Assembly: GCA_023133225.1 (NCBI GenBank)
Contig: JAGLWV010000071.1
Coordinates: 1-36,574, forward strand
Length of the DNA stretch: 36,574 nucleotides
From: Candidatus Aminicenantota bacterium
GTDB lineage: Bacteria > Acidobacteriota > Aminicenantia > Aminicenantales > Aminicenantaceae
Reading direction: 5' to 3'
Numbering within the stretch: position 1 is the first letter of the stretch; each line of letters starts with the position of its first letter. Shown here in pieces: positions 1-36,574 of the stretch. The position numbers and the translations under genes are program-made. Under the pieces are notes generated by a model. It saw nothing but the letters and a program-made list of their open reading frames with translations. It did not search any database and had not been told where the DNA came from.

Positions 1-46
1 TACTGAAAACCGGGCTATAATGTTAATGTTATTGAACATAAATGAA

Positions 47-80
47 GGTGTCGGCAGTTTTTATGAATAATTCAGGATAA
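47..80 (-). repeat. Dispersed repeat, full 34-bp copy (left)
   Basis: This 34-bp stretch (core GTCGGCAGTTTTTATGAATA) recurs as a perfect reverse complement at 36433-36466, near the other end of the window. Degenerate copies lie at about 1571-1620 and 25030-25049, and a partial one at the very end of the window. It lies just downstream of the HD-GYP gene stop (minus strand). It is most likely one terminal arm of a dispersed miniature repeat; no transposase is nearby. Confidence 0.75.
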
Positions 81-103
81 TTGAATGTAAAATGAAGAAA
101 TGC

Positions 104-1564
104 TTAGTTTTCCTGGGCTAAAAAGTAGTCTGAAGGTTTAATGTCGTATTTTTCAGGTTCTAGAGATTTTATGATACTCCTTTTATATTCCTCTGTTTCA
201 GGGTCTCTCTCTGTCAAATCGATAATTTCTCCGTCAATTTTATTCCCAATCTCATCGGTAATAAGTTTCACTTTAGGTCTGAGAATAAAGGCCACTTCCG
301 GGTTTGTTTCTGTCACTATGCTCAGCTCACCTGTGTTAAGAGCCACAAGGGTGCCGATAGGATACACTCCTACCATGTTGGCGAAAATTTTGAGCAGGAC
401 AGGGTCGAATTCCTCTCCGCTTTTCTCTATCATCAGGCTCAGGGCTTCGTCTCTGTTCAAGACATACTCTCGATAGGGCCTTTTAGTGGTTATCGCATCA
501 AAAAAATCACATATTTTAACGATTTTACTGAACAGACTTATGGTATCCCTTTTCCAGTATTTGGGGTATCCGGAGAGGTTTGCCCAGAGATGATGCTCTA
601 AGGCAACGTAGATGGCCTTAACAGGAAGATAGCTTACATCTTTTAGACAAACCAGTTTTCCTGCGCCATGGTATGTATGCCTCTGCATTATTTTTTTTTC
701 TTCGTCGTTTAATTTCTCTTTTTTATCGATGATTTCTTTAGGGACACCCAATTTTCCGATATCGTGGAAAAAAGAGCTTATGCCTAAATCTATTAATTCT
801 TTTCTGTCAAGACCTAATCTTCTTCCAAAACAAACGGACAAAATGGAAACATTAGCTGAGTGATAGACAATGTAATCATCAAAATTTTTCATATTAGTTA
901 AGCCTATCATAAAAGCCTCATCCTGGTTTATGATATTGACTATGGATTGTATAAGTCTTCGAGAGGTTCTTAGTCGAGGCATTTTTTCTTCTGGTTCTTT
1001 GTTAAAAACATCTTTAAGGTGGACGATGCTCTTAATAAATACTTTTTTGGCGGCCTGTTTAACCTGTTCTGGTTTCTTGCTCGCGGCTCTTTCAAAAGGA
1101 TGGAGTTTTTCTAAAAATATATGGTTGAGTCCATCGCTTTCTATTTTTGCTTTGAAATCTTCAAAAGGATTTTCACCATTTGTCTTTGAATTTGCAAGAA
1201 GAACAACAAATTGGTTAAATTCATCATTATCCAGACCAGATGCAAAGCCGAGTAATCCTATTTCTCTTTCTCTGAATATTTCCGCCAATAATTTAAACTT
1301 GTGGAAGCTGAGAAAGTCAAATTTGACTCTAATGGTGTTGAAAAATAATGTATTTTCCCGAAAATGGAATTGAGCTTGTCCCCAATCATTTAAAATATTC
1401 TGGAGCATGGTGAAGAGAGGACTTATCTGTTTTACAAAGGCAAGGTTATTGGGCGCATAGATTTGGGCGGTTTTCAAGGCTGAAGAAAACCGGACAAATA
1501 GTTCTTCTGCTGTTTTAAGCAGGGCCTTTTGGGCAGGATCAATATGATTTTTTCTTTCTTCCAT
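104..1564 (-). CDS. HD-GYP domain phosphodiesterase-like protein with N-terminal accessory domain
   Basis: 486 aa, no signal peptide or membrane segment, so probably cytosolic. The C-terminal half is an HD-GYP domain: YHSANVSILS around residues 233-242, the HD dyad in HDIGK (H267, D268), an EHH motif near residue 324, LSGYP at 330-334 and the CDFFDAITTKRPYR stretch. HD-GYP enzymes typically hydrolyse cyclic di-GMP or related dinucleotides using a bi- or trinuclear metal centre; that activity is inferred from motifs only. The N-terminal ~170 residues form a separate domain that resembles the N-terminus of the next gene upstream (1650-3515), which is on the same strand about 85 bp away; the two may be co-transcribed. 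The ATG at 1564 has only a weak SD (CAGG), and a dispersed-repeat fragment lies just upstream of it. Confidence 0.85.
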   Translation of the reverse strand: MEERKNHIDPAQKALLKTAEELFVRFSSALKTAQIYAPNNLAFVKQISPLFTMLQNILNDWGQAQFHFRENTLFFNTIRVKFDFLSFHKFKLLAEIFREREIGLLGFASGLDNDEFNQFVVLLANSKTNGENPFEDFKAKIESDGLNHIFLEKLHPFERAASKKPEQVKQAAKKVFIKSIVHLKDVFNKEPEEKMPRLRTSRRLIQSIVNIINQDEAFMIGLTNMKNFDDYIVYHSANVSILSVCFGRRLGLDRKELIDLGISSFFHDIGKLGVPKEIIDKKEKLNDEEKKIMQRHTYHGAGKLVCLKDVSYLPVKAIYVALEHHLWANLSGYPKYWKRDTISLFSKIVKICDFFDAITTKRPYREYVLNRDEALSLMIEKSGEEFDPVLLKIFANMVGVYPIGTLVALNTGELSIVTETNPEVAFILRPKVKLITDEIGNKIDGEIIDLTERDPETEEYKRSIIKSLEPEKYDIKPSDYFLAQEN

Positions 1565-1570
1565 TTAATT

Positions 1571-1620
1571 AACCTGTATTATTCATAAATAATAATAGAG
1601 GCATCGGCAGTTTTTATGTA
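1571..1620. repeat. Degenerate double copy of the dispersed repeat
   Basis: CCTGTATTATTCATAAA is followed about 15 bp later by ATCGGCAGTTTTTATG in the opposite sense. These are the two halves of the 34-bp repeat (47-80, 36433-36466) arranged head to head, as expected for a miniature element with terminal inverted repeats that has decayed internally. It occupies the whole gap between the HD-GYP gene and the HEAT-repeat gene. Confidence 0.6.
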
Positions 1621-1649
1621 AAGTCAAGGTTAACCATCTTCTGCATCGA

Positions 1650-3515
1650 TTAAGATTTTCTGGGTTCATCTTTACTAGCAATTTTCCACAGCGCAACCTT
1701 ACAGGCGTGACGGATGGTTTTATTCCGTGTTTTAGAACCTTTCATTAAAGCTGTCAATGCTTCAGGAGTGGCCATTGCTTCCAGGGCAGGAACAGTGCAG
1801 AGGCGCGTCTCATTTAGCTTAGATCTATAAAAAATCCTCCATTTTTTCAAAAGAGAACGAAGAAATACGCAAACTTCTGTACTTTGAGCCATTGCCAAAA
1901 ACAGTAAAAGAGCTTTCTTCTCCATCTTATTTCTTTCTTGGAAACCTTTTGTTTTAACCAATTGCATAACGTAGGCCAATGTCGATTTATCTCCAAAATA
2001 TTTAAGGCCCACAGCCGCCAGCGTGCACACTTCCGGCTCCTCATCAGAAAGAAATTTTATCAGGATCTTATTGGCATTCTCATCCTCAATATTTCTCAGA
2101 GCCTGGATAGTTTCGAGTCTTACGCTTTTATCTGGATGGGCAATAAATTTTTCAAGATAGGATATAATTTTCTTTCCCCTTATCCTTCCTAACAGAGATA
2201 TGATTTCTTTTGTCAGAGAAATTCTATTGCCTTGGGCAAGGTCAACAAGGGAAGGGAGATCCCTGCTGCCCATTTCGAAAAGGAAATGTGAGGCTTTCAG
2301 CCGGGTAAGAGGATCTTTTGAGATTTCCCAGATATCAGCAACAAGGGGCAGAGTGCGTGGTCCCAGAAGTTTTAAATATTGAAGTAAAGAGTCAAAATTT
2401 TCTATCTGTCCTTCCAGGAATGATTTTTTCAGGTGACCCAGAGAGCTTTGATCTCTGGCTTTTTGGAGGATTCTCTCCAGTAGTTTCGCCTTGTCTTTAG
2501 AATGTTCAGAGAATGTTTTTTCTAACTCCCGGATGCGGTTTATAATTAAGGCAGCTAAGTCATAATTGAATTTATAGATAACTTCCTTAAAGCATTGATT
2601 AAGGACGTTTAAAGTCGCTGCAAATTGGTCATATCTTTCTTCTAAGAAAAGGAGTTCAAAAAGCAAATTTACCATCTCGAACATGGGTGAAGCTACCCGA
2701 CATTCTTGTATCATGGACTCAATCTTAGGAGTTTCATCCTCGCTCAGGGCTGCTAATTGGGAAGGAATCATTATGTTTTTCTGATTATTTTTATCGTCTT
2801 TTCCCGCTTCCTTGGATTTACTTAAGTGAAGACCTAAAGCAATGCTTCTTCTATCGACATCTTCCCTGTCCTGACGAGTGAGGGGTACCTTTCCTTTTGA
2901 AAATTCTGTTTTATCGATTTCAAAATCTGTTTCTTCTTCTGCTGTGCTGATATCGGATTCAAGAAATTCATCGGGAGCAAAATATCGGATATGAGCAAAG
3001 TCTTTTACCCAAAGAGAATTAACGATGTCAATATTTTCTGGAGGAAGGTCAGAATCTGCTTTTATAGTCACTAAAAATTCTTGGAGCTCATTCTCATCCA
3101 GGCCTTTGTGGAAAGACAGCTCTCTCATTCCATCTTTAAAGAAGAGAAAAGGAAGGCTAGTCTGTTTCTTTTCATCTTGAAAAACTGTTTTTCCTTTGTA
3201 AATAAGTCTAAATTCATTGATAGTGATGAGTAACATCTCGTATTCGTCAAGAAATTCCCTCATTTTCTCAGCAAAAGCATCAAAAGAGTATTTAATGGAA
3301 GGACTTTCAGGGGGATAGATTTTCATCGAAGAATAGGCATTTCCTAATAATTTTAGAACTAACTTTACTTTTGCTGTTTCTTCAGGATCGAGTTGGATTT
3401 TTTTTTCTTGCTCAACAACCTTTTGCCTTTCTAATTTTGAAAAGTTCATTTTCGCCTCTGTCTCTGGAGAAGCACGAGCCTTAAAAGAGATTGGTGGATT
3501 CAGAATATGTTTCAT
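1650..3515 (-). CDS. HEAT-repeat protein with N-terminal domain shared with the HD-GYP neighbour
   Basis: 621 aa as tracked, soluble, acidic and charged. Residues ~45-185 carry the pattern Y.P.S...F followed by ITINEFRLIYKGKTVF and FHKGLDENELQEFL, which closely parallels the N-terminus of the adjacent HD-GYP protein (FHFRENTLFFNTIRVKF, FASGLDNDEFNQFV). Residues ~385-610 form tandem two-helix HEAT/Armadillo-type repeats such as PDKSVRLETIQALRNI and DEEPEVCTLAAVGLKYFGD. HEAT repeats usually mediate protein-protein contact, so a scaffold or partner role for the HD-GYP protein is a reasonable inference. The ATG at 3515 has no visible SD; an in-frame ATG at 3449 (residue 23) is preceded by AGAGG at a good distance and may be the true start. 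No enzyme motif was seen. Confidence 0.75.
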   Translation of the reverse strand: MKHILNPPISFKARASPETEAKMNFSKLERQKVVEQEKKIQLDPEETAKVKLVLKLLGNAYSSMKIYPPESPSIKYSFDAFAEKMREFLDEYEMLLITINEFRLIYKGKTVFQDEKKQTSLPFLFFKDGMRELSFHKGLDENELQEFLVTIKADSDLPPENIDIVNSLWVKDFAHIRYFAPDEFLESDISTAEEETDFEIDKTEFSKGKVPLTRQDREDVDRRSIALGLHLSKSKEAGKDDKNNQKNIMIPSQLAALSEDETPKIESMIQECRVASPMFEMVNLLFELLFLEERYDQFAATLNVLNQCFKEVIYKFNYDLAALIINRIRELEKTFSEHSKDKAKLLERILQKARDQSSLGHLKKSFLEGQIENFDSLLQYLKLLGPRTLPLVADIWEISKDPLTRLKASHFLFEMGSRDLPSLVDLAQGNRISLTKEIISLLGRIRGKKIISYLEKFIAHPDKSVRLETIQALRNIEDENANKILIKFLSDEEPEVCTLAAVGLKYFGDKSTLAYVMQLVKTKGFQERNKMEKKALLLFLAMAQSTEVCVFLRSLLKKWRIFYRSKLNETRLCTVPALEAMATPEALTALMKGSKTRNKTIRHACKVALWKIASKDEPRKS

Positions 3516-3726
3516 AAATTACTCAGTAAATGGATAAAATGGGCTTAGTCGTAACAGAAGACAAATAATTGAATAGAAATTCATTGCTGACCTTTATTGA
3601 CGTAACTATAAATACATGAAGAAATCTGCAGGTTCAATAGCCTTAAAAGATGAATTATGGAGTGATTTTTTTGCCACGTTTTTCTCACCCTGAATGAGGA
3701 GGAATATAATCCCCAATGAAGAAGAC

Positions 3727-5466
3727 TTATTTTTGGTGTTCTTGTGAAAGAACGCCCTGGTTTTTTTCTTCCTTTAGTTTTTGCAGAAGTTTGAAGGTTT
3801 CTCTGGTTGGAAAAAGATCATAGTCTCTTGTCAACAACTCAGAGGCTTTTTCATAGTTCTTTATTATGATGTAAAATTTTGCGGAATAAAGCAGGACCAA
3901 ATGATTTTTAGGAAAAAAATTCAGCATTTCGACTACAATCTTTTCTCCCTCTGAGATTTCCCCTTTAAAGGCAAGAAAAAAAGCATATATGAAGTAAAAA
4001 TGTTGTGATTGATCTCTTCTTAATTTTATTAACTTATTGAAATACTTTTCTGCCATATTAAAATTTTTTTTAAAAGTAAAATATTGGATAAGATTCTCGT
4101 ATATTTTCACTTCATATCTTGAATAGAGATGATGTTCTTTTTGAGAGAGAATAGAATTAAATATCTCCATTGCTTTTTTTTCATCCCTCGGGAGATATGT
4201 CACCCCAACATTAAATCTTGCCAGCAGATTTTCCCTTGAGGTATCTTTAAAACTGAGCCAGAAATCGGTTTCATTTTTTCCGAAAATTTTATTTTTTGGA
4301 TACATCTCAACCGCGTAAAAAAGAAACAGCAAAGACAGGAGAACGATCGAGACAGGTCTGAACTTCATTTTTTTTAAGAGGATAAAAGCCAAACATGTGA
4401 GGAACAGGGCTGATGGCAGGTAGAGAAATCGCCAGGCAATATAGATAGCGGTGGATGAGACAAATATGATCACGACAGAAGGTAAAAGAAGGAGGTAAAA
4501 AGAGACAAAAGCAAGTACAAGGGATGTATTTTTTACTTTTTTTGTCAATAACAGAAATGCTGAGATAATGAAAAGTATAGTAATCATTCCACCAAAAATC
4601 TGAAGAAAAATGTTGTTAAAAACCTTATATGAATCGACAGTAATGCTTAAAAGGAATGGAAAAAAAATCCGGAGAGAATAAAAACCAATTGTCGAGAAGA
4701 AATCGAACAGAGTTCTCCCCGAGGGTTCATATCCTGGTGAACCCATAGCAATATTCCTCAAAATGAACCATAAAAGAATGCTGAAGACAAAAGGAATCAT
4801 GGGAATAGCCGAATCTTTGAATCTTGGCTTACTCGCATACAGAATGAAGAAAAATATAAAGAATAAAAAAATGGTGTTTTCTTTAGAGAGTAGCGAACAA
4901 AGGTAAAAAAAAGAAGAAAAAGCTAGAGAAAGATAATGGTTTCTCTTTAAAAATTTCAAGAAAAGCAATATAGACAAGGATGCAAAAAGGAATGAGAGCA
5001 AATCGGTTCTTCCTGAGATCCAGGATACATTTTCGAAATGAAAAGGAAAAACAGAAAAAAGCAAGGTACTAAAAAAGGATGTGAGTAAACTCAGTCCAAG
5101 GTTTTGAAGGATAAAATATATAATGATTGTATTCAGTATTTGGATGAGGATGTTTGTTAAATGAAAACCGGCTGGATTAAATTCCCATGTTTTTCGGTCA
5201 AGCCAGTATGAGAGGGAGGTAAGTGGCCGGTAAAACTGTCTTGACCGATCTAAACGGATGCTGTTTTCATCTGTGCCAGAGAAGCCTCCAAAAGGAGTGA
5301 ACAAAAATTTTTTTAAGAAATGAGGTGCTGAGATGTAGGGATTTTCAGTTATGAAGTATTTATCATCCCATAGGAAATCTCCCTTCATAGACGGCAAGAA
5401 AATGGATAGATTAACCGTGATTATTACTAGAATGAAAATGAAATTAAATCTTATGTTTTTTTTCAA
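3727..5466 (-). CDS. TMTC-like multispanning membrane protein with C-terminal TPRs
   Basis: 579 aa. A signal-anchor helix (~8-25) is followed by GDFLWDDKYFITENPYI at ~29-45, the FxWDDxxxIxxNPxI signature of bacterial proteins related to the TMTC/GT-C O-mannosyltransferase group. SWISGRTDLLSFLF (~148-161) fits the same family. About ten hydrophobic helices extend to ~385, and the last ~170 residues are TPR-like (MAEKYFNKLIKLRR, YEKASELLTRDYDLFP). In family terms this would be a polyprenyl-phosphate-sugar-dependent glycosyltransferase acting at the outer face of the inner membrane; the substrate is unknown and activity is not shown. The start is TTG with only a weak SD. It is a monocistronic minus-strand gene, divergent from the HD gene at 5677. 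Lys/Phe/Ile richness and long A/T runs make its base composition more AT-rich than its neighbours. Confidence 0.75.
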   Translation of the reverse strand: MKKNIRFNFIFILVIITVNLSIFLPSMKGDFLWDDKYFITENPYISAPHFLKKFLFTPFGGFSGTDENSIRLDRSRQFYRPLTSLSYWLDRKTWEFNPAGFHLTNILIQILNTIIIYFILQNLGLSLLTSFFSTLLFSVFPFHFENVSWISGRTDLLSFLFASLSILLFLKFLKRNHYLSLAFSSFFYLCSLLSKENTIFLFFIFFFILYASKPRFKDSAIPMIPFVFSILLWFILRNIAMGSPGYEPSGRTLFDFFSTIGFYSLRIFFPFLLSITVDSYKVFNNIFLQIFGGMITILFIISAFLLLTKKVKNTSLVLAFVSFYLLLLPSVVIIFVSSTAIYIAWRFLYLPSALFLTCLAFILLKKMKFRPVSIVLLSLLFLFYAVEMYPKNKIFGKNETDFWLSFKDTSRENLLARFNVGVTYLPRDEKKAMEIFNSILSQKEHHLYSRYEVKIYENLIQYFTFKKNFNMAEKYFNKLIKLRRDQSQHFYFIYAFFLAFKGEISEGEKIVVEMLNFFPKNHLVLLYSAKFYIIIKNYEKASELLTRDYDLFPTRETFKLLQKLKEEKNQGVLSQEHQK

Positions 5467-5676
5467 TTTTTCTGCATTTCAAATAATATCTTTTTCTAGT
5501 TTACTCGAATCATCGCAATAAATCATCCTTTTGGGTGAGAAGTAAAGGGAGAAAATCCTTCCAGCAATCACCCCTAAAGGCTATTTACTTGAAGTATGAT
5601 TTATATTAATTTTAGTTTGACAATGGTGTCAGGGTATAAAGGATGTTTCCGGCCGTAATGAAAAAGAGGGCATAAA

Positions 5677-6639
5677 ATGGAAAAATTAAAGATATATGTT
5701 TTCAAACACTTCGAGAAAATTCTTATTTTGACAATTTTATTATGTATTATAGCCATTAGTTATTTTGTGCCCTATAAAATCGGATTCCTCAATTTCTTCT
5801 ATCTGCCCATAATCGCAGCCGGGTATTCCCTGGGTAGACGGATGGCTGTTCTCACTGCTTTTCTCTGCATCCTGGTCGTAGTTGTTTTTTTGCTGCTCTC
5901 CCCCTCTTCCTTCTTTACGGCCGACACAGAGAAGGTTTATGTCATAGTAAGCCTCACCGCCTGGGGCTCTTTTTTAATCCTGACAAGCGCGGCGATGGGA
6001 TATCTATACGAGGAAAAGGAAAGAAAGATCAAAGATTTGAAGGCTGCCTATATCGGGATTCTGGAGATTCTCTCCAAATACCTTGAATCTGCGGATAAAT
6101 ACACGAAAGGCCATTCGGTCAGGGTGTCTCATTTATCAGAAGATATTGCCCGGGTCATGGGATTACCCTCTTTCGAAAGAGAAAATATTAAGGTTGCAGC
6201 CCTTCTCCATGACATTGGAAAGACTGAGATAAGCATGGACATAGTCCGTAAAGCAGCCTCTCTGACTTCTTCGGAGAATGAGCTGATGTCATCCCATTCA
6301 GAGAAGGGCGCAAGGATCATATCTCTTGTGGGAGGAGTATTAGAGGAGGCGGTTCCGATCGTTATAGCCCATCATAAATACTATTTTGAAGACAAGGATT
6401 TTTCATCCAGTGATAGGGATAAGATTCCTATCGGAGCAGCAATAATCGCTGTCGCCGACTCATACGACGCCATGATAACAGACAGAGCCTACCGGAGAGG
6501 AAGACCCCCCTGGGAAGCCTACAAAGAGATTGAGAAAGGAGCGGGAAAGCAGTTTCATCCGCATGTGGTTAAGGCCTTTAAAGAAGTCCTCATGACTAAA
6601 GAAAAGTATAGATTTGAAAAAGAAGAAGCAGTTATGTAG
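5677..6639 (+). CDS. Membrane-anchored HD-domain (HD-GYP-like) protein with degenerate GYP
   Basis: 320 aa. Residues ~13-115 contain three or four hydrophobic helices, then a short linker (EEKERKIKDLK), then an HD-GYP-type domain from ~130: YTKGHSVRVSHLSEDIA, ALLHDIGKTEIS (H178, D179), SHSEKGARII, VIAHHKYYFEDKDF and VADSYDAMITDRAYRRG. The HD dyad and the downstream DSYDAM motif are present, but the expected HHE...GYP segment reads HHKYYFEDKDF, so the GYP tripeptide is missing. It is probably a cyclic-dinucleotide or nucleotide phosphohydrolase that senses a membrane or periplasmic signal; substrate specificity cannot be inferred. The ATG has a good SD (GAGGG, 7 nt upstream). Its stop codon overlaps the 56-bp palindrome at 6638-6693, which separates it from the convergent racemase gene. 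Confidence 0.85.
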   Translation: MEKLKIYVFKHFEKILILTILLCIIAISYFVPYKIGFLNFFYLPIIAAGYSLGRRMAVLTAFLCILVVVVFLLLSPSSFFTADTEKVYVIVSLTAWGSFLILTSAAMGYLYEEKERKIKDLKAAYIGILEILSKYLESADKYTKGHSVRVSHLSEDIARVMGLPSFERENIKVAALLHDIGKTEISMDIVRKAASLTSSENELMSSHSEKGARIISLVGGVLEEAVPIVIAHHKYYFEDKDFSSSDRDKIPIGAAIIAVADSYDAMITDRAYRRGRPPWEAYKEIEKGAGKQFHPHVVKAFKEVLMTKEKYRFEKEEAVM

Positions 6640-6693
6640 AAATCAGGGACATGTACCGATTTTGTGAAATCGGTAACGTGTCCCATGATTTCT
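6638..6693. repeat. 56-bp REP-like palindrome, copy A
   Basis: AGAAATCA...TGATTTCT folds into one long imperfect hairpin: AGAAATC/GATTTCT, then GGGACA/TGTCCC, then ACCGATTT/AAATCGG(T) around a TGTG loop. Identical 56-bp copies lie at 17020-17075 and 18138-18193. Here it spans exactly from the TAG stop of the plus-strand HD gene (6637-6639) to the TAA stop of the minus-strand racemase (6695-6693), so it is the entire convergent intergenic region. It may serve as a bidirectional transcription end or mRNA 3' stabiliser. No U-tract is present, so it is not a textbook intrinsic terminator. Confidence 0.9.
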
Positions 6694-7367
6694 TAATACT
6701 CTGGATGGTATCTTCTGATTTTGCTGGTGGATACTTTGTATTTTACTAAGCCAGCTGCGATGATTAAAGCACAAACGATGCCGTCTAAAACAGGAACCCC
6801 CAGTTTTTCTTCCAGATGCTTATCCAATCCTGTCATCCCAGCACATCCCAGGACGAGGACTTCTGCCATATCTTCCTTGATGGATGATTGTGCGGTCTCC
6901 ATGTACTTTAGCTCATCGCTTTTTTTAATCGTTTCTTTCCTGGGGGCTCTAACAGAGGCCAGAACATCCTGAAGGTGATATTTTCTCGCAAGGGCTTCTT
7001 TTATGGGTATAGAATGTTCGGAAGTTGTAAGGACTGAGAAGCGGTGTCCCAGCATAGAAGCAATTTTCATTGACGCTTCTGCAATTCCCACGACAGGTTT
7101 TCTGGTGATTTCTTTCATAACGTCGATATTGGGGTCATCGTGACAGGCGATGATAAAGGCATCAAATTTATCTTCATTTTCTCTAACAAGTTGTATCATC
7201 CCTGGAGCAGCTTTAATCTCATCCTCATAGGTTTCAATAAATTTCGGCGCCCCTGGCGTAGGTTTGCATGTTACCTCGAATTCTCCAGCGGAAAAACTTT
7301 CTGCGGTTCTCTGGATGGCTTCGGTCATTTCAAGGTCACTGTTTGGGTTTATGATCAATATCTTCAT
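6693..7367 (-). CDS. Hydantoin racemase-like Asp/Glu racemase family protein
   Basis: 224 aa, cytosolic. It starts MKILIINPNSDLEMT, typical of the hydantoin/allantoin racemase branch of the Asp/Glu/hydantoin racemase family. The two catalytic cysteines used in this cofactor-independent fold are both visible: C75 in FIIACHDDPNID and C175 in VLVLGCAGMTG. The expected reaction is interconversion of D and L 5-monosubstituted hydantoins (or allantoin), which fits the D-hydantoinase at the head of the same operon. An SD (TAAGGAG) overlaps the stop codon of the upstream symporter gene, so translation is probably coupled. It is the last gene of the four-gene operon, ending in palindrome copy A. Alternatives within the family (aspartate racemase, maleate isomerase) are less likely given N-terminus and context. 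Confidence 0.85.
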   Translation of the reverse strand: MKILIINPNSDLEMTEAIQRTAESFSAGEFEVTCKPTPGAPKFIETYEDEIKAAPGMIQLVRENEDKFDAFIIACHDDPNIDVMKEITRKPVVGIAEASMKIASMLGHRFSVLTTSEHSIPIKEALARKYHLQDVLASVRAPRKETIKKSDELKYMETAQSSIKEDMAEVLVLGCAGMTGLDKHLEEKLGVPVLDGIVCALIIAAGLVKYKVSTSKIRRYHPEY

Positions 7368-7378
7368 GCTCTCTCTCC

Positions 7379-8788
7379 TTATTTTGCAGTTTTTACGTAT
7401 TTTTTTGAAGCATCAATGAGCTTTGTTGCATATTTATTCCTGGCGCTTAAGTAATCATTCATTAATTTGAAGAAAACGCCGCTAAGCGCCAGGACTGCTA
7501 CCAGGTTTGGCAGCGAACAGACACCTACGGATATGGTTGCAAATACCCATAATTTATCAACATCAGCGATTCCTGCAAATATCATACCCGGGATTAAGTA
7601 GAACCATTTAAGGTATTTCATCGCTTTTTTGCTGAATACGTTTAAAACAGCGGTTTCAAAGTAAATAAAGAATCCGATTTGAGTGGACAGGCAGAAAGTC
7701 AGTATGGAAAAAGAGATTAATGCGCTTGAAAGACCTGTAGGAAGAACAGAGGAAAAAGCCTGGATGACCAGCTCTATGCCTGATCGCCCGTTCGATAAAA
7801 CACCTGTGGAGAGGACAGCAAATGATGTTATCGTGCAGATAACAATTGTATCTATGAAGACTTCAAATGCTCCCCAGAGCCCCTGTTGAAAAGGATGTTT
7901 TGTGTTTGCTGTAGCATGGGCCATGGGTGCTGTGCCAAGGCCGGCTTCGTTCGATAGCATACCTTTTGCCATGCCTTCTTTGATAGCAACAGCCACTGCC
8001 GCCCCTGCAAATCCTCCGGTGGCTGGTGCAGTTGCGAAGGCATACTTGAATATCATTCCGAACACCTCAGGAATTTTCTCCCGGTTAAGGATAAGGATTG
8101 TTAATCCGCCAAAGATATATACAACGGACATGAGAGGAACGAGCTTTCCACAGAATTGCCCGATTCGCCTAATCCCTCCTATGACCACAAAACCTGTGAT
8201 TATGGCCATCGCTCCTGTTACCATGTAAGGATTAATATTATAGCTCGTCAAAAAGGCGCGGCCTACTGTGTGTGCCTGGAGCAGGGATGCGCTTAAAACA
8301 GCATTGATAAGCACACCTATACTGAACAGCTTGGCAAGAAATTTCCAGCCTAATGCTTTATTGATGTAATACATCGGTCCGCCGTGGAGGCGGCCTTTTT
8401 CATCGATATCTCTGTAATGTACGGCGAGTGTTATCTCAGCAGTTTTAGTCATCATTCCGAGTAAAGCCAATAGCCACATCCAGAATATTGCTCCCGGTCC
8501 TCCGATTGATAAAGCTGTGGCCACGCCCGCCATATTCCCCATTCCAACAGTACTGGCTAGAGCCGTGGTTGTAGCCTGGAAGGGTGTCATCTTTCCCTTT
8601 TCATCGGCTTCTGTCTTTTCAAAGATCTTCCCAAAGGTATTCTTCAGGATAAATCTGAATTTTCTTATCTGGAAGAAACCGGATTTCATTGAGAAAAACA
8701 CAGCAACAAATGCAATAAAGACCAGAGTCCACGGTCCCCAGAGTATGTCCTCGATCTTAGAGGCAAGATCCAGTATGCTTTCTAACAA
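7379..8788 (-). CDS. AGCS family Na+/alanine (glycine) symporter
   Basis: 469 aa with about ten to eleven hydrophobic helices. Family signatures are clear: WGPWTLVFIAFVAVFFS near the N-terminus, TTALASTVGMGNMAGVATALSIGGPGAIFWMW (~72-104), KTAEITLAVHYRD, GGPMYYI and GMLSNEAGLGTAPMAHA (~274-290), the last being highly diagnostic of AGCS symporters. It should import a small neutral amino acid with Na+ across the inner membrane. The ORF begins with a TTG codon placed immediately after the TGA of the decarboxylase (TGATTG), with GAGGAG 8 nt upstream, so it is translationally coupled. Position between a PLP decarboxylase and a hydantoin racemase suggests the substrate is an amino acid or related ureide fed to that pathway; this is inference. 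Confidence 0.93.
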   Translation of the reverse strand: MLESILDLASKIEDILWGPWTLVFIAFVAVFFSMKSGFFQIRKFRFILKNTFGKIFEKTEADEKGKMTPFQATTTALASTVGMGNMAGVATALSIGGPGAIFWMWLLALLGMMTKTAEITLAVHYRDIDEKGRLHGGPMYYINKALGWKFLAKLFSIGVLINAVLSASLLQAHTVGRAFLTSYNINPYMVTGAMAIITGFVVIGGIRRIGQFCGKLVPLMSVVYIFGGLTILILNREKIPEVFGMIFKYAFATAPATGGFAGAAVAVAIKEGMAKGMLSNEAGLGTAPMAHATANTKHPFQQGLWGAFEVFIDTIVICTITSFAVLSTGVLSNGRSGIELVIQAFSSVLPTGLSSALISFSILTFCLSTQIGFFIYFETAVLNVFSKKAMKYLKWFYLIPGMIFAGIADVDKLWVFATISVGVCSLPNLVAVLALSGVFFKLMNDYLSARNKYATKLIDASKKYVKTAK

Positions 8789-10159
8789 TCAAAAGGCTCC
8801 TCTTGCCAGGAATCGGATATAAAAGATTGTTTCCATCAAAGCTTCACTAGTCACAACAGGTGAAATTGCCACCCAGCGCAGGACGGTTTTATTATCCAAT
8901 TTGGTCATCGATATAGAGCGTTTGCCCTCTGTCATGATTCTCTCATAGATGTATTGCTGCAGATGATCCAGTTCTTTTTCCGGAAAGCCCTCAGGGATGA
9001 TGCGGAAGCAGAGAATCCCTGTGTCAGGCTGGTGACACAGCTCAATATCAGGTTCGCTCTTAAGCTTATCAGCCGCAGCCTTGATCGCGTCGAGAGGAGC
9101 ACGAAGTCTTTTGATCGCTTTCGCCATTCCCTGATATCGCAGGGAAGTCACGAGGGATAGGGCAGAAAAGGGCCGGGTGGATGGAGCTGACTTCAGCCCA
9201 GGATTTGGTGTAGAATCCCTTTCAGGATTGAAATAATCGGCGTGAAGCACCATCCTGCGGAAGTCTTTCCGGCGGCGCACAAAAAGCAAAGAATTTGGGA
9301 TGGGAATTCCCAGTTGTTTGTGCGGATCCCAGGACACTGAATCCGCAAGCTCTATACCTGAAAATAAAGGCTTCCATGCAGGAACAAGGCTGTAAGCCAA
9401 TCCGTAGGCGCCATCGACATGAAGCCAGACATCGGAATTCTCACATAGCTTTACTATGGGGAGGATCGGATCAACCGAACCGGTGGAAGTCGTGCCTGCT
9501 GTAGCAACTACGCAAAAGACTTCTTTTGTTCTTCTCTGATTTTTTAAGGTTCCTTCCATGCGCTTGACATCGATCCGGCGATTTCTGTCAACATCCAGAG
9601 TCACAAGACTGTTTTCCCCAAGTCCCAAAATACGCAGGGCATGCTTTAGGGAAAAATGTGCATCACAGGAAGCTAATATCCTCAGATCGCCTGGATTTGC
9701 AAAGCCCTGCAGCCCTTTACGGGCAAAATCAAAACCGTTTTTTTCGGCTTTCCGGTGGAGTGCCATATACAAAGCTTGTTGATTGGCATAGGTGCCGCAG
9801 TACATAAACGTGGCATCAGAATCAGGGGAAAGTCCAAAGAGCCGGCATAAAGCTCTGCCGCACAGTTCTTCCAACATTGCTCCACCTGGAGAAACCTGCC
9901 AGTTTGTTACACCTTGATTGTAGGTGAGGGCAATCTTTGCCCCGAATTCAGCTCCCTCTTCAGGGAACGAATTAAACATTGATTGGAATTCAGGCAAGTC
10001 ATACCGCATCAGGTGAGGAAGGAGGCGTTCTTTGACCAGTTTGGTTAAAGTCTTCAGGGAGATTCCTTGATTTTGAAAATCAACGAGAGGTTCTAAATCC
10101 AGGGCGACTTGTTCAGGTTGGGCTCCCGAGTATATGGAGGCTTTGGTGTTATTTTTCAT
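8789..10159 (-). CDS. Group II PLP-dependent amino acid decarboxylase
   Basis: 456 aa, cytosolic. It resembles aromatic-L-amino-acid/glutamate decarboxylases (pyridoxal-deC family): TNWQVSPGGAMLEELCGRAL (~84-103), CGTYANQQALYMAL, ASCDAHFSLKHALRILG, TAGTTSTGSVDPI, the aspartate that contacts the pyridinium N in WLHVDGAYG, and the Schiff-base lysine K281 in SWDPHKQLGIP. Expected chemistry is decarboxylation of an L-amino acid to the amine and CO2; the substrate cannot be read from sequence, and some family members instead act as aldehyde synthases. A strong SD (AAGGAGG, 8 nt from ATG) precedes it, 42 bp after the hydantoinase stop. Its stop abuts the symporter start. Pairing with a hydantoinase is unusual, because an N-carbamoylase would be the expected partner. 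Confidence 0.9.
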   Translation of the reverse strand: MKNNTKASIYSGAQPEQVALDLEPLVDFQNQGISLKTLTKLVKERLLPHLMRYDLPEFQSMFNSFPEEGAEFGAKIALTYNQGVTNWQVSPGGAMLEELCGRALCRLFGLSPDSDATFMYCGTYANQQALYMALHRKAEKNGFDFARKGLQGFANPGDLRILASCDAHFSLKHALRILGLGENSLVTLDVDRNRRIDVKRMEGTLKNQRRTKEVFCVVATAGTTSTGSVDPILPIVKLCENSDVWLHVDGAYGLAYSLVPAWKPLFSGIELADSVSWDPHKQLGIPIPNSLLFVRRRKDFRRMVLHADYFNPERDSTPNPGLKSAPSTRPFSALSLVTSLRYQGMAKAIKRLRAPLDAIKAAADKLKSEPDIELCHQPDTGILCFRIIPEGFPEKELDHLQQYIYERIMTEGKRSISMTKLDNKTVLRWVAISPVVTSEALMETIFYIRFLARGAF

Positions 10160-10201
10160 GGCTGTTCCTCCTTGGAAAAAATGGCAGGCTTGATGTTAAA
10201 A

Positions 10202-11602
10202 TCATAGTGATGCCTTGATGGACTGATTGAGCCTGCGGTGGAGATAGCGGCCTCTTCCTTTCTTGGCGAAACAGCGGTCTCCATCAATGATAAGCTCACC
10301 GCGGGAGAAGACTTTTTCGATTTTACCTCTTATCTCTATGTTTTCATAAGCAGACCAGTCAGTAGCCATGTGGAGAGATTCCTGGTTCATTGTCCATTTG
10401 GCATGAGGATCAAAGATTACAATATCCGCATCAGCGCTTGGAGCGAGGGTTCCTTTTTGCGGTGCCAGACCGAACAGGTTGGCCGGCGTGGTTGAAACCA
10501 ATTCAACAAATCTTTGTAGTGTAATCCGCCCTTTGGATACACCCTCGGAATAGAGCAAGTTGAGCCGCGGTTCAATCCCCGGGATACCGTTGGGACATTT
10601 GTCGAAGCTCTCTGCACCGAAGAGTTTTGCTTCCCACGAATAAGCCGCATCATCAGAGCTTACCATCGAAACACGGCCATCTTGAAGGCCTGCCCAGAGC
10701 CGGTCCTGGATGGATTGGCTTCTGAGTGGTGGGGAGCAGATCCATTTGATGCCGTCTTCTCGTTCCAGCATTTTGTCTGTAAAGATTAAATAATGGGTAC
10801 ATGTTTCAGCGAAAACATCCTGACCTTCACTCCGGGCCGCTCCAACAAGCTCAATGCCTTTGTCTGTTGCCATATGAACAATAAAGAGACGGCTCCCTGT
10901 TTCCCGCACCAGTTGAATACAGCGGCTGATGGCTCTATTCTCGGCTTCCGGGGGCCTGCTTTTGGCATGGTAGCCGGGTCTTGTCAGACCTGAATGGATC
11001 ATCCGCGGAACGTTTTCTTCTATCATATCGTTGTCTTCGGCATGAACCATTAACATGCCGCCAGCGTCTCGCAAACGTTCTAAAATACATCTTAAATCCG
11101 AGTCTTCGACCATAAGTCCCTCATTGCGGTAAGTCATGTAGCACTTGATTGTCGGAGCTCCTTCTTCAACTAAAAGTGGGATCTCATCTAAGACCTCTGG
11201 TCTGGGCTCCGTGATAACGGAATGTATTCCCCAGTCAACCAAAGCCTTCCCTTCGGCTTCTTCTTTTTTGTTTTTAAGAGTGCTCATCAGATTATCGCCG
11301 GGACTCTGATTTGAGAAATCGATAATACTTGTAACACCTCCATAGGCAGCTGCCAGCGTGCCAGTGTAGTAATCATGCACGCTGGTGGTGTTCATAAATT
11401 CATCGTTGAAGTGGACATGGGTATCGACTGCACCTGGAAGCACGAGAAGACCTGCCGCATCAATTTCAGCATCAACCTTATGATCTGAAAGGTTGTCTAA
11501 AGCTGCGATTCGCTCACCTCGAATAAGAACATCCTGTCGCGAGACAGTTTGTCCCAAAACGACTGTGCCTCCTCTGATCAATGTTGTCTTTGTTTTTGTC
11601 AC
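10202..11602 (-). CDS. D-hydantoinase / dihydropyrimidinase-type amidohydrolase
   Basis: 466 aa from the GTG at 11602. Metal-site motifs of cyclic amidohydrolases are all present: DTHVHFND, the carboxylated-lysine segment TIKCYMTYRN, MVHAEDND, FIVHMATDKG and SSDDAAYSW. PNGIPGIEPRLNLLYSEGV and TLAPSADADIVIFDP match dihydropyrimidinase/D-hydantoinase more than allantoinase. It should open a hydantoin or dihydropyrimidine ring to the N-carbamoyl acid. The ORF-track start (TTG at 11659) is rejected: that TTG is part of a well-placed -35 box (TTGACT, 17 bp, TAAGAT), while the GTG at 11602 has AAGAAGGG about 6 nt upstream and leads directly into the conserved LIRGGTVV strand. It is the first gene of the operon hydantoinase - decarboxylase - symporter - racemase. 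Confidence 0.9.
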   Translation of the reverse strand: MTKTKTTLIRGGTVVLGQTVSRQDVLIRGERIAALDNLSDHKVDAEIDAAGLLVLPGAVDTHVHFNDEFMNTTSVHDYYTGTLAAAYGGVTSIIDFSNQSPGDNLMSTLKNKKEEAEGKALVDWGIHSVITEPRPEVLDEIPLLVEEGAPTIKCYMTYRNEGLMVEDSDLRCILERLRDAGGMLMVHAEDNDMIEENVPRMIHSGLTRPGYHAKSRPPEAENRAISRCIQLVRETGSRLFIVHMATDKGIELVGAARSEGQDVFAETCTHYLIFTDKMLEREDGIKWICSPPLRSQSIQDRLWAGLQDGRVSMVSSDDAAYSWEAKLFGAESFDKCPNGIPGIEPRLNLLYSEGVSKGRITLQRFVELVSTTPANLFGLAPQKGTLAPSADADIVIFDPHAKWTMNQESLHMATDWSAYENIEIRGKIEKVFSRGELIIDGDRCFAKKGRGRYLHRRLNQSIKASL

Positions 11603-11630
11603 GATTTTCCCTTCTTTTTTTAGCGAAAGA

Positions 11631-11659
11631 ATCTTAACACCCAAAAATTCTGAAGTCAA
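11631..11659 (-). promoter_or_regulatory. Sigma70-like promoter of the hydantoinase operon
   Basis: On the minus strand, TTGACT (11659-11654), a 17-bp spacer and TAAGAT (11636-11631) lie so that a transcript would start about 20 nt before the GTG at 11602. The -35 box lies in one arm of the inverted repeat 11643-11722. Confidence 0.5.
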
Positions 11660-11722
11660 AAGTTACACATTTTGAACAGGTGTTATAAGGAGTATTTCTC
11701 TATTATTTGACTTCAAATTTTT
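11643..11722. repeat. Inverted repeat in the divergent hydantoinase / sensor-kinase promoter region
   Basis: AAAAATTCTGAAGTCAAA (11643-11660) and TTTGACTTCAAATTTTT (11706-11722) are inverted arms that match along their whole length apart from one missing base, 45 bp apart. The arms lie between two divergent operons, and each outward face carries a TTGACT that could be a -35 box. It could be a regulator dyad allowing looping or a miniature element; sequence alone does not decide. Confidence 0.6.
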
Positions 11723-11815
11723 CCTAATATAAGCTCATAAAGGAAAAGGGTTGAGAAATCGCTAATTGTCGAAAAAGCAGATCCCTTTAAATAATAAAGG
11801 CAGGGACAACTGTAG

Positions 11816-13957
11816 GTGAAGATAAAACTGAATTGGCAGAGAAGGGCGATAATAATATTCGCCGGGACAATATTCCTCTTGAGCATCATACTAACCATAT
11901 TTGCTGTCCGGGAAGCGGAAAGAGAAAAGTTAATCAGGGAGAGCGAAATAGAAGAAGAACAACAAAGGTCATCAATACTCATTATTGATCAGGTCAAAGC
12001 AATTATATCTGAGGCAGAGGCAAGGATAATCAGGCTGGTTCGTGGCGCTCAAATCCAGTTTTATGGAAAAGAGCTTACTGAAGTTTGCAGGAGGATAGAA
12101 GAAAGCGAAGAAATAGTTGCTGATATTTTCCTTGTCAGCGGGAAAGGGGAAGTCAGTTTTCCGCTCTTCGAACCGCTTTTCCTTCTTCCCGGAGAAAAAC
12201 AGGAAATAAGAGAAAGACCCATTGAGATCGAGGCTGATTCTCTATTGAAAAGAGCAGAGACATCTGAATTCAAGACAAAAAATTATCCTCTGGCAATAAA
12301 GTCTTATCAAGAACTGATGGGTGCGACTTCTGATAGTGACTACCGAGCCATGCTCATAAACAGGATAGGAAGGTGCTACACGAAGTCCGGAAAACACCTT
12401 AAGGCTGTTCGGGCCTATCAAAAGATTTTAAAAGATTATCCAAGAAAAGTAAGCTCTGATGGAATACCGCTTGGAATCATAGCTCAGTATCAGATAGGAA
12501 ACATATACTTAGGGACAGGGAAAAAGATAGAGGCTGCTGAAGCATTCTTTGAACTCTACAACGGCCTTTTGGAATCCAAATGGCTGTTGAATAAGAATCA
12601 ATTTTTTTTCTACCGAAATAAAGTCAAAGATATGTTTAAAACATCCACAGTGGATACAGACGAGACAAGGGATGGAAAAAGTCTCATGAAAAAATGGAGT
12701 GAAATGGAGCAGATTGAAGAAGATAAATTAAGAAAGATGGAGACCATAGAGAATCTCATACAGAAGGTCATTCCCCTAATTAAGACAAAAAAGCCTGCCT
12801 CAAGTGAGGCCTCTGGAAGATTCCTTCACCTCTCTGAGACAATCGGAAAAGAACTTCATCTGGTTTCATATACACATATCAATGAACATTCAATCTTTGG
12901 CATAAAAATAGATTTCGAAGTCCTGGCAAAGAAGCTTCTTCCCCCAATTTTGGACAAGCTTCCACTGAGAAAAGAATGGCATGTCCAGATAAGAGATGAA
13001 TTTGGGAATACGGTCTCTGGCGAAGATATCACTAAGTTGATAGACCCAACTTCCCTGTTAACCTTTTCAAAAGGCTTTGAAGAAGATTTTCCTCCTTGGA
13101 AGGTTAATATTTTTCAAACCAACCCGGGCTCAGCGCAAAGGCAATTTAATCTGAGACGAAATATCTACATCCTCACTGTAGCAGTTGTAATATTCGCATT
13201 GCTTTTTGGAGGATTGTTGGCGATAAGGAGTACGGCGAAAGAATTGAAGTTGGCGAAGTTAAAGTCAGATTTCGTATCCACAGTTTCGCATGAATTCAGG
13301 ACACCTTTGACTTCTATTCGGTATTTAGCGGAAATGCTCCAGAGAGGGCGTGTGCAAGAAGAAGATAAGAAGCAAGAGTATTATGAAACGATAACCAGTG
13401 AAAGCGAACGCTTGAACAGACTCATTGAGAACTTACTCGATTTTTCGAAAATTGAAGCCGGAATGAAAGAGTATCAGTTTGAGGTGACAGATATAACCGA
13501 GTTGGCAAGAGACGTTAGCTCTCGATTTCAGAAGCAGATTGGCCGTGAGGAATTCATCATAGAGAGTGAGATGTCAGGCCAGGTGCCAAAAGTATCAGTA
13601 GATAGAGAGGCAATCTCCCGGGCTCTATTCAATTTGCTCGATAACGCTATAAAATATTCGGGGCAAAGCCGCAAGGCATTTCTTCGTGCCTGGCCTGACG
13701 GGGAAAACATATTTCTGGAAGTGCAGGATGAGGGAATTGGTATCAGCAAGCAAGAGCAGATGAAAATTTTTGAGAAATTTTATAGGTCTGATGATATACG
13801 GAACAGTCGCATCGAGGGAAGCGGTATTGGTCTAACCCTGGTAGCCCACATTGTCAAGGCACATGGAGGTGAAGTGCTGTTGGAAAGCGATGTGGGAAAA
13901 GGGACAAAGGTTACTATAAAACTGCCTGCGAAACGAAAAGTGGATAGAAAAGGTTGA
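11816..13957 (+). CDS. Sensor histidine kinase with TPR-containing extracytoplasmic domain
   Basis: 713 aa, GTG start. TM1 is at ~11-29 and TM2 at ~447-470 (ILTVAVVIFALLFGGLLAI). The ~415-residue extracytoplasmic part between them includes TPR-like repeats at ~139-235 (YPLAIKSYQELMG, YTKSGKHLKAVRAYQKILKDYP, GKKIEAAEAFFELY). The cytoplasmic part has a HisKA domain with phospho-acceptor H492 in STVSHEFRTPLTSIRYL and a HATPase_c domain with N box LFNLLDNAIKYS, G1 DEGIGIS and G2 GSGIGLTLVAHIV. It autophosphorylates and should pass phosphate to the OmpR-type regulator encoded immediately downstream. No HAMP was seen. A TPR sensor region suggests it binds a protein or peptide, perhaps the secreted TPR/PD40 protein of the same operon (inference). 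Confidence 0.92.
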   Translation: MKIKLNWQRRAIIIFAGTIFLLSIILTIFAVREAEREKLIRESEIEEEQQRSSILIIDQVKAIISEAEARIIRLVRGAQIQFYGKELTEVCRRIEESEEIVADIFLVSGKGEVSFPLFEPLFLLPGEKQEIRERPIEIEADSLLKRAETSEFKTKNYPLAIKSYQELMGATSDSDYRAMLINRIGRCYTKSGKHLKAVRAYQKILKDYPRKVSSDGIPLGIIAQYQIGNIYLGTGKKIEAAEAFFELYNGLLESKWLLNKNQFFFYRNKVKDMFKTSTVDTDETRDGKSLMKKWSEMEQIEEDKLRKMETIENLIQKVIPLIKTKKPASSEASGRFLHLSETIGKELHLVSYTHINEHSIFGIKIDFEVLAKKLLPPILDKLPLRKEWHVQIRDEFGNTVSGEDITKLIDPTSLLTFSKGFEEDFPPWKVNIFQTNPGSAQRQFNLRRNIYILTVAVVIFALLFGGLLAIRSTAKELKLAKLKSDFVSTVSHEFRTPLTSIRYLAEMLQRGRVQEEDKKQEYYETITSESERLNRLIENLLDFSKIEAGMKEYQFEVTDITELARDVSSRFQKQIGREEFIIESEMSGQVPKVSVDREAISRALFNLLDNAIKYSGQSRKAFLRAWPDGENIFLEVQDEGIGISKQEQMKIFEKFYRSDDIRNSRIEGSGIGLTLVAHIVKAHGGEVLLESDVGKGTKVTIKLPAKRKVDRKG

Positions 13958-13962
13958 TAAAA

Positions 13963-14655
13963 ATGGCGGAAAAAATGGATAAGATTTTAATTGTCGAGGA
14001 TGACAAAGCCATTCTCATGGGATTAAAAGATGACCTGGAGTTCGAGGGATACGGAGTCTCTATAGCCTTGGACGGCAAGGAGGGTTTAAAGCAGGCCATG
14101 GAGAAGGAGTTCCAGTTGATAATCCTTGATATATTGCTTCCAGAACTGAATGGCTTCGAGGTGTGCAAGAAGCTCAGAGAAGCAGGGAAAGACACACCGA
14201 TTCTGATGCTTACAGCGGCAAGGACAGAGGAGATGGATAAAGTGTTAGGGCTGGAGTTGGGCGCTGATGACTATGTCACAAAGCCTGTGGGATCAAGGGA
14301 GCTGGTGGCAAGAGTGAAGGCTATTTTAAGAAGGGCAAGACAGAAGGAGAAGAGTGGAGAAATTTACGAATTTGGTGATATCTCCGTAAATTTTAAAAGC
14401 CACGAGGTTCTCAAAGCCGGGCAGCAATTACACTTGACCGCTTTAGAATTTAAGCTGCTCAAGCTCTTCATCGAACACAGAGGAGAAGTACTGACTAGAG
14501 ATACCATGCTCGGTGAAACGTGGGGCGATGCTATTGTTTCTCCCCGGACAATAGATCCACATATCGTCCACCTGAGAAAGAAGATAGAGAATAATCCTTC
14601 TAACCCGGAATATATTATCAGTGTCAGAGGTGTCGGATACAAGTTTAACGGGTAA
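13963..14655 (+). CDS. OmpR/PhoB-family response regulator
   Basis: 230 aa from ATG 13963. Receiver domain: acidic pocket in VEDDKAIL, phospho-acceptor D56 in LIILDILLPELNGF, conserved T in MLTAAR and K in VTKPVGSREL. The C-terminal winged helix shows LTALEFKLLKLFIEHRGEVLTRDTML and the recognition-helix/wing part SPRTIDPHIVHLRKKIENNP...GVGYKF, typical of OmpR/PhoB DNA binding. The ORF track begins at a TTG (13954) overlapping the kinase stop; the ATG nine bases later, with AAAAGG about 9 nt upstream, is preferred. It is cognate to the kinase just upstream. OmpR/PhoB regulators bind tandem ~11-bp-spaced half-sites; such arrays occur at 14661-14700 and 18359-18391 and are proposed targets. Confidence 0.93.
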   Translation: MAEKMDKILIVEDDKAILMGLKDDLEFEGYGVSIALDGKEGLKQAMEKEFQLIILDILLPELNGFEVCKKLREAGKDTPILMLTAARTEEMDKVLGLELGADDYVTKPVGSRELVARVKAILRRARQKEKSGEIYEFGDISVNFKSHEVLKAGQQLHLTALEFKLLKLFIEHRGEVLTRDTMLGETWGDAIVSPRTIDPHIVHLRKKIENNPSNPEYIISVRGVGYKFNG

Positions 14656-14660
14656 GAAAA

Positions 14661-14700
14661 TCTCAACTAAAAATTATTGAAAACTCAACTCAGTCTTAAC
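14661..14700 (-). promoter_or_regulatory. 11-bp-phased heptamer array (candidate OmpR-type operator)
   Basis: Read on the minus strand, GTTAAGA (14700-14694), GTTGAGT (14689-14683) and GTTGAGA (14667-14661) start 11 and 22 bp apart, that is, on one face of the helix with one position unoccupied. The site begins 5 bp after the response-regulator stop and lies upstream of the TPR/PD40 gene. The same heptamer with the same phasing occurs at 18359-18391. Confidence 0.5.
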
Positions 14701-14762
14701 ACTTATTGGGAGGGAATTTGATATTATTCTCCAGGAAAAAGAATTTGAGAGGATATTTGATT

Positions 14763-16886
14763 GTGAATCCAACAAAAATTCACTTTTTGTTCTTCATAGC
14801 AATATTGATCCTGTTTTCTTTTACTCTTTTGCAAGAAGCCCTGTCCCAAGAATCAGCCGAGCAGCTCTACGAAGCCGCGTTATTTAAGAAGGAAGCAGAA
14901 GGAAATTTGGAAGGAGCTATAGAAATCTTCCGAAAGATTATCGCGGAGTTTCCTGAGAACAGAAAGATAGCCGCAAAAGCCCAGCTTCAAATCGGGCTGT
15001 GCTACGAAAAATTAGGCCTTAAAGAAGCCCAAAAAGCTTTTCAGAATGTTGTGGATAACTATCCTGAGCAGACAGAAATGGTTAATGTGGCAAAACAAAA
15101 ACTATCCCGTCTCTTGAGAGCTAAGACTGTCATCGAAAAAGGTGATAAGCGATTGAGAATGCGCAAGGTTTTCACAGGACATCCCAGAGACTTTGTAGGT
15201 ACACCTTCTCCTGATGGGCGATATCTTTCAACAGTGGATTGGGAGACAGGCGACCTGGCCATAAAAGAAATTCCCACAGGAAAGCTGCGTCGCCTCACCC
15301 ATAAGGAAAGTCGGAAGAAGTCGCAGGAGTATGCTTTCCTCTCCATATGGTCTCCTGATGGGAAAAAAGTGGCCTATTCCTGGCTTAATGAAGAGGAATT
15401 TTTTGAACTTCGTATCATCGGTCTGGACGGGGCAGAGCCTCGGATTCTCTATCGAAACAAAGAAAAATTCTTAGTTCAACCGTTTGAATGGTCCCCTGAC
15501 GGCAAACACATTTTGGCAGGACTTGGGGAATACCAAAGGATTACCCAAATAGCTACCATCTCTGTCTTGGATGGGTCGGTCCATATTCTCAAAGAGGGCT
15601 TGATCAACTCCGGACTCTATTCGTCAGACGGAAATTTCATCATCTATGATTTTGTTTCGATAGCTCAAGAGTCCCGGGGAAGTGATATTGCGTTGCTCCC
15701 TGTTCAGGGAGGTGAGGAAATTTCTCTGGTTAAACATCCTGCTCACGACTTCTCGCTCTGCTGGGATCTCCAAGGAGAGAGGCTGCTTTTTATGAGCGAC
15801 CGGACAGGAAATATGGATATATGGGCTCTTGAGGTGCAGGATGGAAAACCTCAGGGAAAACCCTATCTCATCAAAAAAAATATGGGAAGGATATCCCCAC
15901 TGGGTTTCACTGAGAGTGGTGCCTTGTATTACGAGATATATACAAGTATGGAGGATGTTTATACCGCGACTCTGGATTTAGAGCAAAATTCTCTTTTAGC
16001 TCTACCAAGCAGAGCAGAAAGCTTGTTTATCGGAGCTAACGGTTCTCCTGACTTCTCTCCGGACGGGAAATACCTTGCCTATATCTCAAAACGGACCTTC
16101 GGGCCTGGGCGCTTCGAACCCCTGGCTATATGTATTCTTTCTCTGGAGTCGGGCATAAAACGTGAACTTTTCCCAGACCTAGAGAATATGAGGTTTATCC
16201 GCTGGTCTGCTGATGGGAAAAATTTCTTTTCTTTTGGATTCGACAAAAAAGGACTCAAGGGTCTGTATTCCATTGATGCCCAAACAGGCGAAGTAGATCT
16301 TATCTTGAAGTGTAAGATACTTGAGGAGTTTATCCCTGAGATCGATGTGTTCCCTGATGGAAAAAAGATTGTCTACAAGAAATACAAGAGGGCAAAGGCA
16401 GGAACGGGTAGTATCATGAGCATAAGAGTCCGGGATATTCAAAGCGGGAAAGAAGAAGAGATTTATCATGAGGAGAATGCTTCGGAGAGTCATCATGTGG
16501 CTTTATCTTCTGATGGGAAGTGGATAGCTTTTGATGACATAGATTCACGATGGATTTTGAAAGTCATCAGAGTCACAGGAGGAGATTCCAGAGAGTTATG
16601 TAGAACAAGATCTGGAGAAAGTCTTTCTTCATTCGATTGGCGGCCTGACAGCCGAGAAATATTTTTTACAAAATGGATAAAAGGCAAAAAACTCACTCAG
16701 TTATGGCGATTGAGTTTAGAGGGTGAAGAACCACAAAGAATTGAGTTACCCATAAGGGTAATGAGGGAATTTTGTTTTCATCCGGACGGGAAGCGAATTG
16801 CCTTTAGTGCAGCCTACAGAGAAGTAGAGATCTGGGTGATGGAAAATTTGCTTCGCCTTAAGAAAGTCGAAAAAATATTCAAATGA
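14763..16886 (+). CDS. Secreted TPR plus WD40-like (PD40/TolB-type) beta-propeller protein
   Basis: About 708 aa if GTG 14763 is used. The tracked TTG (14706) lies before the SD-like GAGAGGA at 14747-14753, which is 9 nt from this GTG and yields a clean signal peptide (NPTKIHFLFFIAILILFSFTL). After it come TPR-like helices (EGAIEIFRKIIAEFPENRK, LGLKEAQKAFQNVVDNYPEQ) and then about ten PD40 blades marked by SPDG-type turns: PSPDGRYLS, WSPDGKKVAYS, WSPDGKHILAG, FSPDGKYLAYIS, WSADGKNFFSF, SSDGKWIAFDD and FHPDGKRIAFS. The fold is that of TolB-like periplasmic propellers that bind proteins or peptides. Third gene of the two-component operon, so probably both a target and a candidate input of that system (inference). 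A GTCAT-type miniature repeat begins 10 bp after its stop. Confidence 0.85.
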   Translation: MNPTKIHFLFFIAILILFSFTLLQEALSQESAEQLYEAALFKKEAEGNLEGAIEIFRKIIAEFPENRKIAAKAQLQIGLCYEKLGLKEAQKAFQNVVDNYPEQTEMVNVAKQKLSRLLRAKTVIEKGDKRLRMRKVFTGHPRDFVGTPSPDGRYLSTVDWETGDLAIKEIPTGKLRRLTHKESRKKSQEYAFLSIWSPDGKKVAYSWLNEEEFFELRIIGLDGAEPRILYRNKEKFLVQPFEWSPDGKHILAGLGEYQRITQIATISVLDGSVHILKEGLINSGLYSSDGNFIIYDFVSIAQESRGSDIALLPVQGGEEISLVKHPAHDFSLCWDLQGERLLFMSDRTGNMDIWALEVQDGKPQGKPYLIKKNMGRISPLGFTESGALYYEIYTSMEDVYTATLDLEQNSLLALPSRAESLFIGANGSPDFSPDGKYLAYISKRTFGPGRFEPLAICILSLESGIKRELFPDLENMRFIRWSADGKNFFSFGFDKKGLKGLYSIDAQTGEVDLILKCKILEEFIPEIDVFPDGKKIVYKKYKRAKAGTGSIMSIRVRDIQSGKEEEIYHEENASESHHVALSSDGKWIAFDDIDSRWILKVIRVTGGDSRELCRTRSGESLSSFDWRPDSREIFFTKWIKGKKLTQLWRLSLEGEEPQRIELPIRVMREFCFHPDGKRIAFSAAYREVEIWVMENLLRLKKVEKIFK

Positions 16887-16895
16887 CAACTGTAT

Positions 16896-16993
16896 GTCAT
16901 CGCGAGCGAAGCGTGGCGATCCACTGTTACGAAGCCTGAAAGGCCGTGGCAATCCCGAGGAATTGCTTCGTTGCTAACGTTTTTCGCAATGAC
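16896..16993. repeat. GTCAT-type miniature dispersed repeat
   Basis: It begins GTCATCGCGAGCGAAGCGTG and ends TTTTTCGCAATGAC, giving inverted termini with one mismatch, and contains GGCAATCCCGAGG and ATTGCTTCG segments. It belongs by appearance to the widespread non-autonomous GTCATTGCGAGCGAAGC...GCTTCGCTCGCAATGAC repeats found in many bacterial genomes. It follows directly after the TPR/PD40 gene. Confidence 0.75.
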
Positions 16994-17019
16994 GACTGTC
17001 ACGTCACTTTGACAGCCTT

Positions 17020-17075
17020 AGAAATCAGGGACATGTACCGATTTTGTGAAATCGGTAACGTGTCCCATGATTTCT
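17020..17075. repeat. 56-bp REP-like palindrome, copy B
   Basis: Base-for-base identical to copies A (6638-6693) and C (18138-18193), in the same orientation. It lies 3' of the secreted unknown gene (17125-18108, minus), 49 bp beyond its stop. Confidence 0.9.
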
Positions 17076-17124
17076 AGAGCTGGGACTAAGATTTGCTCCC
17101 TCTTCCTATAAGATTTGTTCTTTA

Positions 17125-18108
17125 TTAGTTAGTGGTCGGATTCTTGATAAAGTCGATGTAGAAAGAGAAGTTGCCTGTTGCTTCAAGTGGAACGATGGTC
17201 ACCGTCTTAACGCCTCCTTTTTTCCCTTTTCCTTCTGCTCTTTGTGTATATTGTTCTTGAAACAGGAGGTCTGCGTCTAGGCTATCTGTTGTATAGGGGT
17301 TACTTCCAACACATATTCTCCATACTCCATCGCTACTTGTTATTCCATTGTGATAGATATAACTACTTTCCTCCAGTCTCACAATCCAGATGTTCATATT
17401 ATTAAAAATACCATCATCGTAGTTTCTCTCATCGCATTCTACATTGTGGAATTCAGTCTCAGGATTAAGAAAATCTTCTTGATTCTGCACACGGATCTTA
17501 ATCCAGTCAGAATAACTTGTGAATTTAACTGGAACATCATATTCCCAATTTTCATCTTCAATACCATCAATGATATAACCTAAACCTTTCGTAAATGAAC
17601 CTTGGCCAACCTGAAATTTCAGATTAAAATATTCGTAATTATCACCATTATCCGTATAAGGCTGATGCCTGTTCAAAAAACACTCCATGCATATTGCTGG
17701 AATGTTACTGCAGCCTCCGGGAAAGATGCAGGAGGGCCCTTCATCTGGATAGATTACATAATCATCAAAATAAACATTTTGAAAGCCCGCAAAACGACCT
17801 GTAGGATTGAGCAGCTTGAAAGAGAAATAATAATGAAATGCGGTTTGACCTTTACCAATCCTCGAAGAACCTTTTTCCACTTTTATTCTGACATCAATAT
17901 CATTGTTTATGTACGTAAAGCCGTCACCGTATAACATTGTACCTTCAGTTTCTGCTACCGGAAGCTGAACTGCCCAAGTCGCTTCTGGTGGTTTAACGGG
18001 TTTCTTGCCAATACTATTAGCCTGCAGAGAGCTGATTCCAAAGAAAATCAAGGTGCAAATAGCAACACCTAAAATTCCAAAAAGACTCAATTTTCGGATT
18101 TTTCTCAT
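17125..18108 (-). CDS. Secreted protein of unknown function
   Basis: 327 aa that I do not recognise. The N-terminus MRKIRKLSLFGILGVAICTLIFFGISSLQANS is a clear signal peptide, so the protein is exported. The mature part starts Pro/Lys-rich (GKKPVKPPEATW), then is beta-rich, with many Tyr, Asn, Asp and Gly residues (FTYINNDIDVRIKV, YVIYPDEG, NDYE-like stretches). A Cys cluster CIFPGGCSNIPAICMECF at ~131-148 could form disulfides, with two later Cys (ECDERNYD, WRICVGSN). A basic KGKKGG linker precedes a last strand, ATGNFSFYIDFIK. The start is certain: ATG with a perfect AAGGAGG 5 nt upstream. It sits alone on the minus strand, bracketed by identical 56-bp palindromes (copies B and C). A surface or periplasmic binding role would be a guess only. 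Confidence 0.8.
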   Translation of the reverse strand: MRKIRKLSLFGILGVAICTLIFFGISSLQANSIGKKPVKPPEATWAVQLPVAETEGTMLYGDGFTYINNDIDVRIKVEKGSSRIGKGQTAFHYYFSFKLLNPTGRFAGFQNVYFDDYVIYPDEGPSCIFPGGCSNIPAICMECFLNRHQPYTDNGDNYEYFNLKFQVGQGSFTKGLGYIIDGIEDENWEYDVPVKFTSYSDWIKIRVQNQEDFLNPETEFHNVECDERNYDDGIFNNMNIWIVRLEESSYIYHNGITSSDGVWRICVGSNPYTTDSLDADLLFQEQYTQRAEGKGKKGGVKTVTIVPLEATGNFSFYIDFIKNPTTN

Positions 18109-18137
18109 AAAAACCTCCTTTTCTCCTTTTTATTTTC

Positions 18138-18193
18138 AGAAATCAGGGACATGTACCGATTTTGTGAAATCGGTAACGTGTCCCATGATTTCT
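18138..18193. repeat. 56-bp REP-like palindrome, copy C
   Basis: Identical to copies A and B and in direct orientation with B, lying 30 bp upstream of the start codon of the secreted unknown gene. It would sit in or just before that gene's promoter. Confidence 0.9.
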
Positions 18194-18636
18194 AACTGGT
18201 ACATTTTTTGGCCTTATAATTAATGATCTTATCCTCTCCCATCACCTCCTTTTTTAAGAGACATGGCTTCATCCTCTATTTAAATTGAATTTTCATCCCT
18301 CAGGCCCTGATCCCGGAATTTGCGTTATTAATTATATAGGAATCTTGAACTGAGATTGGTTAAGATTCTGTTGAGATTTGGTTAAGATTTGATTGAATTA
18401 TTTATTTTGGTTTTATGGTAAAGTCCCGTGATGATATGTCATTGCGCACTGGCAAAGGCAGGCACGGCAATATCATAGAAGGAAGAGGGACTACTCTTTC
18501 TCTTCAGCTTGTTCTGGCAAAAGGGCTGCATTCACAACCAGATTGGAGGGTGATGAATTGTTTGACTCTTTCGTCATTAATGACTATTCTTTTAAAAGAA
18601 AAAACAGAGACAAAGGATAATACGTACTAAACGAAT
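18194..18636. other. 443-bp intergenic region upstream of the Ser/Thr kinase gene
   Basis: It holds the presumed divergent promoters of the secreted unknown gene (minus) and the kinase gene (plus), and the phased heptamer array at 18359-18391. A 71-aa ORF (18415-18630) lies here, but its composition and lack of an SD make it unconvincing. No other RNA gene or repeat was recognised. Confidence 0.5.
18359..18391 (+). promoter_or_regulatory. Tandem 11-bp repeats (candidate OmpR/PhoB-type operator)
   Basis: Three adjacent 11-mers, GTTAAGATTCT, GTTGAGATTTG and GTTAAGATTTG, run head to tail with no gap, flanked by weaker units (CTGAGATTG before, ATTGAATTATT after). An 11-bp direct repeat is the geometry of OmpR/PhoB-family binding sites. 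The heptamer GTTRAGA also occurs, equally phased, at 14661-14700 right after the OmpR-type regulator gene. The array is about 245 bp upstream of the kinase start. Confidence 0.55.
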
Positions 18637-21600
18637 ATGAAATGCCCCCAGTGTCATTTTGAGAATCCTGACAACACTCGTTTCTGCGGAAATTGTGGGA
18701 TACAACTTCAATCCTCAAAAGGAATACCTGCCTTCCCTACAGAAACCCTCCAGATCTCCCTGAAAGAGTTAACCAGAGGGATCACTTTTGCAGGAAGATT
18801 CGAAGTCATCGAAAAACTTGGTCAGGGAGGCATGGCCTCGGTCTATCGGGTTGTAGACAAAAATATAGACGAAGAGGTTGCGTTGAAGGTTCTCATTCCA
18901 GAAGTTGCGGCCGATGAAAAAACGATCGAACGTTTCCGGAACGAACTTAAGTTTGCGCGAAAGATCTCCCATAAAAATGTCTGCCGGATGTATGACCTTA
19001 ATGATGAGAAAGGGACCCAGTACATCACTATGGAATACGTTCCGGGTGAAGATTTGAAGAGCACGATCAAAAGGGTGGGTCAGTTAAGTACAGGAAAGGC
19101 TGTATCCATAACCAAGCAGGTATGTGAGGGGTTGTCTGAAGCACACAGGTTAGGAGTTGTTCACCGGGATATGAAACCGCAGAATATTATGGTTGATAGA
19201 GAAGGGAATGCAAGAATTATGGATTTTGGGATATCGCGTTCCCTTAAAGCAAAAGGGATAACAGAATTAGGCATGATTATCGGGACACCGGAGTATATGT
19301 CTCCTGAACAGGCTGAAGGAAAGGATATTGACCAGAGGTCAGACATTTATTCCATGGGAATTATTCTATTCGAGATGGTAACGGGGCAGCTGCCTTTTGA
19401 GGGAGAAACACCCTTAAGCGTGGCCATGAAACAAAAGAGCGAAAAACCCCGGGAGCCAAAAGAACTCAATCCACACATTGCCGAGGACATTAACCACCTG
19501 ATATTGAAATGTTTGGAGAAGGCAAAAGAGAAAAGGTATCAGACACCAGACGAACTCCTTAGAGATTTGATAAAGATAGGGAAAGGTATTCCCACCACAG
19601 AGAGGATTCTTCCCAGGAGAAAATCCATTACTTCGAAGCAAATAACCGTAAGATTTACCATGAGAAAGCTCTATATACCGGCTTTAATTTTGATTGCTGT
19701 TTTAATAATCGGGTGGGTAATCTTGCGTCTTATTTCCCAAGAAGAGGCGGTGTCTTTTCCCCCCGGCAAACCCTCGCTTGCCGTCATGTATTTTGAAAAC
19801 AATACAGGAGACGAGAAGTTAGACCACTGGAGAAAGGCCCTGTCTGATTTGCTCATAGCAGATTTATCACAATCAAAGTATATCTCGGTATTAAGCGGAG
19901 AGAAGTTGTTCAATCTCCTCGAGGAAATGAATCTTCTGGAAGCGAAAAGTTACTCTTCGAGGGTCTTAAATGAACTTTCCAAACGAGGAGGGGTCGAGTA
20001 CGTATTGGTGGGAAAAATAGCCATGGCAGGCGATGCCTTTAGAATTGATGCTTTGCTTCAGGAAGCAGATACAGGTAATGCCATGGGCACTGAAAGGGTG
20101 GAAGGGATTGGAGAAGAAAGCTTCTTTTCCATGGTGGATGAGCTAACAAAGAAGGTCAAGGAGAATTTTAAGCTTTCTGCTGAAGAGATAGCCAGTGACC
20201 TTGATGAAGAAGCCGGAATGATCACTAGCAGTTCTCCGGAGGCTTATCGATATTACAGCGAGGGAATGAACTTTCACAACAAGGGAGATTATCTGAAAAG
20301 TATTCCCCTCTTTGAAACGGCAGTAGCCATCGATCCTGAGTTTGCTATGGCTTACAGAACTATGGCAGTAGCTTATATGAATCTGGGATACAGGTCTGAG
20401 GCAAAGAGACGCTTCCAAAAGGCATTTGAATTGAGTAACCGGGTATCAGATAGAGAGCGCTATCAGATCCAGGGAGTTTTTTACGGTCAGTCAGAAAAAA
20501 CTTATGATAAAGCCATTGAAGTGTATAATAATTTATTGGAGATTTATCCAGAAGATATAAATGGAAATAACAACCTTGGGAGTTTGTATGCAGATTTAGA
20601 ACTTTGGGATAAGGCCAGAGAACAATATGAAGTGAACATCCGCAACAAGGATCTAGCCATCCAGTCCTATAATAATCTAGCCAATGTATTAATGGCTAAA
20701 GGATTGTATGGCGAGGCTAAAAATATATTAGAGCATTACCTGAAAGAAATTTCGGATAATGTTTATCTCCGTACTGTTTTAGCCGATACATATATCAGTC
20801 AAGGAAAATATGAACTAGCCCTTAAGCAGGCACTAAAGGCTTTTTCCCTTGACCCGACACATTACCGTAATTTCTTAATAAAGGGAGATATCGGCCTCTT
20901 TAAAGGGGATTTAGCTGGCGCAGAAAAAGAGTACCAGAAACTGCTTGATAAGGAAGCACCCCTTGCTCATGATTACGGGCTAAGCAGGCTAGGAGCCTTA
21001 TATCTGTTGCAGGGAAAATTCAAGGAGGCAAGAGACCAGGCAGAGCAGGGAATTGAACTGGCTGAAATGCTTGGAGAAAAGTCCTGGAAATCATGGTTTC
21101 ATTTATACCTAGCTTATCTGTATCTCAAATCAGGAAATCCTGAACAAGCTTTGAAGGAATGTGAGGTGGGGTGGACAAGTGCCGGAGAAGGGGAGAATTT
21201 AAACTGGCAAAGACGGGCGCTGCATTTTAAAGGGCTTATTTATCTTGAAGTGAAATCGATCGATCAAGCTCAGAAAGCAGCAGACGAGCTCAAGGAACTT
21301 ATTGAAAAAGGGAAGCACAGCAACTCCATAAGGCTTTACCATCATTTATTGGGACAGATAGCGTTTGAAAGGGGGGAGCTTTCCAACGCCTTGATACACT
21401 TTAAGGAAGCTTTGTCCCTGTTACCCTTTCAATATCCAGAAAAAAAGCGTATTGAGCATGCCTTATTTATTGATTCTCTGGCCTCAACCTATTACATGCA
21501 GAGAGATTTCGATAAGGCTCGAGAAGAATACGAAAAGATCATTTCTCTGACTGTAGGCAGGTTGTATTACGGAGATTTGTATGCCAGGAGCTTTTACATG

Positions 21601-21747
21601 CTGGGTAAGATTTACCAGGAAAAGGGCTTAGAAGAAAAAGCCAAAGAGAACTATCAGAAATTTCTTGATATATGGAAAAATGCTGACTCTGAATTTCCGG
21701 AATTAATTGATGCTAAAAAGCAATTAAGCTCCTTGAATGATCAGTAA
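18637..21747 (+). CDS. Transmembrane Ser/Thr protein kinase with zinc ribbon and TPR array
   Basis: 1036 aa. Order: zinc ribbon CPQCHFENPDNTRFCGNC (3-20); Hanks-type kinase ~55-315 with LGQGGMASVY loop, K84 in EVALKVL, HRDMKPQNIM (D178), DFGISR (D196) and GTPEYMSPEQ; one TM helix ~346-366; a TolB/FlgO-like alpha/beta domain (PSLAVMYFENNTGDEKLDHWRKALSDLLIADL, ~385-500); then at least nine TPRs from ~535 to the end. Catalytic residues are intact, so it is likely active. The kinase lies in the cytoplasm and the TolB-like/TPR part probably in the periplasm. Such kinase-TolB-TPR fusions are common in Acidobacteria-like genomes. No clear SD precedes the ATG. An OmpR-type tandem array upstream suggests two-component control of this kinase. 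It converges on the VWA-like gene. Confidence 0.92.
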   Translation: MKCPQCHFENPDNTRFCGNCGIQLQSSKGIPAFPTETLQISLKELTRGITFAGRFEVIEKLGQGGMASVYRVVDKNIDEEVALKVLIPEVAADEKTIERFRNELKFARKISHKNVCRMYDLNDEKGTQYITMEYVPGEDLKSTIKRVGQLSTGKAVSITKQVCEGLSEAHRLGVVHRDMKPQNIMVDREGNARIMDFGISRSLKAKGITELGMIIGTPEYMSPEQAEGKDIDQRSDIYSMGIILFEMVTGQLPFEGETPLSVAMKQKSEKPREPKELNPHIAEDINHLILKCLEKAKEKRYQTPDELLRDLIKIGKGIPTTERILPRRKSITSKQITVRFTMRKLYIPALILIAVLIIGWVILRLISQEEAVSFPPGKPSLAVMYFENNTGDEKLDHWRKALSDLLIADLSQSKYISVLSGEKLFNLLEEMNLLEAKSYSSRVLNELSKRGGVEYVLVGKIAMAGDAFRIDALLQEADTGNAMGTERVEGIGEESFFSMVDELTKKVKENFKLSAEEIASDLDEEAGMITSSSPEAYRYYSEGMNFHNKGDYLKSIPLFETAVAIDPEFAMAYRTMAVAYMNLGYRSEAKRRFQKAFELSNRVSDRERYQIQGVFYGQSEKTYDKAIEVYNNLLEIYPEDINGNNNLGSLYADLELWDKAREQYEVNIRNKDLAIQSYNNLANVLMAKGLYGEAKNILEHYLKEISDNVYLRTVLADTYISQGKYELALKQALKAFSLDPTHYRNFLIKGDIGLFKGDLAGAEKEYQKLLDKEAPLAHDYGLSRLGALYLLQGKFKEARDQAEQGIELAEMLGEKSWKSWFHLYLAYLYLKSGNPEQALKECEVGWTSAGEGENLNWQRRALHFKGLIYLEVKSIDQAQKAADELKELIEKGKHSNSIRLYHHLLGQIAFERGELSNALIHFKEALSLLPFQYPEKKRIEHALFIDSLASTYYMQRDFDKAREEYEKIISLTVGRLYYGDLYARSFYMLGKIYQEKGLEEKAKENYQKFLDIWKNADSEFPELIDAKKQLSSLNDQ

Positions 21748-21771
21748 AAATATGGACAGTCCCTGTTTTTC
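21748..21771. other. Short convergent gap with GGACAGTCC palindrome
   Basis: Between the convergent kinase and VWA-like genes, GGACAGTCC followed by CTGTTTTTCTT forms a small hairpin with a T-rich tail on the plus strand. It resembles a worn copy of the GGGGACAGTCCCC elements at 27413-27435 and may act as a weak terminator. Confidence 0.35.
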
Positions 21772-22974
21772 TTAATTAGCAAAATAACCGGCACGATGGG
21801 AGATCCTATAGTTTCCATTCTTGATCTTGACTTTAATTTTTTTAAATTTCCCGTCTCTCTTATAATTTGCGGGTGAGTAATAGAGGAGGTAGTAGTTTTC
21901 AGAAGCGTCCACGGCTTTTTGCAGTAAAAAAATAGGATTTGATGAGCTTTCTGTGAATCCCCCTGATGCTTCCGCGATTTCTTTAAAGGCATTGAAGATG
22001 CCTTCGGAATGCTCTTCCATATGTACACCGGGAATATGCCTGGCCTGCTTAGTAAAAAACAAGAAATGGATAGAAACGGAGGAATCAGCATAGGCTTGTT
22101 TTGCCTGATCAACATCAAATGGCGTGTCTCTTCTGTAAAAATCGAATAGTTCTGTAAGGGTAACGAGAATATCCGGTCTGCCCTGGTTTGCGCTCATCAT
22201 TTGATTTAATACTTTTTTACTGATCTGTGGAATATATTCTCTCTGATAAAACAAAAAAACATATTTCTGTCCTTCTTTATTTCTTAAAATTTCTGCAAAC
22301 TCTAAAAGTTTCTTTTGATCGATAGACCTTGTCTGTTCTAACCTTTCCACGAGGTTTCTATAACGTGACAGCATTTCATCAAGAGCCATATCTGTGTATT
22401 CACTCGTGCTTAATTCGTTTCGGCCTTGTGGCGGTGATAATTCAAGAGCCAATCTCGCTACATCATCGATGGCATTCCTGTATTCAGAGCTCCCTGTTAT
22501 TGCATCTCTTCTCAATATTTCTTTGAGCTGTTTGGCAATTAATTCTTTTGGGAGGATTTTAAGTCTTTCACTCTTCAATCTGTAAGTTTTCACTGGCGTC
22601 ACGATCTGGAGGTTATCACCTGAAACCAGGACATCCTGGATAAAGTAATTCAATGCCTCTCCCATTCTTGGAGTATACTCTGTGACTTCAAAGAGGAGAT
22701 AAAAGCTTCTTGAGGTTTGTGGTGCGAATTTTTTCTTTTCCTCTTTTCTCTCTATGTTTTTCCTTTTTATCAGATAAACAGCCTCTGTTTTCTGAAGTTT
22801 GCCGTCTTCGTAAACCTCGAAATCATTTATGGTTAAACGGTCGATGAACTTACCGCCTTTATACACTCTGACAGGAACTTCTATGTTTACCACAAGCGTA
22901 TCGTGCGAGAGTTCCTGAGAGAGGAGGACGAGACTTAAGGTTAATATTCCAATTAAAAGAAATGTATTTTTCAC
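21772..22974 (-). CDS. Secreted VWFA-related (Acidobacterial-type) protein lacking MIDAS
   Basis: About 400 aa from a GTG at 22974, chosen because GGAG lies about 10 nt upstream and the signal peptide (KNTFLLIGILTLSLVLLSQELS) follows directly; the tracked TTG at 22998 lacks an SD. After it comes TLVVNIEVPVRVYKGGKFIDRLTINDFEVYEDGKLQK, the hallmark N-terminal strand pattern of the VWFA-related Acidobacterial domain family. The VWA fold should begin at FYLLFEVTEYTPRM, where the metal-binding DxSxS is expected, but those residues are absent. The C-terminus (YYLLYYSPANYKRDGKFKKIKVKIKNGNYRISHRAGYF) is the typical family ending. Probably a periplasmic or surface adhesion/assembly protein, here with a non-canonical metal site. 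It is alone on the minus strand. Confidence 0.82.
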   Translation of the reverse strand: MKNTFLLIGILTLSLVLLSQELSHDTLVVNIEVPVRVYKGGKFIDRLTINDFEVYEDGKLQKTEAVYLIKRKNIERKEEKKKFAPQTSRSFYLLFEVTEYTPRMGEALNYFIQDVLVSGDNLQIVTPVKTYRLKSERLKILPKELIAKQLKEILRRDAITGSSEYRNAIDDVARLALELSPPQGRNELSTSEYTDMALDEMLSRYRNLVERLEQTRSIDQKKLLEFAEILRNKEGQKYVFLFYQREYIPQISKKVLNQMMSANQGRPDILVTLTELFDFYRRDTPFDVDQAKQAYADSSVSIHFLFFTKQARHIPGVHMEEHSEGIFNAFKEIAEASGGFTESSSNPIFLLQKAVDASENYYLLYYSPANYKRDGKFKKIKVKIKNGNYRISHRAGYFAN

Positions 22975-23382
22975 GTTGTTTTTCTCCGTCTTCCTCAATA
23001 ACGTTTGGGAAGCTTGTCTGCAGTAAGACGCGTTGGATCATTCTGAAAGCCTGTCTATCTACAGCTGCGTTAAATTTTTTGTTTGACTCAAGCGCACGAT
23101 CTCTCAGCGCTAACGCTAACTTACCATTTTAGTATGTTGAGAGGTTTTTGTCATGCATTAATGTAAATGATAACCTGTAAGCATTTCCAAAACCTGGTAG
23201 TGAAAAGAGAGAAGAGAAACCATGCCCGCTCAGCCTTTCTCACGGAATTAAAGATGCTTCATATAAAAAAAGCTCTCTCTTTCAGTAGCAGAAGCTTTAC
23301 AAAATAATGGGATTGGTTTAAATATACTAAGGCTTTGGATCGGACGGAAGTGAGATAGAAAACAAAAAATGCTGGAAAAGAA
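22975..23382. other. 408-bp divergent intergenic region
   Basis: It separates the VWA-like gene (minus) from the SSS symporter gene (plus) and must hold both promoters. I see a short direct repeat GCTAACGCTAAC near 23109 and CTCTCA/TGAGAG arms around 23101-23143, but no convincing promoter pair, RNA gene or repeat family member. Confidence 0.4.
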
Positions 23383-25029
23383 ATGGCTTTAGTTGATTAT
23401 TGCGTTGTTGTTATTTTTTTAGTTCTCATTTTTTGGGCTGGTTCTTATTTTTATAAATGGATCAAACATCCGGATGATTTTTTCGTTTCAGGCCGGCAGC
23501 TCACCCCATTTATTCTGGCTGCGACCATCACAGCCACCAATGTTAATCTGTACAGCTTTGTTGGCCAGGCAGGGGTGGCTTACAGTCATGGTATCTCCAT
23601 TATCTGGCAGACCTGGACGGGTAATATGGCCCTGGTACTGGCAGGTTTATTTATTGTTCCACTTTTCAGAACGCTTAAGGTCAGGACAATTCCCGAATTT
23701 TTGGAATTGAGGTACAACCAGGGCGTCAGGGTCCTCATCGGAATACTCTGGATATTCAGGTTAATCTTCTGGTTAGGTGTTGTTTTGTACACGGCCGCAG
23801 TTGCCGCTCAAACCATCACCGGCATAAAATCATTCACCGTCTGGGTTGCCGTATTCGCCCTGATCGCCATTTTTTACACCATGATGGGAGGAATGTGGGC
23901 AGTGGCATTAACAGATACAATTCAGTTCGTCTTGATGCTCCTTGGTGCCCTCCTGATTCTTCCTATTGTCATGAGTGCAGTGGGCTGGTTGCCTGGTTTG
24001 GTAGAGAAATTGCCCGCTCAAAATTTACAGTTGGTCACTCATGCAGGACTCTACAACTGGAAATTCGTTCTGGCCATTAGTATTCTAGGATTGCAATGGG
24101 CGAGTCTTGATCAGGGGTTATTGCAGAGAGCGTTTAGCGCAAAAGACACCAAAACAGTAACCAGAGGAATGGTCCTGGCAGGCATTATTACCACTCCCTT
24201 TGCGCTTCTCTGGAATTTCCCTGGATTGGCCGCTTCCGTGCTTCATCCGGGATTGAGCAATCCTGATTCGGCCATCCCCTTTTTAATTGCCAATCATCTG
24301 CCGTCTTTTTTTCTGGGACTGGTTGTCTGCGGGCTTTTAGCCTCTCAGCTCTCAACCATTGATTCCAACTTGAATGCGGTGGTCACTCTTTATGTCAACG
24401 ACATATATACAAGAGTCATAAAAAAGGAAGCCTCTCCTCAGCTGACTTTGAAGGTGGTCAGAATAGCGACTGTCTTTTTTGGCCTGCTGATCATTGCTTT
24501 TTCCTATCTTGTGCCTAGATTAGGAGGCGCTGTCCAGGCATATTTAACCGTCATTGGTATCATGGATATGCCTTTGTTCGTCGTCGCTGTTGTCTACGGC
24601 TTGTTGTGGAAAAGAGTGAACTGGCAGGGAGCTGTAGGAGGCTATCTGATCGGGGCATTAAGCGGGACGGTCGTGAGATTTGTCTTTCACGGCGATTTAG
24701 CGACCTCAACTCTGATCAGTGCCGCAGCGGCTTTAATTTCCTGCCCCCTGATCAGCATATTTTTCCCGCGTACTTCTCCGCATAAAATCCGATTGATCTG
24801 GGAGAAGAAAAAAGAATTCAGCCGGAAGAGTGAAGAGCTCGGGCACTATAAGATTATTCCTGTTTCCATTGGAGGAAGGATAGGTCTGGGAATGTTAGGT
24901 GTGGGTTTGATCACATTTTTTGCGGGAGTCATATCTGGAAGCATCCCTCATCCTCAAGCTTCTTCAATTGCTTTAGCGGGAATGATCTTATTTTTTTTAG
25001 GAGGATTAGTAAGGATCAAATTTACCTAA
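23383..25029 (+). CDS. Sodium:solute symporter (SSS family)
   Basis: 548 aa, about 13-14 hydrophobic helices. Diagnostic stretches: DDFFVSGRQLTPFILAATITATNVNLYSFVGQAGVAY (~30-66; Na+-site region of SSS transporters), RTLKVRTIPEFLELRYN, FYTMMGGMWAVALTDTIQFVLML (the conserved GG.W.V..TD..Q segment) and CGLLASQLSTIDSNLNAVVTLYVNDIY (~311-337). It should drive Na+-coupled uptake of a sugar, amino acid or carboxylate; the substrate is not deducible. The following gene, 28 bp downstream, is a GlmU-like nucleotidyltransferase with its own membrane segment, hinting at an amino sugar or sugar-acid pathway (inference). ATG start, weak purine-rich SD (GGAAAAG). Confidence 0.92.
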   Translation: MALVDYCVVVIFLVLIFWAGSYFYKWIKHPDDFFVSGRQLTPFILAATITATNVNLYSFVGQAGVAYSHGISIIWQTWTGNMALVLAGLFIVPLFRTLKVRTIPEFLELRYNQGVRVLIGILWIFRLIFWLGVVLYTAAVAAQTITGIKSFTVWVAVFALIAIFYTMMGGMWAVALTDTIQFVLMLLGALLILPIVMSAVGWLPGLVEKLPAQNLQLVTHAGLYNWKFVLAISILGLQWASLDQGLLQRAFSAKDTKTVTRGMVLAGIITTPFALLWNFPGLAASVLHPGLSNPDSAIPFLIANHLPSFFLGLVVCGLLASQLSTIDSNLNAVVTLYVNDIYTRVIKKEASPQLTLKVVRIATVFFGLLIIAFSYLVPRLGGAVQAYLTVIGIMDMPLFVVAVVYGLLWKRVNWQGAVGGYLIGALSGTVVRFVFHGDLATSTLISAAAALISCPLISIFFPRTSPHKIRLIWEKKKEFSRKSEELGHYKIIPVSIGGRIGLGMLGVGLITFFAGVISGSIPHPQASSIALAGMILFFLGGLVRIKFT

Positions 25030-25049
25030 CCTGGATTATTCATAAAAAT
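25030..25049 (+). repeat. Half copy of the dispersed repeat
   Basis: CCTGGATTATTCATAAAAA matches the CCTGAATTATTCATAAAAA half of the 34-bp repeat (36433-36466) with one change. It occupies the position where the ribosome binding site of the next gene should be. Confidence 0.6.
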
Positions 25050-25057
25050 TAATAAAA

Positions 25058-25927
25058 ATGTATTTTGACTGGCTAACTTGGAGCGTCTGGCTGATAGGCT
25101 TCGTCATCCTCATCATCTGGATTTATCTCCCTCTAAAGGAATTCAGAAAGTTATACAAAACCAGAAAATCCGGGGGAAAGGGGGAGGAAACGCCGAAAAC
25201 TGCCGCTGTAATTCTGGCTGCCGGTAGGAGCACGCGCATGAAGTCTGATTTAAACAAGGTTTTATTGCCCGTGCTGGGAAGACCGATAATCAGATACCAG
25301 ATAGATGCCTTAAAAGAGGTCAAAGTTGAGAGTATCGTTGTTGTTATTGGATACCAGGCCGATAGGGTAAAAGAGGAACTGGGTCGTGAAGTGGAATATG
25401 TTTATCAGAGAGAGCAGTTAGGTACGGGTCATGCTTTACAACAGGCGGAAGAAAAACTGAAAAGTTTTGGCGAAAACCTAGACTTAATCGTCACTGTAGG
25501 CGATAATCCTTATCTAAAACCACAAAATATAAGGCGGCTGATTGACGATTACCGTAAGAGTGGAGCTGATGCGGCCTTTATTTCAGTTGTTTTCGAATCT
25601 CCTCCTCCTTATGGCCGGGTGATCAGGGATAAGCAGGGGAAAGTCAAAAAAATTGTGGAAGAGTTAGATGCAATCCCGGAGCAGTTAAAGATCAAAGAGG
25701 TTAATTCTTCCATTTATTGTTTTAAAGCCTCTGCTGTCTTTCCCCTTCTCTCAGAAATTAAAAACGACAATGTAAAAAAAGAGTACTATTTAACGGATAT
25801 CATAGAAATATTGGCATCGAGAGGTTTTCATGTGGAAGCCCTGATATCCAGTGACCAAAAGGTGGCAAAAGGAATCAACACCCTGGAAGAGCTGGACGCC
25901 GCAGAAAAGGAACTGAAAGAAAGCTAA
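25058..25927 (+). CDS. Membrane-anchored GlmU-like sugar-1-phosphate nucleotidyltransferase
   Basis: 289 aa. One TM helix at ~8-27 (WLIGFVILIIWIYLPL) and a basic linker are followed by a nucleotidyltransferase domain from ~48: VILAAGRSTRMKSDLNKVLLPVLGRP (G56, R60, K68 region of the NTP-binding loop), YVYQREQLGTGHALQQA, VTVGDNPYL (metal-binding D) and YGRVIRD. This is closest to the uridylyltransferase half of GlmU. The left-handed beta-helix acetyltransferase half is absent, so it can make at most a nucleotide sugar (UDP-GlcNAc-like), not acetylate. The TM helix plus charged tail resembles the tiny accessory proteins often encoded next to SSS symporters, here apparently fused to the enzyme. 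No SD is visible before the ATG; a repeat half lies there instead, so coupling to the symporter gene is likely. Confidence 0.82.
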   Translation: MYFDWLTWSVWLIGFVILIIWIYLPLKEFRKLYKTRKSGGKGEETPKTAAVILAAGRSTRMKSDLNKVLLPVLGRPIIRYQIDALKEVKVESIVVVIGYQADRVKEELGREVEYVYQREQLGTGHALQQAEEKLKSFGENLDLIVTVGDNPYLKPQNIRRLIDDYRKSGADAAFISVVFESPPPYGRVIRDKQGKVKKIVEELDAIPEQLKIKEVNSSIYCFKASAVFPLLSEIKNDNVKKEYYLTDIIEILASRGFHVEALISSDQKVAKGINTLEELDAAEKELKES

Positions 25928-25944
25928 ATTATCTCTTTTTATCA

Positions 25945-25987
25945 TCGCTAGCCCTGTTAGTTTTGATACATCTAACAGGGCCAGCGA
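25945..25987. repeat. Long hairpin downstream of the GlmU-like gene
   Basis: TCGCTAGCCCTGTTAG and CTAACAGGGCCAGCGA pair over 16 positions with a single mismatch around an 11-nt loop. The stem is strong, but no T-run follows on either strand, so it could be a factor-assisted terminator or mRNA-end stabiliser rather than a simple intrinsic terminator. Confidence 0.7.
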
Positions 25988-26044
25988 CCAAAGGGAGCAC
26001 ATAGAAAGTGGGGCAGTAAAAAAGGGCAGTAAAAAAGGGGACAT

Positions 26045-26096
26045 AAAAAAGGGGACAGGCTACTTTTTTCCTAAAAAGTTGCCTGTCCCCTTTTTT
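26045..26096. repeat. GGGGACAGG-type REP palindrome, possible bidirectional terminator
   Basis: AAAAAAGGGGACAGGC pairs with GCCTGTCCCCTTTTTT, and an inner ACTTTTT/AAAAAGT stem closes on a TCCT loop. The A-run before and T-run after the stem give a terminator shape on both strands. Partial copies (GGGCAGTAAAAAAGGG, GGGGACATAAAAAAGGGG) precede it. Such elements are often linked to REP-associated tyrosine transposases (RAYT); none is in the window. Confidence 0.8.
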
Positions 26097-26195
26097 ACTT
26101 TCATTGCGGGCGGCCAAAGGAAGCATACCAAGTTAATCACAATAAAGTTTTCTGTCCCTTTTTTCACTGCCTTCAATTTTGAACGTTAGACATTG

Positions 26196-26201
26196 TATAA
26201 T
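26196..26201 (+). promoter_or_regulatory. Candidate -10 box of the beta-propeller gene
   Basis: A perfect TATAAT in TTGTATAATT lies about 75 bp upstream of the ATG. No convincing -35 hexamer is found at 16-18 bp (TTGAAC is only 11 bp away). Confidence 0.35.
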
Positions 26202-26276
26202 TTTTATTTGTAAAATGGGATATCGGTGAGATCCAAAATAAAAAAATTGCTTATTGTTTCATTGGGAGAAATCATT

Positions 26277-27350
26277 ATGAAAAGAGCTGCTTTTATAGTT
26301 TTATTTTTATTTGTTTTCACTTTTGTTGCACTTAGTCAAACAATCATTGAAAATCCGGAAAAACCATTGAGTAAAAATGCGGGAAGAGTGCTCAAGCTCA
26401 AAGAAATAATGAGAATAACTGATGAGGGCGGTGAGTTTTATTTTGGAGGCCCTAGGAATGTGAAGGTTACCTCTGATGGCAGTATTTTTATTCAAGACAA
26501 GGAAAAGATTTTAAAGTTTTCTCCTGAAGGGGAATTTATTAAAAACCTTTATAAAAAAGGACAAGGCCCTGGGGAGATAATGGATTATTTCAGCTATCAT
26601 ATCCATAAAAATGAAATGTTTATTTGGGTTCCAATGGCTAACAAAGTCATTCATACGGACTCGGATGGAGGCCTGGTTGATGAGTTCAAGGTGGAATCCG
26701 GCGTTTACAAGGAGTTTCTTGGAAAGATGGATGGTTGGCTCATTTTTTTGAATAGTGTTTGGCCTGTTGAGAGAAAGACTTCCCGGCTGTATGACTTAAA
26801 AGATACGGTCGTGCTGGTTTCAGAAGATGGAAAAACTGAAAAAGAGAGTCATGTATTCCCAAGAATTTTTTTTTTAATAGCTCTTTCTCAAGGAGGCGGT
26901 TTCAAGCGTTGGGCTAGTTTTTATTCGATACTAAGTGAGGATAGAAGGTATCTTTTTGTTTCACATACCAGGGAATATCTGATTAATCTCCTGAATTTGA
27001 AGAAGGGGCAAGTCATAAGAAGTTTTAAAAGAAAATATCCTCGGATTAAACATGTGATGACAGACAGAGACAAGGAATTTTATAAGAAATATCATCCGCC
27101 GAAAAAAAAGTATAAAAACGATATTAATGGCCTTTTTCTGTGTAGAGATCTTCTCTGGGTCAAAACATCCACCCAAAATAAGAAGAAAGGTATTCTTTTC
27201 GATGTGTTTAATAGCAAAGGCCAATATCTTGATAATTTCTACCTCAATCTCAATGGTTCACTCGTGGGAATCCATGACGATTCTCTTTTTGTAACGGAAG
27301 AGGATGAGGATGGCAACATGAACATAGTTAAATATAAGATTGTTGAATAG
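26277..27350 (+). CDS. Secreted 6-bladed beta-propeller protein
   Basis: 357 aa from ATG 26277, chosen because TTGGGAGAAA lies a suitable distance upstream and the signal peptide MKRAAFIVLFLFVFTFVALSQ follows; the tracked GTG (26226) would add a charged 17-residue extension. The mature protein resembles the 6-bladed beta-propeller (BF3885/NHL-like) family: GEFYFGGPRNVKVTSDGSIFIQDKEKILKFSPEGEFIKNLYKKGQGPGEI is the typical first blade with GPGE. Later blades include MANKVIHTDSDGGLVDEF and GILFDVFNSKGQYLDNFYL. It probably acts in the periplasm or on the cell surface in ligand or protein binding; no catalytic residues are recognisable. It stands alone between two repeat-rich gaps. Confidence 0.82.
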   Translation: MKRAAFIVLFLFVFTFVALSQTIIENPEKPLSKNAGRVLKLKEIMRITDEGGEFYFGGPRNVKVTSDGSIFIQDKEKILKFSPEGEFIKNLYKKGQGPGEIMDYFSYHIHKNEMFIWVPMANKVIHTDSDGGLVDEFKVESGVYKEFLGKMDGWLIFLNSVWPVERKTSRLYDLKDTVVLVSEDGKTEKESHVFPRIFFLIALSQGGGFKRWASFYSILSEDRRYLFVSHTREYLINLLNLKKGQVIRSFKRKYPRIKHVMTDRDKEFYKKYHPPKKKYKNDINGLFLCRDLLWVKTSTQNKKKGILFDVFNSKGQYLDNFYLNLNGSLVGIHDDSLFVTEEDEDGNMNIVKYKIVE

Positions 27351-27412
27351 AAAATAGGAAAAAGAGGGTTCGGATCTTCAAACGTTACATAAAAAATGGT
27401 GATAGTGCTATT

Positions 27413-27435
27413 AAAAAGGGGACAGTCCCCTTTTT
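27413..27435. repeat. AAAAAGGGGACAGTCCCCTTTTT palindrome
   Basis: A perfect 11-bp-arm palindrome (AAAAAGGGGAC / GTCCCCTTTTT) around a single A, followed at once by a third half TTGTCCCCTTTTTCC. It belongs to the same family as 26045-26096. With its T-run it can terminate transcription from the beta-propeller gene 60 bp upstream. Confidence 0.75.
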
Positions 27436-27496
27436 TCCCTTGTCCCCTTTTTCCTCTACATTGTTTATAGTCCTACCCTGCTAAACGGATAGGAAT

Positions 27497-27526
27497 ATGA
27501 CAAACGTTTGTTTAATTTTATATTAT
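27497..27526 (+). promoter_or_regulatory. Promoter of the MMPL operon
   Basis: ATGACA (27497-27502), an 18-bp spacer and TATTAT (27521-27526) form a plausible sigma70-type promoter about 50 bp before the first gene. The spacer carries operator 1, and operator 2 lies just past the expected start point. Confidence 0.5.
27501..27510. promoter_or_regulatory. Operator 1, palindrome CAAACGTTTG
   Basis: A perfect 10-bp palindrome, part of the wider ACAAACGTTTGTTTAA, overlaps the -35 end and spacer of the promoter. An identical palindrome lies 38 bp downstream. Its form suits a dimeric TetR-family repressor, but the regulator is not encoded here. Confidence 0.65.
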
Positions 27527-27538
27527 TATATGGATGAA

Positions 27539-27548
27539 CAAACGTTTG
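27539..27548. promoter_or_regulatory. Operator 2, palindrome CAAACGTTTG
   Basis: An exact second copy of operator 1, in the wider ACAAACGTTTGATTAA, lies between the expected transcription start and the ribosome binding site of the first gene. Two equal operators 38 bp apart bracket the -10 box. Confidence 0.65.
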
Positions 27549-27577
27549 ATTAACTCAGGCGATTGCCGGAGGTTGAG

Positions 27578-28891
27578 ATGAGATTGAGATGGCTGAGTTT
27601 TATCATTATTCTATTACCGTGGACTACACTCTCTGCACAGAGCCTTTTTGAGGAAGCCACTGCCAATAAAGATAAGGAAAAACTATACGAGCTGAACGGA
27701 TATATCAGAGGAACACTTTTTGCCGGGAATGTGCCGAATATAAGCGAAACTGAGATAAAAAGCGGATACGGAGAGGCTTCATTAAAGCTCAAGGTGCGGA
27801 AGATGAACTTCGGCGACGGGTTTGCTGAGATCCGATATAGAACGGGTTGTGAATTTGGAGAGTCGATATCCGAACTGGATCTTCGTGAAGCCTATGTCAA
27901 CGCCTATATCGGGCCTTTCGATTTTAGAATCGGACATCAAATTGTTGCCTGGGGAAGAGCGGACGGCACAAATCCAACGGATAACATAACGCCTAAAAAT
28001 ATGATTGCCCGCTCCCCTAACGAGGATGACAGGAGAAATGCCAATTTCCTCATTCGCTCATATTTCAATTTACATCCGCTAAGGCTTGAGGCAATCTGGG
28101 TGCCATTTTTCAAATCCTCGGTCATTCCGACGAACTTACTTGATTTTCCTTCAGATGTCACATTTATTGAAATGGATTATCCAGAAGCGAGGCTGGAAAA
28201 CAGCGCGTTTGCCGTTAGACTGAACCTTGAACTGCCCTCCTTCGACGGCTCCCTCTCTTATTTTAAGGGGTATAATCCATTTCCTATCATTGATTTCAGT
28301 ATTTCCGGTGAAAATGGAATGAACGTTTCTCCTGTAGCCTACAGGATGCAAGTTCTGGGTGCCGATTTTTCGACCACAGCAGGGCCCCTCGGCCTAAGGG
28401 GTGAGATAGCTTACAGAAAGCCTTATCAAAATGACATGATAAGCGATTACATACCCAATCGTGAGCTTCATTATGTCATTGGACTCGATAAAGCATTTTC
28501 CATGGATTTTAACATTATCCTGCAGTACGTCGGGAAATATGTTTTTGATTATGTTGATTTAGAAATGCCGTCCAGTCCAGGAAACTGGGTTCTCTATATG
28601 TTCGACCTCAAAAACAGGATGGTTGCTTCTCAGCAGTATGAGATAAGCCATTCTCTTTCCATGCGGGCGGAATGGAGGCTTTTTCACGAAGCCTTGAAAT
28701 TTGAGGTCCTGGGTATGGTCAACATCACATCAGAAGAGTCCCTACTCAGACCAAAACTGACATATGATATTGCCGATGCCTTAAATTTTACTCTAGGAGC
28801 TGAGCTCTATTCCGGTCCTGATGATACGCTCTTTGGGACAATTGATTCCCATCTGGGTGCAGTCTTTACAGAACTGAAAATATCTTTTTAA
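27578..28891 (+). CDS. Outer-membrane beta-barrel protein (DUF1302-like)
   Basis: 437 aa from ATG 27578 (GGAGG 5 nt upstream); the tracked TTG at 27563 precedes the SD and is rejected. Signal peptide MRLRWLSFIIILLPWTTLSAQS. The mature part alternates amphipathic strands and ends in phenylalanine (ELKISF), as outer-membrane barrels do. LREAYVNAYIGPFDFRIGHQIVAWGRADGTNPTDNITPKNM (~125-165) matches the R.G.Q.V.WG..D...P.DN..P signature seen in DUF1302-type barrels. In Proteobacteria, DUF1302 proteins are often encoded with a LolA-like (DUF1329) protein and an MMPL transporter; the same trio is seen here. The likely role is an outer-membrane pore or acceptor for a lipophilic substrate (inference). 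First gene of the operon controlled by the twin operators. Confidence 0.8.
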   Translation: MRLRWLSFIIILLPWTTLSAQSLFEEATANKDKEKLYELNGYIRGTLFAGNVPNISETEIKSGYGEASLKLKVRKMNFGDGFAEIRYRTGCEFGESISELDLREAYVNAYIGPFDFRIGHQIVAWGRADGTNPTDNITPKNMIARSPNEDDRRNANFLIRSYFNLHPLRLEAIWVPFFKSSVIPTNLLDFPSDVTFIEMDYPEARLENSAFAVRLNLELPSFDGSLSYFKGYNPFPIIDFSISGENGMNVSPVAYRMQVLGADFSTTAGPLGLRGEIAYRKPYQNDMISDYIPNRELHYVIGLDKAFSMDFNIILQYVGKYVFDYVDLEMPSSPGNWVLYMFDLKNRMVASQQYEISHSLSMRAEWRLFHEALKFEVLGMVNITSEESLLRPKLTYDIADALNFTLGAELYSGPDDTLFGTIDSHLGAVFTELKISF

Positions 28892-28903
28892 AGGGAGGAA
28901 ATA

Positions 28904-31174
28904 GTGAAGTCAATGGCTGACCTGATTATCCGGTTTCGCTTGCTTATAATAGTGGCTTTTATAGCGATAACTGTGATTTTTGCCACGCAAATACCGAAAG
29001 CTTCGATTAATTCCGAAATGAAGTTAATGTTGCCTTCCCATCTGGAATCAAGAATAAACACCGAAAAGATCGATGAACTTTTTGGCGGCACAGAGATGAT
29101 GATGGTCATAATCAGGACAGACGATGTGCTCAATCCCGAAACATTGAGGCGCACCAGGAGTATTTCAAGACAGATGAAGAGGATTAAGGGAGTCGATAAG
29201 GTTCTTTCCCTTTTTGAACTCAAGAATATAAAAGGGGAAGAAGGAGCCATAATCGTTAATCCTGTTGTGAAACGTATTCCCAGAACAGATGAGCAGAAAG
29301 AGAAATTGAGAAAAGAGATTATGGAGAATGATTTAGTCTACGGAAGTGCAGTTTCAAAGGACTTCACCCTTACGGCAATCATCGCTCTTCTTAAAACAGA
29401 TGTTTCAGATGAATATTTATTGGCTGAGATTGAAAAGCTTATCGAAGAAAATCCGGGTAGGGAAGAAATTGTCATCGGAGGAATGCCTAATATCCGAGTC
29501 CAGATTGCTACTAGCATCCGGCGCGATATGAGCCGCTTATTACCTTTAGCCCTACTCATCATGCTTATATTTCTTTTTATCTGTTTCAAACAGCTCAGAG
29601 GCGTCATCATGCCCTTGGTGGTCGTTGTCATGTCCATTGTGGTTTCCATGGGTTTAGTCCATCTGTTCGGATGGAAGATACATATCATTACAATCATTCT
29701 TCCGGTATTCCTCATCGCTGTTGCCAATGACTATGGTATCCATCTGGTTGCTAAATATCAGGAGTATAATGTCGAAGGAAATCCCTATTCAAGAAAAGAG
29801 CTAGCCAAAAAAATTTTTCAAAGTCTCGGGAAACCTGTTTTATTGACGGGATTAACGACCATAGCTGGAATGCTCTGTCTTCTTGGTCATATTATTACAC
29901 CTGCCCGCCAGCTTAGTATTCTGGCCTCATTAGGCATTGTGTTTGCCTTGGCGGCAAGCCTCCTCTTTATCCCTGCTGTTATCTCTTTTCTTCCCAGGGC
30001 GAAGCCGATTATTCGGGAAAATAGGAAGGTCATGAGAAAACCCTTACTTGAGCGTTTACTTCATTTCTTTGGAAGTTTTGTATCAAGAAAGCCAAAAGCC
30101 ATTATTGCAGGAGCGCTCATTTTCGCTGTGATTGCATCAGCGGGGATATTCTTTATTGTTGTTGATACAGACCCAAACAATTATTATTCCAAAGATTCCC
30201 CGATTGTTTATGTTGCGAACTTGATCAATAAAAATCTGGGAGGTGCACAAAATATAGCTGTGGTTCTTGAAGGTGATATAAAAGATCCCCGGCTCATGAA
30301 AAAGATTGATCATCTGGAAAGAGAGATCGGAGAAATTCCCGAAGTCGGGAACACGACGTCCATAGCCCGGGTTATCCGCATGATGAGCAGAGTTCTGAAC
30401 GATAAAGGAGAAAAATGGTATGATGCCATTCCCGACACAAGGAATGCGGTTGCCCAATATTTTGAGCTCTATTCCATGAGCGGGGACCCTGAAGACTTTG
30501 AAAAGATGGTTGATTTCCCCTATGAAAACGCTCTGATAACTGCCCGTATTAATAGTATAAGCACGGCAAAACTTAGCAGAGTCAGAGAGCAGATAGAAGA
30601 AATGGTGAAAGGTGATAAGGATGTTAGGTTAGTAGGAGGCTTTGCTTTGATCCTATCAGAGCTTGCACGCTTTATAGTAAATGGGCAGTTGCTCTCTCTC
30701 GGTCTGGCAATTTTGATTGTTGGGATTCTGCTCATGATTCTTTTCCGCTCGATCACTGCCGGGCTCATTTCGGCTGTTCCACTCGGGCTCTCCGTAACTG
30801 TGCTTTTCAGTCTTATGGGTGTCTTCGGCATTGAGCTTAACATAGCGACCGCTATGCTATCATCCATAATGATCGGGGTGGGGATTGACTACACGATTCA
30901 TTTTCTCTGGAGATACAGGGAAGAGAGACAGAATGGGCTTGTGCCGCGAGAAGCCGTAAAGAAGACCCTTACCACAACAGGCAGAGGCATTGTATTCAAC
31001 GCTTTTTCTGTTATTATGGGGTTTGTTGTTTTGCTTACTTCCGGTTTCATGCCCGTGAGGTTTTTCGGATTTCTTGTGGTGGTATCGATTTTTGCCTGTC
31101 TTGTTGGGGCTTTAGTCTTTATCCCGGCACTCTGTCTTGTATTGAAGCCTAAGTTTCTTGAACCGAAAAAATGA
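28904..31174 (+). CDS. RND superfamily (MMPL-type) exporter
   Basis: 756 aa, GTG start with GGGAGG 5 nt upstream and 12 bp after the barrel gene stop. It shows the duplicated RND layout: TM1 (~11-29), a periplasmic loop to ~205, five helices ~207-370 including PVFLIAVANDYGIHLVAKYQEY (the sterol-sensing-type D.G.H motif), then TM7 (~402-422), a second periplasmic loop and helices ~590-745 with SSIMIGVGIDYTIHFLWRYREE. The paired D(Y)G/T-IH motifs mark the MMPL/COG1033 group, which uses proton motive force to move lipids or hydrophobic molecules. Length is normal for single-chain MMPL exporters, with no large C-terminal extension. Between an outer-membrane barrel and a LolA-like carrier, it probably drives envelope lipid transport. 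Confidence 0.92.
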   Translation: MKSMADLIIRFRLLIIVAFIAITVIFATQIPKASINSEMKLMLPSHLESRINTEKIDELFGGTEMMMVIIRTDDVLNPETLRRTRSISRQMKRIKGVDKVLSLFELKNIKGEEGAIIVNPVVKRIPRTDEQKEKLRKEIMENDLVYGSAVSKDFTLTAIIALLKTDVSDEYLLAEIEKLIEENPGREEIVIGGMPNIRVQIATSIRRDMSRLLPLALLIMLIFLFICFKQLRGVIMPLVVVVMSIVVSMGLVHLFGWKIHIITIILPVFLIAVANDYGIHLVAKYQEYNVEGNPYSRKELAKKIFQSLGKPVLLTGLTTIAGMLCLLGHIITPARQLSILASLGIVFALAASLLFIPAVISFLPRAKPIIRENRKVMRKPLLERLLHFFGSFVSRKPKAIIAGALIFAVIASAGIFFIVVDTDPNNYYSKDSPIVYVANLINKNLGGAQNIAVVLEGDIKDPRLMKKIDHLEREIGEIPEVGNTTSIARVIRMMSRVLNDKGEKWYDAIPDTRNAVAQYFELYSMSGDPEDFEKMVDFPYENALITARINSISTAKLSRVREQIEEMVKGDKDVRLVGGFALILSELARFIVNGQLLSLGLAILIVGILLMILFRSITAGLISAVPLGLSVTVLFSLMGVFGIELNIATAMLSSIMIGVGIDYTIHFLWRYREERQNGLVPREAVKKTLTTTGRGIVFNAFSVIMGFVVLLTSGFMPVRFFGFLVVVSIFACLVGALVFIPALCLVLKPKFLEPKK

Positions 31175-31217
31175 GCAACATAGACATAATATGAATAGAA
31201 AGAGAAGGAGGAAGATG

Positions 31218-32018
31218 ATGATAAAAGTCAAAACATTGGCCGTTGTTTTGACAGGGCTTTTAGCCTTTTCTGCTCTGGATGCACAGGAAAACCTTTCCGC
31301 AAAACAGATCGTCGAAAGGTCATTCAAAGCCACAAAACTGGCCGGATCTGAAGCCATATCCACTCTAACCATCATCGACAAAAAAGGAAGAGAGAGGGTA
31401 AGAAAAATCGCCGTGGTGACCAAACTCTATGATAACGAGACTACGGAGAAAAGGCTTATCCGTTTCCTTTCACCGCCCGATGTCAAAGGTACCGGGCTTC
31501 TCTCCTTTGACTATGAAAAGAAGGATGATGATATGTGGCTGTTCATGCCTGCACTCAGAAAGACAAGGAGGATAATCAGCAGCGAAAAAGCGAAAAACTT
31601 CATGGGTTCGGAATTTTCCTATGCGGATATGACACCTCCAGTATTGGATGACTTCACTTATGAAATTTTAGGTGAGCAGGAAGTCGAGGATACCCTCTGC
31701 TGGGAGATAGAATTGATACCTGTAGATGATGATATTGCTGATGAAAACGGATTTTCAAGACGGATCGCCTACATCGCAAAGAAGGACTTTGTGATAAGAA
31801 AGGCCGTTTATTATGATCTCGACGGCGAACTCCAAAAGGAACTCGAGATCAAAGAAATAAAGGAGGTGGATACAATAAACCATAAATACAGACCCGTGCA
31901 CATGATCATGGTCAACAAACAGAATGGCCGGAAGTCCATTCTCAAAGTGGACGAGATCCAGTTCAGCCCGAATGTCAAAGACGAATACTTTACAACAAGA
32001 TATCTGGAAAGATATTAA
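31218..32018 (+). CDS. Outer-membrane lipoprotein-sorting (LolA-like) periplasmic protein
   Basis: About 266 aa. The tracked start (31158) lies inside the exporter gene; ATG 31215 or 31218 after AAGGAGG is the real one, giving the signal peptide MIKVKTLAVVLTGLLAFSALDAQ. The mature protein shows the LolA-like half-barrel pattern of the COG2834/pfam17131 group: AKQIVERSFKATK, KRLIRFLSPPDVKGTGLLSFDYE, DDDMWLFMPALRKTRRIISSEKAKNFMGSEFSYADM (very characteristic) and C-terminal KVDEIQFSPNVKDEYFTTRYLERY. These proteins are thought to shuttle lipids or lipoproteins across the periplasm, so this would hand substrate between the MMPL exporter and the outer-membrane barrel. Third gene of the operon; no lipobox cysteine was found, so it is probably soluble. 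Confidence 0.88.
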   Translation: MIKVKTLAVVLTGLLAFSALDAQENLSAKQIVERSFKATKLAGSEAISTLTIIDKKGRERVRKIAVVTKLYDNETTEKRLIRFLSPPDVKGTGLLSFDYEKKDDDMWLFMPALRKTRRIISSEKAKNFMGSEFSYADMTPPVLDDFTYEILGEQEVEDTLCWEIELIPVDDDIADENGFSRRIAYIAKKDFVIRKAVYYDLDGELQKELEIKEIKEVDTINHKYRPVHMIMVNKQNGRKSILKVDEIQFSPNVKDEYFTTRYLERY

Positions 32019-32071
32019 ATTAGTAAAATGGGTTTGTAAGTTAGATTTTGTTGAAATTCAAGACGAAATAA

Positions 32072-32077
32072 TATAAT
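32072..32077 (+). promoter_or_regulatory. Candidate -10 box of the aminotransferase gene
   Basis: A perfect TATAAT lies 58 bp upstream of the ATG. The best upstream -35 choices are TTGTTG with an 18-bp spacer or TTGAAA with 15 bp, both imperfect. Confidence 0.4.
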
Positions 32078-32135
32078 AAATTTTTATGCAAAAAAATTCA
32101 TACCTAAACAAACATGAATCAGGAGGAATAATATT

Positions 32136-33359
32136 ATGAGTAAGGTTGCAGAGATTTTACCCGCATTATTATCAAAAACATCAGAAGTTTTGGTCCGTTC
32201 TGAGATACGAGAGCTTTTAAAGCTTACATCCCAGCCGGGAATCGTTTCCTTTGCAGGGGGGCTGCCTGATCCAGGACTTTTTCCCATAGAAGAAATGAAA
32301 GATGTCGTTAATACAGTCCTGGAAAGAGAGGGCGGTCAAGCTTTACAGTATGGACCGACTGAGGGTGACAGCCGCTTGATTGATTTTATAGTGAGATGGA
32401 TGAGAGAGGATGAAGGGGCCGAAATAGATAAAGATAATATTTTAATTGTTTCTGGCTCGCAGCAGGCACTGGATTTGGTTGGCAAGATTTTTATTAATCC
32501 CGGAGACCCAATAATCGTTGGGCTCCCAACCTATCTTGGAGCTGTGCAGGCTTTCAAGAGTTATAGAGCGAAGATGATAGGGGTACATGTAGGTAATGAG
32601 GGAATGGATATAGAAAGAGTAGAAGAAATATTGAGGGAATACAGAGAAAAAGAAGAAAAAGTAAAATTTATCTATGTCGTTCCCGATTTTCAGAATCCTT
32701 CAGGTGTGACGATGACTCTGGAGCGTAGGGAAAAACTGTTAAGTCTGTGTTATGAATACGGGACGGTAGTTGTGGAAGACAGTCCTTACCGAGATCTGAT
32801 ATTCGAAGGCGAACCTTTTCCTATGGTGGGAGCCATGGACAAAAAGGGATATGCTTTTTCTCTCCATACATTTTCCAAGATACTTTCACCGGGTTTCCGC
32901 ATGGGCTGGATTATTGCCAATAGCGCGATCATGGATAAGCTGGTTATGGCCAAACAGTCTGCAGATTTATGCACTGCACCTTTCGGTCAATCCGTAATAT
33001 ATGAATTTTGCAGGCGCGGCCTTCTCAAGCCGCATATCGAAAAAATAGTCAAGCTCTACAGGAAAAAACGTGACATTATGCTTAACGCCCTCGATAAATA
33101 CATACCGAAGGAGACAGGCATTAGCTGGACACATCCTCAGGGAGGGCTTTTCCTGTGGATGACTCTGCCGGAACATCTCGATGCAGATGATATCTTCCCG
33201 AGAGCGGTAGAGAAAAAGGTCGCCTATGTTATGGGCTCTGCTTTTCATTTTGACAGGAGCGGGAAAAATACACTCAGACTGAATTTCTCTTATCCGCGTG
33301 AAGAGCAGATCGATGAAGGGATAAAGCGTCTGGCTGATCTGTTTAAGGAACTGCTTTAG
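32136..33359 (+). CDS. Fold-type I PLP-dependent aminotransferase (class I/II, LysN/2-aminoadipate type)
   Basis: 407 aa, ATG with AGGAGG 9 nt upstream. IRELLKLTSQPGIVSFAGGLPDPGLFP at the N-terminus, LQYGPTEGDSRL, SGSQQALDLVGKIF, YVVPDFQNPSGVTM (N that contacts PLP), VVEDSPYRDL (D), HTFSKILSPGFRMGW (Schiff-base K248) and LRLNFSYPREEQI (substrate carboxylate-binding R) identify a class I/II aminotransferase of the branch that includes LysN and multi-substrate 2-oxoglutarate aminotransferases. No GntR domain is fused. It transfers an amino group, probably between an aromatic, branched or 2-aminoadipate-type amino acid and 2-oxoglutarate; exact substrate is unknown. A small ABM-like gene follows 36 bp later and is probably co-transcribed. 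Confidence 0.9.
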   Translation: MSKVAEILPALLSKTSEVLVRSEIRELLKLTSQPGIVSFAGGLPDPGLFPIEEMKDVVNTVLEREGGQALQYGPTEGDSRLIDFIVRWMREDEGAEIDKDNILIVSGSQQALDLVGKIFINPGDPIIVGLPTYLGAVQAFKSYRAKMIGVHVGNEGMDIERVEEILREYREKEEKVKFIYVVPDFQNPSGVTMTLERREKLLSLCYEYGTVVVEDSPYRDLIFEGEPFPMVGAMDKKGYAFSLHTFSKILSPGFRMGWIIANSAIMDKLVMAKQSADLCTAPFGQSVIYEFCRRGLLKPHIEKIVKLYRKKRDIMLNALDKYIPKETGISWTHPQGGLFLWMTLPEHLDADDIFPRAVEKKVAYVMGSAFHFDRSGKNTLRLNFSYPREEQIDEGIKRLADLFKELL

Positions 33360-33395
33360 TAATAAAAAGGATTAACCAAAAAGGAGGGATATGCC

Positions 33396-33689
33396 ATGTT
33401 TGCACGTTTAACCACGGCTCAAATAAAGATGAAGAGGATAGATGAATTTATAAAGCGCTATGAAGAGAGTGTTGTCCCTGCAGCCAAGACACAGAAGGGG
33501 TATTGTGGAATCTATCTCTTCGTTGATCGCGAAACTGGCAATGGTGTTGCTATCAGCCTATGGGACAAAGAAGAAGATGCCCTTGCCAATGAACAAAACC
33601 TCTATTACCAGGAACAGGTAGCTAAGTTTATTACCTATTACGAAAAGAATCCTATTCGCGAAGGATATGAGGTTTGTGTTAAAGCCTGA
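33396..33689 (+). CDS. Small ABM-like (dimeric alpha/beta-barrel) protein
   Basis: 97 aa, ATG with AAGGAGGG 7 nt upstream. The pattern MFARLTTAQIKMKRIDEFIKRYEESVVPAAKTQKGYCGIYLFVDRETGNGVAISLWDKEEDA is the ferredoxin-like fold of antibiotic-biosynthesis-monooxygenase (ABM) and stress-responsive dimeric barrel proteins. Many such small proteins are cofactor-free oxygenases, heme-degrading enzymes or of unknown role; no heme-ligand or catalytic residues can be assigned. It follows the aminotransferase gene closely. Confidence 0.75.
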   Translation: MFARLTTAQIKMKRIDEFIKRYEESVVPAAKTQKGYCGIYLFVDRETGNGVAISLWDKEEDALANEQNLYYQEQVAKFITYYEKNPIREGYEVCVKA

Positions 33690-33806
33690 ACACTTCTTCC
33701 CAATTCAAATAACAATACATACTACCTGCAGATCATCCTTGGAGAAGACAATAGCCCTCCCTTCACCATAACTCGTACTTAGAGAGGGCCATTTAAATGA
33801 AAGTAA

Positions 33807-33847
33807 AACCGGACATTTTTACGTTGCTAAGAACCGGACATTTTCAC
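33807..33847. mobile_element. Remnant of a transposon end with double CCGGACA repeats
   Basis: AACCGGACATTTTTAC (33807-33822) repeats as AACCGGACATTTTCAC (33832-33847), 25 bp apart, followed by TTTGCCTTGACA. Such multiple CCGGACATTT repeats are typical of the ends of IS21-family elements. No transposase gene is present, so this is at most a solo end left by deletion or excision. Confidence 0.5.
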
Positions 33848-33874
33848 TTTGCCTTGACACCGTACTTGCCGGTT

Positions 33875-33903
33875 TTGACAGTAAACATATTCTATGATAT
33901 AAG
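33875..33903 (+). promoter_or_regulatory. Sigma70-like promoter of fabF
   Basis: A perfect TTGACA (33875-33880), a 17-bp spacer and TATAAG (33898-33903) make this the best promoter match in the window. It lies 164 bp upstream of the fabF GTG and immediately beyond the transposon-end-like repeats. Confidence 0.65.
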
Positions 33904-34067
33904 TTTATTCTGGAAATTTGAGTGAGATATTCATAGTGAATAAATACTTGTTTTTATTCGCTTCTCATTTAAGCCACGTAACTTCTTCCCTCGACTCGTC
34001 ATCAAATCTTCGAGGATTATCGAGGTTTCTTATATAGCTTTTCGAATTCTCAAAAGAATAAAATGCT

Positions 34068-35321
34068 GTGAAAGAACATAGAGTTGCCGTGACAGGATTA
34101 GGAGTTGTAACTCCTGTTGGAGTGGGCATTGAAGAATTCTGGGAGGGATTGAAAGCTGGCAGAAACGGTGTGTCGAGAGTGACACACTTCGACCCGACTG
34201 ATTTTTCTTCTCATATGGCTGCAGAGGTGAAGGATTTTGATCCAAAAGAATGGGTGGATGCCAAATCAGTCAGGCGGATGGACAGGTTCACACAATTCAG
34301 TCTGGCCTCTTCAAAGATGGCGCTCGAAGATTCCGGTTTGTTTGATGCCTCCTTTGATGAAAACAGAGCGGGAGTGATCATTGGTTCTGGTATCGGAGGT
34401 TCAGATACAATTGAGAAGGCCCATTCCAGTCTTAGTGAGAAAGGACCAAAGTCTTTGAATCCCTTTTTTGTGTCGAAAGCGCTCATAAATATGGCAGCAT
34501 GTGCAGTTTCCATTAAATATGGTTTGAAAGGACCTCTTTCTGCCCCTTCCGTTGCCTGTTCCACCGGGGCGAATGCAATCGGTGAGGCATTCCGGATTAT
34601 TCAAAGAGGTGATGCGGACATTATGCTGACTGGAGGTTCTGAGGCCTGTGTCACTCCATTGGCCTTCGGAGGATTCTGTGCAACACGGTCCATGTCAAGA
34701 AGAAACGATTGTGTCGAGAAGGCAAGCAGACCTTTTGACAGAAACCGAGATGGTTTTGTTATGGGAGAAGGAGCCGGTGTCGTTGTTTTAGAAAAGCTTG
34801 CGCATGCGCACAGCAGGGGTGTCCGCATCTATGCCGAACTCGTCGGATATGGTAATGCCGCCGACGCTTTTCACTTCACAGCTCCGGAACCCAACGGTGA
34901 AGGGATGGTTAGAGTGATGAGAAAGACGATTAAAGATGCACATATCAATCCGGAGGACATAGAATATATCAATGCCCATGGCACTTCTACCGTACTGAAT
35001 GATAAAACAGAAAGTAAAGCCATTATGAAGGTTTTTGGAGAATACGCGAAGAAACTGAAGCTTAGCTCTATAAAATCAATGATCGGCCACCTCTTGGCTG
35101 CTGCTGGAGCAGTGGAATTTGTATCTACGGTTATGAGCGTTTATACTGGCATTGTTCCTCCTACAATCAACTATGAAGAGTCCGATCCAGAATGCCCGCT
35201 CGATTATGTAGTCAATGGCGTTGAGGCGGTCGACGTTAAGATGGCGATGAGCAATTCTTTTGGATTTGGTGGAGGGAACGCATGTCTTATAGTAAAGAAA
35301 AATATTGGGGCTGAGAAATGA
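34068..35321 (+). CDS. fabF: Beta-ketoacyl-ACP synthase II
   Basis: 417 aa, close to the usual FabF length. The catalytic triad sits at family positions: C164 in APSVACSTGANAIG, H304 in NAHGTSTVLNDKTE and H341 in IGHLLAAAGAVEF; the C-terminal FGFGGGNACLIV loop is present. It condenses acyl-ACP with malonyl-ACP in fatty acid elongation in the cytosol. The start is GTG with hardly any SD, but the protein begins KEHRVAVTGLGVVTPVG exactly as FabFs do. The next gene overlaps its stop by 4 bp (ATGA), so the two are coupled. No acpP, fabG or fabD is nearby, so this pair may be a dedicated or secondary set rather than the core cluster. Confidence 0.95.
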   Translation: MKEHRVAVTGLGVVTPVGVGIEEFWEGLKAGRNGVSRVTHFDPTDFSSHMAAEVKDFDPKEWVDAKSVRRMDRFTQFSLASSKMALEDSGLFDASFDENRAGVIIGSGIGGSDTIEKAHSSLSEKGPKSLNPFFVSKALINMAACAVSIKYGLKGPLSAPSVACSTGANAIGEAFRIIQRGDADIMLTGGSEACVTPLAFGGFCATRSMSRRNDCVEKASRPFDRNRDGFVMGEGAGVVVLEKLAHAHSRGVRIYAELVGYGNAADAFHFTAPEPNGEGMVRVMRKTIKDAHINPEDIEYINAHGTSTVLNDKTESKAIMKVFGEYAKKLKLSSIKSMIGHLLAAAGAVEFVSTVMSVYTGIVPPTINYEESDPECPLDYVVNGVEAVDVKMAMSNSFGFGGGNACLIVKKNIGAEK

Positions 35322-36394
35322 AAATTCCAAAGCTTACGATTGGAAGTATAACTTCAGATATTCCCATTATTCAGGGAGGTATGGGAGTCAAAGTTTCCCT
35401 TTCTTTGCTTTCTGCCGCTGTAGCCAAAGAGGGGGGAATAGGTACAATTGCAAGCGTGGGACTCGGTGATATTGAGGCTTCGAAAAATGAGTATGAAAGG
35501 GTGTCTCGGGAAGCTCTGGAGCAGGAGATCCAGAAAGCTAAAAGTTTGACAGATGGCCATATCGCCGTCAATATCATGGGTGTGCTCAGCAACGCCGACG
35601 ATTTGGTAAGGGCTGCTGTAAGAGGAGGAATTAAAATAATTGCTTTTGGTGCTGGTCTTCCTCTTAAGCTTCCTGCCCTGGTAGAAGATAATTCAGTAAA
35701 TCTTCTTCCTATCATCAGTTCGGGCAGGGCTGCTGAACTGATCCTTCGTTGCTGGGATAGACGTTTCAGAAGAACTGCCGATGGACTCATTCTCGAAGGC
35801 CCCTTAGCAGGCGGGCATCTTGGCTTTTCTTTTGAGCAGCTCAGTCATCCGGAAAAATATTCCCTCAATGATCTGCTGCCTGAAATTCTGGATGTCGTGA
35901 AACCATATGAAGATAAATACGGAAGCAAAATTCCTGTTATCGTTGCCGGAGGCATCTTTGATGGAAATGATATTGCCCGGATGTTGTCACTCGGGGCATC
36001 TGGAGTACAGATGGCTACACGTTTTGTTTGTACCGATGAATGTGATGTAGCTCAGGAGTTCAAGGAGGAATATCTTAAAGCTCGAAAAGAAGATATTGTC
36101 ATTATTAAAAGTCCTGTGGGCATGCCTGGTAGAGCTATTCGGAATCAATTTTTAAAGTCTTTAGAAAATCAAGGCAAACTTAAAATTAACTGTCCTTATA
36201 GATGCTTGAGAACGTGCAACGTGAATGAGGCGAAGTATTGTATTGCCCTGGCTCTTGTAAACGCCTGCGTTGGAGATGTTGTCAACGGATTGATCTTTAG
36301 CGGACAGAATGCCTATCGTATCAATAAGATCATAACCGTTAAGGAACTCATATCAGAGCTCCTCGCCGAGATCGAGGCAAGCGATTTGACTTAA
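35318..36394 (+). CDS. FabK / nitronate monooxygenase-family FMN oxidoreductase
   Basis: 358 aa, starting at the ATGA overlap with fabF. TIM-barrel flavoprotein of the 2-nitropropane dioxygenase family: IPIIQGGMGVKVSLSLLSAAVAKEGGIGTIASVG (FMN-binding start), EGPLAGGHLGF with H167, IPVIVAGGIFDGNDIARMLSLGASGVQMATRFV (phosphate-binding part). The family includes nitronate monooxygenases and the enoyl-ACP reductase FabK; physical coupling to fabF favours a fatty-acid role, but the motifs alone do not separate the two. The C-terminal ~65 residues hold a Cys cluster, CPYRCLRTCNVNEAKYC, known in a subfamily from anaerobes and possibly metal or Fe-S binding (inference). It is the last gene in the window. 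Confidence 0.85.
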   Translation: MKIPKLTIGSITSDIPIIQGGMGVKVSLSLLSAAVAKEGGIGTIASVGLGDIEASKNEYERVSREALEQEIQKAKSLTDGHIAVNIMGVLSNADDLVRAAVRGGIKIIAFGAGLPLKLPALVEDNSVNLLPIISSGRAAELILRCWDRRFRRTADGLILEGPLAGGHLGFSFEQLSHPEKYSLNDLLPEILDVVKPYEDKYGSKIPVIVAGGIFDGNDIARMLSLGASGVQMATRFVCTDECDVAQEFKEEYLKARKEDIVIIKSPVGMPGRAIRNQFLKSLENQGKLKINCPYRCLRTCNVNEAKYCIALALVNACVGDVVNGLIFSGQNAYRINKIITVKELISELLAEIEASDLT

Positions 36395-36432
36395 GTGAGT
36401 CATTTTATTCCTTTTTATCCCCTCTAATCCAT

Positions 36433-36466
36433 TTATCCTGAATTATTCATAAAAACTGCCGACACC
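36433..36466 (+). repeat. Dispersed repeat, full 34-bp copy (right)
   Basis: Perfect reverse complement of 47-80. About 90 bp further, the last bases of the window (AAGTCGGCATTTTTTACCCT, 36555-36574) look like a degenerate copy in the opposite sense, so the right end may be a complete miniature element with inverted termini. It follows the last gene by about 40 bp. Confidence 0.75.
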
Positions 36467-36574
36467 ATATCTTATTTTCAATGATATCAGCTCTTTATGC
36501 TGTTTTTCTCATGACAAAGTCTTAGACTTTCTTCTATGTTCTCAATTTTATAATAAGTCGGCATTTTTTACCCT

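Follow-up and report, generated by a model that had tools for sequence, protein, structure and literature searches.

The known small subunits of bacterial sodium:solute symporter (SSS) family transporters, e.g., those of the VC_2705 type, are small hydrophobic proteins encoded alongside the symporter. Sugar salvage by a kinase together with a nucleotidyltransferase is represented by the AmgK/MurU route. In bifunctional GlmU (TIGR01173/PRK14354), a uridylyltransferase domain is joined to a C-terminal acetyltransferase of left-handed beta-helix fold. MAP17 (PDZK1IP1) is the single-helix subunit of human SGLT2; SGLT2 depends for its function on this helix, which touches TM13 (PMC10803289). In the sugar-salvage enzyme FKP, kinase and pyrophosphorylase are fused (PMC12732313).

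A locus that can be compared with these systems is present in a Candidatus Aminicenantota bacterium, within a window of 36,574 nucleotides (contig JAGLWV010000071.1), by which the whole stretch of DNA analysed here is meant. It encodes an SSS symporter and, behind it, a transmembrane helix fused to a GlmU-type nucleotidyltransferase. The fold of the uridylyltransferase domain is common to GlmU and this enzyme, which differs from GlmU by the missing beta-helix half, a score below the GlmU cut-off, changed sugar-side motifs, and the N-terminal helix. What the helix shares with MAP17 is its probable role as a one-helix auxiliary subunit that would bind a sugar symporter of the SSS family (SLC5). 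The family of the helix differs from MAP17 in being bacterial, about 40-60 aa long, encoded beside the symporter and, once, fused to an enzyme. No sequence relation between the two was detected, and no kinship is claimed; in architecture, the family may be a bacterial counterpart of MAP17 and would work alike. From the VC_2705-type subunits it is set apart by its single helix, a motif of its own, and the lack of any Pfam model matching above chance. The order of reactions proposed here, from free sugar through sugar-1-phosphate to nucleotide sugar, is that of AmgK/MurU and FKP. In those systems kinase and nucleotidyltransferase are partnered or fused, whereas in the window the nucleotidyltransferase is fused to the accessory helix, with a separate kinase.

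The symporter gene and the fused reading frame

The preliminary description of this DNA, made from its letters and reading frames, had placed an SSS symporter beside a GlmU-type fusion. Both reading frames are present (Table 1), and they match PF00474/TIGR00813 and the GlmU models, respectively. The first product is a member of the SSS family. Its residues 33-424 align with positions 1-406 of PF00474 (E 1.5e-50), the SSF domain extending across the full core, and its TIGR00813 score of 210.5 bits lies above the cut-off of 184. Relatives in the PDB are vSGLT, SGLT1/2, and SiaT, and the nearest named match in the symporter search is from Candidatus Aminicenantes bacterium bin112. The closest orthologue, in genome G013, is 81% identical, and those of other lineages are 51-62% identical. 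The genome of the window (G000) is a fragmented assembly of 406 contigs with 79.65% completeness. A gap of 28 nt separates the symporter frame from the fusion frame.

Table 1. Positions of the symporter gene, the fusion gene with its segments, and the adjacent inverted repeat in the window
Feature	Coordinates	Strand	Basis
SSS (sodium:solute symporter) family transporter, 548 aa	23383..25029	+	PF00474, TIGR00813
Fusion ORF, 289 aa: accessory transmembrane helix and GlmU-type nucleotidyltransferase	25058..25927	+	
Residues 1-44, single-TM accessory segment (MYFDWLTWSVWLIGFVILIIWIYLPLKEFRKLYKTRK...), basic tail	25058..25189	+	alignments, profile searches
Residues 39-46, flexible linker	25172..25195	+	AlphaFold2 pLDDT
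Residues 47-289, nucleotidyltransferase domain without left-handed beta-helix acetyltransferase	25196..25924	+	
Inverted repeat, 16-nt arms, directly 3' of fusion gene; possible end-of-operon hairpin	25945..25987	+	

The fusion of helix and enzyme in one chain is confirmed. Hydropathy of the 289-aa chain gives one transmembrane segment only, at residues 6-24. In the AlphaFold2 model, a helix spans residues 5-37, confidence is lowest at 34-41, and the enzyme behind this stretch is predicted well (mean pLDDT 90.2). ATG, GTG, and TTG are absent in all frames from 25078 to 25238, so that the enzyme can be produced only behind the helix. The fused form was encountered in a single genome; all other clear matches to the helix are stand-alone small ORFs.

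A second hairpin, at 26044-26097, lies shortly 3' of the fusion gene. It has 25-nt arms (TAAAAAAGGGGACAGGCTACTTTTT) that are 96% complementary and a 4-nt loop. The hairpin core AAAGGGGACAGGCTAC occurs in 31 copies in the G000 assembly (0 for the reversed control pattern), and the hairpin is a dispersed REP-like element.

The single-helix family and its association with the symporter

With the fusion as the sole query, its N-terminal 38 residues matched a stand-alone 60-codon frame in G013 (68% identity, 3.9e-14), and weaker helix matches were obtained in G045 (5.3e-9) and G040 (2.1e-4). Each of the three frames follows a gene for a symporter homologous to that of the window (identity 81, 54, and 51%, respectively). 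The likeness of the helix to transporter-accessory proteins, which had been proposed from its charged tail, is in this way confirmed by homology to small ORFs beside the same symporter subfamily. These frames were aligned with small ORFs that precede the symporter gene in Ignavibacteriota and KSB1. Among the ten aligned members, D4, W11, G14, W21, E28, and F29 are invariant, and the window helix combines the motif M-x2-D...W...G...W...P-x2-EF with adjacency to the window symporter subfamily. Searches of Pfam, NCBIfam, and the PDB with the helix gave chance-level matches only, no NCBIfam model being matched, and in the literature that was searched, no account of a helper of this kind for bacterial SSS symporters turned up. 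The window helix is not generic; it belongs to an unannotated family.

The members are roughly 40-60-aa single-helix proteins, which stand alone in Acidobacteriota, Ignavibacteria-type Bacteroidota, KSB1, and Planctomycetes. Among 396 genomes of the phylum of the window, the helix profile gave five clear matches; the window is one of these, and another is truncated by the end of its contig. The profile matched 3 of 396 genomes in the phylum of the Ignavibacteriota genome, 9 of 82 in the group of the KSB1 genome (one match degenerate), and 3 of 392 in the phylum of the Planctomycetes genome. Weak matches inside long proteins (G356, G234, G227, G858, G664, and G659) were discarded as chance.

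All 13 intact members retrieved by the helix profile alone (G210, G293, G600, G862, G896, G915, G900, G866, G909, G910, G907, G1036, and G974) have a same-strand neighbour, upstream or downstream, that is homologous to the window symporter; in G293, a PfkB-type kinase gene lies between helix and symporter. In the reverse check, a helix gene was present at every sufficiently assembled locus whose symporter is at least about 42% identical to that of the window, and absent from the loci of six more distant symporters (27% identity or less). This adjacency, together with conservation at specific positions that goes beyond hydrophobicity alone, would be expected of a dedicated subunit. The predicted topology places the C-terminus of the helix inside and the N-terminus of the symporter outside, so that joining the two into one model chain by reading through a stop, at loci where they share a frame, would not be meaningful. 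The N-terminus of the helix is predicted outside and its basic tail inside.

The match in G899 (L127) was rejected as a family member and counted as an exception, being degenerate, with stops, and with no symporter within 5 kb. The degenerate helix lies beside a GHMP kinase and a GH109-like gene, like a decayed version of the locus from which the symporter is missing.

Several helix-symporter loci (L050, L051, L124-L126, L132, and L133), some of them cut by contig ends, were found with neither a kinase nor a nucleotidyltransferase alongside, which argues that the helix is not specific to salvage. The pair is located beside a URO-D-like protein in L124 (and, by similarity, in L125) and beside a 442-aa protein without a Pfam match in L126. 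From these last three loci, the pair of accessory protein and symporter seems to handle further substrates as well.

The nucleotidyltransferase and its probable kinase partners

The acetyltransferase half of GlmU had been described as absent from the fusion, and it is: only the first ~240 of ~450 positions of the GlmU models are aligned (match end at ~238 of ~452), the TIGR01173 score is 222.8 bits against a cut-off of 366.85, and the GlmU profiles detect no C-terminal left-handed beta-helix. The uridylyltransferase fold is present. The closest fold to the modelled enzyme is that of Streptococcus pneumoniae GlmU (1g97; E 1.4e-30, 1.4 A rmsd over 241 columns), and identity to solved GlmUs is ~33-36%. 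The phosphate-binding loop and the metal and uridine-side motifs, which we take to have these roles in GlmU, are kept. The sugar-side motifs are altered, reading PPPYGR and NSS versus NPxGFGR and NxG in housekeeping relatives.

In the enzyme tree, the sequences from the window, G210, G044, f8, and f9 form one clade (support 99/96) apart from the housekeeping GlmUs of 455-458 aa. The fusion enzyme belongs to a clade of GlmU-type, kinase-linked nucleotidyltransferases of the salvage type in Aminicenantia. The f9 relatives, which have a short beta-helix tail, adjoin a galactokinase-like GHMP kinase. At the f8 locus L141, where the enzyme was read directly and has the same kind of tail, a canonical galactokinase is adjacent. 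Nucleotidyltransferases of 322-336 aa with a short beta-helix tail are paired with galactokinase-like kinases in L143, L146, L148, and L141, from other Aminicenantia families. This gene pair is a conserved two-gene module of nucleotide-sugar salvage, apparently not described before.

A split arrangement, with a small transmembrane protein and a separate nucleotidyltransferase by an SSS gene, had been suggested as a check on the preliminary description and was found in G210, a genome of the same class. Its operon consists of the symporter, a 39-aa helix, a stand-alone 244-aa GlmU-type enzyme, and a 370-aa GHMP kinase. The helix and enzyme genes overlap by 4 nt, and the enzyme is 55% identical to that of the window. 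This operon is the split version of the fusion seen in the window. In the Ignavibacterial loci (L047-L049, L118, and L119), the helix gene is followed by those for the symporter, the GHMP kinase, and a quite different nucleotidyltransferase, 24% identical to that of the window; set beside the GlmU-type enzyme of G210, it suggests that two enzyme types have filled the same step. The KSB1 loci L120-L123 contain symporter, helix, and kinase. The sugar-binding signature of galactokinases (PF10509) is recognised in the GHMP kinase along with GHMP domains, but its score lies below the galactokinase cut-off.

In G013, the helix is present and no nucleotidyltransferase lies beside it. The symporter tree groups the window with G013, and G210 with G045 and G040. 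Since the window and G210 symporters are not close sisters, the enzyme would have been either recruited twice or lost repeatedly. Because the outgroup branches of this tree are long and its deep nodes weakly supported, only these two groups are used. The enzyme of G044 is 50% identical to that of the window, lacks the helix, and adjoins an fhs-like gene; the G044 genome has no close homologue of the window symporter. Orthologues without the helix or away from symporters had been named as speaking against the preliminary description. Technically, G044 provides such a case, which shows no more than that the enzyme moves between contexts and does not undo the evidence from the split operon.

The substrate of a nucleotidyltransferase is a sugar-1-phosphate, so that a kinase-nucleotidyltransferase salvage pathway requires an anomeric kinase as well, and none is encoded at the window locus. 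A kinase fragment 45% identical to the G210 kinase is located at the end of contig C394 of G000 (L095), beside an EF-P-like gene. A GEHQDY-type GHMP kinase next to an elongation factor P-like gene is found in most Aminicenantia examined (L095, L093, L094, L097, and L098).

Proposed sugar salvage at the symporter and alternative readings

The galactokinase-type partners may point to galactose or an N-acetylhexosamine as the substrate. GH109-like proteins adjoin L048, L049 (by sequence similarity), L118, L122, and L127, and a NagB-like gene is found at G293, which favours amino sugars. Positions of vSGLT that are presumably sugar contacts (e.g., E88 and K294) are occupied by different residues in the alignment of the window symporter, which makes a hexose somewhat less likely. 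We infer that the imported sugar is of the galactose, GalNAc, or GlcNAc type.

The best explanation, to which we assign a probability of about 0.6, is that symporter and fusion carry out the uptake and the final activation step in a route of sugar salvage, with the enzyme probably held at the symporter via the accessory helix. The Na+-coupled symporter would bring in a hexose or amino sugar, and a dedicated single-helix protein would pack against it. A soluble galactokinase-like GHMP kinase would phosphorylate C1, and the GlmU-type enzyme would convert the resulting sugar-1-phosphate into a nucleotide sugar, probably a UDP-sugar. In the lineage of the window, the nucleotidyltransferase fused behind the helix would be anchored at the cytosolic side of the membrane, probably at the symporter, beside the transporter exit. 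A kinase encoded elsewhere in the genome would complete the route.

An import-and-activate unit had already been proposed for this locus. The tie between helix family and symporter subfamily and the split operon in G210 speak for this part; the kinase step was missing from the proposal, and the window contains no kinase. The earlier reading is thus partly supported, right in parts and incomplete in its chemistry. The stronger form of the idea, a physically coupled unit in which an unnamed SSS accessory helix family is fused, in one lineage, to the salvage nucleotidyltransferase of the imported sugar and tethers it to the importer, stands at about even odds.

The helix could also be a mere membrane anchor that keeps the enzyme at the membrane for a later step, such as polysaccharide or lipid-carrier glycosylation, with no symporter contact. 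A single transmembrane segment with a basic tail suffices as an anchor, and GlmU-type products feed membrane glycosyltransferases. However, specific positions of the helix are conserved, and its enzyme-free, stand-alone homologues still adjoin the symporter, which suggests that the original role of the helix was with the transporter; this alternative is considered unlikely. Still less probable is that the fused enzyme serves the cell as its GlcNAc-1-phosphate uridylyltransferase, taking the place of the housekeeping GlmU in an incidental symporter neighbourhood. A full-length GlmU was not found in the incomplete G000 assembly, and the enzyme is nearest to GlmU in fold and sequence. Yet that assembly is only about 80% complete, the same-genus genome G001 encodes a 464-aa GlmU, and the window enzyme falls outside the housekeeping clade, with the kinase-linked enzymes.

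Very improbable is a sequencing or assembly error that joined two separate neighbouring genes, such as those overlapping in G210, even though the linker lies in G-rich runs of a fragmented assembly. The reading frame runs on without a break through a linker of ordinary make-up, and as the stretch is devoid of start codons, a slip by one base would not give the enzyme a plausible start of its own; a frame slip is an unlikely source of the fusion.

The salvage reading brings out an unannotated family of very small membrane proteins tied to one SSS subfamily in several phyla, and the natural fusion serves as a 'Rosetta stone' that links this accessory subunit to nucleotide-sugar salvage. Physical coupling of secondary-transport uptake to activation becomes testable, and a substrate hypothesis is gained for a symporter group of uncultured bacteria.

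Elsewhere in the window, at 6693-11659 on the minus strand, an Asp/Glu/hydantoin racemase, a Na+:alanine-type symporter, a PLP-dependent decarboxylase-like protein, and an amidohydrolase are encoded, with the appearance of a cluster for the uptake and use of hydantoins or cyclic amides.
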